NCBI GenBank assembly: GCA_937891785.1
Contig: CALAGN010000040.1
Location: forward strand, 62,001-126,000
Direction of reading: 5' to 3'
DNA from: an uncultured Octadecabacter sp.
GTDB taxonomy: Bacteria > Pseudomonadota > Alphaproteobacteria > Rhodobacterales > Rhodobacteraceae
Length of the DNA stretch: 64,000 nucleotides
Shown here: positions 1-64,000 of the stretch, piece by piece
How the letters are laid out: each line of letters opens with the position of its first letter
Numbering within the stretch: the first letter of the stretch is position 1
Made by a program: the position numbers and the translations under genes
Notes under the pieces: generated by a model
What the model was told of the DNA's origin: nothing
The model's input: the letters and a program-made list of their open reading frames with translations, nothing else
The model's database searches: none

Positions 1-292
1 CCAGCTGGGTGACTTCATCGAGGATAAGAACGCGGTTCTGCCGCTGGATTCCGCGATTCAAGAAAACCTGAAAGAAACCACAACACGGGTTCTGGCATCA
101 CTGACGCCGCGCGAAGAACGTGTGCTGAGGATGCGGTTTGGCATCGGCATGAACACCGATCATACGCTGGAAGAAGTTGGTCAGCAGTTTAGCGTGACCC
201 GCGAACGGATTCGCCAAATCGAAGCCAAGGCGTTGCGGAAACTGAAACACCCCAGCCGGTCGCGCAAGCTGCGCAGCTTCCTGGATCAGTGA
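1..292 (+). CDS. rpoD: RNA polymerase primary sigma factor RpoD, C-terminal fragment (5' end outside window)
   Basis: The reading frame is open from the first bases to the TGA at 290-292 and gives about 96 residues. It reads through [16 protein letters not shown] and then [18 protein letters not shown], which is region 4.2 of a group 1 sigma-70 factor, the helix-turn-helix that contacts the -35 element. The final LRSFLDQ matches alphaproteobacterial RpoD ends, and the DHTLEEVG stretch is typical of RpoD rather than RpoH or RpoS. Only the C-terminus is in the window, so the length and regions 1-3 cannot be judged. A strong hairpin and T-run follow directly. Absent from the ORF track because it has no start here. 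Confidence 0.95.
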
Positions 293-298
293 TAAATG

Positions 299-320
299 CG
301 GGCGCTTGGGCGCCCGTTTT
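299..320 (+). terminator. Rho-independent terminator of rpoD
   Basis: CGGGCGC, a four-base loop TTGG, then GCGCCCG followed by TTTT. The seven-pair GC-rich stem begins seven bases after the rpoD stop codon, the usual position and shape of an intrinsic terminator. Confidence 0.85.
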
Positions 321-398
321 CACATCACGCCGACGACGCTCCGCGTTCGGGGCAGCCGGTCACACCGCGCAGCACTAAAGCGCGCGCGGCATAGCCTG

Positions 399-1976
399 CT
401 ACCCAAGCCCATCGGGGTAGAACCGGGCCAGCTCGGATTTGAGCGGCCCAAGGTGTTTGTCATAACGCCGCCAGCGCTGCACGGATGTTTGATAGACTGG
501 CTGGCGCACCTGCCACACCGACAAGGTCCGCGCGCGCTTTTCTGAATTCTGAAAATCAAGGCAGGCCGGATCCCAGTCCAATCCGAGAAAATCAATAACC
601 CGACGTGCAGTGCCTTCGGTATCGGCCACGGTATCTTCGTAAGCGACGTCCATGATCTTAATTGGCAGCACCGTCGCCCAGTGTTTCATAAGCTTGTCAT
701 AGGCGCAGTAATAGCGGCCAAGGTTGCCTAAATCGCGGGTGTAGCTGTGCCATGGTCCCAAGGGCTGCATGTAGCAAGACACGCAGTTGTCCATCGGATC
801 GCGGCGCGCATGCAACACACGACCCTTTGGGAACATCCGTGCAAAAAGTCCAAGTAATTCAAAGTTATGCAGCTTCTTGTCGACAATGCGTTTGGCATCA
901 GGGGCGGCACTGCGTATTTCGTGCAAGTATTTCTGGGCCAGAATTTCGGTGTCTTTTTGGGTCATGTTTTTGATCATGTGCACAAGTGCTGCACCGTTAT
1001 GTTCGGGCAGCTTGAGATCACGCATCATGTTGCTAAGGGCGGCACTTTCGCCGACGCCTGCAACTTCGGAATGTGAGGTCAGAACCTGTTCCAACAATGT
1101 GCTGCCGGATCGCGGCATTCCGACGATCAGGACAGGTGTTTCGTCATTTGATCCGCCGCCACCGAAATAGTCGGCCCGCGTGATATTGCTGCATTGGGCA
1201 TCAACAAACCCTTGATACCCTTGGGCGTTGTGCAGCACGGTTTCTTCGGCTTTGGCCCGCGCGAACAGATCAAACGCTTCGTCATAGGCAGCCATGTCAT
1301 CGCGTGCCTTTGCAAGCATCGCCAGTGCCTTGGTCCGGTCGCCCTTCTTTAGGTCTTGCAGGTTTGCCACGATCTTGTCGCGCAAGTGCTGATAGATCGG
1401 ATCGTCCTCGTGCATCTTGCCGGTCAGGCTGTAAATGCTGTGCAATTGCAGATTGTCCGGCTCATCGGCGAAAATCTCGCGGCACATGATTTGTGCATCG
1501 TCCATGCGACCGGCGGCGCGCAGCACCGTCGCCAGTTGCAAGCGTGATTGCAGATGATTGGGGCGAATTGCGAGTGCGGCTTGAACGGCGGCGATTGCAT
1601 CGTCGTGGCGATCCATCTGATAATAGATGGTTGAGGCAACATAAAGCACATCCGGTTTGCGCGGCGCAAAGGCCATGGCGCGCTTCAGGTGCTTCAGGGC
1701 CGTTTCAAAGCGTTTGATGTTGCAGGCCGCCTCGGCCGCCTCAAGATGCGCGCGCACGGATTTGGGTATGATCTTTAGCGCGCGTTCTGCTGCGGTCAGC
1801 GCTTGTGGAAAATCATGGGTGACACGGTTGTGCAATTGCGCCAGCGCAACCCAAACGGCTTCGTCCTTGGGGCGTCGCTTTGCCTCTGCCTCAAGCAGGT
1901 GCATCGCATCTTGCTTGCGTCCGGCACTGATCAGCGCATTCAATTGCGCCCCGACGGTGATGGGTTTGCCTGCCAT
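399..1976 (-). CDS. TPR-repeat sulfotransferase family protein
   Basis: A protein of about 525 residues with two parts. The first ~200 residues form several TPR-like helical repeats (for example AERALKIIPKSVRAHLEAAE and AVQAALAIRPNHLQSRLQLA). The second half begins with VLIVGMPRSGSTLLEQVL, the PAPS-binding 5'-phosphosulfate loop of sulfotransferases, and continues with a typical sulfotransferase fold ending near AYEDTVADTEGTARRVIDFL. The family transfers sulfate from PAPS to a carbohydrate or peptide acceptor; the acceptor cannot be told. I prefer the start at 1976 over the longer ORF start at 2027 because AGGAGG sits just upstream of that ATG. It is divergent from the M20 hydrolase gene across about 150 bases. 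Confidence 0.85.
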   Translation of the reverse strand: MAGKPITVGAQLNALISAGRKQDAMHLLEAEAKRRPKDEAVWVALAQLHNRVTHDFPQALTAAERALKIIPKSVRAHLEAAEAACNIKRFETALKHLKRAMAFAPRKPDVLYVASTIYYQMDRHDDAIAAVQAALAIRPNHLQSRLQLATVLRAAGRMDDAQIMCREIFADEPDNLQLHSIYSLTGKMHEDDPIYQHLRDKIVANLQDLKKGDRTKALAMLAKARDDMAAYDEAFDLFARAKAEETVLHNAQGYQGFVDAQCSNITRADYFGGGGSNDETPVLIVGMPRSGSTLLEQVLTSHSEVAGVGESAALSNMMRDLKLPEHNGAALVHMIKNMTQKDTEILAQKYLHEIRSAAPDAKRIVDKKLHNFELLGLFARMFPKGRVLHARRDPMDNCVSCYMQPLGPWHSYTRDLGNLGRYYCAYDKLMKHWATVLPIKIMDVAYEDTVADTEGTARRVIDFLGLDWDPACLDFQNSEKRARTLSVWQVRQPVYQTSVQRWRRYDKHLGPLKSELARFYPDGLG

Positions 1977-2124
1977 TGCGGCCTCCTGCGTTGGTTGGGT
2001 TCTGAAAACCATGTCTGGGCGCTGCAATCAAGGCGCAGCCGTGGTGTGGCGGCGGATTTGCCTTTTCCAGCACGGCCATGCGCACCATACTTGGGCCAAT
2101 GCCGCCCAGATATTAGGATAGAAC

Positions 2125-3720
2125 ATGCCGCTTTCAGATGCCCAAACCAGCGCAATTGCCCATGTTCAGGGGGCTGCTGTCGATCTGTCAAAAGACTGCG
2201 CCACGATCTTTTCTTATGGCGAAACCGCGTGGCGGGAATACCGCTCAGCGGCGTGGTATGTCGCGAAATTGCGCGCCGAAGGGTTCAGCGTCGAAGAAGG
2301 TAGCGGCGGGATGCCAACGGCGTTTTGTGCGCAGTGGTCCAACGGGGATGGCCCGGTGGTGGGGATGTATGCGGAATATGATGCGGTGCCCGCGAACTGT
2401 CAGGCGGCAGGGGTTGAACGCGCCCCGCGTGATGGTTTGGGATTTGCAGCAGGCGGGCATACCGATCCTCATAGCGCACTTGGGATGTCGGGCCTTGGCG
2501 GGTTGCTGGCGACCAAGGCGGCGATGGAAAAACACGGGATTAAAGGCGGGCTGCGGTTCACCGGCGAACCGGCTGAAAAAGTCCGTGGCTCCAAGCCTAT
2601 TCACGCCGCCAAGGGATACTATGACGGGTTGGCGGGGATGCTGTCGTTCCATCCGTTTTATATGCTACCGATGTGCAATACCGTGCGCTGGGACACGCAT
2701 TGTGGCGCGGCTTATTCGATGATCTATCGGTTTGTCTGCGAAACGCCAGAAAGCTGGGGCGCGCAGGACGGGCCTAATGCGCCCTTTGGGGGCGACTCAT
2801 GTGCGCCCCTTGGCGGCGACACCCCGATCCCGCAAAGTCATAGCGACGTGCGCGCGCCGGGCGCCAATGATGCGCTGGTGATGATGTATCAATCGGCGCG
2901 GTTTTTGCGGGACTCCATGCTGTCGCATCAAGGCGGCTGGTCGATTTCCGAGTCGATCCTGTCAACGGGGCAAGCGACGGCAGATAACCTGCCCGCGACT
3001 TTGGCCGACATTCAATACATGATGCGCGTTCCGACGATAGCCATGGCTGAACGGGTGAGCGCGCAACTGGATAGCTTGGCCGAGGCCGCGGCGGCCGCCA
3101 CAGGCTGTCGGGTTGAGCGCCACTGGGTCTGCAAATCACGCCACGGGCTGGCCAATCACGCGATGGCGGGGCTGGTGTGGGAGCAAATTCAAGCGGTTGG
3201 CGCGCCTGTTTGGGACGCGGCGGCCAAAGACGTGATGCGCAAAGTGCAGGAAAACTGCGGCGTTGCGGGAATGGACGACCCGATCCTGCTTGCTTGCGAA
3301 ACGTTGATTGATCCGCAAGAGGCCGAGGCGATATTGCGGCGCGATCTCGCGCCCAGCCAGCTGAATTCTACGTCCGACGATTACACCGATATGACATGGC
3401 ACGCGCCAACTGCGCGGTTCTATATCGCACGTCCTGCCTTGCGCGGCGGCCCATATCCGGCGTGGGCGATGAACGCGCTGGGTGGTATTCCCGCAACGAT
3501 TGATCCGATGGTGCAGGTGGCGGCCAAGGTGCTGGCATGTTCGGCGCTGCGCTTACTTGAAGACGGCGATGCGCGCGCGTCGACCATGGAGGAATTCACT
3601 CGTCGCAAGACGCAAGACGACACACCGCCGCTGTGTGATTATGACCCGCCCATCAATTTCAAATGGCCCGAATATGTGGAGACAGCGCGCGGGTTTGACT
3701 GGCATATTCCAAGAGGTTGA
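2125..3720 (+). CDS. M20 family amidohydrolase, AbgB-like (aminobenzoyl-glutamate utilisation type)
   Basis: A 531-residue protein. Early motifs such as VVGMYAEYDAVP and GHTDPHSALGMSGLGGLLATK resemble the metal-binding and active-site blocks of M20-family peptidases and amidohydrolases, and RFTGEPAEK continues the dimetal centre region. The dimerisation insert follows from about residue 200. Overall order and length fit AbgB-like hydrolases, which cleave p-aminobenzoyl-glutamate or other amide-linked acyl amino acids. No AbgA or AbgT partner is next to it, so the substrate is unknown. It lies divergent from the sulfotransferase and is followed after six bases by a broken gene. Confidence 0.85.
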   Translation: MPLSDAQTSAIAHVQGAAVDLSKDCATIFSYGETAWREYRSAAWYVAKLRAEGFSVEEGSGGMPTAFCAQWSNGDGPVVGMYAEYDAVPANCQAAGVERAPRDGLGFAAGGHTDPHSALGMSGLGGLLATKAAMEKHGIKGGLRFTGEPAEKVRGSKPIHAAKGYYDGLAGMLSFHPFYMLPMCNTVRWDTHCGAAYSMIYRFVCETPESWGAQDGPNAPFGGDSCAPLGGDTPIPQSHSDVRAPGANDALVMMYQSARFLRDSMLSHQGGWSISESILSTGQATADNLPATLADIQYMMRVPTIAMAERVSAQLDSLAEAAAAATGCRVERHWVCKSRHGLANHAMAGLVWEQIQAVGAPVWDAAAKDVMRKVQENCGVAGMDDPILLACETLIDPQEAEAILRRDLAPSQLNSTSDDYTDMTWHAPTARFYIARPALRGGPYPAWAMNALGGIPATIDPMVQVAAKVLACSALRLLEDGDARASTMEEFTRRKTQDDTPPLCDYDPPINFKWPEYVETARGFDWHIPRG

Positions 3721-3726
3721 AGTTGT

Positions 3727-4239
3727 ATGCGTTGCTTTGTGACACTTGCGGTGATCGTTTGCGGGGCTGGCGCGCAGGCACGGTGTATGGGCGAAGACCA
3801 TGTGTTCATGTCCTGCACTGTTGACGGTGGCGCAAAGCTCTTGTCGGTTTGTATCGACGACGGGGTTACGACCTATGCTTAAGGCCTTTTGGGGCAGCTG
3901 CCTGACCTGTCAATTTCCACCCAGATGGCTGATCTGGACTATACGCCCTGGCCCGGCTACGGCGGCTCTATCTGGGAGGAGGTTCGGTTTTACAACAATC
4001 AATACAACTACTTGGTTTTTTCTGCCGTTGACCGGAGCGGCCCTGTGGATGCGAATGGTGACATTATAATCCAAGAGCGCGGCGGGGTGATCGTTTTCCA
4101 AGGGGATACATCACTTGCGGTCTTGAACCGCGACGCCGATAGCTTGGACTTTCCGTGGACAGATGCGCTGTCACAGGGCAAGGCCACAGCCGGTTTGCAT
4201 TGGAATATGCACGCCGGACGCTGGCAGCCTAATCAGTGA
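3727..4239 (+). pseudogene. Small secreted protein gene interrupted by one in-frame TAA
   Basis: From ATG 3727 the frame encodes a signal-peptide-like start (MRCFVTLAVIVCGAGAQARC) and runs to TAA at 3880-3882 after TTYA. The same frame then continues open to 4239 as GLLGQLPDLSIST...TPWPGYGGSIWEEVRF, so the two pieces join with no frameshift. A single change of TAA to TAT or TAC would restore a protein of about 170 residues reading TTYAYGLLG, with two cysteine-containing blocks near the N-terminus. I recall related small periplasmic proteins in Rhodobacteraceae but know no function. The ORF track shows only the second half (from 3889). A sequencing error or a restart at 3889 without signal peptide are alternatives. 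Confidence 0.75.
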
Positions 4240-4375
4240 AGTGAATCCCAAAGGTCACGCCTATGGCCCATCATATAGAGGCAGCAATTGCGTACTACCC
4301 AATACCTGCCAAAGCCCCTATAGTGGTCGCGATTAAATGGGGCAAAGACCCCAGAGGCAGAGACGAGGACAGGAT

Positions 4376-4843
4376 ATGCGTTGCCCCTTTTGCGGAAACG
4401 TCGACACTCAAGTAAAAGATTCACGCCCCGCTGAGGATCACGTTGCGATCCGGCGTCGGCGTTCTTGCCCCGCTTGCGGCGGGCGGTTTACCACTTATGA
4501 ACGTGTGCAATTGCGCGATCTTGTGGTGATCAAAACCAACGGACGGCGCGAAGACTTCGACCGTGACAAGCTGGAACGCTCGGTGCGGATTTCACTGCAA
4601 AAACGCCCCATCGAACCAGAACGCATGGATCAGATGATCAGCGGTATCGTCCGTCGTCTGGAAAGCATGGGCGAAACCGATATTCCGTCAGGGACAATCG
4701 GCGAGATCGTGATGGAAAGCCTCGCGCGGATTGACACGGTTGCTTATGTGCGTTTTGCCAGTGTTTACAAGAACTTCCAAGCGGCAGACGACTTTGACAA
4801 ATTTGTCAGCGAACTGCGCCCCGGCGCAAAACCAGAAGAGTGA
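4376..4843 (+). CDS. nrdR: Transcriptional repressor NrdR
   Basis: A 155-residue protein of normal NrdR length. Residues 3-34 form the zinc ribbon (C3, C6, C31, C34 in CPFC and CPAC), and about 49-139 form the ATP-cone domain ([19 protein letters not shown]...). NrdR senses ATP/dATP and represses ribonucleotide reductase genes. The start at 4376 is chosen because MRCPFCG is the invariant family N-terminus and GAGGAC precedes it; the ORF-track start at 4337 adds 13 unrelated residues. Its TGA overlaps the GTG start of ribD, so the two are translationally coupled, a common alphaproteobacterial arrangement. Confidence 0.95.
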
Positions 4844-5928
4844 CCGGCGCGGCTGACGCCCGTTTCATGGCGCTTGCCCTGACGTTGGGGCGGCGCGGCA
4901 TGGGGCGCGTCTGGCCTAATCCCGCCGTGGGCTGTGTGATCGTTTCGGAGAGCCGCGTCATTGGGCGCGGCTGGACGGCGGATGGCGGTCGCCCGCATGC
5001 CGAAACGCAGGCATTGGCGCAAGCGGGGAGCGCTGCACGCGGGGCCACGGCATACGTGACGCTCGAACCCTGTTCCCATCATGGCAAAACGCCGCCCTGT
5101 GCGGATGCGCTGATCGCGGCGGGTGTTGCGCGTGTGGTGATTGCCACAGGCGACCCTGATGCGCGCGTTTCGGGGCAGGGGATTGCCAATCTAAGGTCGG
5201 CAGGGATCGCCGTGACGACAGGTGTTTGCGAGGCTTCAGCACGGATTGATCATGCAGGGTTTTTGTTGCGTGTTACCGCGAGCCGCCCCTTTTTGACCCT
5301 TAAACTCGCATCAAGTTTTGACGGGCGCATTGCCACGGCTAAAGGCGAAAGCCAGTGGATCACGGGGCCACAGGCGCGCCGTGCGGTGCATGCCATGCGC
5401 GCGTTTCATGACGCCGTGATGATCGGCGCGGGTACGGCGCGGGCCGATGATCCGACACTGACAGTTCGCGACATGGGCGTGACCCGCCAGCCAGTGCGGG
5501 TGGTGGTATCGCGCAAGCTGGATCTACCAAATGATTGCGCGCTGGTGCGCAGCTTGGATGTAGCACCACTGTGGCTTTGCCATGGGCCTGATGCCAGTGA
5601 CGCGGAAGTGGACGCGTGGGAAAAACGCGGGGCGCGGTTGATCGAATGCAGCGCGCAGGTGCAGGCCGATGATGTGATGACGCAACTGGCCGCCGCGGGC
5701 CTGACCCGTGTGTTGTGCGAAGGCGGTGGCAGTTTGGCGGCGTCGCTATTGCAGGCCGACGTTGTGGACCGGCTTGTCGGGTTTAGCGCGGGGCTCGCGC
5801 TTGGGGCCGAAGGCACGCCCGCGATCGGGGCGATGGGGCTGGAAAAGCTGGCAGATACGCCGCGATTTTCACTGAGCAATCATACCCGCGTCGGCGATGA
5901 CCTTATGCATATCTGGCAGCGTCGCTAA
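4840..5928 (+). CDS. ribD: Bifunctional riboflavin biosynthesis deaminase/reductase RibD
   Basis: A 362-residue protein, the usual size. The N-terminal deaminase domain shows the zinc site HAETQAL and [16 protein letters not shown], followed by VVIATGDPD. The C-terminal reductase domain starts around residue 145 with [15 protein letters not shown] and GESQWITG and includes [14 protein letters not shown] near the end. The enzyme deaminates the pyrimidine product of GTP cyclohydrolase II and reduces its ribosyl chain. It starts with GTG inside the nrdR stop region. Its 3' end overlaps kpsC on the other strand by four bases, tail to tail. Confidence 0.95.
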
Positions 5929-7958
5929 CGCCATATCCACGCATAGCTGGCCAGTGCACCTTGGGCCTTGGCAAGCAGTCGATTGGCGCGGCTTGGGCGT
6001 GGCACGTCGCCACTGGACAGTCGGTCAACGACCACCTCGACGGGGCAGGGCAGCCCGGTCTTGGGATCAAAATAGCGTGGATAATCAATAAGAACTGCAT
6101 GTGCGAGGGCGGTAATGTCAGGCCGTGCGACGCGGCGGGCGATAGGTGCTGCGCGGTCGTCTGTCAGCCCCCATCCGGCGTAAAATGGCGTACCAAGACA
6201 GGTCACACGTTTGCCACGTAACAGCGCCTCAAAGCCCAAGGTGGAGGTGATCGTCCAGACCTCGTCAACCGCGTCAAGTGCTGCGATCGGGTCAGTGCGG
6301 CTCAGCACGGCATCAGCGATGTCACCCGCATCTGGAACGGCCCCGATCCGCAAGCCCGCTTCAACATCTGGGTGGGGTTTGTACAGGATCACGGCGGCGG
6401 GATTGGCGGTGCGGGCTGCCAACAGCAGGTCACGATTGCCGCGCACTTCGCCCGCGCCAAGCCGGATTGATGCGTCGTCTTCGACCTGTCCGGGAACCAG
6501 AATGCGCCGTCCGGCAGGCAGGTCTGCGGGCAGGTTTGCATTTGCGGAAAGGTTGTATTTGCTTAGTCGATCTTGCGTCAGGCGCGTGATCAGGCGGTCG
6601 GCGCGCGCGCGGGCGCTGTCTGGCAGATCGCTGCTGTCGTTGATCAGTTGTTCCAACCGGCTGGGGCCGGTCGGATCATAGTAAATCCCGATGTCGTCAC
6701 AAACCAAGCTGAGCGGTGCGACCAGATCAGCACCAAGCCCGCGCGAGCGCAAGAAACCGTCCTCGACCCGCACCGCGCCGTCATGATCTGCGGATTCGCT
6801 GGCCCAAACCATATGGCCACGCCCGTCTTTGACAGCGCGTACCACGGCGTTCACCCGATCATCGCTAAAGATAATTTTGCGCTGGCGGCCAAATGCCATC
6901 TGCAGTGGCGCGCGCTTCCAAAGGCGCATGCCGGACGCAACCCAGCCCATGTGATCTTCGCGCCATGCGCGGGACTGGGCGGCCAATGATAGGATCGCCG
7001 TTTCAAGCGAGCAAAGCTGGTCGCGATAGGGGTCATACCAAGTGGGATAGAGGATCATCGCGGCGGCAAAAAGCTGCGCGCGGGTCAGATTGCGCTGGCG
7101 TCGGTCAAGTGGTTTGCGATCGTCACTCAGGCCCCAGCCGATATAGAAGGGCTGGCCGAAAACCACCGGCTTATGGCCCATCTGGATCGCCTCGAACCCC
7201 ATTTGCGAGGACACGGTGTAGACCGCCACGGCCCCTTCGAACAATGCCCATGGCGAAATCGGGTCTTGCAGCAGCGACACGCGGTCGCCGGTATCGTCTG
7301 CTGTGAAATACCCGCTGCGATGCCCGCCTTGGGTTTCGGGGTGGGTTTTGATGACGATCCGCGCGGCTGGGTGTTCTTCTTGCGCGTAATAAAGCATCTC
7401 GCGGAAGGTATTCAGATCGGCGCCGCTTGCGGTGACGGATGCATCGCCACGGGTCTGATCGATCACCACCACATAGCCGGGATCGAGGGCAGGCGTGGCA
7501 GGATCAAAGGCGTTGTATTTGGATAGGTGCAGGCGTTTGAGGTCTGCCATGCAATCGCGCGCGCGGTTCAGCAGTGCTGTGTCATCAAGCGGGTTATCGC
7601 GCAGGATCAGTTCCAGATCGCTGGGGGTGGTGGGGTCGAAATGCACGCCGCTTTTGTCCAGATGCAGCCCGATTGGAGGTTCGCCATCACGGCCCGGCAA
7701 GACCGAGCGCAGAAAGGCATCCTCGATTCGTAGAATGGGGGCGGCGGTGCGGGTGGCGACAGCCTCGCCGCGCCCCGATGTGGGCGATTGCCCCCAAACG
7801 CCGATCATGTCGCCGTCGCGCGGTTTGCCAAGCCGGATGTCATAGCCTGCGAGTTTCAGGATGCGCCGCACGCGGATCTGGGTCAGGAAACCACCGCTAT
7901 AGACGTAAAGACGCCGCAGGGTTTCCCCCGCGGCGGCCTGTGTTTCATGATCGCTCAT
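5925..7958 (-). CDS. kpsC: Capsular polysaccharide biosynthesis protein KpsC (dual beta-Kdo transferase)
   Basis: A 677-residue protein that is an internal duplication. The first half carries GFEAIQMGHKPVVFGQPFY followed by IGWGLSDDR, and the second half carries GFEALLRGKRVTCLGTPFY followed by AGWGLTDDR. Each half also has a VEDGFLRS or IEDAFLRS block and a YKPHP or KTHPETQ block. This is the two-module KpsC architecture that adds the alternating beta-Kdo linker to lysophosphatidylglycerol, the lipid anchor of group 2 capsules. It lies three bases after the export lipoprotein gene and downstream of kpsS on the same strand, forming a small capsule-initiation cluster. Confidence 0.92.
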   Translation of the reverse strand: MSDHETQAAAGETLRRLYVYSGGFLTQIRVRRILKLAGYDIRLGKPRDGDMIGVWGQSPTSGRGEAVATRTAAPILRIEDAFLRSVLPGRDGEPPIGLHLDKSGVHFDPTTPSDLELILRDNPLDDTALLNRARDCMADLKRLHLSKYNAFDPATPALDPGYVVVIDQTRGDASVTASGADLNTFREMLYYAQEEHPAARIVIKTHPETQGGHRSGYFTADDTGDRVSLLQDPISPWALFEGAVAVYTVSSQMGFEAIQMGHKPVVFGQPFYIGWGLSDDRKPLDRRQRNLTRAQLFAAAMILYPTWYDPYRDQLCSLETAILSLAAQSRAWREDHMGWVASGMRLWKRAPLQMAFGRQRKIIFSDDRVNAVVRAVKDGRGHMVWASESADHDGAVRVEDGFLRSRGLGADLVAPLSLVCDDIGIYYDPTGPSRLEQLINDSSDLPDSARARADRLITRLTQDRLSKYNLSANANLPADLPAGRRILVPGQVEDDASIRLGAGEVRGNRDLLLAARTANPAAVILYKPHPDVEAGLRIGAVPDAGDIADAVLSRTDPIAALDAVDEVWTITSTLGFEALLRGKRVTCLGTPFYAGWGLTDDRAAPIARRVARPDITALAHAVLIDYPRYFDPKTGLPCPVEVVVDRLSSGDVPRPSRANRLLAKAQGALASYAWIWR

Positions 7959-7961
7959 GGT

Positions 7962-9098
7962 TTAGATGCCGGAAGCTAGGTCTGAGACCGCGGTAGCCGA
8001 GTTGAGAGAGCCAGTCGCGGCGGCGATTGCCTTGTTGAACTGCACGAACGGTGCCTCGGTGACGTACACGGTGTCGCCGTCACGGATCGCAAAATCACGC
8101 GCCATGAACATGCCGTTCGGGCGGGTCAGGTCCAGCACGTAAATCACGCGCTGTGTGCCGACCAGATCGTCGCGGCCAACAAGTTGACGGGCGATTTCTT
8201 CGGGTTCGTTGCGAAACACGAAAACGCCTGTCGGGTCGGCTACGGCGCTGGACAAGCCACCAACGGTTGCCAAGGCTTCGATTGCCGAAATCGTCTGGCT
8301 TCTGAAGGTTACGCGGTTCTGTGCACCCGTTGCGCCAAGGGCTGTAAAGGTGCGTGTGTCCTGTTCAACGATGATCCGGTCGCCGCCACGTAGGGCGATA
8401 TCGTGGCTAGGGTCATCGTAAAGGTCTTCGAACCAGATTGATCCCGTATGGTTGCCGCGCACAACGGTGACCTGGGCAATGCTGGGTTCGATCGAGACGC
8501 CGCCTGCACGGGCCAGCATGGCCGCTAAGGTTCGGGTCGGACGCTCGATTGCATAGACGCCTTGGCTGCCGACGGCGCCAACAATTGACACCGTTGATCC
8601 ATCACCGGCCACCCGGCGCACTTGCACCTGCGGGTCGGGGGTTTCGTCGTTCAGTTTTTCACTAATCAGACGGCGAATTGCTTCGGGGGTATTGCCCGCG
8701 GCGCGGATGCGACCGGCGTAGGGCACAAAGATAAAGCCTTCGCCGTCAACCTGCACTTCGTCAAGCACTGTGGCGTTTTGACCCTCGGGGACCAGCAAGC
8801 CGTCATCGACGTTTTCCCAGATTGTCAGGCCAAGCACGTCGCCCGGCTGGATCGTGTCTGATCCGACAAGGCCTGCGTCACTAAAGCCGGCGGAAAAGGC
8901 CAAGGCGGGGGTCACGCTTGCAATGCGATTAATCCGATCATTGACCGTTAGGATGAATGCGTCACCGTCCTCTAGCACCGAGCCAGAGAAGATTTCGTTT
9001 CTGTTTGGCCCGGAACGCGGCAAGCCACATGAGGACACAAGGCCCAACACTGCCACGATGGCCACGCCCTTGGACAGGCGCGTCGCTATGTTTTTCAC
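7962..9098 (-). CDS. Outer-membrane polysaccharide export lipoprotein (Wza/KpsD-like)
   Basis: A 378-residue protein from a GTG start at 9098, preceded by GAGGAGACC. The N-terminus is a lipoprotein signal (VAIVAVLGLVSSCG), with the lipid-modified cysteine near residue 24. About residues 100-190 match the polysaccharide export domain (QPGDVLGLTIWENV...VDGEGFIFVPYAGRI), followed by SLBB-type segments (VSIVGAVGSQGVYAIERPTR and a second near FTALGATGAQNRVTFRS). Such proteins form the periplasm-spanning outer-membrane exit channel for capsule or exopolysaccharide. The position between kpsS and kpsC supports a capsule role. The ABC transporter genes for export are not in this window. Confidence 0.88.
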   Translation of the reverse strand: MKNIATRLSKGVAIVAVLGLVSSCGLPRSGPNRNEIFSGSVLEDGDAFILTVNDRINRIASVTPALAFSAGFSDAGLVGSDTIQPGDVLGLTIWENVDDGLLVPEGQNATVLDEVQVDGEGFIFVPYAGRIRAAGNTPEAIRRLISEKLNDETPDPQVQVRRVAGDGSTVSIVGAVGSQGVYAIERPTRTLAAMLARAGGVSIEPSIAQVTVVRGNHTGSIWFEDLYDDPSHDIALRGGDRIIVEQDTRTFTALGATGAQNRVTFRSQTISAIEALATVGGLSSAVADPTGVFVFRNEPEEIARQLVGRDDLVGTQRVIYVLDLTRPNGMFMARDFAIRDGDTVYVTEAPFVQFNKAIAAATGSLNSATAVSDLASGI

Positions 9099-9264
9099 TG
9101 CTCCGGTCTCCTCGACCTTGTTATTAACTGCCTCAGTTTTTCTTTTAATCTACTGGAATCGTGTTGCTATTGCTAGCCATAGGTCTTGTGTGTGCGGGCT
9201 TGGCAAACGCAACTGTTGCTATGCTGCCGCGCTCAGGCGGAGGTATCGCAACCCCTTGTGGGTG

Positions 9265-10551
9265 TCACGTGACGACGCGCAACTGCTGGCGCGGTGCCGC
9301 CGTTCCAGAGCGCAACGCATCATAGGGGTCTTCGGGTGCGAGCATCAAATCAACCACATGTCGCATCAGTTGACGCCGCCCACGCGACGAATAGAACCCC
9401 CCCGCGACCTGGCTCGTTTCCAGCAAGAAACGGCGGTAGTGCTTGTAGGCGCGATTGTCAGGGCGGCCGGGCTGGGCAAAGAAATCCGGCAATGGATCGG
9501 TCGAGACAAATTCGGGTTTCGCATAGACTGCCGCGCCAAACACCTTGAGCGGTATACCGCGCCACAGCACCTGTTGGGCGGCGGTGGAATTGACGGTGAC
9601 GGCGGTGCGGGCGTGGTCCAAAAGGCGGGCCAGCTTGCCGCCGCGCACGTAATGGACACGGGCTTTCACCCCATTTTCATGCGCCAACTGTCGGATTATC
9701 TTGCGCATGGGCGAGCGGCCGTTTTCCAAAGGATGCGCCTTGAAGACAAGGTGGTGATGTTGTGGCGCACCCTTGGCAAAGCCATCAATCACCAGCTCAA
9801 GGAATTCTTCCATCCGCGTAAACGGGCTGTGCATCTGGAAACTTGCATCATGTTCCAGTTGCAACAGCGCAAGGTGATAGGGAAAGCCGCCGTATTTGAT
9901 GCGGGCGGTCGCCAAGATCCGGTCCATTGCGTGCAGCGGCATCAAGACTAGGCGCTTGGTATAAAGCATGGTTTCGCGACCAACAGGTAATTCGCGGTGG
10001 CGTTTGAAATTGCGATAGTCACCATTTCGAAACATTACAAACCAATGATAAAGCGCGCCGTAGAAAATGTGCTGGCGCATGTCACCCCAATGCGCCGGGG
10101 CCTCGGGGACGTCCAGATCGGACAATTCCAGCGCGTGTTTCATCTGCGGGATCGTCATATCCATCAGGCGGGAATTGCCGTTGGTGCCACCACGTTCGTA
10201 GGTCACCCAATAAGGGCGCATGTAGCCTTCTTCAAACACATGCACAGTTAGGCCTGCAGCCTTGGCGGCCCCTACGGCCTCTGCATGGATCGGGCGGGTG
10301 TCACCATAAAGAACGATGTCAGTGATCTGTTTGTCTGCGATCAGCGCTTTGAATGTATCGGGCCAATCTTCGGCTGCGCCGCGATAGGGGATGTAGGTCG
10401 ACGGGGTAAACCAGAATGCGCGATCCCCTGCGTTAAATCCCACGCGCCACGTTTGCGCCCCCGCCGCGCGCAACATATGCGACAGCCGGTGGAAGAAGGG
10501 CCCGTGTGGCCCCTGAAGAAAGAGAAAGCGTCTGGTCGAAGTTTCCATCAT
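9265..10551 (-). CDS. kpsS: Capsule polysaccharide modification protein KpsS (beta-Kdo transferase)
   Basis: RRFLFLQGPHGPFFHRLSHML near the N-terminus and FNAGDRAFW are characteristic of KpsS, the enzyme that adds the first Kdo to phosphatidylglycerol for group 2 capsules. The middle contains VFEEGYMRPYWVTYE and LVFKAHPLENGR, and the tail has the NSTAAQQVLWRGIPLKVFG block shared with KpsC-type transferases. The longest ORF begins at 10641, but the family alignment starts at METSTRR, so I use the ATG at 10551 (428 residues; 10548 is equally possible). About 166 bases separate it from the export gene, enough for a separate promoter. Confidence 0.9.
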   Translation of the reverse strand: MMETSTRRFLFLQGPHGPFFHRLSHMLRAAGAQTWRVGFNAGDRAFWFTPSTYIPYRGAAEDWPDTFKALIADKQITDIVLYGDTRPIHAEAVGAAKAAGLTVHVFEEGYMRPYWVTYERGGTNGNSRLMDMTIPQMKHALELSDLDVPEAPAHWGDMRQHIFYGALYHWFVMFRNGDYRNFKRHRELPVGRETMLYTKRLVLMPLHAMDRILATARIKYGGFPYHLALLQLEHDASFQMHSPFTRMEEFLELVIDGFAKGAPQHHHLVFKAHPLENGRSPMRKIIRQLAHENGVKARVHYVRGGKLARLLDHARTAVTVNSTAAQQVLWRGIPLKVFGAAVYAKPEFVSTDPLPDFFAQPGRPDNRAYKHYRRFLLETSQVAGGFYSSRGRRQLMRHVVDLMLAPEDPYDALRSGTAAPRQQLRVVT

Positions 10552-10712
10552 GGTCCCGTACAGTATCCTTTGGGGTGCTGGACACTTGGTAAAGCCGATA
10601 TCTGGCAACAATATGGCGGTTTTCCGTAGGGTTGTCGCCAATTAGTTAGGGGCTATTCCTTGCTCGGGCGCGCGCAAGACGTTACGTCTGAACGCAAAGC
10701 GAAGGGGAACAG

Positions 10713-11315
10713 ATGTTTACCGGCATTATCACCGACATGGGACAGGTTCTTGAGGTTGAACAACGCGGCGATTTGCGCGCGCGGATTGGCACACGCTATG
10801 ACATCGCGGGAATTGATCTAGGCGCGTCGATTGCTTGTGACGGGGTTTGCCTGACGGTGATCGCGTCGGGCGCCGGCCCGCAAGGCTGGTTCGACGTTGA
10901 AATCTCGGCGGAAACGGTCAGTAAAACCAACATTGGTCGCAATGGCTGGCCTGTTGGTAAACGGATCAATCTGGAACGCGCGTTGAAGGTTGGCGATGAA
11001 CTGGGCGGGCATATCGTGTCAGGACATGTGGATGGCGTGGCCGAGGTGATTGGCGTGGCTGAAGAAGGCGACAGCACGCGCGTGACATTGCGCGCGCCCG
11101 ATGATTTGGCGCGCTTTATTGCGCCAAAAGGATCGGTGGCGCTGAATGGCACATCGCTGACCGTGAACGAGGTGAATGGTGCAGAATTTGGTGTCAATTT
11201 CATTCCTCATACCAAAAAGGTCACCACATGGGGCGGGGTGGTCCTTGGGGATCACGTGAACCTCGAAATTGATACGATGGCGCGCTATGTCGCGCGGCTG
11301 CGCGAGTGGGACTAG
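10713..11315 (+). CDS. ribE: Riboflavin synthase alpha chain
   Basis: A 200-residue protein that begins MFTGIITDMGQV, the standard riboflavin synthase start, after GAAGGGGAAC. Two lumazine-binding repeats are visible: residues 1 to about 97 with ACDGVCLTV, and about 98-195 with GHIVSGHVDGVAEV and GSVALNGTSLTVNEV. The enzyme dismutates two lumazine molecules into riboflavin. It lies in the same direction as ribD, but the capsule cluster on the opposite strand separates them, so it needs its own promoter in the 160 bases upstream. Confidence 0.95.
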   Translation: MFTGIITDMGQVLEVEQRGDLRARIGTRYDIAGIDLGASIACDGVCLTVIASGAGPQGWFDVEISAETVSKTNIGRNGWPVGKRINLERALKVGDELGGHIVSGHVDGVAEVIGVAEEGDSTRVTLRAPDDLARFIAPKGSVALNGTSLTVNEVNGAEFGVNFIPHTKKVTTWGGVVLGDHVNLEIDTMARYVARLREWD

Positions 11316-11373
11316 CGGCGCGGGCAGGGTGAAAACCTTGCAGTAGGGCGTCGCCTAAGGTGGGTCGCGACCC

Positions 11374-11902
11374 TCAGATATCTTTGACGAAGTAGTGCAG
11401 ATGAGGACGAAACATTGGTTGATCGATGTAAGTTATCGTTTCGATCGGCCCGTCGACTTCTACAAACCCCATCTTCGGGTATAGTCCGCGCATCTCGACG
11501 TTGGGCGTGAGGGTATCGGCAATCAACCTTTTCAGCCCCATGCTTCGGGCAGCGGTTTCGCGGGGCCTCGATTAATGCGCGGCCCGCGCCTGTGCCCCGC
11601 GCTGCTTGGGTGACAAAGACCCTTTTCAACTAGCCCGTGTCTTGATCAAGGCGCTTGAGAATCCCGCAGCCTATGATGTGTCCGGCATTGTTGCGGGCCA
11701 CAACAAGGCACCCATTCGGGGGCAAATAATCGTCAGAGTTTGCCCAGAATTCAGCGAGCGCGCTTTTGGGTGCCTCGGGATCGATCTCGAGACCCATGCC
11801 CTGAATCCTTTCGACGACTAGGTCATAGTATCGAGCCACTAAGCCGCTAAACGCGTCTTTGGACGGCAGGTCACGACACATTTCAATCTCGAAATTCTGC
11901 AT
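11374..11902 (-). pseudogene. Decayed GNAT-family N-acetyltransferase
   Basis: From ATG 11902 (preceded by AAGGCGG) the frame reads MQNFEIEMCRDLPS...CLVVARNNAGHIIGCGILKRL and stops at a TAG just after LDQDTG. The same frame continues as LKRVFVTQAARGTGAGRAL, which is the acetyl-CoA binding motif A of GNAT enzymes. Shortly after LIEA the homology moves to another frame, reading RETAARSMGLKRLIADTL, then YPKMGFVEVDG, and ending HLHYFVKDI with TGA at 11374-11376. The gene therefore has at least one nonsense codon and one frameshift. The ORF track shows two unrelated-looking ORFs. Its substrate is unknown. It lies between ribE and ribBX on the opposite strand. Confidence 0.8.
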
Positions 11903-12123
11903 TTGGTTTCCGCCTTTCAAAACGGCGGTTCCAGACGAGGCAAAGCGGCCTGCGATGCGCGCAAGTCTGGCAGGGCCTATGGTGTTCACCAAGTTTTTTG
12001 CGTCGATCCGAAAACGGCGACCTAGCGCGCGCGACGGTCCTTATGGCGGGCCTTGGCCTAGACGCCCCCTTTTCACTTGGCGCGCAAACGGCTATCCCGC
12101 ACGCAACTGCCAAGGATAGCGCT

Positions 12124-13251
12124 ATGAACCAGACATTCGAGACCCCCGGACCCGTCGAAGAAAACTGGCGTGATGCTATTTCCAGCATCGAGGAAATTAT
12201 CAACGACGCGCGTAATGGCCGGATGTTCATTCTGGTCGATCACGAGGACCGTGAAAACGAGGGCGATCTGGTGATCCCCGCGCAGATGGCCACGCCAGAC
12301 GCGATCAATTTCATGGCGAAACACGGGCGCGGGCTTATCTGTCTGTCGATGCCCGGCGAACGGATCGATGCGCTGGGCCTGCCCCTGATGTCGACTTATA
12401 ATAGCAGCCGCCACGAAACTGCCTTTACCGTCAGCATTGAGGCCCGTGAGGGTGTCAGCACCGGCATTTCCGCCCACGACCGTGCCTTGACTGTGGCCGT
12501 CGCGATTGATGGCACCAAAGGCGCGACCGATATTGCTACGCCCGGCCATGTGTTCCCGCTGCGCGCGCGTGATGGTGGTGTGCTTGTGCGTGCCGGTCAT
12601 ACCGAAGCTGCGGTCGATGTGTCCCGTCTTGCAGGTCTCAACCCAAGCGGCGTGATCTGCGAAATCATGAACGAAGACGGCACCATGTCGCGCCTGCCGG
12701 AACTTGTCGCCTTTGCGCAGTTGCATAGTTTGAAGATTGGGACGATCAGCGATCTGATCGCTTATCGCCGCCGTTACGATAACCTAGTTAAGGTCCGTGA
12801 CGAGCAGACTATCCAAAGCGAATTTGGTGGCGAATGGACGCTGCGGATTTACACGGATGAAACCCAAGGGGCCGAACATCTGGCGCTGATTAAGGGTGAC
12901 ATCTCCGGCGATGATCCGGTGCTTGTGCGGATGCATGCACTTGATCCGCTGTTGGACGTTGTTGGCACTGGCGGGCAGGGCCGTGCGGGTGAATTTGGCG
13001 ATGCGATGAACTTGATTGCCGCCGAAGGGCGCGGTGTCCTCGTGCTATTGCGTGACCTGCATATGAAGGTTGCGGCAGCAGATGATGTGTCGCCCCAAAC
13101 CCTGCGCCAATACGGGTTGGGCGCGCAGATATTGTCTTCGCTCGGGTTGTCGCAGATTACGCTGCTGACCAATTCGCCCAAGCCCAAGGTTGTCGGTCTT
13201 GAGGCCTACGGTCTTGAAATCGCGGGCACCCGCAAAGTGTCGGAGGGCTGA
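12124..13251 (+). CDS. ribBX: 3,4-dihydroxy-2-butanone 4-phosphate synthase with degenerate GTP cyclohydrolase II domain (RibBX type)
   Basis: A 375-residue protein from ATG 12124; the track start at 11998 is too long. About residues 20-215 form the RibB domain with [12 protein letters not shown], a TAFTVSIEA segment and [21 protein letters not shown], which makes the four-carbon riboflavin precursor. The remaining ~160 residues have the outline of GTP cyclohydrolase II (ALIKGDI..., [28 protein letters not shown]...LLTNSPKP). However, they lack the three zinc cysteines of the active enzyme's CLTGD...LRCDCG segment and the EGRGIG block. This matches the RibBX variant described in Proteobacteria, so a separate RibA should exist elsewhere in the genome. 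It is followed after two bases by ribH. Confidence 0.92.
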
Positions 13252-13253
13252 TC

Positions 13254-13793
13254 GTGGCCGGAACATCAAATTACATCATGGCACGCGCTGAATTTGACAA
13301 GCCTGTAAAGGTGCTGATCGTCGCCTCGCCCTATTACAAAGACCTGAGCGATAACCAGATCGCCGGTGCCGTGGCCGAACTGGACGCGGCGGGCGCAACA
13401 CATGAAATTGTGCATGTGCCCGGCGCGCTTGAGATCCCGACCGCCATTGGTATCGCCGAACGGCTCAGCAATTTTGACGGCTATGTTGCCCTTGGCTGCG
13501 TGATCCGCGGTGAGACGACCCATTATGATACGGTCTGCAACGACAGCAGCCGTGCGTTGCAACTGCTTGGCCTGGAAGGGCTTTGCATCGGTAATGGCAT
13601 CCTGACGGTTGAAAATTACGAACAGGCCGCCGCGCGCGCCGACCCATCAGATCAAAACAAAGGTGGTGGCGCCGCTGCTGCGGCCTTGCACCTGATCGCG
13701 CTCGCCCGTAAATGGAGCAACTCAAACAAGGGTGTCGGCTTTACCAGCGATATCCTTTTGGCAGGCGACACAGGCGGCAAGACCACAGCATGA
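13254..13793 (+). CDS. ribH: 6,7-dimethyl-8-ribityllumazine synthase
   Basis: A 179-residue protein with a GTG start two bases after the ribBX stop. It has all the lumazine synthase blocks: VLIVASPYYKDL near residue 20, HVPGALEIP near residue 60, ALGCVIRGETTHYDTVCNDS around residue 80, and GNGILTVENYEQAAARA around residue 113. The enzyme condenses the RibB product with the RibD-derived pyrimidine. The N-terminus (MAGTSNYIMAR) is slightly long, and an internal ATG at MARAEF is an alternative start. Its stop overlaps the nusB ATG. Confidence 0.95.
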   Translation: MAGTSNYIMARAEFDKPVKVLIVASPYYKDLSDNQIAGAVAELDAAGATHEIVHVPGALEIPTAIGIAERLSNFDGYVALGCVIRGETTHYDTVCNDSSRALQLLGLEGLCIGNGILTVENYEQAAARADPSDQNKGGGAAAAALHLIALARKWSNSNKGVGFTSDILLAGDTGGKTTA

Positions 13794-14260
13794 GCAATCT
13801 TTCGGGCAATCAAAAACGTAAAATGCGCTCGGCCAGCCGGCTTTATGCGGTGCAAGCGCTGTTTCAGATGGAACAATCGGGCCAGACCGTCGACGCAGTT
13901 ATGCGCGAATTTGAAGACCACCGGTTCGGCGCAGTCTATGAAGGCGACGAAATGGCCGAGGGTGATGTCGAAACCTTCCGCCGTGTCATGGAAGACGCGG
14001 TGAACAATCAGGCCAAGATCGACAAGATGACTGACCGTGCTCTGGTGGCAAAGTGGCCCATCGCGCGGATTGACCCGACGCTGCGGGCGCTGTTTCGCGC
14101 TGCCGGCTCGGAAATTATCGGCAAGTCCACACCGCCCAAGGTTGCGATTGTCGAATACGTTGATGTGGCGCGCGCGTTCTTCCCCGAGACCAAAGAACCC
14201 AGCTTTGTGAACGCAGTTCTGGATCACATGGCCCGCGAAGCGAAACCCGAAGCGTTTTAG
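13790..14260 (+). CDS. nusB: Transcription antitermination factor NusB
   Basis: A 156-residue protein starting at the ATG that overlaps the ribH TGA (ATGA); the track start at 13712 lies inside ribH. RSASRLYAVQALFQMEQSG is the classic NusB N-terminal helix, and STPPKVAIVEYVDVARAF with FVNAVLDHMAR is the C-terminal signature. NusB binds boxA RNA with NusE and takes part in rRNA antitermination. The ribH-nusB order is widespread in bacteria. Confidence 0.95.
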   Translation: MSNLSGNQKRKMRSASRLYAVQALFQMEQSGQTVDAVMREFEDHRFGAVYEGDEMAEGDVETFRRVMEDAVNNQAKIDKMTDRALVAKWPIARIDPTLRALFRAAGSEIIGKSTPPKVAIVEYVDVARAFFPETKEPSFVNAVLDHMAREAKPEAF

Positions 14261-14360
14261 GCCAGAACTGGCCGATCATCCGCGGCATCTGCGTCATCCA
14301 GACACCCCCACTAGATAAGCGACCCGCGCAGGATTACCTTTGCAACAAAGGAGAACTGCC

Positions 14361-14702
14361 ATGTCTCAGAACAACGGTTCGGGCAACGGTCCAAATCTAA
14401 TTCAGATGTATATCAAACATTGCATCATCGGCTTTATCGCCTCCGCGATTTTTGTGGGAATGCTGTTTGCCTTTGATGTGGGCGGGTTGTGGCGGCTGGT
14501 GTCCGGCTCGCCGATCGGGATTGTCGCGGCCCTGATGCTTTGGGTGTTCAATGGGGTCGTCTTTGCGGGCGTGCAATTCGGCATCGCCATCATGAACATG
14601 GGCGAGGATGACGACGATGATAACGACAAGGGCCATCGCGACCGTATCGGATTGCATATTCCCAACCACGCGCCGATCCCTGTGCGGGTTGATCGCCACT
14701 AA
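14361..14702 (+). CDS. Small inner-membrane protein, function unknown
   Basis: A 113-residue protein from ATG 14361 with a strong ribosome-binding site (AAAGGAGAACTGCC); the longer track start at 14340 is unlikely. Two hydrophobic segments are visible at about residues 20-40 (HCIIGFIASAIFVGMLFAF) and 50-75 (SPIGIVAALMLWVFNGVVFAG). They are followed by an acidic run (GEDDDDDNDKG) and a basic C-terminal tail. I do not recognise the family. It sits 28 bases ahead of the DUF308 gene and is probably co-transcribed with it. Confidence 0.7.
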   Translation: MSQNNGSGNGPNLIQMYIKHCIIGFIASAIFVGMLFAFDVGGLWRLVSGSPIGIVAALMLWVFNGVVFAGVQFGIAIMNMGEDDDDDNDKGHRDRIGLHIPNHAPIPVRVDRH

Positions 14703-14730
14703 AAGCAAATAAATTTGCAGGAGTTATGTC

Positions 14731-15273
14731 ATGAGCGATCACAATAATCGCCTGTTGGACGCTATTGAACGTCACGCCAAACGGTTTCGCACCCTTGGCA
14801 TTATCCTCATGGTGTTGGGGGTTTTGGCGATCCTGTTTCCGCTGATCGCAAGTATCGCAATCAAGGTCATGATCGGTTGGTTGCTGTTGCTTACGGGCGC
14901 GGCAGTGTTCTTTTACGCCTTTCAGACGCGGGATTGGTCGTCCGCCATATTTAGCGGAATTATCGGTGTGCTGCACCTTGCCGCTGGTGTCTATCTGGCG
15001 TTTTTCCCGCTTACCGGGTTGATTGGGCTGACTGCATTGCTTGCGGTGGTATTCTTGATCCAGGGTGGGATTGAAGCGGCGATTGGCCTTCAGACACGCC
15101 CGCGCAATGGCTGGGGCTGGTTGGTGGCCAGTGGCATCGCCGCCGGATTGGTTGGCATGATGTTGCTCATCGGCTTGCCCGGCACGGCCACTTGGGCCAT
15201 CGGCCTGTTGGTCGGAATTAACTTCCTAAGCTCGGGGATATCGTTCTGGATGCTATCGCGCGTGGCGCGCTAG
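14731..15273 (+). CDS. HdeD/DUF308 family membrane protein
   Basis: A 180-residue protein with six predicted membrane spans. After a polar N-terminus come paired hydrophobic helices of the DUF308 type (GIILMVLGVLAILFPLIAS and VMIGWLLLLTGAAVFFYAF, with two further similar pairs). This is the repeat structure of HdeD, an acid-resistance-associated membrane protein of E. coli whose molecular role is unclear. A good ribosome-binding site (GCAGGAG) precedes ATG 14731. The preceding small membrane protein is likely in the same transcript. Family assignment is firm; function here is inferred only. Confidence 0.8.
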   Translation: MSDHNNRLLDAIERHAKRFRTLGIILMVLGVLAILFPLIASIAIKVMIGWLLLLTGAAVFFYAFQTRDWSSAIFSGIIGVLHLAAGVYLAFFPLTGLIGLTALLAVVFLIQGGIEAAIGLQTRPRNGWGWLVASGIAAGLVGMMLLIGLPGTATWAIGLLVGINFLSSGISFWMLSRVAR

Positions 15274-15415
15274 CAGCGGGGCAGTTGGTGGCGGGAACCG
15301 CGGCATCCGTCAGGGTATGTATTCCCGAGGACCTGTATGTACAGGTGGTAGCCAGGTAACGAAGCCAGGGCCACGACAGCGCCAGCCACCTCGGATTTGC
15401 GTAAGGCCACTGGAA

Positions 15416-15927
15416 TTATCCCAGACGACGTGAAGCGCAGAAACCCGCCACTCTCTTAGGTAGGGTGCTTGGGGCGTTGCGGCAAGGGGCGATACGCCTC
15501 CGCCAGTTTTTAGGCGTCTGCCTGCAGGCTGCGCGCATCGGGTCGAAATGATCGTCCCAGCCACGATCCAGTGCGAGGGTTAGCACAAACGCGTCTTCGC
15601 TTGCTGGCAAGCCACTGTGTTCCAGCGAAAGCCGCGCATCGCCTGCAACCGCGTCTAGTGTCCATTTCACAGTGCTTGTCGCATCTCCCATCGGTGTGAT
15701 GATGAATGTGTATTCCAGCAGGTCATGTGGCTGCGCGGGGTTCCGTCGCCCCACATCAGCTTGTCGCCGCTCTGGGTGGCGAACATCGCGTATGTTTCGC
15801 GTTGCACCAGCGGGGCTTTGGGCTTGTGAAACCACAGCCCGAGCTTGTCGGGGTCGGTCAGATAGGCCCATACCTGTTCCGTGCTGGCGCGCAGAAAGAT
15901 AGTTTTGTTGAGGGTGTTGTAGATCAT
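15416..15927 (-). pseudogene. Frameshifted SRPBCC/AHSA1-type protein, partner of the ArsR regulator
   Basis: The first part from ATG 15927 reads MIYNTLNKTIFLRASTEQVWAYLTDPDKL and continues to GDKLMWGDGT, a typical SRPBCC (AHSA1/START-like) N-terminus. The expected continuation PHDLLEYTFIITPMGDATSTV, LSLEHSGLPASEDAF and LALDRGWDDHFDPMR is in another frame, so a frameshift lies near 15740-15760. The 3' boundary is uncertain because the C-terminal tail looks unlike the family. The ATG overlaps the ArsR stop (ATGA), so this was the second gene of an arsR-SRPBCC operon. Such pairs are common, but the ligand of this one is unknown. Confidence 0.75.
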
Positions 15928-16244
15928 TGCATGACCTTTATGACGCCAGATTTCAGGGCTGTAAGTCGGTCATCCCAGAAGGCATCGAAAAAGCCGAGCC
16001 AATCAAGAACGGGTGCCAAGCCCTGTGGGTTAGGGGCGTTCATGCGTTCGCGCCCGCGTTTGGTGGTGGTGATCAGCCCGCCGTCAGGCAGCACGGTCAG
16101 GTGCTTTTTCACGGCGGCACGGGTCACATCAAAGTTTTCAGAAACCTGCGCGACGGTCATGTTGTGATCGCGCAGCATCAACAGGATAGTGCGGCGCGTC
16201 GAGTCAGACAGTGCGAGAAACGGGAGGTGTTCTTGGTGTGTCAT
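15924..16244 (-). CDS. ArsR-family winged-helix transcriptional regulator
   Basis: A 106-residue protein. FLALSDSTRRTILLML is the N-terminal signature of ArsR-type repressors, and MTVAQVSENFDVTRAAVKKHLTVL forms the recognition helix-turn-helix, followed by the wing GGLITTTKRGRERM. No metal-binding cysteine pair of the ELCVCDL type is present, so it belongs to the non-metal subgroup usually linked to SRPBCC or small-molecule enzymes. It overlaps the downstream SRPBCC gene by four bases. Two GATACC...GGTATC-type palindromes lie just upstream of its start and are probably its own operator. Confidence 0.88.
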   Translation of the reverse strand: MTHQEHLPFLALSDSTRRTILLMLRDHNMTVAQVSENFDVTRAAVKKHLTVLPDGGLITTTKRGRERMNAPNPQGLAPVLDWLGFFDAFWDDRLTALKSGVIKVMQ

Positions 16245-16256
16245 GAGAATAATCGC

Positions 16257-16299
16257 GATACCTTATGGTTTCATGTCCTCAAGGATACCAAAAGGTATC
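16257..16299. promoter_or_regulatory. Tandem inverted repeats, probable ArsR operator
   Basis: GATACCAAAAGGTATC at 16284-16299 is a perfect 6-4-6 palindrome. GATACCTTATGGTTTC at 16257-16272 is an imperfect copy with the same spacing. Their centres are 27 bases apart, and the nearer copy begins 13 bases upstream of the ArsR start codon. Autoregulation by the adjacent ArsR protein is the simplest reading. Confidence 0.6.
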
Positions 16300-16329
16300 A
16301 TGACGAGCGTTGATCGGTTCTTGCGTTTT

Positions 16330-16344
16330 GTTCACCTATTGTTC
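16330..16344 (+). promoter_or_regulatory. LexA (SOS) box upstream of mmcB
   Basis: GTTCACCTATTGTTC is an exact GTTC-N7-GTTC direct repeat, the SOS operator known for LexA of Rhodobacter and other alphaproteobacteria. It lies 12 bases upstream of the mmcB ATG at 16356. It overlaps the region where the promoter -10 would be, consistent with repression by LexA. Confidence 0.75.
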
Positions 16345-16355
16345 AAGTGTGGGCG

Positions 16356-16841
16356 ATGCAGAATGACGTCACCACCGATACGTTTTTGGACACGATGCAG
16401 CCCGGTCAGCGGCTAGCCCGCGGCGTGTGCCGCCACTTGCTTGGGCATGATTTCGTCAGTGTCGAAGAATTGGTGCCCACATCCGGGCTACGGGTTGATG
16501 TGATGGCGCTTGGTCCCAAGGGAGAGGTTTGGGTGATTGAATGCAAATCATCCCGCGCCGATTTCCAGTCAGACAACAAATGGCAGGGTTATCTGGAATG
16601 GTGTGACAGGTTCTTTTGGGCGGTCGATAGTGATTTTCCAACGGATTTGCTACCCGATGACACGGGGCTGATCATTGCCGATGCTTACGATGCTGAAATT
16701 TTGCGAATCGGGCCGGAAAACAAACTGGCCCCGGCGCGTCGCAAGGTGATGGTGCAAAAATTCGCGCGCACCACGGCGCTGCGTCTGCAATCGTTACGCG
16801 ATCCGCGCCCCAGTCGTGCGTTCAGCCTTTTGCAGCCCTAA
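16356..16841 (+). CDS. mmcB: MmcB-family DNA repair protein
   Basis: A 161-residue protein. After RLARGVCRHLLGHDFVSVEEL comes GLRVDVMALGPKGEVWVIECKSS, the PD-(D/E)xK-like nuclease core with D, E and K in place, then DFQSDNKWQGYLEWCDRFFWAV. This matches the MmcB family, SOS-induced in Caulobacter and linked to mitomycin C tolerance. I use ATG 16356 rather than the track's GTG at 16347, because that start would fall almost inside the LexA box; neither has a strong ribosome-binding site. Its 3' end overlaps a small opposite-strand ORF by 20 bases. Confidence 0.85.
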   Translation: MQNDVTTDTFLDTMQPGQRLARGVCRHLLGHDFVSVEELVPTSGLRVDVMALGPKGEVWVIECKSSRADFQSDNKWQGYLEWCDRFFWAVDSDFPTDLLPDDTGLIIADAYDAEILRIGPENKLAPARRKVMVQKFARTTALRLQSLRDPRPSRAFSLLQP

Positions 16842-17076
16842 GCGGGGCCACGTTCAGCAGCCTGTCACGCTCGCGCACCAGCAAGGCCGCACCACGGAAA
16901 TGACCCACATCTGACAATTCGTTCATCACATCGTCAAGCTGGGCATGCCCAGCATCGGCGTCGTCATGCAGCATCGCCAGACCGTCTTGGCCCAGTGTCG
17001 TCAGGCGATCTACGGGCGCATCATCTGCCAGGCTGGACAACGCGCGCCGTGTGATGCCGCGATTAAGGACTGTCAT
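16822..17076 (-). CDS. Hypothetical protein of 84 residues downstream of a decayed gene
   Basis: The ATG at 17076 overlaps the stop of the frameshifted gene upstream (ATGA), the arrangement of a translationally coupled second gene. The protein is helical and acidic-polar (LHDDADAGHAQLDDVMNELSDV), with no membrane segment or signal peptide. I do not recognise it. Its 3' end overlaps mmcB on the other strand by 20 bases. If it acts with the upstream product, it may now be an orphan because that gene is broken. Confidence 0.5.
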   Translation of the reverse strand: MTVLNRGITRRALSSLADDAPVDRLTTLGQDGLAMLHDDADAGHAQLDDVMNELSDVGHFRGAALLVRERDRLLNVAPLRAAKG

Positions 17077-17773
17077 TGCCCACGCGCCTCATTCACCTTG
17101 CGCTGTCGGACCTCAACCGCGCCTTGGATTGCCGCGAGGGATTGGGTCAGGATATCGCGGTTCTCTTCCCATTCACCAAGCGGGTGACCGGGTATCAGCA
17201 CGGCGCACGTCCAGGGCTGCGTCATAAGCCTCTATTGCGCGGGTCAGGCGGTCATTGCAGGGTTCGCGGATCGCCAAAGCATGCAAGGAGTTGGCAAGGT
17301 TCATCTGCACCTTGGCGGCCTGTTCACCGTCACGGATCTGTTCCCGCAACAAGGCTTCGACCCGATCAAAGCGGGTAGCAGCGCAACTTCGGCCTTGGCG
17401 GGCAATAAATCCGCCATGCGTTTACCATCAAGACGCCCGCTGACAACTTCGCTCGGGCGCAGTTTGATATGGGGCAGAACCTGATCAAAGCTCGCCATCG
17501 TGCTTTCGCGCATCGCGTCATTGGCGTGCATTGGCGGATCAGACCTTCCGGATCTTTTTCGATCTGTTTGCGAAACAAGGCCAATATTTGCTCGGCGATT
17601 TTGCGTTTTTCATCCGACAGATGTGCGATCAGACGTCCGGCCCCAAGCGAGGTTCGCACCGTTCCCGGTGGCGGCACGACGCCGGTGCTGGCCGAAAAGG
17701 CGAAAATCGACGCACCCATAAGGATGGTCGAAAAATTACCCAAGGCTTCGCCGGTTTTGAAAAGTCTGAACAT
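17073..17773 (-). pseudogene. Gene with three frameshifts, alpha-helical protein of unknown function
   Basis: From ATG 17773 (preceded by GGGGGACGGA) the frame reads MFRLFKTGEALGNFSTILMGASIF, a hydrophobic stretch, then LIAHLSDEKRKIAEQILALF to KDPEGLIR. Coding potential then jumps to a second frame (AMRESTMASFDQVLPHIKLRP to LLPAKAEVA), to a third (TRFDRVEALLREQIRDGEQAA, NLANSLHALAIREP, AIEAYDAALDVRRAD), and finally to a fourth segment (HPLGEWEENRDILTQSLAAI to VNEARGQ) ending TGA 17073-17075. Restored, it would be a helical protein of about 230 residues with a TPR-like middle and an N-terminal membrane anchor. The ORF track shows only two pieces. I do not recognise the family. Confidence 0.7.
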
Positions 17774-17846
17774 TCCGTCCCCCAAAGCCAAAGGTGGCAG
17801 GGATACGGGGCAGCTGACAAGGGGTACGTGCGCTAAATGTCGGGCT

Positions 17847-18032
17847 TTATTTGACTAAGCGCGCGGCTTTGGACGCCGCCAAGATTTCCTCGGCGATTTC
17901 GGCTGCTTCGTCGGGATCAAAATCCATCGGAATTTCGATGCCGTTTCCTACGATGAAAATGCGCACCATGCCTTGATCGGTCGGACCGATCTGCATGTCG
18001 GCTTCGATGTCGCGTTCGGTGTCGATGCCCAT
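17847..18032 (-). CDS. DUF6324-type small acidic protein
   Basis: A 61-residue protein, MGIDTERDIEADMQIGPTDQ then GMVRIFIVGNGIEIPMDFDP and DEAAEIAEEILAASKAARL. The sequence resembles the short, strongly conserved Rhodobacteraceae family DUF6324 as I recall it. It is predicted cytoplasmic, with a small beta segment followed by an acidic amphipathic helix. GAGGCC lies just upstream of the ATG. No function is known. It is monocistronic between the decayed TPR-like gene and tRNA-His. Confidence 0.7.
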   Translation of the reverse strand: MGIDTERDIEADMQIGPTDQGMVRIFIVGNGIEIPMDFDPDEAAEIAEEILAASKAARLVK

Positions 18033-18173
18033 GCTGGCCTCCTATATGAACTGTGGATGGCTTAGCGCGGCGCGGGCTGGATTGGCAAGGGCCGCGCAAT
18101 CAAGCAGCGGCGTCGATTTCATGTGTCTGGTGACTTGCATTCATCTGGCATGGGCGCTAAATCGACCTCGTGT

Positions 18174-18250
18174 GCCGCCTTAGCTCAGTTGGTTAGAGCA
18201 CTGGTTTGTGGAACCAGGGGTCCCCCGTTCAAGCCGGGGAGGCGGTACCA
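18174..18250 (+). tRNA. tRNA-His (GTG)
   Basis: A complete 77-base cloverleaf: acceptor GCCGCCT with AGGCGGT, D arm GCTC...GAGC, anticodon stem CTGGT/ACCAG with loop TTGTGGA (anticodon GTG, histidine), T arm CCCCG-TTCAAGC-CGGGG, then A73 and encoded CCA. The base before G1 is T, so no G-1 is encoded, and the first pair is G1-T72. Loss of G-1 together with A73 is the known peculiarity of tRNA-His in a large alphaproteobacterial clade. Confidence 0.95.
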
Positions 18251-18270
18251 TTCCTCCACTTAGCTGGACA

Positions 18271-19326
18271 ATGGTTGATCCGGCGCCTCATTCGCCGGAA
18301 CGGGCCATGCCCCCATTGTTAGCGACCCTTTTTATTTCGGCCCTTGGCATTGGCACATTCAAGCTGGCGCATCTGCCGCTGCCGTGGCTTCTGGGCCCGA
18401 TGCTGGGGTGTTTGATCGCGGCACTTGCTGGTGTGAACTTGCGCGGCGCGCCGCGCGCCAGCACGGTGATGCGCACGGTTTTGGGTGTGGCAGTCGGCGC
18501 GACGATTACGCCTGCGCTGTTCGGCCAGCTTGGCGGGATGATTTACACGCTGGCCCTGATGCCGGTGCTGGTGATCTGTATCGGTGCGGTGGGGTATCCG
18601 TTTTTCCGCCGCGTTTTCGGGTTTGACCATGCCACCGCATTCTATTCAGCGATGCCCGGTGGCTTGCAGGATATGCTGCTGTTTGGCGAAGAAGCGGGCG
18701 GTGATGTGCGCGCGCTTTCCCTGATCCACGCGACCCGCGTGTTGATTGTGGTGACGCTACTGCCGTTTGTTTTTGCCTATTGGTTTGATGCGGATTTGAA
18801 CGCGCCGGTGGGCGCGCCGATCACGTCGATTCCAGTGCAAGAATTGTTGATCATGGCTGCAGCAGGGCTGGTTGGATGGCAAGGTGCCAAGGCCATCGGT
18901 ATGTTCGGCGCATCCATCCTTGGGCCACTGTTTTTGACGGCGGCGCTGTCGCTGGCAGGGGTGATCCACTTTCGCCCACCCGCCGAGGCGATACAGGCCG
19001 CGCAGTTCTTTATCGGCTTCACGGTTGGTGTGAAATACGCAGGCATCAGCTGGCGCGAACTGCGCGTGGATGTGGCTGCGGGCGTGGGTTACACGCTGAT
19101 CATTCTTGCCATTTCGTCGGCGTTCGCCGTCGTGGTGATCAATATGGGTTGGCTGCCCGTGACCGAGGCCATTCTGGCATTTTCACCCGGTGGTCAGGCG
19201 GAAATGGCGATTGTTGCGCTGGTGGCGGGGGCAGATGCAGCGGTGGTTGTGGCGCACCATTTGATCCGGATCGTCTTTGTGATCCTTGGCGCGCCGTTTC
19301 TAAGCGGTATGTTCAAGCGCGACTAG
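18271..19326 (+). CDS. AbrB-family integral membrane protein
   Basis: About 351 residues with around ten hydrophobic segments. LPLPWLLGPMLGCLIAALAG, the FYSAMPGGLQDMLLFGEEAG motif and the late FSPGGQAEMAIVALVAGADA motif mark the AbrB membrane family (sometimes labelled ammonia monooxygenase), a duplicated transporter-like fold named after a regulator of aidB. The track start at 18208 is inside tRNA-His, so it is rejected. ATG 18271 and ATG 18307 are both possible and neither has a clear ribosome-binding site. Substrate unknown. Its 3' end overlaps the DUF4387 gene by four bases, tail to tail. Confidence 0.8.
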   Translation: MVDPAPHSPERAMPPLLATLFISALGIGTFKLAHLPLPWLLGPMLGCLIAALAGVNLRGAPRASTVMRTVLGVAVGATITPALFGQLGGMIYTLALMPVLVICIGAVGYPFFRRVFGFDHATAFYSAMPGGLQDMLLFGEEAGGDVRALSLIHATRVLIVVTLLPFVFAYWFDADLNAPVGAPITSIPVQELLIMAAAGLVGWQGAKAIGMFGASILGPLFLTAALSLAGVIHFRPPAEAIQAAQFFIGFTVGVKYAGISWRELRVDVAAGVGYTLIILAISSAFAVVVINMGWLPVTEAILAFSPGGQAEMAIVALVAGADAAVVVAHHLIRIVFVILGAPFLSGMFKRD

Positions 19327-19625
19327 TTAACATCCAGTTCGGCCACGAGGGGACCCCAGCCCGCACCGTGCATGTCGCGATCATCGCGCGCCCCTTGGAT
19401 CGTTGGACGCGGCATGCTGAATTTGATCACGTTCAGATCAGGGATATCAAAGCGTTTGATCTGATCCGATGAAATCTGGAACAGCGTCGCGACGCGATCC
19501 GTGCTGAGGTTGTCCCTGAGCTGTTCAAACGCCTTGGGCGTACCGCAGAAAATATCGACGGTTAGCCAAAACGGACCCGCGTTTTTTGATCGCACTTTCT
19601 GGGCAATTTCGCCAACGCTAGACAT
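19323..19625 (-). CDS. DUF4387 (AtuA-associated) protein
   Basis: A 100-residue protein, SSVGEIAQKVRSKNAGPFWL then TVDIFCGTPKAFEQL and VIKFSMPRPTIQGARDDRDM. This is the DUF4387 family, which almost always sits directly downstream of an AtuA/DUF1446 gene and is presumed to be a small subunit or assembly partner of it. The ATG overlaps the AtuA-like gene by eight bases, indicating translational coupling. It is the last gene of the minus-strand tctCBA operon. Confidence 0.85.
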   Translation of the reverse strand: MSSVGEIAQKVRSKNAGPFWLTVDIFCGTPKAFEQLRDNLSTDRVATLFQISSDQIKRFDIPDLNVIKFSMPRPTIQGARDDRDMHGAGWGPLVAELDVN

Positions 19626-20958
19626 CGGTCACCTCCAGCCGGAAGGCATCCATTGGGTCGGCCAGTTCCATTACATGGTGCAGGACGAATTCATAGGCCG
19701 CGCCACGGTCGATTTCAGCCGGGGAGAACGGGAACGCGAAGGTGGGCATCGGTTCGTTATTACTCAGCGCGTGGTGCAACAGATAGGGGTTCATCAGTTT
19801 TGCAAGCGTCGCCGCCGTCTGCTGATCAGGCGCTGTCAGGATTGCCAGAACGCCCAGTTCGACTGTGTCGGCGGTGCGTGTTTCCAGCGCTCCAAGGGTC
19901 GCGTTGCGCCCTATAATGCGCAGTTCGGCAGACCAAGTGGCTGGGTCCAGCCCCATACGATCTGTCACCTTGGACTTGTGGTGGTTGAGGATGTCGTCGC
20001 ACCAAGCCTGCGCGTTCGCCACGTAATGTGCGTCACGCAGGATCGCGATGGCGATGGTCTGGTAGCCGGTGATCCGGGCCCCTTCGAGTTTAACTGTATA
20101 CTTGTCCGAAGGCACCCATGTGGATCCTTCCACGCGCACGGTCGTGTCGTTCTTGGCGGTATAGGTCGCGCCCGTCACGTCAAGATGGCCGCCCGGTTCA
20201 TAAAGGATGAACGGATCGGAGTTTTCATAAAGCATATGCGCGCTTACGGTGTGCGGAGTGGCGCGGGTGTCGTCGGCCAGCGGTGTGATCGTGAAACCAT
20301 CAGCATCAAAGTCGATCATGATGACGCCAGTGGCGGAATTGGTCGTGCAGATTGCGCCGCATTCGCCGATCTTGGCACCGTGCCAAGCGCCGCCTGCACT
20401 ATCGCCGTTCTGCAAGGGCAGGGCGGCAATGATGGCAGTGTCGGTGGTGCGCCCCGCGATGACGATGTCCGCACCCGTGTTCAGCGCGACCTGAATTTGT
20501 TCTACGCCTGCGAGGGCGACGATATGCTCGCAACTGGCGATCGTCGCGGCGTCCACGTCGGGAGCGGCTGACAGGGGAGTGATCTGTGTCCGGGCGATGA
20601 CTTGCGGGTCTTGCTCGCTATAGAGGCGCGCGATCTTGGCGCTTTGACCCAGTTCGGACAGGATTTCGATTGTGATGTCGTAGAGCCAATCAACCATGCT
20701 GTCCGTGCCGCAGGTACCCGCCGTACCGATGACCAGTGGACAGCCTGCCTTTGTGCGCGCTTGGATCAGCCCGCGCCATTCGACCTTGGTGCTTTCGCGG
20801 GCGTATTTCGACACGCCCCGCCCAAGGTAGGAGGGCCCACTATCCGTGGACCCCCCGTCAATTGCGATCAGGTCGGGTTTGGCCGCAACCGCGCGATCAA
20901 GCGCCGCCTTGTCATAGCCAAGGCCAAGCGCGCCCGAAGGGATCAGAACCCGCACCAT
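19618..20958 (-). CDS. AtuA-like (DUF1446) acyclic terpene utilisation family protein
   Basis: A 446-residue protein. The N-terminal MVRVLIPSGALGLGYDKAAL, AIDGGSTDSGPSYLG and LVIGTAGTCGTDSMVDWL segments, then NTGADIVIAGRTTDTAIIAA and YENSDPFILYEPGGHLD, are diagnostic of the AtuA/DUF1446 family. AtuA is required for citronellol and geraniol catabolism in Pseudomonas, but its reaction is not settled, and most homologues stand beside tripartite tricarboxylate transporters as here. The ATG overlaps the tctA stop by one base (TAATG). It is a likely catabolic enzyme for whatever TctABC imports. Confidence 0.88.
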   Translation of the reverse strand: MVRVLIPSGALGLGYDKAALDRAVAAKPDLIAIDGGSTDSGPSYLGRGVSKYARESTKVEWRGLIQARTKAGCPLVIGTAGTCGTDSMVDWLYDITIEILSELGQSAKIARLYSEQDPQVIARTQITPLSAAPDVDAATIASCEHIVALAGVEQIQVALNTGADIVIAGRTTDTAIIAALPLQNGDSAGGAWHGAKIGECGAICTTNSATGVIMIDFDADGFTITPLADDTRATPHTVSAHMLYENSDPFILYEPGGHLDVTGATYTAKNDTTVRVEGSTWVPSDKYTVKLEGARITGYQTIAIAILRDAHYVANAQAWCDDILNHHKSKVTDRMGLDPATWSAELRIIGRNATLGALETRTADTVELGVLAILTAPDQQTAATLAKLMNPYLLHHALSNNEPMPTFAFPFSPAEIDRGAAYEFVLHHVMELADPMDAFRLEVTDV

Positions 20959-22490
20959 TAGTCAGACACAGCCTGTGGTTTGGTCAGGACCTTGCGCAGG
21001 AAGATTGGCGCAAAGAAACCCAACACGGCGGCGATCAGCAGGCACAGGGCAATCACCGACAGGTCGGTCGTATCGCTTGGGCGTGTGTAAATCAGCCCCC
21101 ACGCGCTGCCGTCAGACAGAACCATCGCATCACGGAGCTGTTTCTCCATCTGGTGGCCCAGCAGGATGCCAAGGATCACCGGAACCGTCGGGATATCCAG
21201 CTTGCGTAACAGATAGCCGAGCACACCGAATGCGACGACCAGCAACAGGTCAAAGTAGCTGCCTGTCAGCGAATAGATTCCCACAAAGCTGATCATCGTA
21301 ACACCCGGCAACAGAATCGCGGGTGGCACTTGTAAGACTCGCACAAAGATTTTCACCATCGGCACGTTCATGATCAGCAGCACGACGTTGGCGATCAAGA
21401 GCGATGCGATCAACCCCCAAACGACGTCGGGACGTTCTGTGAATAAGGTCGGACCGGGGGTGATGTTGAGCGTAACCAGCACCGCCAGCAAGACGGCCGT
21501 CGTCCCTGAACCGGGCACGCCCAGCGTCAGCATTGGCACCAACGCACCACCGGCGGCGGCGTTATTGCCCGCCTCTGGGGCGGCGACACCTTTGGGCACA
21601 CCTGTGCCAAAGCCGCCTTTTTCACCCGCGATGGATTTCTCCATCATATAGGTCATGAAGCTGCCAAGGCTGGCACCCGCACCGGGCAAAACGCCCGCGA
21701 AAAAGCCCACGAAACTTGACCGCAGCATGGTCCAACGTGTGTCCCAGATATCAGCCCAAGGCACGCGAACCTTGCCGACTTTCACACCCACGGCGGATGA
21801 TTTCCCGTGGCTTTCGATGAAAAAGAAAATCTCAGATACGGCGAACAGCCCGACAATGGCGACTAGAAAATCAATGCCGTCATAAAGGTGCAGGTTGCCC
21901 CCCGTCATGCGGGGCAGGCCAGAATTGGGATCAAGGCCGATCATCGCGATCATCAGGCCGATACAAGATGCCAGTGCCGCCTTGGCTTGGTTATTGGACG
22001 AAATGCCGCCCAAGGTGGCAAAGGCCAGCAGATAAAGCGCGAAGTATTCGCCGGGGCCAAATTCATAGGCGACGCGGCTAAGAAGCGGGGCCAAAAGCAT
22101 CAGTCCGATTGTGGCCAGCAAAGCGCCGACAAAGCTTGCGACGCCGGAAATGACCAGCGCGTCAGCGGCGCGCCCGTTCTTTGCCATCGGATACCCGTCA
22201 AGGGTCGTCATCAGGGCCGGTTCATCGCCCGGAATATTGAGCAGGATCGAGCTGATCCGCCCGCCATACATCGCGCCGTAATAGATTGATGTGAGCAGCA
22301 CGAGGGCGGCCACAGCATCAAGCTGCAGCGAGAAGGTAATAGGGATCATGATCGCAACACCGTTCGCAGGGCCAAGGCCCGGCAGCGCGCCGACTATTGT
22401 GCCGATAAAGCAGCCGAGAATTGCAAGGAACAGCGTGTAGGGCGAAAAAGCGATCGAAAAGCCAAGCGCGAGATTATCAAAAAGTTCCAT
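20958..22490 (-). CDS. tctA: Tripartite tricarboxylate transporter large permease TctA
   Basis: About 510 residues with roughly 11-12 membrane segments. FIGTIVGALPGLGPANGVAI is the hallmark TctA motif near residue 40, and GVLPGAGASLGSFMTYMMEK is the second conserved half-repeat motif, followed by GVAAPEAGNNAAAGGALVPM and LTLGVPGSGTTAVLL. TctA is the channel-forming subunit that couples ion flux to carboxylate uptake. I choose ATG 22490, which overlaps the tctB stop (ATGA), over the track start at 22499. It is part of tctC-tctB-tctA-atuA-DUF4387. Confidence 0.93.
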   Translation of the reverse strand: MELFDNLALGFSIAFSPYTLFLAILGCFIGTIVGALPGLGPANGVAIMIPITFSLQLDAVAALVLLTSIYYGAMYGGRISSILLNIPGDEPALMTTLDGYPMAKNGRAADALVISGVASFVGALLATIGLMLLAPLLSRVAYEFGPGEYFALYLLAFATLGGISSNNQAKAALASCIGLMIAMIGLDPNSGLPRMTGGNLHLYDGIDFLVAIVGLFAVSEIFFFIESHGKSSAVGVKVGKVRVPWADIWDTRWTMLRSSFVGFFAGVLPGAGASLGSFMTYMMEKSIAGEKGGFGTGVPKGVAAPEAGNNAAAGGALVPMLTLGVPGSGTTAVLLAVLVTLNITPGPTLFTERPDVVWGLIASLLIANVVLLIMNVPMVKIFVRVLQVPPAILLPGVTMISFVGIYSLTGSYFDLLLVVAFGVLGYLLRKLDIPTVPVILGILLGHQMEKQLRDAMVLSDGSAWGLIYTRPSDTTDLSVIALCLLIAAVLGFFAPIFLRKVLTKPQAVSD

Positions 22491-22933
22491 CAGAACCACC
22501 CCCGTGGAAAGCCGACAAGGCCCAGATCAAGAATGAATTTGAACAGAACGAACAAGCCAGCCGAAAGGCCAAGACCCGTGAGGACTGCGGCAACTGGTTT
22601 GGGCGTAATCTGGTAGCTGAGTGCGCCCGCGACGATCGCCGTGGGGATCAAAAAACCCAATGGGCGCAACGCATAGGCGTATCCCACCAGCAGCACGATC
22701 GAGATCAGGATCGAACCGACTGTCCATAAAACAGGCCAGTCCGGCTCTTCGTCAGGGCGTAGGATCATCACGACGCAGCAGATGACTGCAACGGAAGCCA
22801 CGCCGATCGGAAAGGCCTTCGATCCGACGGGATCGGCAAGAAAACTGACCTGAATCTGGAGGGCGCTCGCGATATACACGAGCGCCACACAGATCATGGC
22901 CAGACCGAATATGCGGTCTGACAAGCGCGCCAT
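22490..22933 (-). CDS. tctB: Tripartite tricarboxylate transporter small permease TctB
   Basis: A 147-residue protein with four hydrophobic segments (IFGLAMICVALVYIASALQI, FPIGVASVAVICCVVMIL, LWTVGSILISIVLLVGYAYA and a C-terminal pair), the size and topology of TctB. DPVGSKAFPIGVA is close to the conserved segment after the first helix. The small subunit supports the TctA channel. The gene sits two bases after tctC and overlaps tctA by three bases, so all three transporter genes are tightly coupled. Confidence 0.88.
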   Translation of the reverse strand: MARLSDRIFGLAMICVALVYIASALQIQVSFLADPVGSKAFPIGVASVAVICCVVMILRPDEEPDWPVLWTVGSILISIVLLVGYAYALRPLGFLIPTAIVAGALSYQITPKPVAAVLTGLGLSAGLFVLFKFILDLGLVGFPRGWF

Positions 22934-22934
22934 C

Positions 22935-23897
22935 TTACTGGATCACGCCGATTTCGCGGCTCAGCTCTTCGGTGCTGGCCACAACGCCGTCAATCCACGA
23001 CTGGAAATCGCCACCGACTTTGGTGAACGGGGCAAGACCGTTGTCCATCATTGCCTGCTGCCATGCATCGCTGGCTGCGACTGCTGCCAGACGGTCGGCC
23101 CAGACCTGGAATTCCTCGTCGGAAATATCCAAGGGCACGTAAAGACCACGCCAGTTCACGGCGACAACGTCATAGCCCTGCTCTATAGCAGTTGGGATAT
23201 CTTCGAAACCAGGCACGCGTTCTTCGGTCAGAACGGCCAGTACACGCACGTCACCGGACTGAACAAATCCAACGATTTCGGACATGTCACCAGTCATCGC
23301 TTGGGTAAAGCCACCAATTGTCTGGGTGATCGCATCTGCGCCACCGTCAACACCGATGTATTTCACCTGCGTGATATCTTCGAGGCCAGCAGCCTTGAGG
23401 ATTTGCAGCGGCTTGAGGTGGTCAAACCCGCCAACAGCCGAGCCGCCAGCAAAGGCAACCGAGCTTGGATCGGCCAGAACGGCATCAACCAGATCGTTCA
23501 GTGTTTGGAACGGGCTGTCTGCTGCGACGACAATAACGCCCGGATCGGCACCGATGGCGCCAACAAAGCGCACCTGATCGGCGGTCGCACCGCCATAGGC
23601 GTTTTGTGCCAAACGGGTTGTGGTTGCCGAAGATGCAGCAATGATCAGGTCAGCATCGCTTGAGCGTTCGGTGACAACGTGGCTAAATGCCAAACCGCCG
23701 CCAGCGCCAGCCATGTTGGTAACCTGAACGGGGCTATCGACTTCGCCGATGTCGAACAGAATCTTGCCGATCTGGCGGCAGGTGAAATCCCAGCCACCGC
23801 CGGGGTTTGCCGGTGCGATGCACTCGGCGGCCATGGCAGATGTGCCAAGGGTTATGGCGGCGCCAGTGACCAGCGCCTTAAAAGTTAACTTGTTCAT
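22935..23897 (-). CDS. tctC: Tripartite tricarboxylate transporter periplasmic receptor TctC (Bug family)
   Basis: A 320-residue protein with a Sec signal peptide (LVTGAAITLGTSAMA before AECIAPANPGGGWD). The mature N-terminus with PANPGGGWDFTCRQIGKIL is the Bug-family ligand loop, and VTNMAGAGGGLAFSHV corresponds to the second binding strand-loop. Bug receptors bind organic acids such as citrate or propionate-type carboxylates and deliver them to TctAB. It is the first gene of the operon and is divergent from tctD across about 130 bases. Confidence 0.9.
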   Translation of the reverse strand: MNKLTFKALVTGAAITLGTSAMAAECIAPANPGGGWDFTCRQIGKILFDIGEVDSPVQVTNMAGAGGGLAFSHVVTERSSDADLIIAASSATTTRLAQNAYGGATADQVRFVGAIGADPGVIVVAADSPFQTLNDLVDAVLADPSSVAFAGGSAVGGFDHLKPLQILKAAGLEDITQVKYIGVDGGADAITQTIGGFTQAMTGDMSEIVGFVQSGDVRVLAVLTEERVPGFEDIPTAIEQGYDVVAVNWRGLYVPLDISDEEFQVWADRLAAVAASDAWQQAMMDNGLAPFTKVGGDFQSWIDGVVASTEELSREIGVIQ

Positions 23898-23981
23898 TTA
23901 GGGTCTCCTCCCAGAGATTTCGTGCAGGGCTGGCGACAATTGCAACAGCCCCTTGCAGATGCGCAGGATTTCGCTTCAACC

Positions 23982-23997
23982 TGACATGAACCTGTCA
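23982..23997. promoter_or_regulatory. Inverted repeat in the tctC-tctD divergent promoter region
   Basis: TGACATGAACCTGTCA is a 5-6-5 inverted repeat (TGACA and TGTCA) about 30 bases upstream of the tctD start and 85 bases upstream of tctC. It is a candidate binding site for the response regulator TctD. OmpR-type regulators more often use direct repeats, so the assignment is tentative. Confidence 0.3.
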
Positions 23998-24027
23998 CGG
24001 ACGAAAATAAACAAAGAGGAGGGTGCG

Positions 24028-24693
24028 ATGCGATTTCTGCTGGTCGAAGATAACACCGACCTCGCACAGTCGGTGCAGACCCGCCTAAGCATGGACGGGC
24101 ATGGTGTTGACTGGGCCCCGACCCTGCAAAGCGCCGAAGACCATTTAGGCAGTGCAACCTATGATCTGATTTTGCTCGATATCATGCTGCCAGACGGTGA
24201 CGGGCGCGACTTTTTGGCGGCCCACAGGCGTGCAAAACGCGACACGCCAGTGATCGTGATGACGGCGCGATCTGCGGTGACGGATCGGGTTGCCTTACTA
24301 GACAGCGGTGCCGATGATTATGTCACAAAACCTTTTGATTTCGCCGAGTTAGAGGCGCGCGTGCGGGCAGTCTTGCGCCGCCGGTCAGGTGTCGCACAGA
24401 CCACGCGCAGCTACGCTGATCTGGTGTTTGATCCGCTCTCGGCCACCGTGGTGGTGAACGGCGATGCGCGGGAATTGCGCAACCGCGAACTGCGTCTGTT
24501 CGAGGTGCTTTTGTCCGCACCAGACCGGATTTTCTCCAAGGCGCAATTGTGTGATCGGCTGTTTTCCTACGCCGAGACCGTCACCGATAACGCTATCGAA
24601 GTTTACGTGGGCCGGTTGCGTCGCAAGCTGGATGGCAGCCGTGCGCGGATCGAAACGGTGCGCGGTGTCGGCTATCGGCTGACCCAAACATGA
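24028..24693 (+). CDS. tctD: Two-component response regulator TctD (OmpR family)
   Basis: A 221-residue protein from ATG 24028 with AGAGGAGG upstream; the track start at 23953 is rejected. Residues 1 to about 115 form a receiver domain (MRFLLVEDNTDLAQSV, phospho-acceptor Asp in LILLDIMLPDGDG, VMTARS, DYVTKPFD). About 125-220 form a winged-helix DNA-binding domain ending with NAIEVYVGRLRRKLDG and RGVGYRLTQT. Position beside tctE and divergent from tctC indicates control of the tctCBA operon in response to the extracellular substrate. Confidence 0.92.
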   Translation: MRFLLVEDNTDLAQSVQTRLSMDGHGVDWAPTLQSAEDHLGSATYDLILLDIMLPDGDGRDFLAAHRRAKRDTPVIVMTARSAVTDRVALLDSGADDYVTKPFDFAELEARVRAVLRRRSGVAQTTRSYADLVFDPLSATVVVNGDARELRNRELRLFEVLLSAPDRIFSKAQLCDRLFSYAETVTDNAIEVYVGRLRRKLDGSRARIETVRGVGYRLTQT

Positions 24694-26075
24694 GCAGCGC
24701 ACGCGCCACGTCGCCATCGATTCGCCAGCGCCTTGTGTTGCAGCTTGTCGTCGTTGCGGCGCTTTTGTCGGGACTGCTGTATCTGTCGGTGCGCACGGTT
24801 GCGGACGCCGCCGTGGAAACCACGCAAGACAGTATTCTGGGCGCGGCCACGACAACCATTGCGGATGAACTGCGTGGTGGTGAAGACGGGATCGAGGTCG
24901 ATATTCCCTACACCGCGTTTTCGATGTTGGGGGCGATCGGGCAGGACCGGGTTTTTTATCGCATCATGGTCGGCAATCAGACAGTTACCGGATATGATGA
25001 TCTGCCCGCACCTGATGGGACAGCCTCGGGGCTTGAGCCACGCTATTACAGCCGCCCGTTTCGCGATGTTGACCTGCGGATTGCCGCTGTGTCACGCACC
25101 GTTCTGGTGCAGGGGCGCGCGGTTGAGGCGGTGATTATCGTCGGCCAGACCCGCCAGGGCCAAGCGGCGATTGTGGCCAATATGGCGAACCGTGCGGCGG
25201 CCCTTGGATTGGGGTTCTTTGTGGTGGCGACGCTGTTGTCCATCCTGACAGCGGGCACAGTGCTGCGCCCGATCAACCGTCTGGCGGAAGCCGTGGGGCG
25301 GCGCGGCCCTCAAGACCTGCGCCCGATCCATCGTGACGCGCCGCGCGAACTTGCACCGTTTGTTACGGCTTTGAACGGGTTTATCACCCGCCTTGGCGGC
25401 GCGTTGTCGCGCACCGAAACGTTTATTGCCGAAGCCGCACATCATATCCGCACGCCGCTTGCCACGGTGCGGGCCCAAGCCGAAATCGCCCTGCGCCAAA
25501 CCAACGATGATGCGACGCGCACCGCGTTGCGCAGTGTGGTGCGGGCTGTGGATGCTTCGGCGCGATCTGCGGGGCAATTGCTGGATCATGCAACCGTGGT
25601 TTATCGCACCGATCAGCGCACCGATGAACGCCTTGATCTGGGCGCGCTGACACGTGACATCGCACGCGCGTTCGAGCCCACAGCCGATCTGCGCGAGATC
25701 GTGATTGCGCTGGATGTGCCCGTTGATCCGGTTCAGGTCACGGGTGACCGCCTGCTTTTGGAAAGCGCGCTGCGCAATCTGGTTGATAACGCGATTAAAT
25801 ACGCGGACCCCGAAACGCAGGTTGATATCGCGCTAAAGCTTGGTGACGGCCGCGCAGAAATCTTGGTTTGTGACCGTGGGCGCGGGTTGTCGGGCGTACA
25901 GGCGCAGGCCCTCACGAAGCGGTTTCAGCGCGGTGAAAATGTCGGCGATGTGGTTGGCTCGGGTCTGGGTCTGACCATCGTCAACGAGGTCGCCCAAGCT
26001 GCGGGCGGCAGTTTTGATATTGTGAACCGCAAAGGAGGTGGCGCGTGCGCAACCCTGCAATTACCGCTGTCCTAA
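24690..26075 (+). CDS. tctE: Sensor histidine kinase TctE
   Basis: A 461-residue protein whose ATG overlaps the tctD stop. It has a membrane span near residues 15-35, a periplasmic sensory region of about 130 residues, a second span near residue 175 (ALGLGFFVVATLLSILTAGT), a short linker, then the H-box EAAHHIRTPLATVRAQAEIA, N-box NLVDNAIKYA, and G-boxes DRGRGLSG and VGSGLGLTIV. It phosphorylates TctD. The following binding-protein gene begins 31 bases inside its 3' end. Confidence 0.92.
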   Translation: MSSARATSPSIRQRLVLQLVVVAALLSGLLYLSVRTVADAAVETTQDSILGAATTTIADELRGGEDGIEVDIPYTAFSMLGAIGQDRVFYRIMVGNQTVTGYDDLPAPDGTASGLEPRYYSRPFRDVDLRIAAVSRTVLVQGRAVEAVIIVGQTRQGQAAIVANMANRAAALGLGFFVVATLLSILTAGTVLRPINRLAEAVGRRGPQDLRPIHRDAPRELAPFVTALNGFITRLGGALSRTETFIAEAAHHIRTPLATVRAQAEIALRQTNDDATRTALRSVVRAVDASARSAGQLLDHATVVYRTDQRTDERLDLGALTRDIARAFEPTADLREIVIALDVPVDPVQVTGDRLLLESALRNLVDNAIKYADPETQVDIALKLGDGRAEILVCDRGRGLSGVQAQALTKRFQRGENVGDVVGSGLGLTIVNEVAQAAGGSFDIVNRKGGGACATLQLPLS

Positions 26076-27097
26076 GTGGGCTGTTGATCTGCTGGGCCGC
26101 CATGGTCGCGGCCTTTGAGATTGAAGAAGATACCCTATTTGCAGGGACCGGCACGGGCGGTGAATTGCGCATTCTGTCCACCACAGACACCGGGATTTTC
26201 GCGCCACTGTTGCGGGCCTTTCAGGCGACCCGCCCTGACGTTTCGATCCGCTACACCGTGGCCAGCAGTCAAGAGGTGTATCGCGCCCTTTACGACGAAG
26301 GCGCGGGATACGATCTGGCGATTTCATCGGCGATGGATTTGCAGATGAAACTGGCCAATGACGGCTTTGCCCAGCCGTTTCGTGGTGCGGCGGGGTTTGA
26401 TTGGCCCGCTTGGGCGCATTGGCAGGATCGTCTGTTTGCCTTTGCACAGGAACCTGTCGTTCTGATCGTGTCGCGCGCTGGATTGGGTGATTTGCCCCTG
26501 CCGCGCACCCGACAAGATTTGATCAGCCTGATGCGCGATTACCCTGACGTCTTTACGGGGCGTATCGGCACCTATGATCCGACGCTATCGGGTGCGGGGT
26601 ATTTATTTGCCACCCAAGACGCGCGCCAATCCGATACGTTTTGGCGGTTGGCCGAAGTCATGGGCGGGATGCATCCGCGCCTTTACAGTGCGTCGGGCGC
26701 GATGATCGCGGACCTGCAGGCGGGGGAACTGGTCATGGCCTATAACGTGTTGGGCAGTTACGCCGAGGCGCGTCTGGACGCGGATGCCGGCGACGTCATC
26801 GTCGCGCTTGAGGATTTCACTCTGACCTTGTTGCGCACAGCTTTGATCCCGCAGCAGGCACCGTCGCCCGAGCTTGGTGCGGCATTTCTAGGGTTCATGT
26901 TATCACCCGCTGGCCAGCAAATTATCGAGACGCAAACCGGCCTGCCGGCAATTGACGAGTCAGCATTGGCGGCTGGTCCGCACCTGCGCCCGATTCGTCT
27001 GGGGCCGGGATTGCTGGTGTTTGTCGATCCGCTAAAACGCGAACGTTTCCTTGAGGAATGGCGGGCGGCGGTGCAGCAGCCTAGTGATCAACCGTGA
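26045..27097 (+). CDS. Periplasmic substrate-binding protein encoded with TctDE
   Basis: A 350-residue protein from a GTG at 26045 preceded by AAAGGAGG, inside the tctE 3' end. The signal peptide is AVLSGLLICWAAMVAA. The mature part looks like an extracellular solute-binding protein of the iron/polyamine type (ELRILSTTDTGIFAPLLRAF, YTVASSQEVYRALYDEGAGY, DLAISSAMDLQMK; SPAGQQIIETQTGLPAI near the end). No ABC permease or ATPase gene is adjacent, so it may serve as a sensory accessory to TctE rather than a transporter component. That role is an inference. Confidence 0.8.
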   Translation: MRNPAITAVLSGLLICWAAMVAAFEIEEDTLFAGTGTGGELRILSTTDTGIFAPLLRAFQATRPDVSIRYTVASSQEVYRALYDEGAGYDLAISSAMDLQMKLANDGFAQPFRGAAGFDWPAWAHWQDRLFAFAQEPVVLIVSRAGLGDLPLPRTRQDLISLMRDYPDVFTGRIGTYDPTLSGAGYLFATQDARQSDTFWRLAEVMGGMHPRLYSASGAMIADLQAGELVMAYNVLGSYAEARLDADAGDVIVALEDFTLTLLRTALIPQQAPSPELGAAFLGFMLSPAGQQIIETQTGLPAIDESALAAGPHLRPIRLGPGLLVFVDPLKRERFLEEWRAAVQQPSDQP

Positions 27098-27383
27098 TGG
27101 TTTGGCGCAACGCGCCCGTGCCTTGATCGTAAATCAGGATGCGGTCGTCGTCTGTCACTACGGCAAACCAGTCGCTGCCTTGGGTAAATGCTGCGGCGTT
27201 TGCCCCTTCGGGTAATGTCACGCGGTCGGGCAATGCGACGGGATCACCACCGAAGCGGATGACAAACAATCCGATCAGGACTATGAAGCCCAAAATCATC
27301 ACGCCGGTCAGCACAAAGACCATGCCGCGCAGTAATTTCAAGCTTGCCGGTAATTCCGGCGTTTCATCAGGAGCATGTTCTAT
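27081..27383 (-). CDS. DUF6476-type single-span membrane protein with unclear start codon
   Basis: The frame ends with WFAVVTDDDRILIYDQGTGA followed by LRQTITV and contains one membrane span (MVFVLTGVMILGFIVLIGLF) after ELPASLKLLRG, matching what I recall of DUF6476 in Rhodobacteraceae. The C-terminal part looks like a single beta-propeller-type strand set facing the periplasm. The family start should fall just before EHAPDETPELPAS, where the codon is ATA (27381-27383) instead of ATG, with GGGGGAC in ribosome-binding position. The 27737 start in the ORF track is antisense to rluD and not credible. Its start codon overlaps that of rluD on the other strand. Existence is confident; the start is not. 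Confidence 0.7.
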   Translation of the reverse strand: MEHAPDETPELPASLKLLRGMVFVLTGVMILGFIVLIGLFVIRFGGDPVALPDRVTLPEGANAAAFTQGSDWFAVVTDDDRILIYDQGTGALRQTITVDH

Positions 27384-28428
27384 GGGTGCGTCCCCCGCCC
27401 GCCAAATTGTCAGTTTCGAAATCGCGGCTGATCCGCCTGCGCGCCTTGATAAGGCGCTTTCGCGAGATGTGCCAGAAGATGCGTCGCTGTCACGCTCGCG
27501 CCTTGCCAAACTGATCCCCGCGGGTGAGGTCACGGTGAACGGCACCGTTGTAACTGACCCGCGCGCCAAGGTGGCCGAAGGGGACATTGTAGCGGTAACA
27601 ATCGAAGTGGCCACCGAAAGCCATATTGGCGGGGAAGACATCCCGCTTGAGGTGGTGTTTGAAGACGACGACCTGGTCGTGATTAATAAACCTGCGGGCA
27701 TGGTCGTGCATCCGGCGCCCGGATCGCCCAGCGGCACGCTTGTGAACGCGTTGATCCATCATTGCGGCGAAAGCCTGTCGGGAGTGGGCGGCGAAAAGCG
27801 GCCCGGAATTGTGCACCGGATTGATAAAGAAACCAGCGGGCTGCTGGTTGTCGCCAAATCCGACAAGGCGCATCACGGGTTGGCCGCCCAGTTTGAAAGG
27901 CACACAGTCGTGCGCCATTATCAGGCCGTCTGTTACGGCGCCCCTGACGCAAATGATCCGCGTCTGCGCGGTGTGCGGGGCACAAACTTTGAAAGCGGCA
28001 ATATTCTGAAAATTTCGACGCAACTGGCGCGTCATAAACACGATCGTCAACGCCAAGCGGTGCTGTGGCACGGCGGGCGGCACGCGGTGACACGCTCGCG
28101 GATCCTTGAGACATTCGGCGTAACGCCTGTCGCGTCCTTGATCGAGTGCTGGCTGGAAACCGGCCGCACGCACCAGATTCGCGTGCATATGGCGCATGTG
28201 GGGCATTCGCTGATCGGCGATCCGACCTATGGCGGCAAACGAAAACTGTCCGCAAAAGCGGTGAATGTGGTTGCAGTGGACGCGGTGCGTAATTTTCCGC
28301 GCCAAGCGCTGCACGCCGCCAGTTTAGGGTTTGTGCATCCGGTTACGGGCGAAAAAGTGCATTTTAGCGCGCCCTTGCCCACGGATATGACCGAACTGCT
28401 GGAAATCCTGAGGCTGCCTGTCACCTAA
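27382..28428 (+). CDS. rluD: RluA-family 23S rRNA pseudouridine synthase (RluD-like)
   Basis: A 348-residue protein. An S4 RNA-binding domain occupies about residues 15-75 (RLDKALSRDVPE...LAKLIPAGEVTVNG). The catalytic domain follows, with the family motif GIVHRIDKETSGLLVVAKSD (catalytic Asp), then ECWLETGRTHQIRVHMAHVG and HAASLGFVHPVTGE. RluD makes pseudouridines in helix 69 of 23S rRNA; RluC or another RluA homologue cannot be excluded. The ATG at 27382 has CAGGAG upstream; the longer track start at 27139 runs antisense to the DUF6476 gene. Its stop overlaps the tail of the GT25 pseudogene by four bases. Confidence 0.9.
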   Translation: MGASPARQIVSFEIAADPPARLDKALSRDVPEDASLSRSRLAKLIPAGEVTVNGTVVTDPRAKVAEGDIVAVTIEVATESHIGGEDIPLEVVFEDDDLVVINKPAGMVVHPAPGSPSGTLVNALIHHCGESLSGVGGEKRPGIVHRIDKETSGLLVVAKSDKAHHGLAAQFERHTVVRHYQAVCYGAPDANDPRLRGVRGTNFESGNILKISTQLARHKHDRQRQAVLWHGGRHAVTRSRILETFGVTPVASLIECWLETGRTHQIRVHMAHVGHSLIGDPTYGGKRKLSAKAVNVVAVDAVRNFPRQALHAASLGFVHPVTGEKVHFSAPLPTDMTELLEILRLPVT

Positions 28429-29051
28429 CGATAGAACATGTTCCAATACGTTGCCATGTAGTCAGGAAAATGCCGCATGATCTTGGACTTCAGGGGGGAT
28501 CCGACCCTTGAGCCATTGCGACGGTGTGCATGGGCCGAGTTGATGTCGCTCGCGACAGGGCGGGCTGAAAACGGTGGCGCGTCTAGCGAGAAACCGCGCA
28601 GCCGCCGCGCGCAAAAAGACCGCAATTCAGTATCGACAGGGCCACGAATCGACCTCCCAAAGCGGGTATTGGGAAGATGGATGATGTCCCAGTCTGGAGC
28701 GGAAATTTCGATTTGGTCTATCAATGTCGACACAATTGTCCTTGCGTCCAGTGGGATCGTTGCATCGTCTTCCAATACGAGCGCAAATTGCGCACCTGAC
28801 GCGAGAAACGCATCAATCGCGGCGATGTGGCTAAGATAACAGCCGACTTCGCCACCAATCAGGGCGCGGTCATGCCGTGTCATCGCCGCACCTTCATCGT
28901 AAATGTCGAAATCGGTTGCTTGACGATGCTGCCCGTCAACAGCAGCAATAATCTGTGCTTTCCAATTGGCCGCTTGCATGGCGTTCTGCGCATAGGCGCG
29001 TCGTTCGCTCGATCACTCCAGATTGATAAGATAGGCTGCAAAGTCTGCCAT
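28425..29051 (-). pseudogene. GT25-family glycosyltransferase interrupted by an early TGA
   Basis: From ATG 29051 the frame reads MADFAAYLINLE, hits TGA at 29013-29015, and continues in the same frame as SSERRAYAQNAMQAANWKA. The GT25 signature is INLDRSxxR, so the TGA replaces a codon that is normally arginine (CGA to TGA). Downstream GGEVGCYLSHIAAIDAFLAS and FALVLEDDATIP are the acceptor and DxD-like motifs of LPS-type GT25 enzymes. The ORF track starts at 28979, after the lesion, and would lack the nucleotide-sugar loop. The C-terminal third (from about residue 150) is unlike the family, so further damage is possible. Confidence 0.75.
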
Positions 29052-29237
29052 GGGAATAGAATGGGCCTTTTCCCAATATTACAGCACTAATCGAGTATGG
29101 AAGTTGATGGAATTACACTGTCACGGTGCCACATGGGATTGAAACACACCATCGCATGTGCGTGAACGCGCAGAAACATCTCTCGCAAAACGACGGACGC
29201 GGGTTCATATCTTGTTAAACAAATTGATGCAGATGGT

Positions 29238-29268
29238 CTTGAATTAGTCCGTTAGCGCCACCAAATAG
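29238..29268 (+). promoter_or_regulatory. Possible heat-shock-type promoter of rpoH
   Basis: CTTGAA is followed 17 bases later by CCAAATA, about 30 bases upstream of the rpoH start. The -35 fits the CTTG core of alphaproteobacterial RpoH promoters and the -10 is a weak match. The rest of the 250-base gap between the GT25 pseudogene and rpoH shows nothing I can identify. Confidence 0.25.
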
Positions 29269-29300
29269 ATGTTAAGCCAGTAAACATTGGGAGGGACAAG

Positions 29301-30206
29301 ATGAGTAATGTAAGTGAATATGCAAGGCTGCCGGCCCCGTCGCCAGAGCAAGGCCTGAACCGTTATATGCAGGATATCCGCAAGTTTCCGATGCTTGAGC
29401 CCGAGCAGGAATATATGCTCGCCAAGCGTTGGGTGGACCACGAAGACACTGATGCTGCGCATCAGATGGTCACGTCACACCTGCGATTGGCTGCCAAAAT
29501 TGCCATGGGTTACCGTGGCTATGGCTTGCCCCAAGCCGAGGTGATTTCCGAAGCAAACGTTGGTCTGATGCAGGCTGTGAAGCGCTTTGACCCCGAAAAA
29601 GGCTTCCGTCTGGCGACTTATGCCATGTGGTGGATCCGCGCGAGCATTCAGGAATATGTGCTGCGCTCGTGGTCGATGGTCAAACTTGGCACCACGTCAG
29701 CGCAAAAGAAGTTGTTCTTCAACCTGCGCAAGGCCAAAAACCGTATCGGAGCGCTGGAAGAAGGCGATTTGCGCCCTGAAAACGTTGAACGGATCGCACA
29801 TGATCTGGGTGTGACCGAGGCCGAAGTTGTATCAATGAACCGCCGTTTGTCGGGCGGTGATGCATCGCTGAATGCGACCGTCGGGTCGGACGGTGAAGGC
29901 ACGATGCAATGGCAGGACTGGCTTGAGGATGAAAGTGCCGATCAAGCTGGCGACTATGAAAAACGCGACGAGTTGGAAACGCGCCGCGAGTTGTTGACCG
30001 AAGCCATGGATGTGCTGAACGATCGTGAAAAGGATATCCTTGTGCAGCGTCGTTTGCAGGACAAGCCGATCACACTGGAGGACCTCTCTGGTCAGTATTC
30101 GGTCAGCCGCGAACGGATCCGCCAGATTGAAGTGCGCGCGTTCGAAAAGCTGCAAGAGCGGATGCGCAGCCTTGCCAATGAAAAAGGCATGCTGGAAAAC
30201 GCTTGA
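29301..30206 (+). CDS. rpoH: RNA polymerase heat-shock sigma factor RpoH
   Basis: A 301-residue protein with all RpoH landmarks: PEQGLNRYMQDIRKFPMLEP (region 1.2), LRLAAKIAMGYRGYGLPQAE (2.1-2.2), LATYAMWWIRASIQEYVLRS (2.4), the RpoH box KLGTTSAQKKLFFNLRKAK, and region 4 with ITLEDLSGQYSVSRERIRQI. It directs transcription of chaperone and protease genes. Roseobacters often carry more than one RpoH; this window shows one. GGGAGGGAC precedes the ATG and a clear terminator follows. Confidence 0.96.
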   Translation: MSNVSEYARLPAPSPEQGLNRYMQDIRKFPMLEPEQEYMLAKRWVDHEDTDAAHQMVTSHLRLAAKIAMGYRGYGLPQAEVISEANVGLMQAVKRFDPEKGFRLATYAMWWIRASIQEYVLRSWSMVKLGTTSAQKKLFFNLRKAKNRIGALEEGDLRPENVERIAHDLGVTEAEVVSMNRRLSGGDASLNATVGSDGEGTMQWQDWLEDESADQAGDYEKRDELETRRELLTEAMDVLNDREKDILVQRRLQDKPITLEDLSGQYSVSRERIRQIEVRAFEKLQERMRSLANEKGMLENA

Positions 30207-30214
30207 TTTGATTG

Positions 30215-30247
30215 CCTCCGCCGGTTTCTCTGGCGGGGGTTTTTCTT
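30215..30247 (+). terminator. Rho-independent terminator of rpoH
   Basis: CCTCCGCC, a nine-base loop, then GGCGGGGG and TTTTTC. The eight-pair stem with one wobble begins eight bases after the rpoH stop codon. The following gene starts only 20 bases downstream. Confidence 0.8.
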
Positions 30248-30266
30248 TGGCGCAAAGGGGTGCGAT

Positions 30267-30536
30267 ATGGCCGGTGGCTGGGCAAAAGACGGCGCAGTAA
30301 GCGAGCAGATCGAAGCATCGATCGGCGACGAGTTGGCCCGCATGAAAGCGCGCCGCCAACCAACGGGCGAAAGCCTGACCAATTGCGCCGAATGCGAAGA
30401 ACCGATCCCCGAAAAACGCCGCACGGCCTTGCCCGGCGTAAAGCTGTGCATTGATTGCCAACTCGAACGCGACGGTGCGCACAAAGCGCGTGGCGGGATC
30501 AACCGACGTGGCAGCAAAGACAGCCAGTTGAAATAA
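30267..30536 (+). CDS. DksA/TraR-type C4 zinc finger protein
   Basis: An 89-residue protein. CAECEEPIPEKRRTALPGVK followed by LCIDCQ is the four-cysteine zinc finger of the DksA/TraR family, preceded by a helix containing IGDELARMKARRQP. Short members like this one lack the long coiled coil of full-size DksA and resemble TraR or phage and plasmid homologues, although chromosomal copies are common in alphaproteobacteria. They may bind RNA polymerase through the secondary channel. It begins 20 bases after the rpoH terminator. Confidence 0.88.
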   Translation: MAGGWAKDGAVSEQIEASIGDELARMKARRQPTGESLTNCAECEEPIPEKRRTALPGVKLCIDCQLERDGAHKARGGINRRGSKDSQLK

Positions 30537-30608
30537 CGCGACCTTGCAATGGCGCCCGCGCCCTGCCAAATTTCATTTCTGGACCGGACGCAGGAAAGGC
30601 CGCATCAC

Positions 30609-31595
30609 ATGAACAAAGTCATCCGCTGGGGTATTCTGGGCGCGTCGAAATTTGCCCGTGAACAGATGGGGCCAGCGATCCATTCGGCCCGTGGCGCCCA
30701 GCTTGTGGCGTTGGCCAGTGGATCACCTGACAAGGCGCAGGCGTTTGTCGACATCGTGCCCGGCTTGCGTGTCTACGCTGATTATGACGCGCTGCTGGCC
30801 GATCCAGACATTGATGCAGTCTATATCCCGCTTCCCAACCACTTGCATGTGCAGTGGTCCAAACGCGCGTTGAACGCGGGCAAACATGTGCTGTGCGAAA
30901 AGCCGATTGCGATGGCTGCGGACGAGATTGATGATCTGATCGCACTGCGTGACAAAACCGGCCTGCACATCGCCGAAGCCTTTATGATTGTGCATCATCG
31001 GCAATGGCAGCGCGCCCGTGAATTGGTGCAAACCGGCGCGATTGGCACCCTGATGCATGTCGAGGGGACGTTCGCCTATAACAACGCGGGCGACATGGCA
31101 AACGTACGACAAAAACCGGAATTTGGCGGCGGCGGCATCCCCGATATTGGCGTCTATACCTACGGCGCGACGCGCTGGGTGACAGGGCAAGAGCCCGTGG
31201 CGATCACCCATGCTGATCTGACCTTTGAAAACGGCGTAGACGTGGTGGCGCGGGTGTCGGCGCGGTTCGATGGGTTCAGTGCCCATTGGGTCAATTCGAT
31301 GCGGATGCACCCCTTGCAGGACATGGCGTTTATCGGCGATCAGGGCATCGTAAAGCTGACAGCGCCGTTTAATCCGCAACGCTTTGGCGAAGCGCGGGTG
31401 GAATTGCATCAAAATGGAATGGCTGTGCGGGTTGAACGCTTTCCGGCTGACAACCATTATATCAATCAAGTGGAGGCTTTTGGTGAGACGGTGCGCAGTG
31501 GCGCGCAATACGCATGGCCGCTGGAACAGGCGCGCGGCACGCAGGCGATGATCGACGCGGTGTTCGCCAAAGCGCGCGAGGGAGAAAACGCATGA
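30609..31595 (+). CDS. Gfo/Idh/MocA-family NAD(P)-dependent oxidoreductase
   Basis: A 328-residue protein from ATG 30609 (AGGAAAGG upstream; the track start at 30549 is too early). The Rossmann fold starts at IRWGILGASKFAREQMGPAI, with YIPLPNHLHVQWSKRALNAG and KHVLCEKPIA as the family signature containing the catalytic Lys. The C-terminal half has the substrate-binding beta sheet (GGGGIPDIGVYTYGATRWVT). Such enzymes oxidise or reduce sugars, inositols or related compounds; the substrate is unknown. Its TGA overlaps the start of a DUF4389 gene. Confidence 0.87.
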   Translation: MNKVIRWGILGASKFAREQMGPAIHSARGAQLVALASGSPDKAQAFVDIVPGLRVYADYDALLADPDIDAVYIPLPNHLHVQWSKRALNAGKHVLCEKPIAMAADEIDDLIALRDKTGLHIAEAFMIVHHRQWQRARELVQTGAIGTLMHVEGTFAYNNAGDMANVRQKPEFGGGGIPDIGVYTYGATRWVTGQEPVAITHADLTFENGVDVVARVSARFDGFSAHWVNSMRMHPLQDMAFIGDQGIVKLTAPFNPQRFGEARVELHQNGMAVRVERFPADNHYINQVEAFGETVRSGAQYAWPLEQARGTQAMIDAVFAKAREGENA

Positions 31596-31858
31596 ACAAC
31601 GAAAATGAACCCGATTATGAAAGCCTATGGATGCGTTTGGTCTGGATGATCCTGATCGCCGTGATGTTGTCTATGTCACATACCGTGCTAGGCGTGATCA
31701 CCGTGCTACAATTCATCATCATGGTGTTCAACAAACGCGAACCCAATGAAACGCTGGCAGAATTTGGCACGACCTTGGGCGTGTGGATGGCCAAAGCGGT
31801 GCGTTATCAAACCGCGGCGAGTGAGGTGAAACCTTGGCCGTGGACGGAATTGGATTAA
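31592..31858 (+). CDS. DUF4389-type small membrane protein
   Basis: An 88-residue protein with one or two membrane segments (LVWMILIAVMLSMSHTVLGV and VITVLQFIIMVF) followed by NKREPNETLAEFGTTLGVWM and a C-terminal WPWTELD. This matches the layout of DUF4389 proteins. The ATG overlaps the oxidoreductase stop (ATGA). No function is known. About 170 bases without a gene follow, holding a strong hairpin-forming stretch near 31871-31919 and nothing else I can name. Confidence 0.75.
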   Translation: MNNENEPDYESLWMRLVWMILIAVMLSMSHTVLGVITVLQFIIMVFNKREPNETLAEFGTTLGVWMAKAVRYQTAASEVKPWPWTELD

Positions 31859-32025
31859 TTGGTTTCCGCGTGCGGTGTAGCAATTTTGCGCCGCAATTAA
31901 GCGGGCCGCACCCTGCTACTATGCGCTCGCCTGGCCAGCATCAAGTATAGTGGGATTGACCCCATGGGGAGGGCGCTAAAGCACCCACCCCGAGGCCTAG
32001 GCGCGGACAATTTGCACGCGCTGGA

Positions 32026-33837
32026 TCACTCCTCCAGCGCTTCCAATTCGTCAATGAACCCTTCGATCATGCTCAGCCCTTTGTCCCAGAATGCAGGGTC
32101 GCTGGCATCCAAGCCGAAGGGGGCCAGCAATTCCTTGTGGTGCTTTGATCCGCCCGCTTTGAGCATGTCGAAGTATTTGTCTTTGAAGCTTTCACCAGAT
32201 TCTTCGTAGACCGCATAGAGCGCGTTCACGAGGCCGTCGCCGAAAGCATAGGCGTAGACGTAGAACGGTGAGTGGACGAAGTGCGGGATGTAGGCCCAGA
32301 AGCGTTCATAGCCTTCGGCGTATTCGAACACGGGGCCAAGGCTTTCGGCCTGCACGGACATCCAGAGCGCGTTGATATCGTCGGGGGTCAGTTCGCCCTG
32401 CGCGCGCGCGGCATGGAGTTTGCATTCAAAGTCGTAGAACGCGATTTGGCGCACGACGGTGTTGATCATGTCTTCGACCTTGCCCGCCAGAAGGACTTTG
32501 CGTTCGTCTTTGTCGGCAGCGTTTTCCAGCAATTCGCGGAAAGTGAGCATTTCACCGAACACCGAGGCAGTTTCGGCCAATGTGAGCGGTGTTGAGGACA
32601 GCAATTCGCCCTGACCTGCAGCCAGAACCTGATGCACACCGTGGCCCAGCTCATGCGCCAGCGTCATCACGTCACGCGGTTTGCCCATGTAGTTAAGCAT
32701 CACGTAGGGGTGCACGGTGGTCACGGTGGGGTGCGCAAATGCGCCCGGTGCCTTGCCCGGTTTCACGCCTGCGTCGATCCAGCCTTTGTCAAAGAACGGC
32801 CGCGCCAATTCGGCCATGCGCGGATCAAACGCGCCGTAGGCTGACATGACCGTGGCGCGGGCTTCGTCCCAATCCACAAGTCGTTCGCTTTCCATCGGAA
32901 GGGGCGCGTTACGGTCCCAGACCTGCATCGTGTCAAGACCTAACCACTTGGCTTTCAAGGCATAATATCGGTGCGACAGGCGTGGATAGGCGGCGACAAC
33001 GGCGTTGCGCAATGCCTCGACGACTTCGGGTTCGACGTGGTTGGCAAGGTGGCGGCCGGTTTGCGGTGTTGGCATGCCGCGCCAGCGATCCTCGATCTCT
33101 TTTTCCTTGGCCAGCGTGTTGTGCACGCGCGCGAAGGTCGGCAGGTGTTCGCCAAAAACGCGGGCAATTTCGCGCATCGCGGCTTCGCGTTTGCTGCGGT
33201 CTTGTTCGGTCAGCAGGTTCAACGCGCCTTCGATGTTCAGCTCTTCGCCGTCCAGATCGAACGTTAGCGCTGCTATGGTTTCATCAAACAGGCGGTTCCA
33301 TGCGGCGGCGCCCACGGTAGATTGATCGTGCAGGAATTTCTCAAGTTCGTCGGAAAGCTGATAGGGGCGCATCGCGCGCATCCGATCAAAGACCGGCTTG
33401 TAGCGCGCAAGATCAGCGTTTTCAGAGAGGCGTGCATCGACGTGCGCGTCTTCGAGGCGGTTAAATTCAAGGCCGTAAAACACCATCGGCGTTGTATAAG
33501 CGGTGATCTTATCTTGCATGTCAGACATGAATTTTGCGCGCTCGGCGTCGGTGGTGGCCTGATAATAGCGCAGACCCGCGAACGACATGAGCCGCCCCGC
33601 GATCACGTCGATTTTTTCGTACCGCAGCACGGCTTCAAGAAGGTCGTCGGCATCAAGGTCAGCCAGTTTCCCTTCGAAATCGCGGGCGAAATCGAGGCAG
33701 GCCTGTTCGATCCAGTCCATGTCGCGTTTCAACTCGGGGGCGTCCGTGGCGGCGTAAAGGTCGCTCAGATCCCACTCGGGCAGGTCGCCAAAGGCGTTGG
33801 CGCCGGATGCAGTCGCGTCATAGGTCGGAGTTTTCAT
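32026..33837 (-). CDS. pepF: Oligoendopeptidase F (M3 family)
   Basis: A 603-residue protein. The zinc site LAHELGHGVHQVLAAGQG is the HExxH motif with a downstream ETASVFGEM that supplies the third ligand. EWDLSDLYA near the N-terminus and the FVHSPFYVYAYAFGDGLVNA block near the C-terminus are typical of PepF/M3B. The enzyme is a cytoplasmic zinc peptidase that degrades short peptides. I use ATG 33837 (GAGGCAG upstream) instead of the track's 33855. Confidence 0.93.
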   Translation of the reverse strand: MKTPTYDATASGANAFGDLPEWDLSDLYAATDAPELKRDMDWIEQACLDFARDFEGKLADLDADDLLEAVLRYEKIDVIAGRLMSFAGLRYYQATTDAERAKFMSDMQDKITAYTTPMVFYGLEFNRLEDAHVDARLSENADLARYKPVFDRMRAMRPYQLSDELEKFLHDQSTVGAAAWNRLFDETIAALTFDLDGEELNIEGALNLLTEQDRSKREAAMREIARVFGEHLPTFARVHNTLAKEKEIEDRWRGMPTPQTGRHLANHVEPEVVEALRNAVVAAYPRLSHRYYALKAKWLGLDTMQVWDRNAPLPMESERLVDWDEARATVMSAYGAFDPRMAELARPFFDKGWIDAGVKPGKAPGAFAHPTVTTVHPYVMLNYMGKPRDVMTLAHELGHGVHQVLAAGQGELLSSTPLTLAETASVFGEMLTFRELLENAADKDERKVLLAGKVEDMINTVVRQIAFYDFECKLHAARAQGELTPDDINALWMSVQAESLGPVFEYAEGYERFWAYIPHFVHSPFYVYAYAFGDGLVNALYAVYEESGESFKDKYFDMLKAGGSKHHKELLAPFGLDASDPAFWDKGLSMIEGFIDELEALEE

Positions 33838-33894
33838 GTGCTGCCTCATTTGCATGGTTTACACATACATAGGTGAGCCGCGCACGGGTTGAAA

Positions 33895-33937
33895 CCACCG
33901 GAGCCTCCGGCGGGGATATTTTGGGCAAGATGAGGGG
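33895..33937. repeat. Intergenic repeat, copy 1 (GAGCCTCCGGCGGGG type)
   Basis: Contains CCGGAGCCTCCGGCGGGGAT, a self-complementary core (CCGGAG-C-CTCCGG), followed by an A/T step and GCAAGATGAGG. Similar sequence recurs at 40280-40326 and 49135-49180. It lies between pepF and the hydrolase gene. Confidence 0.6.
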
Positions 33938-33943
33938 CTAAGA

Positions 33944-34891
33944 TTAGCTGACGGGCGCCGTTTGCGCGTCAAAATGTGCGCAGGTTTTGTCGAACACAAT
34001 TTGCCGTGTGGCAGTTTTTTCCATCATCACTTCGTGGCGTGCATTAGGGATCACTACCAATTCGCCGTGGGCCCATTTGCGCATGCGTTGGTGAATGCGG
34101 GTCGGGTCGACGATGGATTCCTCGCTGCCAAGGAAGGTTATGCAGGGCAGTTTCGGTGCGGCGCGCTGTGACAATCCGCGCATTTCACGCAAAGATTCGT
34201 TGAGCCAGTGCAAGGATGCCCCGCCAAGCGAGAATTCGGGGTGGGCGATAAGTTGTGCCTTCATGTAGGCAAACATGTTGGGATCGGATGTCAGGGTGTT
34301 TTCGCTGAAGTCTACCCGTTCGATATAGCTTTCCGAGACTTGCCCTGGCGCGAAGGCGTTGCTGAAGCCAAGGGGGCGGCTGACGGTGGAGAGGCCCCAT
34401 GCCAGCGGGCGCAGTGCTGTTGCCATCTGGATGCCCCACATCGGCGCAGAAAAGCACGCACTGGCAACGGGCAGGTCTTCGTAAAGCGAGCGTAGACCGA
34501 TGCAGCCACCCATGGAGTGGCCGATCAGGTGGAACGGTTCGGGCAGGCCCAATTGGCGGGCGTGGGCGACGGCGGCTTGCACATCAAGCTGGTAGTCTTC
34601 AAAGCGGCCCACATGCCCCACGGCAGGATTGTCGTGCACGCGGTCGGCAATGCCTTGGCCGCGCCAGTCAATCGTCAGTGTTGCATAACCGCGCTGCGCA
34701 AGATCACGCGCTGCGCGGCCATATTTTTCGATGTATTCGGTGCGTCCGGGGAAAAGCAGGACCGTCCCTTTGGCTGATTTCAGGGACCAGTGGCCCACAC
34801 GAATGCGGTGTCCGTCAGCGCAGCGTAGCCAATGAGCTACGCCGCCGTCTGGGCCATCCGCGATATCTGCAAAGAAGGGTGCCTGCTCCAT
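33944..34891 (-). CDS. Alpha/beta hydrolase, lysophospholipase (PldB-like)
   Basis: A 315-residue protein. GTVLLFPGRTEYIEKYGRAA and TIDWRGQGIADR are the N-terminal alpha/beta hydrolase strands, and FHLIGHSMGGCIGLRSLYED holds the nucleophilic serine. The acid (FLGSEESIVDP) and catalytic His (NARHEVMMEK) are in place. The WRGQG motif is shared with monoacylglycerol lipase and PldB-type enzymes, which hydrolyse lysophospholipids or monoglycerides. No signal peptide is visible. It is five bases downstream of the SCP2 gene and probably in one operon with it. Confidence 0.87.
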   Translation of the reverse strand: MEQAPFFADIADGPDGGVAHWLRCADGHRIRVGHWSLKSAKGTVLLFPGRTEYIEKYGRAARDLAQRGYATLTIDWRGQGIADRVHDNPAVGHVGRFEDYQLDVQAAVAHARQLGLPEPFHLIGHSMGGCIGLRSLYEDLPVASACFSAPMWGIQMATALRPLAWGLSTVSRPLGFSNAFAPGQVSESYIERVDFSENTLTSDPNMFAYMKAQLIAHPEFSLGGASLHWLNESLREMRGLSQRAAPKLPCITFLGSEESIVDPTRIHQRMRKWAHGELVVIPNARHEVMMEKTATRQIVFDKTCAHFDAQTAPVS

Positions 34892-34896
34892 GGTGG

Positions 34897-35187
34897 TTAC
34901 GCCAAAACGCCGGCGAGTTTCATTGCCAGCCCCATGTCGCCATCAACCGACAAGTTACCCGTCATGAAGGCGGCGGTGGCGTTCTGTTCACCCTCGAGAA
35001 TCGCTTGGAATGTTTCGGCGCTGGCCGAAAGCGTCACGTCGGCATCATCGTCGCCTGCGCGGGCACCGTCACCGTCAATGATGATGCTGCCTTCGTCGTT
35101 GATCGTAAATTTTGCGGTTCCATCAAAGCCAGCGCCGCCCATCTTTTCATTCAAGGCCGCTACGGCTTGGGTCACAACATCGCTCAT
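34897..35187 (-). CDS. SCP2 sterol-binding-domain protein
   Basis: A 96-residue protein comprising only the SCP2 fold: TQAVAALNEKMGGAGFDGTA, ADVTLSASAETFQAILEGEQ, then FMTGNLSVDGDMGLAMKLAG. Such small proteins bind fatty acids, lipids or CoA esters in a hydrophobic tunnel. ATG 35187 follows AAAGGATGAC; the track start at 35277 is too long. The neighbour on the same strand is a lysophospholipase-like hydrolase, consistent with a lipid-handling pair. Confidence 0.85.
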   Translation of the reverse strand: MSDVVTQAVAALNEKMGGAGFDGTAKFTINDEGSIIIDGDGARAGDDDADVTLSASAETFQAILEGEQNATAAFMTGNLSVDGDMGLAMKLAGVLA

Positions 35188-35259
35188 TTTTCTGTCATCC
35201 TTTGTCGGTTTGCCCGTCGCCCCTCTGGTAACGGGCGCTGGGTGCGTTACATTCGCACT

Positions 35260-35820
35260 ATGGGCATGATAACGCATAGCTTCAAACGTATCGTTACGGC
35301 ATTCGCTTTGGTAGTCTGGGTTTCCTTACCTGCGGTTGCTGATGACGCGCGTCTGGACGAGCTGTTTGATCAATTAAAACAAGCCGATGAGTCCACATTC
35401 CAATGGATTGAAGATCGCATCTACGAAGAGTGGGGCAAAAGCGGATCACCGGCAATGGATTTGCTGCTCAAGCGGGGGCAAGATGCAATTGCCGCAGGCG
35501 AACCTGACGCGGCTCTTGAGCATTTTACAGCCCTTATCGATCACGCACCCGATTTTGCCACGGCTTACAATGCGCGCGCCTTGGCCTTTCATGCGCTGGG
35601 CATGTACGGACCCTCGATTGACGATTTGCGTCAGGCCATTGTGCTGAACCCGCGCCATTTCGGTGCCTTGCGCGGCTTTGGCATTATGCTCGAAGAGATT
35701 GGCCGCGAAGATGACGCGCTTGAGGTATACCGCCTTGTGCAGGCGCTGCATCCGATGGCAACAGAAGTGGCCGAAGCGATTGCACGGCTTGAGTCGAAAT
35801 ACGAAGGGCAGGCGCTGTAA
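35260..35820 (+). CDS. Secreted TPR-repeat protein
   Basis: About 186 residues. A signal peptide (FKRIVTAFALVVWVSLPAVA) precedes a mature part with two or three TPR units (AIAAGEPDAALEHFTALIDH, AYNARALAFHALGMYGPSID, RHFGALRGFGIMLEEIGRED). ATG 35260 or 35266 is the start; the track's 34399 start is an antisense extension through the hydrolase and SCP2 genes. It probably acts as a periplasmic scaffold, with no known partner. The helicase gene begins 22 bases downstream. Confidence 0.78.
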   Translation: MGMITHSFKRIVTAFALVVWVSLPAVADDARLDELFDQLKQADESTFQWIEDRIYEEWGKSGSPAMDLLLKRGQDAIAAGEPDAALEHFTALIDHAPDFATAYNARALAFHALGMYGPSIDDLRQAIVLNPRHFGALRGFGIMLEEIGREDDALEVYRLVQALHPMATEVAEAIARLESKYEGQAL

Positions 35821-35841
35821 AGCGCTTGTTCAGGGGCAAGT

Positions 35842-38634
35842 ATGAGCAATCAAGCCCGGATCGTGGCCGTCCTTGGCCCGACCAATACCGGCAAAACCCA
35901 TTATGCAATCGAACGGATGTTGGCCTATCGCACAGGTGTGATCGGCCTGCCGCTGCGGTTGTTAGCGCGCGAGGTCTATGACCGTATCGTCGCGTTGCGT
36001 GGTCCATCGGTCGTCGCACTGGTCACGGGCGAGGAGCGTATCGTGCCACCGCGCGCCGCCTATTGGGTTTGCACAGTCGAGGCGATGCCCGAGGGGTTGG
36101 GCTGTGATTTTCTAGCGATCGACGAAATCCAGCTCTGTGCTGATTTGGAACGTGGGCATGTGTTTACCGACCGACTGTTGCACGCACGCGGCTTGCACGA
36201 AACGCTGTTCTTGGGCGCAGACACAATGCGCCACGCGATCGCGGCGATGGTCCCCGAGGCCGAATTTATCCACCGCGAGCGATTGTCGACGCTTACCTAC
36301 GCAGGTTCCAAAAAGATAAGCCGGATGCCGGGCCGCGCGGCAATTGTCGGGTTTTCGGTTGATAACGTCTATGCGATCGCCGAACTGCTGCGCCGCCAAA
36401 AGGGTGGGGCCGCCGTTGTGATGGGCGCGCTTAGCCCGCGCACGCGCAATGCGCAGGTTGAAATGTACCAAAACGGCGATGTCGATTATCTGGTGGCCAC
36501 GGACGCCATCGGCATGGGACTGAACCTTGATATCAACCATGTGGCCTTTTCATCTCTGAGCAAATTTGACGGACGGCGGATGCGCCCGCTAGCGCCCGAA
36601 GAACTGGCGCAGATTGCAGGGCGCGCGGGGCGGCATATGTCGCACGGGTCGTTTGGCGTTACAGGCGAGGCGATGGAGCCTGACCAACATGTGATTGACG
36701 CGATCACCAACCACCAGTTTCGCCCTGTGCAAAAACTGCAATGGCGCAACACGCGGCTGCAATTCGGGTCTGTAGACCGGCTGATCCAGACGTTGGAGAT
36801 GCGCACGGATGATGATTTTCTCGCGCGGGTGCGTGAAAGCGATGATCTTGCGGCACTCAAGGCTCTGGGCAATGATGCGGAGGTGCGCGCGCGCGCCGGT
36901 GACGGACCGTCGGTGAAACTGCTGTGGGATGTCTGCCGGGTGCCCGATTTTCGCGGCATCAGTCGCGGCGAACATGCGGGCCTTCTGACCCAGATTTACA
37001 ACTTCCTGCACCAGTCGGGCCGCGTGCCTGATGACTGGTTGGCGCGGCAGGTGAAAGGCATTGATCGCAGTGACGGCGACATTGATACGCTGTCCAAACG
37101 GTTGGCATATATCCGCACATGGACCTACGTGGCGCAACGCAAAGGCTGGGTCGCGGACGAATCCCATTGGCGAGAGGCGACGCGCGCTGTAGAAGACCGC
37201 CTGTCGGATGCCCTGCACGGGGCGCTGACCCAACGATTTGTGGACCGGCGGACATCTGTCTTGCTTCGCCGGCTCAAGCAGAAGGAGAGCCTTGTGGCCG
37301 AGGTGAATGATAAAGGTGAAGTGAGCGTCGAGGGCGAATACGTCGGGCGGCTTGAAGGTTTCCGGTTCCGTCAGGATAAATCTGGCAGCCCCGACGAGGC
37401 GAAAACCCTGCGCCAAGCTTCTGAACAGGCGCTTGCACCGCATTTCCATCTGCGCGCGGACCGTTTTTATAACGCGCCCGACACCGAAATTGATTTTACC
37501 GAACAAGGTGGATTGATGTGGGGCACCGAAGCCGTTGGTAAACTGGTTGCCGGTGCTGATCCGCTGAAACCGAGTGTGAAAGCCTTTGTCGATGACGAAG
37601 CGGGCGCAGATGTCGCGACCAAAGTGCAGCGCCGTTTGCAGCACTTTATCGACCGCAAAGTTGCTACTGCATTCGAGCCAATGTTGAACCTGCAACGGGA
37701 CGAAACCCTGTCTGGTCTGGCGCGCGGGTTCGCGTTCCGGATGATCGAAGGCTTTGGTATTTTGCCCCGTGGTGACGTGACCGACGAGGTCAAAGCACTG
37801 GATCAGGATGCGCGTGGTGCGCTGCGCAAACATGGCATCCGCTTTGGTCAGTTCACGATCTTTATGCCGCTGCTGTTGAAACCAGCGCCGACCCGTCTGC
37901 GCCTTGTTTTGTGGAGCCTTGTCACCGATCTGCAAGAATTTCCGGAAAGCCCCCCACCCGGTCTTGTGACTGTACCGGCGGTCAAAGATGCGGTGGCCGG
38001 ATACTATGCCATGGCGGGATACCGCGCTGCGGGCGAACGGGCGATCCGCATTGATATGCTGGAACGGCTGGCCGATATGTTGCGCGCTGAAAACAGCCGT
38101 GCGGGCTTTGAGGCCAAACCCGATATGCTGTCGATCACCGGCATGACGCTTGAGCAGTTTACCGACCTGATGCAGGGCTTGGGATATGCCGCCGACAAGG
38201 GCGAACGTGCCAAGGTGAAAGTTGCGCAGGAGCCCAAAGAGACGCCTGCCGAGACGCCGCAGGAACCACCTGTTGAGGCACCGGCCGAAGCACCGATTGT
38301 GCCTGACGAGACCCCGGATGAAACCCAAGCCGAAGTGCCGGATGCGACGCCCGTTGAGGTGCCGCAGACCGATGCCGTCGCCGAAGTAGCCCCCGAAACC
38401 GAAGCGTTTTATACCTTCACATGGGGTGCCCGCGCGCCGCGTAATCAGGGTCGCCGCCCGCAAGGCGACGGCAAACCGCGCGCCAAAGGTAAGCCCGATG
38501 GCCAAGCACGTGGCAAAGGCAAACCGCAAAATCGCGGCCCGCAAGCGGTGTCAGCGCGCCCACCCAAGCCGGAAAAGAAGATCGACCCAGATAACCCCTT
38601 CGCCGCCGCCCTGTCGGGCTTCAAAGCCGATTGA
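35842..38634 (+). CDS. Suv3-like DExH RNA helicase with acidic/proline and basic C-terminal tails
   Basis: A 930-residue protein. Walker A is VLGPTNTGKTHYAIERML near residue 12, the DExH box is FLAIDEIQLCADLERGHVFT, and the C-terminal helicase domain has VATDAIGMGLNLDI and QIAGRAGRHMSHGSFG. The layout follows mitochondrial Suv3 (SUPV3L1), a 3'-5' RNA helicase of the RNA degradosome, and its alphaproteobacterial homologues. From about residue 790 comes a Pro/Glu/Thr-rich repeat tail (ETPAETPQEPPVEAPAEAP), and the last 60 residues are Arg/Lys/Gly-rich. The S4-domain gene begins inside its stop codon. Confidence 0.88.
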   Translation: MSNQARIVAVLGPTNTGKTHYAIERMLAYRTGVIGLPLRLLAREVYDRIVALRGPSVVALVTGEERIVPPRAAYWVCTVEAMPEGLGCDFLAIDEIQLCADLERGHVFTDRLLHARGLHETLFLGADTMRHAIAAMVPEAEFIHRERLSTLTYAGSKKISRMPGRAAIVGFSVDNVYAIAELLRRQKGGAAVVMGALSPRTRNAQVEMYQNGDVDYLVATDAIGMGLNLDINHVAFSSLSKFDGRRMRPLAPEELAQIAGRAGRHMSHGSFGVTGEAMEPDQHVIDAITNHQFRPVQKLQWRNTRLQFGSVDRLIQTLEMRTDDDFLARVRESDDLAALKALGNDAEVRARAGDGPSVKLLWDVCRVPDFRGISRGEHAGLLTQIYNFLHQSGRVPDDWLARQVKGIDRSDGDIDTLSKRLAYIRTWTYVAQRKGWVADESHWREATRAVEDRLSDALHGALTQRFVDRRTSVLLRRLKQKESLVAEVNDKGEVSVEGEYVGRLEGFRFRQDKSGSPDEAKTLRQASEQALAPHFHLRADRFYNAPDTEIDFTEQGGLMWGTEAVGKLVAGADPLKPSVKAFVDDEAGADVATKVQRRLQHFIDRKVATAFEPMLNLQRDETLSGLARGFAFRMIEGFGILPRGDVTDEVKALDQDARGALRKHGIRFGQFTIFMPLLLKPAPTRLRLVLWSLVTDLQEFPESPPPGLVTVPAVKDAVAGYYAMAGYRAAGERAIRIDMLERLADMLRAENSRAGFEAKPDMLSITGMTLEQFTDLMQGLGYAADKGERAKVKVAQEPKETPAETPQEPPVEAPAEAPIVPDETPDETQAEVPDATPVEVPQTDAVAEVAPETEAFYTFTWGARAPRNQGRRPQGDGKPRAKGKPDGQARGKGKPQNRGPQAVSARPPKPEKKIDPDNPFAAALSGFKAD

Positions 38635-39041
38635 GCGATCAACGCCCGACAGTCCGGATCGACAAATGGCTGTGGCACGCGCGATTCTTTAAGACGCGCG
38701 GACTGGCTACAAAAACCGTTGCCGCTGGCAAGGTGCGCGTCGATGGCACGCATGTGAGTAGACCTTCGCGGATGGTTGGGGCGGGTGACGTGCTGACCTT
38801 TGCTAAAGAGCACGAGGTCAAGGTGGTGAAAATCGTAGCGATCGGAGCGCGGCGCGGGCCGGCATCAGAGGCGCAAGCGCTATACGAAGATCTGTCGCCC
38901 GTTCCGGTGGTCGATTTGGTGAAAAAGCAGAACGCCCGGTCCCCGAACCCACGATTTGAAGGCAAGGGACGCCCAAACCGCAAAGAGCGCGCAACCCTTG
39001 CCGCCCAGAAGCGCGACATTGGGTCATCCAGTCTTGAATGA
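38631..39041 (+). CDS. S4-domain RNA-binding protein (HslR-like)
   Basis: A 136-residue protein starting with TTG at 38631, overlapping the helicase stop. RIDKWLWHARFFKTRGLATK and AGKVRVDGTHVSRPSRMV form the S4 fold as in Hsp15/HslR, which recycles nascent-chain-blocked 50S subunits. The C-terminus is basic (FEGKGRPNRKERATLAAQKR). Tight coupling to a Suv3-like helicase suggests a shared RNA or ribosome role. The helicase-S4-fdxA-carD order is recalled as common in Rhodobacteraceae. Confidence 0.88.
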   Translation: MSDQRPTVRIDKWLWHARFFKTRGLATKTVAAGKVRVDGTHVSRPSRMVGAGDVLTFAKEHEVKVVKIVAIGARRGPASEAQALYEDLSPVPVVDLVKKQNARSPNPRFEGKGRPNRKERATLAAQKRDIGSSSLE

Positions 39042-39090
39042 GGGCGGCGTCTGGATTAGCTAGGCGGCACGCACAAAAGATGGACGCCCA

Positions 39091-39426
39091 ATGACCTATA
39101 TCGTCAACGACAATTGCATCGCCTGCAAATACACAGACTGCGTCGAAGTCTGCCCCGTGGATTGCTTCTACGAGGGTGAGAATATGCTGGTGATCCATCC
39201 TGACGAATGTATCGATTGCGGCGTGTGCGAGCCCGAATGCCCTGCCGACGCGATCCGCCCCGACACTGAGCCTGACATGGAAAAATGGGTCGAATTTAAC
39301 GGCAAGTATTCAGAAATGTGGCCGGTCATAATCACCAAGAAAGACCCGCTTCCGGGTGCTGACAGCATGGATGGCAAGCCTGATAAGATCAAGCTGTTCT
39401 CGGAAGCGCCAGGCGAAGGCGAATAG
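39091..39426 (+). CDS. fdxA: Seven-iron ferredoxin FdxA
   Basis: A 111-residue protein. [18 protein letters not shown] near the N-terminus and [12 protein letters not shown] about 30 residues later supply ligands for one [3Fe-4S] and one [4Fe-4S] cluster. The long C-terminal extension ([20 protein letters not shown]) is the usual FdxA tail. It acts as a small electron carrier. It starts 49 bases after the S4 gene. The 230 bases after it hold no other gene and no clear terminator. Confidence 0.93.
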
Positions 39427-39664
39427 TGATTCGCCGAGTAACAGTTAAGGCGCAGTGAAGACAAATATGTAGAGTAAGCCCCAAGGATTTCTGCATGAAT
39501 TGTAGCAGATGCACTGCGGCACTTTTGTTGGGGGCGTTTTTGTGATATGATTCCCTTAATGCCGCACGTTTATTGATCATATCCAAGACCGACTTGCCTG
39601 CTTGTGACGATGTCACTCGCGGGTTTTTTGTCGGCTTTGAAACGATCGCCCTAGAAGGATGCCC

Positions 39665-40174
39665 ATGAGCAAGTCGAAGAAATATGAATTCCGGCCCAAT
39701 GATTTCGTCGTTTATCCGGCGCATGGGGTTGGCAAGGTTGTGTCAATTGAGAAAGACGAAGTCGCCGGTTTTGAACTGGAATTGTTCGTCATCGCGTTTG
39801 AAAAAGACAAGATGACCCTGCGCGTTCCCACAAACAAAGCGACCGAAGTCGGCATGCGCGGGCTGTCTTCGCCCGATATCGTGGCTGACGCGATGAAGAC
39901 TCTTAAGGGGAAGGCCAAAGTCAAAAAGGCCATGTGGTCGCGCCGTGCGCAGGAATATGAGCAAAAGATCAATTCCGGTGACCTGATCGCGATTGCAGAA
40001 GTTGTGCGCGATTTGCACCGTGCGGATGATCAGCGCGAGCAGAGCTATTCCGAGCGTCAGCTTTATGAAGCGGCATTGGAACGTCTGACCCGCGAGATTG
40101 CCGCTGTTGGCAATGGCGACGAGGGCGATGCTGCTAAAGAGATCGGCGATGTTCTGATCAGCCGCGCAGCCTAA
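39665..40174 (+). CDS. carD: CarD/CdnL-family RNA polymerase-binding regulator
   Basis: A 169-residue protein from ATG 39665 with AGAAGGA upstream. FRPNDFVVYPAHGVGKVVSI is the Tudor-like RNA polymerase interaction domain. The rest is the helical DNA-backbone-binding domain (MWSRRAQEYEQKINSGDLIA, EVVRDLHRADDQREQSYSER). CdnL-type proteins stabilise open promoter complexes at rRNA and growth genes in alphaproteobacteria. It is followed by a strong terminator. Confidence 0.93.
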   Translation: MSKSKKYEFRPNDFVVYPAHGVGKVVSIEKDEVAGFELELFVIAFEKDKMTLRVPTNKATEVGMRGLSSPDIVADAMKTLKGKAKVKKAMWSRRAQEYEQKINSGDLIAIAEVVRDLHRADDQREQSYSERQLYEAALERLTREIAAVGNGDEGDAAKEIGDVLISRAA

Positions 40175-40194
40175 GCTATCGAGATGGAAAATGA

Positions 40195-40222
40195 AAAAGC
40201 CGCGCCAAGTGCGCGGCTTTTG
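40195..40222 (+). terminator. Rho-independent terminator of carD
   Basis: AAGCCGCGC, loop CAAGT, then GCGCGGCTT followed by TT. The nine-pair stem lies about 20 bases after the carD stop, with an A-run on the 5' side, so it may also stop transcripts arriving from the opposite strand. Confidence 0.85.
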
Positions 40223-40279
40223 CTGTTATTATGGCATGTTTTGCAGGGCGAGCCCGCCTGAACGGGGTCTGTGCAGGTT

Positions 40280-40326
40280 GATGGGGCGGAGCCTCCGGCG
40301 GGAGGATTTGGAAACAGAAGAAGTTA
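40280..40326. repeat. Intergenic repeat, copy 2 (GAGCCTCCGGCGGG type)
   Basis: GCGGAGCCTCCGGCGGGAGG followed by ATTTGGAAACAGAAGAAG, closely related to the copies at 33895 and 49135. It can fold as CCTCC-GGC-GGGAGG. It lies between carD and the convergent purD and touches the purD stop codon. Confidence 0.6.
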
Positions 40327-41586
40327 GAGCGCGCGCCAGCCGATGTCGGTGCGGTTGAACCCTTCGGGCCAGTCGATTTGGTCGATCATCGCATAAGCGC
40401 GGGCGTGGGCCTGTTGCAGTGTGTTACCGCGTGCGGTGATGTTCAAAACACGCCCGCCTGTGGCGGTGATCTGGCCGTCTTTTTCGGCTGTGCCAGCGTG
40501 GAACGCCATATGGTGCGAATCTTCGGGGAGAGAATCCAGCCCGTTGATCACGCTGCCTTTTTCGTAAGATCCGGGGTAGCCGTTCGCGGCCATGACCACG
40601 CTTAACGCGTGATCATCGGCCCAGTTGACTTGCATGTCTGACAGCCGGTTTTGGGCGCAGGCGAGCATCAGATCAAGGGCCTGCGCGCCGAGCCGCATCA
40701 TCAACACCTGACATTCGGGATCGCCAAATCGGCAGTTATATTCCACAAGACGTGGCTGGCCGTCTTTGATCATGAGGCCCGCATAAAGGATGCCATGGTA
40801 GGGCGTGCCGCGGCGCGTCATTTCCGCAAGCGTCGGATTGACGATTTCGGCCATGGCTTTGGCGGCAATTGCGTCAGTCAGGACCGGCGCGGGAGAATAG
40901 GCGCCCATGCCGCCGGTGTTTGGCCCTTGGTCGCCATCATAGGCGCGTTTGTGGTCTTGGGCGGTTCCGATTGGCAGGGCGGTTTGCCCGTCGCACAGGA
41001 TAAAGAACGAGGCCTCTTCGCCCTCCATGAACTCCTCGATTACGACTTCTGCGCCGGCTTGCCCAAATTCGCCGCCGAACATGTCGTCGATGGCGGTCAG
41101 TGCTGTGGCGCTGTCCATTGCCACGACCACGCCTTTGCCTGCGGCCAGCCCGTCAGCCTTGATGACGATGGGTGCGCCGTGCTCTTGCACATAGGCGCGC
41201 GCGGGGCCGGCTTGCGCAAATCGCGCATAGCTGGCCGTGGGGGCATTGGCGGCGTCGCAGATAGATTTTGTAAAGTATTTGGACGATTCAAGCTGTGCTG
41301 CGGCTGCCGAGGGCCCGAAAACTGTAAGGCCGGCATCGCGCAGGCGGTCGGCGACACCGGCGGCAAGCGGGGCTTCTGGTCCGATAATGACAAAATCAAC
41401 GGCGTTCTCGGCGGCAAACGTCGCGACGGCGTCCCCGTCAAGAATGTCGATATCGGCGCAGTCGGCGATCTGGGCGATCCCTGCATTTCCTGGCGCGACG
41501 ATCAGGCGGTCGCATTTCGGGTTCTGTTTCACGGCCCATGCAAGGCTGTGTTCTCGCCCGCCGCCGCCCAAAATCAGGATGTTCAT
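40324..41586 (-). CDS. purD: Phosphoribosylamine-glycine ligase PurD
   Basis: A 420-residue protein beginning MNILILGGGGREHSLAWAVK, the canonical PurD start; the track start at 41646 is too early. ATP-grasp motifs include IVIKADGLAAGKGVVVAM, EGEEASFFILCDG and QDHKRAYDGDQGPNTGGMGA, and RLVEYNCRFGDPECQVLMMR carries the metal ligands. It catalyses the second step of purine synthesis, making glycinamide ribonucleotide. It is divergent from xseA with 68 bases between, a frequent alphaproteobacterial pairing. Confidence 0.96.
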   Translation of the reverse strand: MNILILGGGGREHSLAWAVKQNPKCDRLIVAPGNAGIAQIADCADIDILDGDAVATFAAENAVDFVIIGPEAPLAAGVADRLRDAGLTVFGPSAAAAQLESSKYFTKSICDAANAPTASYARFAQAGPARAYVQEHGAPIVIKADGLAAGKGVVVAMDSATALTAIDDMFGGEFGQAGAEVVIEEFMEGEEASFFILCDGQTALPIGTAQDHKRAYDGDQGPNTGGMGAYSPAPVLTDAIAAKAMAEIVNPTLAEMTRRGTPYHGILYAGLMIKDGQPRLVEYNCRFGDPECQVLMMRLGAQALDLMLACAQNRLSDMQVNWADDHALSVVMAANGYPGSYEKGSVINGLDSLPEDSHHMAFHAGTAEKDGQITATGGRVLNITARGNTLQQAHARAYAMIDQIDWPEGFNRTDIGWRAL

Positions 41587-41654
41587 GGATGCCCCCGCTT
41601 TTACTTGCTTGATGGGCGTTCTAAGGTTGCGCGCAAAGCAGCACAAGGTGACAG

Positions 41655-43202
41655 ATGGACTTGATCGACGATCCTGAACAGGCAGGCAACGCGCCTGAAT
41701 TCACCGTGTCCGAGATTTCGGGTGCGGTGAAGCGCAGCATCGAGGGCGAGTTTGGCTTTGTGCGTGTCAAAGGCGAAGTTGGGCGTGTGTCGCGACCGCG
41801 GTCGGGGCATGTGTATCTAGACCTGAAGGATGACCGCGCGGTGCTTTCTGGCATCATCTGGAAGGGGCGCGCGGAGGGGTTGTTGACACAGCCCGAGGAA
41901 GGGATGGAAGTTGTCGCCACCGGCAAGCTGACCACATTCCCCGGCCAATCAAAATACCAGATGATCATCGAAGACATCGCGCCTGCGGGTGTTGGTGCGT
42001 TGATGGCGATGCTGGACAAACGCAAGAAGGCGCTTGAAGCGGAGGGGTTGTTTGCGGCTGAGCGCAAGAGCGCCTTGCCTTATCTGCCCGATGTGATTGG
42101 CGTGATTACATCGCCGAGCGGCGCGGTCATTCGCGATATTCTGCACCGCTTGCGGGATCGTTTTCCGCGCAAGGTCTTGGTCTGGCCAGTGGCCGTGCAG
42201 GGCCAGCAATGTGCGCCCGATGTTGCCCGTGCAATCGCGGGTTTCAATGCAATGACCGTTGGCGGGAGCCTGCCAAGGCCTGATTTGTTGATTGTTGCGC
42301 GCGGTGGCGGGTCAATCGAGGACTTGTGGGGCTTTAACGAGGAAATCGTAGTCCGTGCTGTTGCCGCGTCCGGTATTCCGCTGATTTCCGCTGTGGGGCA
42401 TGAAACAGACACGACCCTAATTGATTATGTCAGTGACAAGCGCGCGCCGACCCCTACGGCGGCGGCGGAACTGGCCGTGCCTGTGCGGATGGAATTGCTT
42501 GCTTGGGTCGGTGATCAAGAGGCGCGCCTTACCCGTGCGCTGACGGGTGGGATTGCGGCACGGGGTCAGCGGTTGCGCGACCTGAACCGTGCCTTGCCCA
42601 AACCGGATATGTTGGTGGAACAAGCGCGTCAACGTCTTGATTATTGGGATGAAAAACTGGACGTGGCCCTGCGGGGTGTGGTGCAAAAGCGTGGGCTGCG
42701 ATTGACGCAAGTCACAGGGTCTCTGCGGCCGGCGCTTTTGGCGGCGCGGTTGGATCGTGCGCGTGAACAGGCGGGCGCGCAGGGTGCGCGGTTGGCACCA
42801 GCGTTGGGGCGCGTGGTGCGGGAAAGACTGCGGGAATTTACGCGCCTTGCCCCGAGATTGCGCGCCGATGGTGTAACGCAGATGATGACGCAACGGGCCG
42901 AAGCGCTGGACAATTGGACAGGGCGGTTGGCCCGCGCAGGTACCGCCCAAGAACACGGTCGCCGCACGCGGCTTGATGCTCTGGATCGGTTGCGTGAAAC
43001 GCTGGGCTATCGCGAAACCCTTAAGCGGGGCTATGCGGTTGTACGCGGTGATGGTGATGTGGTGACGGGCGTTAAGGCGGCCACGCAGGCAAGCACAATC
43101 GAGATCGAATTTGCCGACGGACGCTATGATTTATCGGGCAAGACACCGAAACCAATCAAGGCGAAAAAGGACGCGCCTCCCGATCAGGGCAACCTGTTTT
43201 AG
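41655..43202 (+). CDS. xseA: Exodeoxyribonuclease VII large subunit
   Basis: A 515-residue protein. The N-terminal OB fold (FTVSEISGAVKRSIEGEFGF, RSGHVYLDLKDD) precedes the catalytic domain with ALPYLPDVIGVITSPSGAVI, LLIVARGGGSIEDLWGFNEE and SAVGHETDTTLIDYVSDKRA. A long alpha-helical region follows and the C-terminal strand contains LKRGYAVVRGDG. The subunit forms the nuclease that degrades single-stranded DNA to oligonucleotides with XseB, which is not in this window. Its last bases overlap the stop of an opposite-strand gene. Confidence 0.95.
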   Translation: MDLIDDPEQAGNAPEFTVSEISGAVKRSIEGEFGFVRVKGEVGRVSRPRSGHVYLDLKDDRAVLSGIIWKGRAEGLLTQPEEGMEVVATGKLTTFPGQSKYQMIIEDIAPAGVGALMAMLDKRKKALEAEGLFAAERKSALPYLPDVIGVITSPSGAVIRDILHRLRDRFPRKVLVWPVAVQGQQCAPDVARAIAGFNAMTVGGSLPRPDLLIVARGGGSIEDLWGFNEEIVVRAVAASGIPLISAVGHETDTTLIDYVSDKRAPTPTAAAELAVPVRMELLAWVGDQEARLTRALTGGIAARGQRLRDLNRALPKPDMLVEQARQRLDYWDEKLDVALRGVVQKRGLRLTQVTGSLRPALLAARLDRAREQAGAQGARLAPALGRVVRERLREFTRLAPRLRADGVTQMMTQRAEALDNWTGRLARAGTAQEHGRRTRLDALDRLRETLGYRETLKRGYAVVRGDGDVVTGVKAATQASTIEIEFADGRYDLSGKTPKPIKAKKDAPPDQGNLF

Positions 43203-43585
43203 ACGCCAAGGTTGTCGCAGATCAGGGCAAGATCGCCGTTCTCGACCTGATAAAGTGCGGTGTTGGTAGGGTCAGTCGCAAACACCGCGCGCAGCCCTTG
43301 GGGGTCGTCATAGAACCGCCAGTATTGTGGGTCGGGGTCGAAATCATAGATGAAGCAGATGTTTGCACCGTCTTGATACCAGCGTCCATTCTGACATTTC
43401 CCGTCCAGAAACGACCAGATAACGCGGCGGTTTTCGCCATAGTATTCAATGCCGTAAGGCTCGCCGTTTTGGGCATAGGTCAGGGTATTTCCGGTAACGA
43501 GGGCCGCGAATTCCTCGGCCGTCATTGGCGTTTGTGCTAAGGCGGACGCGGCAAGCAGCAGCAACAGGGCCGCAATCCGCATCAT
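43199..43585 (-). CDS. Small secreted protein, function unknown, coupled to alkB
   Basis: A 128-residue protein from ATG 43585, whose start overlaps the alkB TGA. A signal peptide (MMRIAALLLLLAASALA) is followed by TPMTAEEFAALVTGNTLTYA, GEPYGIEYYGENRRVIWSFL and GKCQNGRWYQDGANICFIYD. Paired cysteines and the many aromatic residues suggest a small periplasmic beta domain, resembling DUF995-like secreted proteins. I cannot assign a function. The coupling to alkB may only reflect shared transcription. Confidence 0.75.
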   Translation of the reverse strand: MMRIAALLLLLAASALAQTPMTAEEFAALVTGNTLTYAQNGEPYGIEYYGENRRVIWSFLDGKCQNGRWYQDGANICFIYDFDPDPQYWRFYDDPQGLRAVFATDPTNTALYQVENGDLALICDNLGV

Positions 43586-44613
43586 GGCTTTGCCGCCCAA
43601 ATCTCGGCGCGCGGATCCATGATCCGCCGCCACAAGCGCGGGTAAAGTGCCACGAAAGCCATTACCGGCAAGGATCGCGGTAACATCGGCGCGTCGATCT
43701 GCAGTGTCAGCGCCGGAAAGGGCCGGGCGGGATGGGCGTGGTGATCAGAATGGCGCGGGGCGTTCAGCATAAGCGCGGATGAAAACCAATGCGGCGTATT
43801 CCACGAATGGCGCGCTGCCACGGGGAGGGGTTTGCCGTTTTCGCCGACCTCCCGCGTTAAGCCGTAGTGCTGCACATAATCGGACAAGAGTAGTTGCGAT
43901 TGCGCGAAACCTGCCAGCGCGAGCAGGGCAGGGATGCCCCATGGGCCGCCAATCATCGCCGCTAGGGCCAATATCAACGCAGCGCCGCCAAGATAGGTTA
44001 CATAGGGGTGTTGCCAACGGGGCTTACCTGCGCGGGCCAGCCGCGCGGTTTCGGCCCGCGCGCCAAGGCGAAACGATCCGCGCCAAGCCCGCGGGATGAA
44101 CACGTAAAGGCTTTCACCACGTCGCGCACTGCTGGGATCGGCGCGGGTCGCAACATGGACATGATGCACCAACGGATGCGCCGACGTGTGATGCCCGAAC
44201 AGCACCGAAATATAGACCCACATGCCAAGGTGATGCAGGAAACGTGACGAATGGTGTATCAGTTCATGCGCGTTGGAATTGCTGACTTGGCCAAAAAACA
44301 GCCCGGCGGCTGCAAAACCTGCCAGTTTTTCCAGCGGCGACAACCATGTGCCGGTAAGAGCGGCAATCATCAGCGCCAGCAGAGCGAAATGCGCCAGCGC
44401 CAGCACGACCGAAAGGGTGTCTGCCTCGGGGAATTCGCGATCTTCGCCGCCCGGCGCGGTCGCAACGCTGACGAATTCGTCCATTGTTGCCGCGATCGCC
44501 GTAAGAAAGGCAAATGCCGCCACCGCCCACCAGCCGCCCCAAAGTGCGGCGGCACCGATCAGCGCAGGTGCTGTCAGCGTGACCAGAGCAAAAAGGATCA
44601 TCTGGCGCGTCAT
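43582..44613 (-). CDS. alkB: AlkB-type membrane alkane monooxygenase
   Basis: A 343-residue membrane protein. The histidine boxes of the AlkB diiron centre are visible: NSNAHELIHHSSRFLHHLGM, HPLVHHVHVATRADPSSARR and APRHSDHHAHPARPF, plus the AlkB signature DYVQHYGLTR. Several membrane helices precede and separate them. AlkB hydroxylates medium-chain alkanes using rubredoxin as electron donor. No rubredoxin or rubredoxin reductase gene is adjacent. It is shorter than Pseudomonas AlkB (about 400 residues). I start it at ATG 44613, not 44652. Confidence 0.87.
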   Translation of the reverse strand: MTRQMILFALVTLTAPALIGAAALWGGWWAVAAFAFLTAIAATMDEFVSVATAPGGEDREFPEADTLSVVLALAHFALLALMIAALTGTWLSPLEKLAGFAAAGLFFGQVSNSNAHELIHHSSRFLHHLGMWVYISVLFGHHTSAHPLVHHVHVATRADPSSARRGESLYVFIPRAWRGSFRLGARAETARLARAGKPRWQHPYVTYLGGAALILALAAMIGGPWGIPALLALAGFAQSQLLLSDYVQHYGLTREVGENGKPLPVAARHSWNTPHWFSSALMLNAPRHSDHHAHPARPFPALTLQIDAPMLPRSLPVMAFVALYPRLWRRIMDPRAEIWAAKP

Positions 44614-44658
44614 TGCGGCCCTCTCATTTGGCGTTGGGCCATGGTATAGCACGTAGAA

Positions 44659-45348
44659 ATGGCGGGCCTAGGGTCAGCTGCCGTAAAAGCAGGGAAACCG
44701 GACATGGTAGGGATCGTATTTGGCGCAGCGGGGCTATTGTCGCTGGTGTTTTTGCTGCGATTTTGTGTGCATGGCCCAAGCTGGTCTAAGTCGGTGTTCA
44801 AGACGGCGGCGGTTGCTTTGCTTGCCGTGGCGGCCTGGAGTGCAGGTGGGCCGATCTGGCTGGTTGCGGCACTTGCGCTTGGGGCGGCGGGTGATTTCTG
44901 TCTGTCGCGCCACAGCGAGAACTGGTTTCTAGGTGGGGTCGCGGCATTTGCGCTTGCCCATCTTGCATATGTTGTTCTGTTACAAGATGTTATCGGGCAT
45001 GATGTTGCGTTGATTTTTACAGGGTGGCGGGCCTTGGTGGCACTGATCCTGATCTGTTTTGCGGCCACGATGGCGTGGTTACTATGGCCAAGCACGGGGG
45101 AGTCGCGCTGGCCTGTGATGATCTATCTTTGTATCATCACGGCGATGGGGTTTGCCGCTTTGGCGCTACCCGTAGTTGGGTTGGCAATGCTGGCGGCGTT
45201 GCTTTTCATCGTGTCTGACGCGGTTCTGGCCGCTGAATTGTTCCTGATCCTACAAGACCACGCGGCCCCGAAACGCACGCCCTATGCTGTTTGGTTGACG
45301 TATTGGAGCGCGCAGGCGCTGTTTTGCTGGGTATTTGCGCTGGCCTAG
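44659..45348 (+). CDS. YhhN-family lysoplasmalogenase-like membrane protein
   Basis: A 229-residue protein with about eight membrane segments. LALGAAGDFCLSRHSENWFL holds the conserved GD motif of the YhhN/TMEM86 family, and FIVSDAVLAAELFLILQDHA the second conserved Asp. TYWSAQALFCWVFALA is a typical C-terminus. TMEM86 proteins cleave the vinyl-ether bond of lysoplasmalogens; the bacterial role is uncertain. ATG 44704 is an alternative start. The gene is divergent from alkB. Confidence 0.85.
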   Translation: MAGLGSAAVKAGKPDMVGIVFGAAGLLSLVFLLRFCVHGPSWSKSVFKTAAVALLAVAAWSAGGPIWLVAALALGAAGDFCLSRHSENWFLGGVAAFALAHLAYVVLLQDVIGHDVALIFTGWRALVALILICFAATMAWLLWPSTGESRWPVMIYLCIITAMGFAALALPVVGLAMLAALLFIVSDAVLAAELFLILQDHAAPKRTPYAVWLTYWSAQALFCWVFALA

Positions 45349-45418
45349 GCTTCCAAATCCGCCACGGGGGGATTAGGTGGAATGGGCAATGTCAGTCCAA
45401 AAGGTCGCAAGGGGTCGC

Positions 45419-46696
45419 ATGTCCTTTTTCAAAAAGCTCAAGAGCAAGCTGTTCAAGTCGTCCTCCAAGATCGATGAGGGCCTGGATGCCATCGTCGGCG
45501 ATGGGGGTGAAGAAGAAGTTATCGCCGATGTGGTCGCGCCGGTTGCGGTTGAGCCTGAAGCAGCGCCCGAGCTGGAACCCACGCCCGATCCTGAAGCAGT
45601 ACCCAAAGTAGTTGAAGAAATGCCTGACGCGGTGGCCGATCCTGAACCGGCGTCACCCGAACCCGAACCAGTGCCCGAGCCTGAACCGGTGCCGGAGGCG
45701 CGGCCTGAGCCAGTTGTGGAACCCGAACCCGAACCCGCGCTGCAAGCTAGTGTGGTCGCGGTCCCGGTAGCGGATATTTTGCAAGAGGGCACTGACGAAC
45801 CCGCCCAGAAGGCGGGACTCATCGGTCGGCTTTTGGGGCGTGGCGACAAGAAAACTGTCGTGCGGCGCGAGCTTGATGACGACATGCTTGAGCGCATTGA
45901 GGAACTGTTGATCAGCACGGATATGGGCGTGGACACGGCCCTGCGGGTGACGGCGAATATGGCCGAAGGACGCTTTGGCAAGAAGCTTTCTGTGCACGAA
46001 ATCAAAGAGTTACTTGCTGCTGAAATCACTCGCATCATGGAACCTGTGGCGCGCCCGATGCCGCTTTATCCCAAGAAACCACAAGTGGTTCTGGTGGTCG
46101 GTGTCAACGGGTCAGGCAAGACCACAACGATTGGCAAATTGGCCAGTCAGTTTCGTGCGGCTGGCAAATCTGTGGTGATCGCCGCAGGTGACACATTTCG
46201 CGCTGCCGCCGTCGAACAATTGCAAGTTTGGGGTGAACGCGCCGGTGTGCCCGTGCTGACGGCACCCGAAGGCTCTGATCCGGCCAGCCTTGCGTGGGAC
46301 GCGATGGAAAAATCGGCGGCAGACGGTGTGGACTTGTTGATGATCGACACGGCGGGGCGGTTGCAAAATCGTGCCGATCTGATGGAAGAGCTGTCCAAAA
46401 TTGTACGCGTCATTCGAAAAAAGGACCCCGACGCGCCGCACAATACGTTGTTGGTGCTGGATGCGACCACGGGGCAGAACGCGCTGAACCAAGTGAAGGT
46501 TTTTCAGGAATTGGCAGACGTCAGCGGCCTTGTGATGACCAAACTTGACGGCACGGCCAAGGGCGGCGTGCTGGTCGCGCTGGCCGACAAATTTGGCCTG
46601 CCAATCCATGCGATTGGTGTGGGGGAACAGATTGATGATCTCGCACCGTTTGATCCCCAGGAGTTTGCCGCAGCTTTGACGGGTCTGGACGCGTGA
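45419..46696 (+). CDS. ftsY: Signal recognition particle receptor FtsY
   Basis: A 425-residue protein from ATG 45419 (AAGGGG upstream). Residues from about 30 to 125 form an acidic region rich in Pro-Glu (EPEPVPEPEPVPEARPEP), which fits the variable A domain of FtsY. The N domain follows, then the SRP GTPase: VVGVNGSGKTTTIGKLASQF, GDTFRAAAVEQLQVWG, DTAGRLQNRADLMEEL, LDATTGQNALNQVKVF and MTKLDGTAKGG. FtsY docks ribosome-SRP complexes at the membrane. The next gene begins at its stop codon. Confidence 0.95.
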   Translation: MSFFKKLKSKLFKSSSKIDEGLDAIVGDGGEEEVIADVVAPVAVEPEAAPELEPTPDPEAVPKVVEEMPDAVADPEPASPEPEPVPEPEPVPEARPEPVVEPEPEPALQASVVAVPVADILQEGTDEPAQKAGLIGRLLGRGDKKTVVRRELDDDMLERIEELLISTDMGVDTALRVTANMAEGRFGKKLSVHEIKELLAAEITRIMEPVARPMPLYPKKPQVVLVVGVNGSGKTTTIGKLASQFRAAGKSVVIAAGDTFRAAAVEQLQVWGERAGVPVLTAPEGSDPASLAWDAMEKSAADGVDLLMIDTAGRLQNRADLMEELSKIVRVIRKKDPDAPHNTLLVLDATTGQNALNQVKVFQELADVSGLVMTKLDGTAKGGVLVALADKFGLPIHAIGVGEQIDDLAPFDPQEFAAALTGLDA

Positions 46697-47595
46697 AGAC
46701 GTTTGTCATCATCGCCGCACTCTTGGCCGCCACGCAGGCGGGCGCCTTTGAGCGGATGACGCAGGCTGATTGCGCGGCGTCATGGGAAGCGTTCAATCTG
46801 CTGATGAACGAAGGCGACCAGGGCGATCGCCGAGAAGATGCAAGCGTGCGGGTGACGCCGCAGGGCTGGTGCGCGGTGCGCGGCAGTGATCCGGCGTTTC
46901 GCCGCTCGCGCTTTGACGAGATGCAATGGCAGGCCGAAGATATGGCGCGCTTTGTCAACGATGGCATCCCGCCGCTGGCATTGGAATTTGCCATCACGGG
47001 GATTGATCCTGGCGCGATGGTGGGCAGTGATATCAACACATCGCGCCCGCCGCTCACGTTTTCAGCGACCCTGCGCCAAATGCCCCAAGCGGGGCAGCTG
47101 ATCGTCGAACGGGCCGAACTTGCGTCGGATGCAGGGGATGTGATCGCGGGATCAATGGTATTTGAGCGGTTGTTTTTGTCGTCGCTCTCGATGATGCAGG
47201 TCAGCATGGGGTCGGTCGTGTTCAAGGCAGGGTTGTTCGAGATGACGCTGACAGGCGAACATGAAAACCCGTTCGGGTTTGGCGGTGATCTGGCAATGCG
47301 CGGCAACCCTGATATGCAACGTCGCGCGGCGTTTGATCTGATTTCGCAACTGCCGCAAGGGTTTGTCGATAACGCGAGCCGCGCCGAGCTGACAGGCTTT
47401 GCCGGAGAGTTGCCCAACCCGCGTGGAACCTTTGCGATGTCTGTGAATTCCGAGACCGGCTTTGGATTGATGCAGGTTGGCGTATTCGCGGCGCTGGAAT
47501 GGGTCGATACAGTCGAAAACGGCGGGCTTGAGGTTTTGCTTGATGGCATGACGCTGGGGGCTGATTGGTCGCCGTCCACAGGGCAGGCGGACTAA
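46693..47595 (+). CDS. Secreted protein of unknown function, coupled to ftsY
   Basis: A 300-residue protein from a GTG that overlaps the ftsY stop. The signal peptide FVIIAALLAATQAGA is followed by FERMTQADCAASWEAFNLLM. The mature protein is mainly beta, with SRPPLTFSATLRQMPQAGQL, ERAELASDAGDVIAGSMVFE and RAELTGFAGELPNP, resembling periplasmic beta-rich proteins that may contact lipids or the envelope. I do not recognise the family. It is between ftsY and a DMT permease, with seven bases to the latter. Confidence 0.75.
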   Translation: MKTFVIIAALLAATQAGAFERMTQADCAASWEAFNLLMNEGDQGDRREDASVRVTPQGWCAVRGSDPAFRRSRFDEMQWQAEDMARFVNDGIPPLALEFAITGIDPGAMVGSDINTSRPPLTFSATLRQMPQAGQLIVERAELASDAGDVIAGSMVFERLFLSSLSMMQVSMGSVVFKAGLFEMTLTGEHENPFGFGGDLAMRGNPDMQRRAAFDLISQLPQGFVDNASRAELTGFAGELPNPRGTFAMSVNSETGFGLMQVGVFAALEWVDTVENGGLEVLLDGMTLGADWSPSTGQAD

Positions 47596-47601
47596 CATAA
47601 C

Positions 47602-48504
47602 ATGGGTGATTGGCTGGTCAGTATCGCGGGCACGCCGCAGGGCGCGCAACTGGCCACGGCCCTGGCGCTGATGTCTGCGGTGGCACATGCGGCGTTTGGC
47701 GCGCTGCAAAAGGGCAAACATGACCCGTGGCTGATGCGCGGGTCAATTGATGGCTGGCTGGTGGTGATTTCCGCACCCGTCGCGCTGTTTCTGGTGCCTT
47801 GGCCGAATTTGCAGACATTTGCGATTTTGGGCGGCGCAATATTCATACACTTTGGCTATAAGATGAGCGTCGCACTGGCCTATGAACGGGCCGCCTACAC
47901 GGTGGTTTATCCGGTCATTCGCGGCACAGGGCCGCTGGTGACCGTGCTGGCCGCATCACTGTTATTTCAAGAGCATTTTACCCCCCTGCAATGGATTGGC
48001 GTGCTCTGCCTTTCGGCGGGTATGATGTTGTTGGCACTGCGCAATCTGGGCGAAGAAACGCTGGATCGACGCGGTTTGCAGATTGGGCTGATGTGGGCGT
48101 TGGTCGGTGGATTGCTGGTGGCGTTCTACACGGTTTACGATGCTTGGGGCATTCGCAGTTCGGCCAATCCGTTTACGTTTCTTGCGTGGTTTTTCTTTAT
48201 CACCGCACTGGATTTTCCACTGATCGCCTACGTGCGGATCCGCCGCTATGGCGTGCCCGGTGGCATGGGGTCACTGATCCGGCGCGGGGCTGCAGGCGCA
48301 TTCATCGCATGGCTGAGTTTCGGCGGCGTCATGCTCGCCACACGGTTGGACAAAGTCGGCGAAGCGGCAGTGTTGCGCGAAACTTCAACGGTGTTTGCGG
48401 CCTTGATCGGCTGGTTCATCTTGGGCGAAAAAGTAGGCCCACGGCGATTGGCACTGATGGGGATGATCGCTTTGGGGGCTGTTATTGTGGAAATGGGCGG
48501 TTAG
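47602..48504 (+). CDS. EamA/DMT-superfamily permease
   Basis: A 300-residue protein with ten predicted helices in two EamA halves: VSIAGTPQGAQLATALALMS to VAYERAAYTVVYPVIRGTGP and LQWIGVLCLSAGMMLLALRN, then the second half with LWALVGGLLVAFYTVYDAWG and ALIGWFILGEKVGPRRLALM. EamA proteins export metabolites such as amino acids or nucleobases. The substrate is unknown. It is nine bases upstream of yciB. Confidence 0.85.
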   Translation: MGDWLVSIAGTPQGAQLATALALMSAVAHAAFGALQKGKHDPWLMRGSIDGWLVVISAPVALFLVPWPNLQTFAILGGAIFIHFGYKMSVALAYERAAYTVVYPVIRGTGPLVTVLAASLLFQEHFTPLQWIGVLCLSAGMMLLALRNLGEETLDRRGLQIGLMWALVGGLLVAFYTVYDAWGIRSSANPFTFLAWFFFITALDFPLIAYVRIRRYGVPGGMGSLIRRGAAGAFIAWLSFGGVMLATRLDKVGEAAVLRETSTVFAALIGWFILGEKVGPRRLALMGMIALGAVIVEMGG

Positions 48505-48513
48505 AGAGGCATT

Positions 48514-49119
48514 ATGGTAGAACAAAAAATCAATCCGATCTTGAAGCAGGTCTTGGAATTTGGGCCGACGATTATCTTTTTTATCGTCTACCTGCGCATC
48601 AAAGACGGGACGTATTCATTTCAAGGTGTTGACTACAGTGGATTTGTCGTCGCCGCACTGCTGTTGATCCCGCTGTTGCTGGGGGCCATGGGCGTGCTGT
48701 GGTATTTGACCAAAAAGATCAGCCGCATGCAGGTGTTTACCGCCTTTATGGTGATTTTTTTCGGCGGGCTGACGGCGTGGTTCAACGACGAGACGTTTTT
48801 CAAGATGAAAACCACGATCGTCTACGGCTTTTTTGCTGCGATCCTTGGGTTTGGCTTGCTCCGCGGACGCTCGTTTCTGGAATATGTCATGGGGGAATTC
48901 CTGCCCATGGAGATGGAAGGCTGGATGATATTCACCCGCCGGATCGTCTGGATGTTCCTTGGGATGGCTGTCGCAAACGAAGTGATTTGGCGCACCCAAA
49001 GCGAGGCCACATGGGTCACGCTCGAGACCTTTGCCTTTCCGGTTGCCCTGATCGTTTTCATGTGGTCGCAGATTTACGTGCTGCAGCATTTCCTGATCGA
49101 AGAAGAGCCCGAGCCATAA
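48514..49119 (+). CDS. yciB: Inner-membrane-spanning protein YciB (septation protein A, IspZ)
   Basis: A 201-residue protein with about six membrane spans. INPILKQVLEFGPTIIFFIV, MQVFTAFMVIFFGGLTAWFN (conserved FGGLT...DETFFKMK), and RRIVWMFLGMAVANEVIWRT are YciB family motifs. YciB is linked to envelope and septum integrity. The C-terminal YVLQHFLIEEEPEP is a short acidic tail. It is co-directional with the EamA gene, and an intergenic repeat follows. Confidence 0.9.
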   Translation: MVEQKINPILKQVLEFGPTIIFFIVYLRIKDGTYSFQGVDYSGFVVAALLLIPLLLGAMGVLWYLTKKISRMQVFTAFMVIFFGGLTAWFNDETFFKMKTTIVYGFFAAILGFGLLRGRSFLEYVMGEFLPMEMEGWMIFTRRIVWMFLGMAVANEVIWRTQSEATWVTLETFAFPVALIVFMWSQIYVLQHFLIEEEPEP

Positions 49120-49134
49120 GCGTTTGCCCACTTT

Positions 49135-49180
49135 GACAGATGCGCCTCTGGCGGGAGTTTCAAGAACAGAAGAAATTTGG
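49135..49180. repeat. Intergenic repeat, copy 3 (diverged)
   Basis: GATGCGCCTCTGGCGGGAGT followed by TTCAAGAACAGAAGAAAT, related to the copies at 33895 and 40280, with CTCTGGCGGG in place of CTCCGGCGGG. It lies just after yciB and about 30 bases before the metZ leader. Confidence 0.5.
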
Positions 49181-49212
49181 TGTTCTTGACCCCAAGCTGC
49201 GCTGGGCGTAAT

Positions 49213-49274
49213 GACGCGGTGTAGCGATTTTTTTACCGGATTGCGGGCCACTTTAAACAAGCCGCTAAAAGGGT
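49213..49274 (+). ncRNA. SAM-II-type riboswitch upstream of metZ
   Basis: GATTTTTTTACCGGATTGCG followed by CCACTTTAAACAAG and GCCGCTAAAAGGG matches the conserved SAM-II features (GATTT stretch, CCG-N2-TTGC, TTTAAA, GCTAAAAGGG). SAM-II riboswitches precede methionine biosynthesis genes in alphaproteobacteria, and metZ is downstream. The 3' edge AAAAGGGTGAGGG contains the ribosome-binding site of the leader ORF at 49280. I could not draw a convincing P1 helix, so the 5' boundary is approximate. Confidence 0.7.
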
Positions 49275-49279
49275 GAGGG

Positions 49280-49420
49280 ATGAACAGCCCGATACCTGCG
49301 CCGGTGTCGGGTTTTTTTGTGCCCGGGTATTATGTGTCAGAGGGGCATACATGGCAGACTGGGACAAGCGCACCAAGGCGGTGCATCACGGATCGCGGCG
49401 CAGTCAATATGGCGAGCTGA
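49280..49420 (+). CDS. Leader ORF between the riboswitch and metZ (46 residues)
   Basis: Not in the ORF track because it is too short. ATG 49280 sits just after AAGGGTGAGGG, the 3' edge of the aptamer, and the frame encodes MNSPIPAPVSGFFVPGYYVS then EGHTWQTG, ending TGA at 49418-49420 inside metZ in a different frame. The terminator stem 49288-49318 lies entirely within codons 3-13. Whether it is translated is unproven, but the ribosome-binding site and spacing are good, and the position suggests a regulatory leader peptide rather than a functional product. Confidence 0.5.
   Translation: MNSPIPAPVSGFFVPGYYVSEGHTWQTGTSAPRRCITDRGAVNMAS
49288..49318 (+). terminator. Intrinsic terminator/attenuator in the metZ leader
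   Basis: CCCGATACC, loop TGCGCC, GGTGTCGGG, then TTTTTTT. The nine-pair stem has one T-G wobble and is followed by seven T's, a textbook intrinsic terminator. It lies between the SAM-II-type aptamer and the metZ start codon, so it must be bypassed or regulated for metZ to be expressed. Confidence 0.8.
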
Positions 49421-50529
49421 GCGAGGCGATTTTTCTTACCCAAGGATTTGTCTATGACAGCGCCGAGGATGCCGAGGCGCGGTTCCTGAATGCGGGTGAC
49501 GATGAATTTATCTACGCCCGCTATGGCAACCCCACCGTGCGCATGTTCGAGGACCGCTTGGCCGCATTGCTGGGCTACGAAGATTGCTTTGCCTGCAATT
49601 CCGGCATGTCGGCGGTCAGTGGCGCGTTGATGGCGCTGCTGAAGGCGGGCGATCACGTTGTGTCGTCGCGCGCTTTGTTCGGCTCGTGTCTTTATGTGCT
49701 TGAGGAAGTTTTGGCGCGATATGGCGTCGAGATCACGCTTGTGGATGGCACCGATAATGCGGCGTGGGACGCGGCTATTCGTGCCGATACGCGGATCGTG
49801 TTTTTTGAAAGCATCTCTAATCCGACGCTCGAAGTTGTTGATATGCGCCATGTGGTGCAGGCGGCCCATAAGGTGGGTGCGCTGGTTTTGGCAGATGATG
49901 CGATGGCCACGCCGGTTTATTCCTATGCCCGTGACTGCGGGGCTGATCTGGCGCTTATTTCCACGACTAAACATATCGACGGGCAGGGCCGGATGCTGGG
50001 CGGGGCGATTTGTGGATCGCGTGACTTGATCCGTGGTCCGATTGAAACCTACGTCAAGCACACCGGCGGGGCGATGAACCCGTTTACGGCCTGGACCCAC
50101 CTGAAAGCGCTTGAGACCGTGGATTTGCGGGTGCGGGCGCAGGCGGCAGCGGCGGAGCAGATTGTTGCGGCTTTGGCGGGGCATCCGAAACTGTCATCAC
50201 TGCGCTATCCGACCCATGAGGGTCATCCGCAGCAGGCGCTGGCGTTATCGCAGGCTGACAGCGGCGGCACAGTGCTCGCGCTGGAAATTGCCGGTGGGCG
50301 CGATGCTTGTTTCACCTTCCTCAACTCGCTTGAGGTGTTCACGATTTCCAACAATTTTGCCGATGCAAAATCGATCGTCACGCATCCGGCCACGACCACC
50401 CATCAACGCCTGCCACAAGAGCAAAAGGATATCTTGGGTATCTCGATGGGGTTGGTGCGTCTGTCTGTCGGGCTTGAGCATCCTGCGGATTTGATCGCTG
50501 ATCTGCTGGCAGCACTTGATAAGGTGTGA
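49351..50529 (+). CDS. metZ: O-succinylhomoserine sulfhydrylase MetZ
   Basis: A 392-residue protein from ATG 49351, with CAGAGGGG upstream; the track start at 49273 lies in the leader. It has the Cys/Met metabolism PLP-enzyme fold: FIYARYGNPTVRMFEDRLAA, EDCFACNSGMSAVSGALMAL, SISNPTLEVVDM, and the PLP lysine in LALISTTKHIDGQG. IETYVKHTGGAMNPFTAWTH and the HPATTTHQRL motif near the C-terminus support MetZ. The enzyme makes homocysteine from O-succinylhomoserine and sulfide. A SAM-responsive leader controlling it fits its role in methionine synthesis. Confidence 0.93.
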   Translation: MADWDKRTKAVHHGSRRSQYGELSEAIFLTQGFVYDSAEDAEARFLNAGDDEFIYARYGNPTVRMFEDRLAALLGYEDCFACNSGMSAVSGALMALLKAGDHVVSSRALFGSCLYVLEEVLARYGVEITLVDGTDNAAWDAAIRADTRIVFFESISNPTLEVVDMRHVVQAAHKVGALVLADDAMATPVYSYARDCGADLALISTTKHIDGQGRMLGGAICGSRDLIRGPIETYVKHTGGAMNPFTAWTHLKALETVDLRVRAQAAAAEQIVAALAGHPKLSSLRYPTHEGHPQQALALSQADSGGTVLALEIAGGRDACFTFLNSLEVFTISNNFADAKSIVTHPATTTHQRLPQEQKDILGISMGLVRLSVGLEHPADLIADLLAALDKV

Positions 50530-50587
50530 TTGGCGGCGCCTACGCCCTTGTGCTAAATTGTGGGTTCCGGCGTGAAAGGCCCCTCTC

Positions 50588-51793
50588 ATGACTGATCCAA
50601 AAGACGCGTTTCGACGTAATCTTAATAACTTCGTTGAAAAACTGTCGCGTGATCACCAGATCAGTGGTGTTGCGCCAAAGGGGGACGCCATGAACCTTCA
50701 CAAGCCCGATATTGACCGCACGCCAAGCCGCGACGAGGCCGAGGATGCTTTGGCGCTTCTGCGCCGCTGGGCCGTTGTTGCCACGGCCGAGGAGGTGGCG
50801 ACGCTTGATCCACTGGTGTCACGCCTGATTCCGGGGTCGGAATTGCCAAATTATCCGGCACTGGCCCGCGCCTATCCCGAGGATTTTGCGGTCGACGAAG
50901 CTTACCGCGCAATGTTGCCCGATTTGCAAAACGGCCCTGCCAGTCTGATCCGTGGGGCACAGCAACAAATCCAGCATGTGGGTATTTCAAATTTCCGTCT
51001 ACCGATCCGGTTTCATACCCGCGATGGTGGTGACCTGACGCTTGAAACCAGCGTGACAGGCACTGTCAGCCTTGAGGCCGAGAAGAAGGGCATTAACATG
51101 TCCCGCATCATGCGTACGTTTTACAAGCATGCGGATGAGACCTTTAGCTTTGATGTAATCGAACGCGCATTGAAGGCTTACAAGACTGATTTGGATAGTT
51201 TCGACGCCCGTATCCAGATGCGGTTTTCCTTTCCGATGCAGGTGCAAAGTCTGCGGTCGGGCCTGCAAGGGTTCCAATACTACGACATCGCGCTTGAATT
51301 GATTGAACAGCGTGGCGTGGCCAAGAAAATCGTGCATATGGACTATGTTTATTCCAGCACCTGCCCGTGTTCGCTTGAACTTTCCGAACATGCGCGCCAG
51401 TTCCGCGGACAGCTTGCGACGCCGCATTCGCAACGATCAGTCGCGCGGATTTCGGTCGAATTAGAGCGCGATGCCCCCTGTCTGTGGTTTGAGGACCTGA
51501 TTGATATCTGCCGCCTGGCCGTGCCGACCGAAACCCAAGTCATGGTCAAGCGCGAGGATGAGCAAGCATTTGCAGAATTAAACGCGGCTAACCCGATTTT
51601 CGTCGAAGACGCGGCGCGGCTATTTTGCCAAAAATTGCAGCAAGATCAGCGCATTCACGATTTCCGCGTGGTGGCCAGCCATCAAGAAAGTCTGCATAGC
51701 CATGACGCCGTCTCGGTGTTGACCGAAGGTGATACATTCGCCGCTGACAGTCTTGATCCCAAGCTTTTCGCGACGCTTTTCCACGTGGGCTAA
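50588..51793 (+). CDS. folE2: GTP cyclohydrolase FolE2 (type IB) with N-terminal extension
   Basis: A 401-residue protein. From about residue 120 it follows FolE2: IQHVGISNFRLPIRF, EKKGINMSRIMRTFYKHADE, VYSSTCPCSLELSEHARQFR with the active-site cysteine, and TPHSQRSVARISVE. FolE2 converts GTP to dihydroneopterin triphosphate for folate or queuosine. The first ~115 residues (EAEDALALLRRWAVVATAEE, LVSRLIPGSELPNYPALARA) are not part of the usual ~300-residue enzyme and look helical. The 3' end overlaps the SGNH-like gene by four bases, tail to tail. Confidence 0.88.
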   Translation: MTDPKDAFRRNLNNFVEKLSRDHQISGVAPKGDAMNLHKPDIDRTPSRDEAEDALALLRRWAVVATAEEVATLDPLVSRLIPGSELPNYPALARAYPEDFAVDEAYRAMLPDLQNGPASLIRGAQQQIQHVGISNFRLPIRFHTRDGGDLTLETSVTGTVSLEAEKKGINMSRIMRTFYKHADETFSFDVIERALKAYKTDLDSFDARIQMRFSFPMQVQSLRSGLQGFQYYDIALELIEQRGVAKKIVHMDYVYSSTCPCSLELSEHARQFRGQLATPHSQRSVARISVELERDAPCLWFEDLIDICRLAVPTETQVMVKREDEQAFAELNAANPIFVEDAARLFCQKLQQDQRIHDFRVVASHQESLHSHDAVSVLTEGDTFAADSLDPKLFATLFHVG

Positions 51794-52596
51794 CGCACCA
51801 AGGCAGCCCCCAGTTGGGACAAAACAACCGCACCGTAGGCGGCATTTGCGTGCAAGACGTCGTCTTGCGGCTGCTTGAGATTGTCTTCTGACGAAAGCCG
51901 CATCGCATCGCGGGTAAAGCGGCTTGACGTGAATATATCATCGGTGCGGGTGTTTTCGGGCTGCGCCAGAAAGGTGATGCCCATGTCGGCCAAAAGCTGC
52001 GTCGCGATATCGTCGAAACGCGCGGACACCACGCTGGTATCCCCTTTGTCGACGATCCTTTGGTGCCCGACGGCCAGCGCATTGCCGCCATCAAGGGCCT
52101 TTTGACAGGCGCGCGGTTGACCAAGAACAAACACCGGCAGATCGGGCTGGGCGGCTTTGATCTTATGGGCAAACTGCACGCCAATGGATTTCGCCAGCGC
52201 GTCGCGCAGACATGTGTCAAACAGGCTGACCGACACCAGACGCTCGCGCATGGAGGGTAGATTTTGCATTTTCACGATCGACGGCAATTCAGGCCAGCGC
52301 GCGTTTTTATAAAGCACCGAGGCGTGATTGAACGTCACCTCGCACCCTGAAATCGCGACGGCGTCGAACTGGTTTAGATCGACCTGCTTGCAGCCATTCA
52401 AATTGTTGAAGTTACGCTTTGCGTCGTCTGAAACGGGGCGCAGAATGCCGTCGATGATCGCGACGCCGATCAAATGCTCGCGGTGTGCGCCGACCAACGT
52501 CAGCGCCATATCGGGCCATGCATCCGGCGTTCCACGCAGCGCATATTTAAGGGCTGCAATGTGCGAATTTCCAAATATAACAACGCGCTGGGTCAT
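51790..52596 (-). CDS. SGNH-hydrolase-like protein coupled to a GSCFA gene
   Basis: A 268-residue protein. VVIFGNSHIAALKYALRG is a GNSH-type block I (Ser as potential nucleophile), FDAVAISGCEVTFNH is in block III position, and DVLHANAAYGAVVLSQL near the C-terminus supplies the D..H block V. No signal peptide is present, so it is probably cytosolic. SGNH proteins often modify cell-surface polysaccharides by adding or removing acyl groups. The ATG overlaps the GSCFA gene stop (ATGA), indicating joint production. Confidence 0.7.
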   Translation of the reverse strand: MTQRVVIFGNSHIAALKYALRGTPDAWPDMALTLVGAHREHLIGVAIIDGILRPVSDDAKRNFNNLNGCKQVDLNQFDAVAISGCEVTFNHASVLYKNARWPELPSIVKMQNLPSMRERLVSVSLFDTCLRDALAKSIGVQFAHKIKAAQPDLPVFVLGQPRACQKALDGGNALAVGHQRIVDKGDTSVVSARFDDIATQLLADMGITFLAQPENTRTDDIFTSSRFTRDAMRLSSEDNLKQPQDDVLHANAAYGAVVLSQLGAALVR

Positions 52597-53651
52597 TTTG
52601 CAAACGCGTCCAACAGTAGCTCGTCGCAGATCAGGTCGGCGTCATCGTCGCTGATGTCGCCATCGGGCGGGCTTGTCGGTTGATCGGCGGGGGGCAGCGC
52701 GGACAATCCGTGCGCTGCAAGGAAATGTTGCATGACCCGTGCGACACCTTCGGGGCGCACCGTGCGTTGGCCGTCATCAAACCACGGGCCGCCCATGACG
52801 TGTGATGTAATGATTTCAAACGACGGAAAGTAATCCATATCGTTGAACTGTATCACGGCCTCGCCAGCGGCGGCACGCAGCACGGCCTTGGAATAGGCCG
52901 TGGCGGGGATCACATGATCACCTGATGCTGTGGCGGTGAGTGGAACAGGTGACACTGTCAAAAGCACCTGCATGTCGGGGTTAAAGCGTTGCAAAATAGC
53001 GCGTATTTCATGCAGATCGGCCAAGATTTCGGCATGTGTGAAATTGCGAAATGCGTGGCTTGCTGCGTCAAACGTGCCAGCGACCGTGCCCGGACACATC
53101 GCAAAGACGCGCCCGGTTTCCAGATCTTCCCAAGCCTCGGTCAGGCCGAGTGTGAAGATAAAAACATCTGCGACCCGCAACATCTGTGCTGTGCGTTCAA
53201 GATGATAGGCACGATGCAACAAGACCTCGTCGATACTAGCCAGCCCATCGGGTTCAACTGTCGGGCGGAGGGCATCGACAAATCCAGCGCCCTTGGGCCA
53301 CACAAACCGCGGATCGACAGTGCCCTGCGCGACATCCTGCAATAGCTGTGTCATCTGGCGGGCCGTGTAGATGTTGCCATAGCGCCCCGAAAACAGCCCA
53401 TAACCAAAGCGCCTGCAGATCGTTTCATCCATCGTCGTTGGCCGTGCTTCTGCGTCCAAGACAGCGATTCCCGCGCCGCGCAATGCCTGCCCGATGTGCT
53501 GGGCAAAGCAGCTTCCTGCAGTTGCGACCTTGGTGTCGGGCGTGATGGTGAATTTGGGCCGGTGAAGACCTGCAAAACCCGTCGCGTCACCATCCACCGC
53601 ACCCGTGCGCCAAAATGCCGTCGCGGGCAGGTCTTCGTAGGGATGTTTCAC
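52593..53651 (-). CDS. GSCFA-domain protein
   Basis: About 352 residues from a GTG at 53651 with a strong AAGGAG ribosome-binding site; the track's 54134 start runs antisense to trkH and is rejected. KVATAGSCFAQHIGQALRGA gives the family its name, and FGYGLFSGRYGNIYTARQMT, FIFTLGLTEAWEDLETGRVF and VLLTVSPVPLTATASGDHVI are GSCFA motifs related to SGNH hydrolases. The tail is acidic (PPDGDISDDDADLICDEL). Function is unknown; capsule or envelope glycan modification is plausible from the family and partner. It is the first gene of the two-gene operon. Confidence 0.85.
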   Translation of the reverse strand: MKHPYEDLPATAFWRTGAVDGDATGFAGLHRPKFTITPDTKVATAGSCFAQHIGQALRGAGIAVLDAEARPTTMDETICRRFGYGLFSGRYGNIYTARQMTQLLQDVAQGTVDPRFVWPKGAGFVDALRPTVEPDGLASIDEVLLHRAYHLERTAQMLRVADVFIFTLGLTEAWEDLETGRVFAMCPGTVAGTFDAASHAFRNFTHAEILADLHEIRAILQRFNPDMQVLLTVSPVPLTATASGDHVIPATAYSKAVLRAAAGEAVIQFNDMDYFPSFEIITSHVMGGPWFDDGQRTVRPEGVARVMQHFLAAHGLSALPPADQPTSPPDGDISDDDADLICDELLLDAFAK

Positions 53652-53796
53652 GGCTATCTCCTTGGACACGTAAGATGAACCAGCTTGGTTAACAAATCTA
53701 TCAACGATATCTTCTGGCGTCCATCCTTGGGCGCAACAGTGCGTGCAGATTGCACAGATGCTTGACAGTAATGCGCGCGCAGGCCAACCCTGCGCC

Positions 53797-55245
53797 ATGT
53801 TTGATCTACGCCCCGTGGGATATGTTATTGGCTTGCTGGTATCGGCCCTTGGGGTGACGATGCTTGCGCCGCTTATTGCTGATCTGGCGGCGGGAAACGG
53901 GCATTGGCATGTGTTTCTGGAAAGTGCTGTTATCACTGTGCTTTGCGGCGTCTTTATCGCGCTGTCTTGTGCCAACGGCGTGTCATCTGGGCTAAATATC
54001 CGCCAGACGTTTATGTTGACGACACTGGTGTGGTTTACCTTGCCGCTGTTCGGCTCGCTCCCGTTTATGATCGGCGCGACCGAAGCAAATTTCACCGATG
54101 CCTTTTTCGAGGCGATGTCGGGCCTGACGACCACTGGATCGACCGTGCTGGTGGGGCTTGATCAACTGCCTGACGGGCTCAAGCTGTGGCGCGGCATCCT
54201 GCAGTGGCTTGGCGGGATCGGTATCATTGTTGTGGCGATGGTATTTTTGCCCGAATTGCGAGTCGGTGGGATGCAGATTTTCAAGTCTGAAGCCTTTGAT
54301 ACAATGGGAAAAATCCTGCCCCGTGCGACCGAGATTTCCAGCCGCATCTCCGTGATCTATGTGGGCATTACGCTGTCATGTGCGCTGGCTTATGCCGCGA
54401 CGGGCATGAATGCCTTTGACGCGATGGTTCATGCGATGACCACAGTTTCCACAGGCGGCATGGCCAACTACGACAATTCGTTCGGGCATTTCGGCGCTGG
54501 CGCACATTATGTGGCTTCGGTTTTCATGGTGCTTTCGGCGTTGCCCTTCGTGCGCTACGTGCAACTGATTTCCGGCACGGCGCAGCCGCTGTTTCTTGAC
54601 AGCCAGATCAGAGCCTTTCTGATCACCGTATCCGTGATCGTCCTAATTATGAGCCTGTTTTTGTGGCGCACCTTTCACGGGTTCGAGGAAATCGCCTTTC
54701 GCGAGTCATTGTTCAACGTTACGTCGATCATTAGCGGCACGGGATATGCCAGCGCGGACTATATGCAATGGGGATCATTTGCCGTCGTGATGTTCTTTTT
54801 CATTGGGTTGATTGGTGGCTGCGCCGGATCAACCAGCTGTTCGATCAAGATATTCCGCTATCAACTGCTGTTTGCATCCATCAAGGCGCAGGTGCGCAAA
54901 ATCCACTCGCCTCATGGGATATTCACGCCGCGCTATGCCGGACGGCCCGTGAGCGAGGATGTGTTGAATTCGGTCATGGCGTTTTTTGTCGCATTTCTGG
55001 TGTCGATGGGCGTGGTTGCGGTGCTTTTGGGCCTGACGGGGCTTGATTTCATCACCTCCGTTTCGGGCGCGGCCACGGCCCTTGCCAATGTCGGCCCCGG
55101 ATTGGGCAATGAAATCGGGCCGGCAGGTAATTTTGCGGGGCTGAACGACGCGGCAAAGTGGATATTGTCCATTGCGATGCTGGTCGGGCGGCTTGAAATT
55201 ATGGTTGTATTTACAATGCTTACTTGGCAATTCTGGAGAGTTTGA
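53797..55245 (+). CDS. trkH: TrkH-family potassium uptake membrane protein
   Basis: A 482-residue protein from ATG 53797; the track start at 53743 adds 18 residues. Four selectivity-filter-type repeats are visible: MSGLTTTGSTVLVG, TTVSTGGMANYD, ISGTGYAS and LANVGPGLG. Between them are paired membrane helices as in TrkH/KtrB. It imports K+ with TrkA, which is not in this window. The stop overlaps the start of the ThDP enzyme by one base (TGATG). Confidence 0.92.
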   Translation: MFDLRPVGYVIGLLVSALGVTMLAPLIADLAAGNGHWHVFLESAVITVLCGVFIALSCANGVSSGLNIRQTFMLTTLVWFTLPLFGSLPFMIGATEANFTDAFFEAMSGLTTTGSTVLVGLDQLPDGLKLWRGILQWLGGIGIIVVAMVFLPELRVGGMQIFKSEAFDTMGKILPRATEISSRISVIYVGITLSCALAYAATGMNAFDAMVHAMTTVSTGGMANYDNSFGHFGAGAHYVASVFMVLSALPFVRYVQLISGTAQPLFLDSQIRAFLITVSVIVLIMSLFLWRTFHGFEEIAFRESLFNVTSIISGTGYASADYMQWGSFAVVMFFFIGLIGGCAGSTSCSIKIFRYQLLFASIKAQVRKIHSPHGIFTPRYAGRPVSEDVLNSVMAFFVAFLVSMGVVAVLLGLTGLDFITSVSGAATALANVGPGLGNEIGPAGNFAGLNDAAKWILSIAMLVGRLEIMVVFTMLTWQFWRV

Positions 55246-56840
55246 TGCCTGAACGTCCCCCCACACGTCCTTTGGGTGCGCAAATCTCGCATATGCTGAA
55301 ATCTCGCGGTGTGGACGTCATTTTTGGTATTCCGGGTGTGCATAATCAGGAAATGTATCGTGGCATCCAAGAGGCTGGCATCACCCACGTTCTTGCGCGC
55401 CACGAACAAGGCGCGGGGTTCATGGCCGATGGCTATTCCCGCGCAACGGGGCGGCCCGGTGTAGCCTATGTGATCACGGGGCCGGGGTTGTGCAATACGA
55501 TGACGCCGCTGGGGCAGGCCTATTCCGATAGTGTGCCGGTTTTGGTGTTGTCGTCATGTCTGGGCGAAACGGCGGCCACACGCGGCCAGTTGCACCAGAT
55601 GAAAGACCAGGAAGGGGCCGCGCGCACCGTGTGTGACTGGTCTGAAACGGCGCGCACGGCAGATGCGGCCTATGCGTTGATTGATCGGGCCCTGTTGGAA
55701 TTCCAAAGCAAACGACCACGTCCGAAACATATCAGCGTGCCGATCCCGCTGCTTGAGGCGCGCGCGCAGGGCCATAATCCGGCACCATTACGAGATGCGC
55801 CCCTGCCATGCCCGTCGGCCCAGCAGGTTGATGCATTGGCCACGCAGGTGCGCTCGGCCAAACGTCCGCTGTTCATCTTTGGTGGTGGCGCGCGGGCGAT
55901 TGATTTCGCCGCGCCACTGCTGTCGCGCTGGCAGGCGGCAAGCATGACGACCTATGCTGGGCGCGGAATTGTGCCAGCGGATGCGCCGTTGCATTTCGGG
56001 GCTTGTCTTGCGCGTGGATCAAGTGCGGATGTCATCGCGCAGGCCGATCTGGTGATCGCCTTGGGCACCGAGCTGTCAGAGGTGGACCTGTGGCGCGACA
56101 AACTGGGCCATACCGGCACGTTGGTGCGCGTGGATATCGACGCCGAAGTTCTGGGTGACCGTCACCGGCCTGATGTGGCGATCTTTGGCGATTGCGCCGC
56201 ACTTTTGGCCGATCTGGGTGTGGCTGTGCCCGATGCGCTGGCAACTGATTGGGATGCCGGTGCAGTCGCGACACAATGCAAAAACTGGCGGGCTGAAATC
56301 ATGGTCGAACGCCCCGGCATTTTGCCCGTGGCCGATGCCCTGCGCGCCGCACTTCCAGACGATACGATGATCTATTCCGATATGACGCAGTTCGCCTACG
56401 CCGCCAAGGAAGTCTGGCCGATGAAGCGCGCAGGCCATTGGCACCACCCGTTCGGGTTTGGTACGCTGGGCTATGCGCTGCCTGCCGCGATTGGCGGGGC
56501 AGTGGCGCGCAAAGGGCTGCCCACTGTGGCGATTGCAGGGGACTACGGGTTCCAATTCACGGTGCAGGAACTGGGCGTGGCGGTGGAACTGGGCCTGCCC
56601 TTGCCGGTGATCGTCTGGGACAACGGCAAGCTGGGCGAGATCGAGGCCAGCATGGTTGGCGCACAGATCGCACCGAATGCAGTGATCCAGCGCAACCCGG
56701 ACTTCATTATGCTGGCCAAGGCTTATGGCGCTTATACAGCCGCGCCAAAATCACTGACCGACATGCAAGCGGCCGTGAAAAAAGCGCTGGCCGCGGATGG
56801 GCCAACGCTTATCCATGTCACTTCGGATATTGCCGGGTAG
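55245..56840 (+). CDS. Thiamine-diphosphate-dependent enzyme, AruI-like (acetolactate synthase fold)
   Basis: A 531-residue protein. VDVIFGIPGVHNQEMYRGIQ and VLARHEQGAGFMADGYSRAT are the N-terminal Pyr domain, with the catalytic Glu in RHEQGAGF. The C-terminal PP domain has TVAIAGDYGFQFTVQELGVA and WDNGKLGEIEAS. The N-terminus resembles AruI (5-guanidino-2-oxopentanoate decarboxylase of the arginine transaminase pathway) more than IlvB. The substrate is not proven. It begins at the trkH stop codon with GGAGAG upstream. Confidence 0.8.
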   Translation: MPERPPTRPLGAQISHMLKSRGVDVIFGIPGVHNQEMYRGIQEAGITHVLARHEQGAGFMADGYSRATGRPGVAYVITGPGLCNTMTPLGQAYSDSVPVLVLSSCLGETAATRGQLHQMKDQEGAARTVCDWSETARTADAAYALIDRALLEFQSKRPRPKHISVPIPLLEARAQGHNPAPLRDAPLPCPSAQQVDALATQVRSAKRPLFIFGGGARAIDFAAPLLSRWQAASMTTYAGRGIVPADAPLHFGACLARGSSADVIAQADLVIALGTELSEVDLWRDKLGHTGTLVRVDIDAEVLGDRHRPDVAIFGDCAALLADLGVAVPDALATDWDAGAVATQCKNWRAEIMVERPGILPVADALRAALPDDTMIYSDMTQFAYAAKEVWPMKRAGHWHHPFGFGTLGYALPAAIGGAVARKGLPTVAIAGDYGFQFTVQELGVAVELGLPLPVIVWDNGKLGEIEASMVGAQIAPNAVIQRNPDFIMLAKAYGAYTAAPKSLTDMQAAVKKALAADGPTLIHVTSDIAG

Positions 56841-56861
56841 GGCGAGTAAAACCCACCTTAC

Positions 56862-58658
56862 CTAGTCGTCCCAGCAGCTTACCAGCACAGTCACGTCAGC
56901 GGCCATCAGGGTGATGATCTCGGGCGTCATATCGGCCACGCTATCCGTGGTTTGCACACTGATCTGCGCGCTTTGCAGCGAGGCAACGATCTGGTCCGCA
57001 TCCACGGAAAAGCTGACCTCGGGGGGAAGCACCTGTCCGTTGACCGAGGTCTTTGGCAATAGCATCCCCAAGACTGCGCCGCCGTTATCAAACACTGGCC
57101 CACCCGCGTCGCCGGGTTGGGTATAGATCGCAAGGCGCTTCACGTATTCTTCGCCGTTCAAACCGCGAATATCGGCCAGTGTGCCGAAGGTCAGGGACGG
57201 CGCTGGCAAGACACCCTCGTAGGGAAAGCCCGCAACGGCCACGTCAGATGTCAGACGTGGGACGCCAGATTGAAGTGCAGCAACCTGCGCGGGCGCAAGG
57301 GCCGTATCTGGCCGCAAGACTGCGATGCCAAGTGCATCATCGCGGTGGACGACTGTCGCCGCGTGTTCGGCGTTGATGGTGATCGACGCACATTCATCAA
57401 CGGCTTCGATGGTGGTCAACACATCACCGCGCGCGTCGATGAAAAAGCCAGACCGCGCAAGGCGTGGCTTGCGAATTTGTAGTCCCGCGATCATGTCAAT
57501 CGCCTGATCTTCACCCGGCACTGAAATCGCAGGATCTAGAACACCCTCGACCGCGTTAAAGCTGGCTTTCATTTCGGTTAGAATGCGGGAGCGGCGTTCT
57601 TCGTCGCCCGCAGGCCAGATCAGCGAAAAGCCTTTAATCTGCCCATCTTGCAACTGTGCAAAGGTGTATGACGCAATATCATCGTCTGTGCCGTTTATTT
57701 CGAACGAACGGTCGCTGCGGCTGCGGTCGCCTTCCTTCGGGATAATCGCAAGGGTTTGCAAGATTTCATAAAGGCCAAACAGACGCGTTTGATCGCCTTC
57801 TTGGGAAATCAGCAAGACCTGTGCGTCAACGTCACCACTGGCATCAAATCGCGCAAAGGGTGGTTCGTATTCGCTAAACGAGACGACACCCGTGGGGATA
57901 ATAAGTTCGATCCCGCTGGCATCATCACGCACCAGTTGCAGGCCCATACCATCCAGCACGGCATTATAAGCACCCAGCAGTTCGCTCCGCTGCATCGTGG
58001 TCAACACGCCAGTTGCCTCGTGGTCATTGCTCTCTTGCCATGCAGACATGGCCGCGCGAGTGCCACCACCATACGATCCGTCAATGGCTGCGGCGTAGAA
58101 TCCAGCCCATTGCATGGCCACCTGCAACAGCTTCTTTTCGTCCCCATCAAGCGCGGCTTCGCTCGCGCGGGCCTCGCGCACTGTCTCGTCAGGGACGGGA
58201 ATAGGATCGGGCACGATCACAGGGTCGCTTGCGGCAACGACTTCTGGTGTGGGTTCGGCTATTTCTTGCCCTTGGGTGACTGTTTCAGTGTCGCCTGCGT
58301 TATCATTCGCAATCGGCTGCGCAGTTGTTGCTGCGCCCACGCCGATTGGCCAGAATTGCTGCTGGAACCGCCCGGCATCAGCGATAAAGCTGTCACTCGG
58401 AATTGTGCCGGCACTGCGAAGGTCGCGCAGCACTATTTCACCATCCTCGGGGGTGTATGGGCCAAGCGCGATGCCATACCAGCCCGAGCCAAGATAATAG
58501 CCATTCACGTTATCGACTGCGCCTGCATAGGCGCGCACTCGTTCTTGGGCGCCACTCAGTGTCGGCAAAGCCTCGATCTGCACCCAAACGATGTCTTGCG
58601 CATAAGCGCTACTTGAAATGAATGTCGTGAATAGCAGTGCTGAAAGTGCCGTTCTCAT
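56862..58658 (-). CDS. Secreted peptidoglycan-binding, trypsin-fold protein with degenerate catalytic residues
   Basis: A 598-residue protein. A signal peptide (ALLFTTFISSSAYA) and an N-terminal SPOR-like part (VWVQIEALPTLSGAQERVRA) are followed at about residues 175-235 by a PG_binding_1 unit (LLQVAMQWAGFYAAAIDGSY, RAAMSAWQES). From about residue 400 there is a trypsin-like fold. The usual VLTxxHV position reads VLTTIEAVDEC, and the serine site is QPGDAGGPVFDN where GNSGGPV is expected, so both the catalytic His and Ser appear lost. DDALGIAVL keeps the Asp region. A peptidoglycan-associated pseudoprotease is the inference. Confidence 0.8.
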   Translation of the reverse strand: MRTALSALLFTTFISSSAYAQDIVWVQIEALPTLSGAQERVRAYAGAVDNVNGYYLGSGWYGIALGPYTPEDGEIVLRDLRSAGTIPSDSFIADAGRFQQQFWPIGVGAATTAQPIANDNAGDTETVTQGQEIAEPTPEVVAASDPVIVPDPIPVPDETVREARASEAALDGDEKKLLQVAMQWAGFYAAAIDGSYGGGTRAAMSAWQESNDHEATGVLTTMQRSELLGAYNAVLDGMGLQLVRDDASGIELIIPTGVVSFSEYEPPFARFDASGDVDAQVLLISQEGDQTRLFGLYEILQTLAIIPKEGDRSRSDRSFEINGTDDDIASYTFAQLQDGQIKGFSLIWPAGDEERRSRILTEMKASFNAVEGVLDPAISVPGEDQAIDMIAGLQIRKPRLARSGFFIDARGDVLTTIEAVDECASITINAEHAATVVHRDDALGIAVLRPDTALAPAQVAALQSGVPRLTSDVAVAGFPYEGVLPAPSLTFGTLADIRGLNGEEYVKRLAIYTQPGDAGGPVFDNGGAVLGMLLPKTSVNGQVLPPEVSFSVDADQIVASLQSAQISVQTTDSVADMTPEIITLMAADVTVLVSCWDD

Positions 58659-58845
58659 ATCAGTCCCAATACCATTGATAAATTACCCTGTGCTGAATTG
58701 CGAAGACACTAGCAGACCACGGGGCATGTGCATCAAGAATCTTAACGCTTTTGGTCGGGAAAGCGTGTCAGCTTGTGATCGCTGTCTGATTGACCCGCGC
58801 GGCCAGCGCGCCTATTGAACGCCCAAAGCGAACACGAGGGCGGAT

Positions 58846-59766
58846 ATGGTCGATAAACCACGCAGTTTCCAAGAGATCATTTTACGGCTGCAAACCTATT
58901 GGGCTGCCAAGGGCTGCGCGATCCTGCAACCCTATGACATGGAAGTAGGGGCAGGGACGTTTCACCCGGCCACAACTCTGCGGTCCTTGGGCTCCAAGCC
59001 CTGGGCCGCCGCCTATGTGCAGCCCTCGCGCCGCCCTACCGACGGGCGTTACGGTGAAAACCCGAACCGCTTGCAGCACTACTATCAGTTTCAAGTGTTG
59101 ATTAAACCCAGCCCGCCGGATTTGCAGGACCTGTATCTTGGGTCTTTGCAGGCAATCGGGATCGACGCCTTGATCCATGATATCCGGTTTGTCGAAGACG
59201 ACTGGGAAAGCCCGACGCTTGGCGCATCAGGGCTTGGCTGGGAAGTCTGGTGCGACGGCATGGAGGTCAGCCAGTTCACATATTTCCAACAGGTCTGCGG
59301 GCACGATTGCCATCCGGTATCGGGCGAGCTGACCTATGGTCTGGAACGCTTGGCGATGTATGTGTTGGGCGTGGATCACGTGATGGATATGCCATTCAAT
59401 GATCCCGACGCGCCGATTGCCTTGAAATACGGCGATGTCTTTTTGCAAACCGAACAGGAGTACGCGCGCTGGAATTTCGATGTGGCCGATACCGACACGC
59501 TATTGCGCCACTTTGAAGATGCCGAGGCCGAGTGTCAGCGCATCATCGACACACCCGCCCAAGATCCCAAGACCGGCATGCGGATCATCATGGCGCATCC
59601 CGCCTATGACCAATGCATCAAGGCATCACATTTGTTTAACCTTCTGGACGCACGCGGCGTGATCTCGGTGACAGAACGCCAAGCCTATATCGGGCGGGTG
59701 CGCACGCTCGCCAAGCTTTGCGCTGATGCATTCGTTCAAACCCAAGCAGGCGGAGCAGCAGCATGA
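58846..59766 (+). CDS. glyQ: Glycyl-tRNA synthetase alpha subunit
   Basis: A 306-residue protein. [40 protein letters not shown] and [20 protein letters not shown] are the invariant GlyQ N-terminus, and [20 protein letters not shown] follows. It forms the alpha2beta2 glycyl-tRNA synthetase with GlyS. The ATG is preceded by GAGGGCGG. A DUF6446 gene overlaps its stop. About 190 bases upstream hold no other gene, and I see no glycine riboswitch there. Confidence 0.96.
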
Positions 59767-60296
59767 CCCAAGTCCGTATCGCAATTGTAGGAATTCTCAT
59801 GTCTGCTTTGATCGCTGGCGTCGCCCTCTATTACCTTCAGATCTATGCTTACTATGACGAAGTCACAGCCGAGCAAGTTGGAGAAGTGCAGCTTACGTCG
59901 GTAGTATCCGGCGAATCCGAACCAATACTGTTCGAAAACTTCAAAGCGATTGATAGTGATAGCAGCCCAATCCGGTTTCGCGCTTGCTTTGACACGCCGC
60001 TTTCGCAGGCCATGCTGAGCGAAACCTACACGGTGCTGAGCGAAGCCGAACCGCTGGTCGCACCGGCATGGTTTGATTGCTTTGACGCCCGCGAAATCGG
60101 TGAAGCACTGGAAGATGGTGATGCGATTGCCTTTATGGGCGTCGAAAACATCACCTACGGCATCGACCGGATCGTCGCGATCATGTCTGACGGCCGTGGC
60201 TTTTCGTGGCACCAGATTAACGCATGTGGCGAAACGGTTTTTGACGGTAATCCCGCGCCTGAATCCTGTCCACCTGCACCGGAAAGGGTCCAATAA
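59763..60296 (+). CDS. DUF6446-type membrane-anchored protein between glyQ and glyS
   Basis: A 177-residue protein with one N-terminal membrane span ([20 protein letters not shown]) and a periplasmic domain with several cysteines ([40 protein letters not shown]). It corresponds to what I recall of the Rhodobacteraceae DUF6446 family, encoded inside the glyQS operon. Its ATG overlaps the glyQ stop and its stop overlaps the glyS ATG. No function is known, and a structural role in the synthetase seems unlikely because it is membrane-anchored. Confidence 0.85.
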
Positions 60297-62395
60297 TGCC
60301 TGATCTTCTGATTGAGCTGTTTTCCGAGGAAATCCCTGCGCGTATGCAGGCAAAGGCCGCGGCTGATCTGCAAAAACTGGTCACGGACGGGCTGGTTGAG
60401 GCTGGTTTGACCTATGCAGGTGCCGCTGCGTTTCATACGCCGCGCCGTTTGGCGCTGTCAGTGTCCGGTTTGACGTCGGAAAGCCCTGACACCCGCGAAG
60501 AACGCAAAGGCCCCAAAGTCGGTGCGCCTGATCAGGCGATTGACGGGTTTCTGCGTGGCGCAGGTGTGTCGCGTGACGATCTGGAAGTGCGCGACGATAA
60601 AAAGGGGCAGGTGTATTTCGCCGTGATCGCCAAGAAGGGCCGCAAAGCAGACGTGATCATCGCCGAGGTTTTGGAAGCCGCGATCCGCAATTTCCCTTGG
60701 CCGAAATCTATGCGTTGGGGCACGGGCGCACTTCGCTGGGCGCGGCCACTACATTCGATTTTGTGCATTTTGGCTGGCGAGGCCGGGACCGAAGTAGTGC
60801 CGCTTGACGTGGATGGTATCATCGCTGGTAACACCACACGCGGGCATCGGTTCATGGGGCCGGATGCATTTGCCGTGTCCGGATTTGACGACTACGAAGC
60901 CAAGCTGAAACGCGCGTATGTGGTTCTGCGGGCTGACGAGCGCGCCGAGGCGATCTGGCACGAGGCGACCAATCAGGCCTTTGCCCAAGGGCTTGAAGTG
61001 GTCGAAGACAAGGGCCTGCTGGCCGAGGTCGCAGGGCTGGTTGAGTGGCCCGTGGTTCTGCTGGGTGAGATCGGCGCGGACTACTTGAACTTACCACCCG
61101 AAGTCCTTCAAACGTCTATGAAAGAGCATCAGAAGTTCTTTTCTGTCCGCAATCAAAAATCGGGCCGAATCGAGAAGTTTGTAACCATTGCCAACATCGA
61201 AACTGCCGATCAGGGTGCGACGATTTTGGCGGGTAACCAAAAAGTGCTGGCAGCGCGTTTGGCGGACGCCAAGTTTTTCTGGGAAAACGATCTGCGTGTC
61301 GCCAAGGATGGGATGAAGTCTTGGCTGCAATCCCTTGAAAAAGTGACGTTTCATAACAAATTGGGAAGTCAGGCCGCACGTATCGAACGTATCGCTGCGC
61401 TGGCCCGTGATATCGCGCCATCGGTCGGGGCTGACGCTGATTTGGCCGCGCAAGCCGCGCGCGTGGCCAAGGCTGACCTGTCATCCGAAATGGTCTACGA
61501 ATTTCCCGAACTTCAAGGGCTTATGGGGCGTTATTACAGTGAAATGGCAGGCCTGGATGCATCAGTTGCCGCCGCCTGTGAGGAACACTACTCGCCGCTT
61601 GGCCCCACCGACGACGTGCCAACCGCACCTGTGTCTGTCACCGTAGCACTGGCCGACAAGATCGATCTGCTGACAGGGTTCTGGGCGATCGATGAAAAGC
61701 CCACAGGGTCGAAAGACCCCTTTGCACTGCGCCGCGCAGCGTTGGGGGTTATTCGGCTGTTGTTGGAAAATGGAATTCGGTTGCCTTTCGTTACGGTCAT
61801 GGCTGAAGGGTTCGCGGCGCATGGGCGCGTGGCCGTGGATGAAGACGACGATTCTGTTACAGGCATGATTGCCGACCTCCTCGCCTTCTTTCACGACCGC
61901 CTCAAGGTGTTCCTCAAGGACAAGGGCATTCGCCATGATGTGATCGACGCTTGTCTTGCGATGCCTGCCAATGATGATCTGACATTGCTGGTGAACCGCG
62001 CGCGGGCGTTGCAGGCGTTCTTGAAAACCGACGACGGCGAGAACCTGTTGCAAGGCTTCAAGCGCGCAAACAACATTCTGACCCAAGCCGAGGATAAGGA
62101 CGGTGTTGAGTATTCATACGGAGCGAATGTGAAGTTTGCCGAAGACGATGCTGAAAAGGCGTTGTTCGCCGCATTGGACAAGGCCGACGAAACCATTGCC
62201 CCGGCGATGGCGGCCGAGGATTTTGCTACGGCCATGACGGCCATGGCTGTCTTGCGTGCGCCGATTGACGCGTTCTTTGATACGGTGCAGGTCAACGCTG
62301 AAAGTTCGATCGTGCGGCGCAACCGGTTGAACCTGCTAAGCCGGATTCGCACGATCTGTTTAGGCGTTGCTGATTTGACCGTGATTGATGGCTAG
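60296..62395 (+). CDS. glyS: Glycyl-tRNA synthetase beta subunit
   Basis: A 699-residue protein beginning PDLLIELFSEEIPARMQAKA with the GlyS signature. Further GlyS blocks are GPKVGAPDQAIDGFLRGAGV, FPWPKSMRWGTGALRWARPL, NTTRGHRFMGPDAF, then FVTIANIETADQGATILAGN, FWENDLRVAKDGMKSWLQSL, LSSEMVYEFPELQGLMGRYY and ALRRAALGVIRLLLENGIRL. The C-terminal helical and anticodon-binding part ends at LSRIRTICLGVADLTVIDG. It completes the heterotetrameric synthetase and starts at the stop of the DUF6446 gene. Confidence 0.96.
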   Translation: MPDLLIELFSEEIPARMQAKAAADLQKLVTDGLVEAGLTYAGAAAFHTPRRLALSVSGLTSESPDTREERKGPKVGAPDQAIDGFLRGAGVSRDDLEVRDDKKGQVYFAVIAKKGRKADVIIAEVLEAAIRNFPWPKSMRWGTGALRWARPLHSILCILAGEAGTEVVPLDVDGIIAGNTTRGHRFMGPDAFAVSGFDDYEAKLKRAYVVLRADERAEAIWHEATNQAFAQGLEVVEDKGLLAEVAGLVEWPVVLLGEIGADYLNLPPEVLQTSMKEHQKFFSVRNQKSGRIEKFVTIANIETADQGATILAGNQKVLAARLADAKFFWENDLRVAKDGMKSWLQSLEKVTFHNKLGSQAARIERIAALARDIAPSVGADADLAAQAARVAKADLSSEMVYEFPELQGLMGRYYSEMAGLDASVAAACEEHYSPLGPTDDVPTAPVSVTVALADKIDLLTGFWAIDEKPTGSKDPFALRRAALGVIRLLLENGIRLPFVTVMAEGFAAHGRVAVDEDDDSVTGMIADLLAFFHDRLKVFLKDKGIRHDVIDACLAMPANDDLTLLVNRARALQAFLKTDDGENLLQGFKRANNILTQAEDKDGVEYSYGANVKFAEDDAEKALFAALDKADETIAPAMAAEDFATAMTAMAVLRAPIDAFFDTVQVNAESSIVRRNRLNLLSRIRTICLGVADLTVIDG

Positions 62396-62455
62396 GTTTC
62401 ACTTGTTATAGGGCGCTGCGGGCGTATGCTGCACCCACATAACAAAGGTGCCGCA

Positions 62456-64000
62456 GTGCAGAAAATCGTGACCCTCAAGGAAGTGACGCTGATCACACCG
62501 ACCGCGTCGATGGATGCTTCGGTTCATGGTGGGCGCGCGAAATGTCTGCAGCGGCTGGTGCGTCTGGATATGCCCGTGCCCACGACTGTCGCGATTTCGT
62601 TTCAGACTGTGCACGCGATTGCCACAGGGCGGATGCCCGATATCGAGGGAATCCTGTCGCATTTTGGCGATGCACCACTGGTGTCTGTGCGCCCCAGCAG
62701 CCAAGATCCAGATTGGGGCGGCCCGGGCGCGATCCTGAATATCGGGATGAACGATGCCCGCTACGAGGCCATGCGCGACACCTTGGGCGAGGGGGTGGCG
62801 GCTGCTGTCTATTTGCGGTTCATCCAATGCTATGCAGAACACGTGGCCCGTCTAGACCCCGAGGCGTTTCATCTGCCTGATACGCCCAATGCCGATACCC
62901 TGCGCGAGTTTCTGGCAACGTACGAATCCGAAACCGACGAGGAATTTCCGCAAGACCCGCAGGAACAACTGGCCGAAGTGCTGCGGTCGATGGCGCGTGC
63001 CTGGGAAGGGACGACCGCGCGCTTGCTGCGTCAGGCCAATGGTGCGCCGGCAAATGCTGGCCTCGGGCTTGTGGTGCAGGCAATGGCGCTGGGTGTTGGC
63101 GCGGGCGAATGCGGTGCTGGCGTGGTGCAATTTGTTGATGCCACGACAGGTGCGCCTGGCATCATCGGGCGTTATCAAAGTCAGGCGCAGGGGCGTGATG
63201 CCCTGTCGGATGTGAAATGCGCGGTCTATCTGACGAAGGATAAACGCGGCCCTTCGCTGGAGGAATTATGCCCTGACTCGTTCGCTGATCTGATCCGCTT
63301 CGGCGGGATGGTGCGCCAAAAGCTGCGCGAAGAAATGCAGATCGAATTTACTGTCCAAGGTGGCAAGCTACATATTCTTGACGGGGTGCGGGTGCAGCGA
63401 TCATCGCGCGCCACGGTGCGGGTCGCGGTTGATCTGGCCAATGATGGCGTGATCCCCAAAGACGAGGCACTGATGCGGGTGCCGCCCTCGGCATTGTCGG
63501 AATTGTTGCATCGGCAAGTTGACCCGAGGGCCAAGCGTGACCTGATTGTGCGCGGGATTGCCGCGAGCCCTGGTGCGGCCACGGGCCGGATCGTGTTTTC
63601 ATCAAACGAGGCACAGGCAAGTGCGGCACGCGGCGAGGCTTGCATTCTTGTACGTCGCGAAACGACCCCCGAAGATATTCGCGGCATGCATGCGGCCAAC
63701 GGCGTTCTGACGATGCGTGGCGGTGTGACCAGCCATGCCGCCGTTATTGGCCGCGGTCTGGGCCTGCCCTGCGTTGTCGGCGCGTCCGATCTTCAGATCA
63801 ACGCCAAGAAACACGCCATCATCGCGCCGGACGGGCGTCAGTTCGCCGAGGGCGACGTGATCACAGTCGACGGGACTCAGGGCCAAATTCTGGCCGGCGA
63901 ACCAGCAATGCTTGAGGCGGCGCTGGATGAGTCGTTTCGCACCCTCCTAAGCTGGGCCGAGGAATTTTGTGATATTGGCATCCGTGCCAATGCGGACACC
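62456..64000 (+). CDS. Pyruvate phosphate dikinase-like protein, N-terminal part (runs off the window)
   Basis: Open from GTG 62456 (AAAGGTG upstream) to the last base, more than 510 residues; missing from the ORF track because it has no stop here. The swivelling domain has the catalytic histidine in GVTSHAAVIGRGLGLPCVVG near residue 425. The last visible block, LLSWAEEFCDIGIRANADT, opens the PEP/pyruvate TIM barrel of PPDK. The N-terminal nucleotide-binding region is shorter and diverged (VRPSSQDPDWGGPGAILNIG where typical PPDK has SVRSG...MPGMMDTVLNLG). So it may be a PPDK paralogue with altered nucleotide use. Confidence 0.8.
   Translation, partial: MQKIVTLKEVTLITPTASMDASVHGGRAKCLQRLVRLDMPVPTTVAISFQTVHAIATGRMPDIEGILSHFGDAPLVSVRPSSQDPDWGGPGAILNIGMNDARYEAMRDTLGEGVAAAVYLRFIQCYAEHVARLDPEAFHLPDTPNADTLREFLATYESETDEEFPQDPQEQLAEVLRSMARAWEGTTARLLRQANGAPANAGLGLVVQAMALGVGAGECGAGVVQFVDATTGAPGIIGRYQSQAQGRDALSDVKCAVYLTKDKRGPSLEELCPDSFADLIRFGGMVRQKLREEMQIEFTVQGGKLHILDGVRVQRSSRATVRVAVDLANDGVIPKDEALMRVPPSALSELLHRQVDPRAKRDLIVRGIAASPGAATGRIVFSSNEAQASAARGEACILVRRETTPEDIRGMHAANGVLTMRGGVTSHAAVIGRGLGLPCVVGASDLQINAKKHAIIAPDGRQFAEGDVITVDGTQGQILAGEPAMLEAALDESFRTLLSWAEEFCDIGIRANADT

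Follow-up and report, generated by a model that had tools for sequence, protein, structure and literature searches.

What can a protein with the fold of trypsin do once the residues that make trypsin an enzyme are gone? The question is raised by an open reading frame of an uncultured Octadecabacter sp., which lies at 56862..58658 (minus strand, ATG start, stop codon included) of the 64,000-nucleotide stretch analyzed here, referred to as the window, and encodes 598 amino acids. All features of the protein given below are on that strand. Its N terminus reads by eye as a signal peptide (residues 1-21, 58596..58658; predicted as MRTALSALLFTTFISSSAYA, with Q as the next residue), and residues 2-21 form a helix in the structural model. 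Residues 22-108 (58335..58595) are assigned to a SPOR-like domain. Such a region had been proposed in an earlier note on this DNA, and the proposal holds in part: Pfam recognizes SPOR in 22 of 28 orthologues (best E 1.7e-7), and the beta-alpha-beta-beta-alpha-beta order of residues 24-94 in the model fits SPOR, but the window protein itself is under the Pfam threshold and unmatched at E 0.1. PG_binding_1 follows at residues 172-221 (57996..58145; Pfam E 2e-7, 31.4 bits against a cut-off of 23). Of the note's further readings of this part, the PG_binding_1 region stands, the signal peptide is likely as judged by eye, and an association with the cell wall is supported by the domain set (PG_binding_1, and SPOR in the 22 orthologues), which points to the peptidoglycan layer.

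The remainder of the protein comprises two folded units. The middle one, at approximately residues 238-368 (57555..57947), is PsbP/Mog1-like. Modeled on its own it reached a pLDDT of 92.8, and Foldseek matched it to PsbP at E 2e-5 with a TM score of just 0.50-0.58; weaker fold matches were to DcrB, LpqN, and type VI secretion adaptor and immunity proteins, and a profile search against PDB sequences gave nothing significant. Several of these proteins are binders of other proteins. The second unit, at residues 393-598 (56865..57482), is a trypsin-fold domain with a C-terminal tail. Trypsin_2 (PF13365) was matched by Pfam at residues 403-532 (E 2e-16, 61.4 bits against a gathering cut-off of 27.6), as it was in all 28 orthologues scanned. 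Its fold is that of chymotrypsin and HtrA, with DegS as the best Foldseek match (E 1e-9) and MarP lower (E 9e-9), and TM scores by target length of up to 0.73. By sequence, the nearest relatives of solved structure are MarP of Mycobacterium tuberculosis (E 1e-9, with the S343A mutant on top) and then HtrA proteins, while against the NCBIfam model of the MarP family (NF033740) the protein scored 33.6 bits, under the curated cut-off of 250. The AlphaFold model of the full-length protein had a mean pLDDT of 86 and a pTM of 0.52, so that single domains are confidently predicted and their mutual arrangement is not.

All three positions of the catalytic triad are substituted in this domain. We mapped them by alignment to MarP, to orthologues, and to relatives with an active triad. 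In MarP the triad is His235/Asp264/Ser343 (PMC6628586). His235 falls on Glu418 (codon at 57405..57407), Asp264 on Gly444 (57327..57329), and Ser343 on Ala518 (57105..57107). Residues 417-420 form a short helix in the model, which matches the location of the catalytic His in trypsins. The earlier note had claimed the loss of His and Ser, and both losses are borne out by these alignments; it had missed that of the Asp. Among 150 distinct orthologues, the His position holds Glu in 99, Asp in 19, Ala in 12, Gln in 10, and His in 1; the Asp position holds Gly in 144 and Asp in 2; and the Ser position holds Ala in 110, Val in 17, Thr in 8, Ser in 5, and Trp in 4, Glu-Gly-Ala being the commonest letters. 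No orthologue carries more than one triad residue. The note had asked whether the substitutions are fixed in relatives and had named a GNSGGPV motif in an orthologue as evidence to the contrary: none of the 150 has the triad, GNSGGPV is absent among them, and the five that read GDSGGPV each lack both His and Asp. The loop around the former Ser is otherwise retained, with G516, D517, G519, G520, and P521 conserved at 95-99% and Gly444 at 96%. Cys423 (57390..57392) and Cys595 (56874..56876), which from their conservation may form a disulfide, are invariant among the sequences with a residue at these positions, and are common to the active relatives as well.

Active relatives place this loss in an evolutionary context. 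They were found in Rhodobacteraceae and in other alphaproteobacterial families, and all 26 relatives outside the orthologous group have His-Asp-Ser intact, against none of the 150 orthologues, a contrast beyond chance. Nearly all of the 26 have the Cys pair, and for some the similarity to the window family is confined to the trypsin domain and tail. Seven active relatives, aligned against the window family by hhalign, gave E 6e-39 along the PG-binding-like, middle, and trypsin regions. A tree computed without the triad columns places a single branch (SH-aLRT 99) between the 64 dead and the 26 active sequences, although it is an unrooted, quick-search tree with some very long branches (L029, L158, L028), which limit its weight. 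The descent of the pseudo-trypsin domain from an active protease, which the earlier note had suggested, is supported by these comparisons. They are also consistent with one triad loss in a common ancestor, before the family radiated. Because several families have active forms, a loss on the Rhodobacteraceae branch would be the simpler reading, with the position of the root inferred. Pfam recognized neither PG_binding nor SPOR in the two active relatives scanned; as SPOR was unrecognized in both, it was probably gained in the pseudoprotease lineage.

The resulting family is widespread and occupies a fixed place. Matches at E 1e-10 were present in 385 of 395 genomes, which were drawn at order level and all belong to one family, Rhodobacteraceae, and strong matches (best E < 1e-90) were counted by hand in 349 of the 395. 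Genomes outside the family, from a class-level sample, gave only matches of E ~1e-25 to 1e-34, confined to the trypsin domain and tail. The tRNA-synthetase gene glyQ (58846..59766, plus strand, by Pfam), which lies outside the protein, sits upstream in divergent orientation at 155 of the 158 loci read, and the other neighbors are DUF6446, glyS, TrkH, and a TPP enzyme, with no protease gene tied to the locus. In the window, the DUF6446 frame (59763-60296, plus strand) lies between glyQ and glyS, and it is near the locus in 122 of the 158 loci. As called, the TrkH and TPP-enzyme frames (53743-55245 and 55224-56840, plus strand) have 22 bases in common, and the second has a TTG start that is probably in the wrong place.

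There are departures from this pattern. In three loci read from one genus (L161-L163), the relatives have two SPOR-like regions, the PG-binding domain, and the middle domain without the trypsin domain; adjacency to glyQ was directly read for L163. Another relative (L160) stops after the middle domain at 388 amino acids, and two genomes of the same genus retain the trypsin domain. The domain is thus not required everywhere and can be lost. In a further genome (L157), the orthologue is apparently split into two frames of ~281 and ~351 amino acids, as by a frameshift or a sequencing error. Median dN/dS values (Nei-Gojobori, 30 pairs) were 0.08 for SPOR, 0.14 for PG_binding, 0.09 for the middle domain, and 0.11 for the pseudo-trypsin domain, and mean column identity was 56-58% for the SPOR, middle, and trypsin parts. 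The dead trypsin domain is maintained like the other domains and is not decaying. Judged from its sequence and those of its orthologues, the protein is a pseudoprotease, in that it has a protease fold, the triad is gone across the whole orthologous group, and purifying selection acts on it.

As to what such a protein does, we moderately favor the reading that it is a periplasmic, peptidoglycan-tethered pseudoprotease whose dead trypsin domain lets it act on an envelope enzyme as an adaptor or allosteric regulator, without cutting. The ancestor would have been an active trypsin-fold protease with PG-binding-like and PsbP-like regions, of which the copy beside glyQ would have lost all three triad residues in the Rhodobacteraceae ancestor. 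SPOR and PG_binding_1 would dock the protein onto peptidoglycan, probably at the division site, where peptides are stripped from glycan strands. SPOR domains are known to bind denuded septal glycans (PMC6895207), and the putative septal localization follows from this domain, which is below the Pfam threshold in the window protein. With catalysis lost and the loop of the cleft kept, the trypsin domain is most simply read as a binding module; it is probably that and not an enzyme. Its glycine-rich former active-site loop, still intact, would bind a peptide or protein partner without cleaving it, and the protein would thereby act on an envelope enzyme. A scaffold, one of the two roles that the earlier note had offered, appears the likeliest function and a plausible one. 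A bolder version, in which a near-universal peptidoglycan-bound pseudoprotease of Rhodobacteraceae uses its former active site to sense a peptide signal and so controls septal cell-wall remodeling, strikes us as speculative and decidedly improbable. As to essentiality, the gene did not turn up, under the terms used, in the main text of a Tn-seq paper on Rhodobacter sphaeroides (PMC5513736). The SPOR protein named in an outer-membrane-vesicle proteome (PMC7901474) was considered as a counterpart of the window protein and set aside.

The alternative that survives best is that the activity of a DegP-like protease, or of an active relative, is tuned by the dead domain, which would either pair with that protein or vie for its substrates. 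MamO sets a precedent, being required for proteolysis by MamE with its own active site unused (PMC4794232), and the source genome has three further Trypsin_2 proteins, one of them DegP-like, all with intact triads and none with the window architecture. However, a close active paralogue is absent from the source genome and present in only about 4 of 28 sampled genomes, and the locus neighbors give no tie to a protease; we consider this alternative unlikely, though a serious one. The same scarcity of a paralogue led us to reject a general role as inhibitor of an active sister protein, and the inhibitor named in the earlier note gained no positive support, though proteases of the DegP type occur and could be its targets. 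Possible partners that are left are DegP and a cell-wall enzyme.

A somewhat less probable alternative treats the trypsin domain as a structural spacer or stabilizer with no binding role of its own, so that function would reside in SPOR, PG_binding_1, and the PsbP-like domain. The relatives at the locus that lack the domain, together with L160, favor such a spacer, as does the PsbP-like domain, which is as conserved as the others, but the trypsin domain is kept in most of the family under strong purifying selection, with a loop as conserved as that described above. It is very improbable that the protein is still an enzyme acting through other residues. Its conserved fold and loop, an invariant Thr415, and two Cys might suggest this, but no conserved residue at or near position 518 in the 150 orthologues could replace the nucleophile, and the active relatives have Thr415 and both Cys too, without using them for catalysis. 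A decaying gene, to which the lost triad, the split copy, and the shortened copy could point, is scarcely credible and is ruled out by near-universal distribution in Rhodobacteraceae, a fixed locus, and a dN/dS of ~0.1.

Compared with known systems, the preferred reading of a non-cutting, peptidoglycan-bound pseudoprotease has partial counterparts. MamO of Magnetospirillum is likewise an inactive alphaproteobacterial protein of trypsin/HtrA fold that derives from an active protease and is retained for a non-catalytic role, but it keeps His and Asp, has Thr in place of Ser, carries a TauE domain, and binds metal, with a surface di-histidine site (PMC4794232). The window protein, in contrast, has lost all three triad residues, has SPOR-like, PG_binding_1, and PsbP-like domains, and has no Pfam match to TauE. 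CspC of Clostridioides difficile has a fold of the subtilisin type, and its sequence is unrelated to that of the window protein. It is a spore protein, comparable as a bacterial pseudoprotease with a regulatory role, in germination (PMC6636752). Of the proteins with solved structures, MarP (Rv3671c) is the closest in sequence to the trypsin domain. It is an envelope protease acting on a peptidoglycan hydrolase (PMC6628586), but it is active and is anchored by transmembrane helices.

While bacterial pseudoproteases are already known, we found no description, in the open-access papers searched, of a SPOR and trypsin-like protein in Rhodobacteraceae or of a matching pseudoprotease, and judged from these papers the window architecture and family appear undescribed. 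Rhodobacteraceae are a major family of marine and environmental bacteria, and nearly all of them carry this protein, which by its Pfam match would nevertheless be annotated as a trypsin-like peptidase. With its triad lost once, long ago, and its sequence conserved ever since, it would be a clear and testable case of a cell-envelope pseudoenzyme, with active relatives for comparison. These alphaproteobacterial relatives (L171, L030, L172, L179, L180, and others) share its PG-binding-like, PsbP-like, and trypsin regions, its Cys pair, and its C-terminal tail; they differ in their intact His-Asp-Ser, in the lack of a recognized SPOR in the two scanned, and in their occurrence in few genomes. In another active relative (L178), Sel1-like repeats, seen by eye, lie ahead of a PG-binding-like region and an intact trypsin domain with a tail that reads FTVLIECWE.
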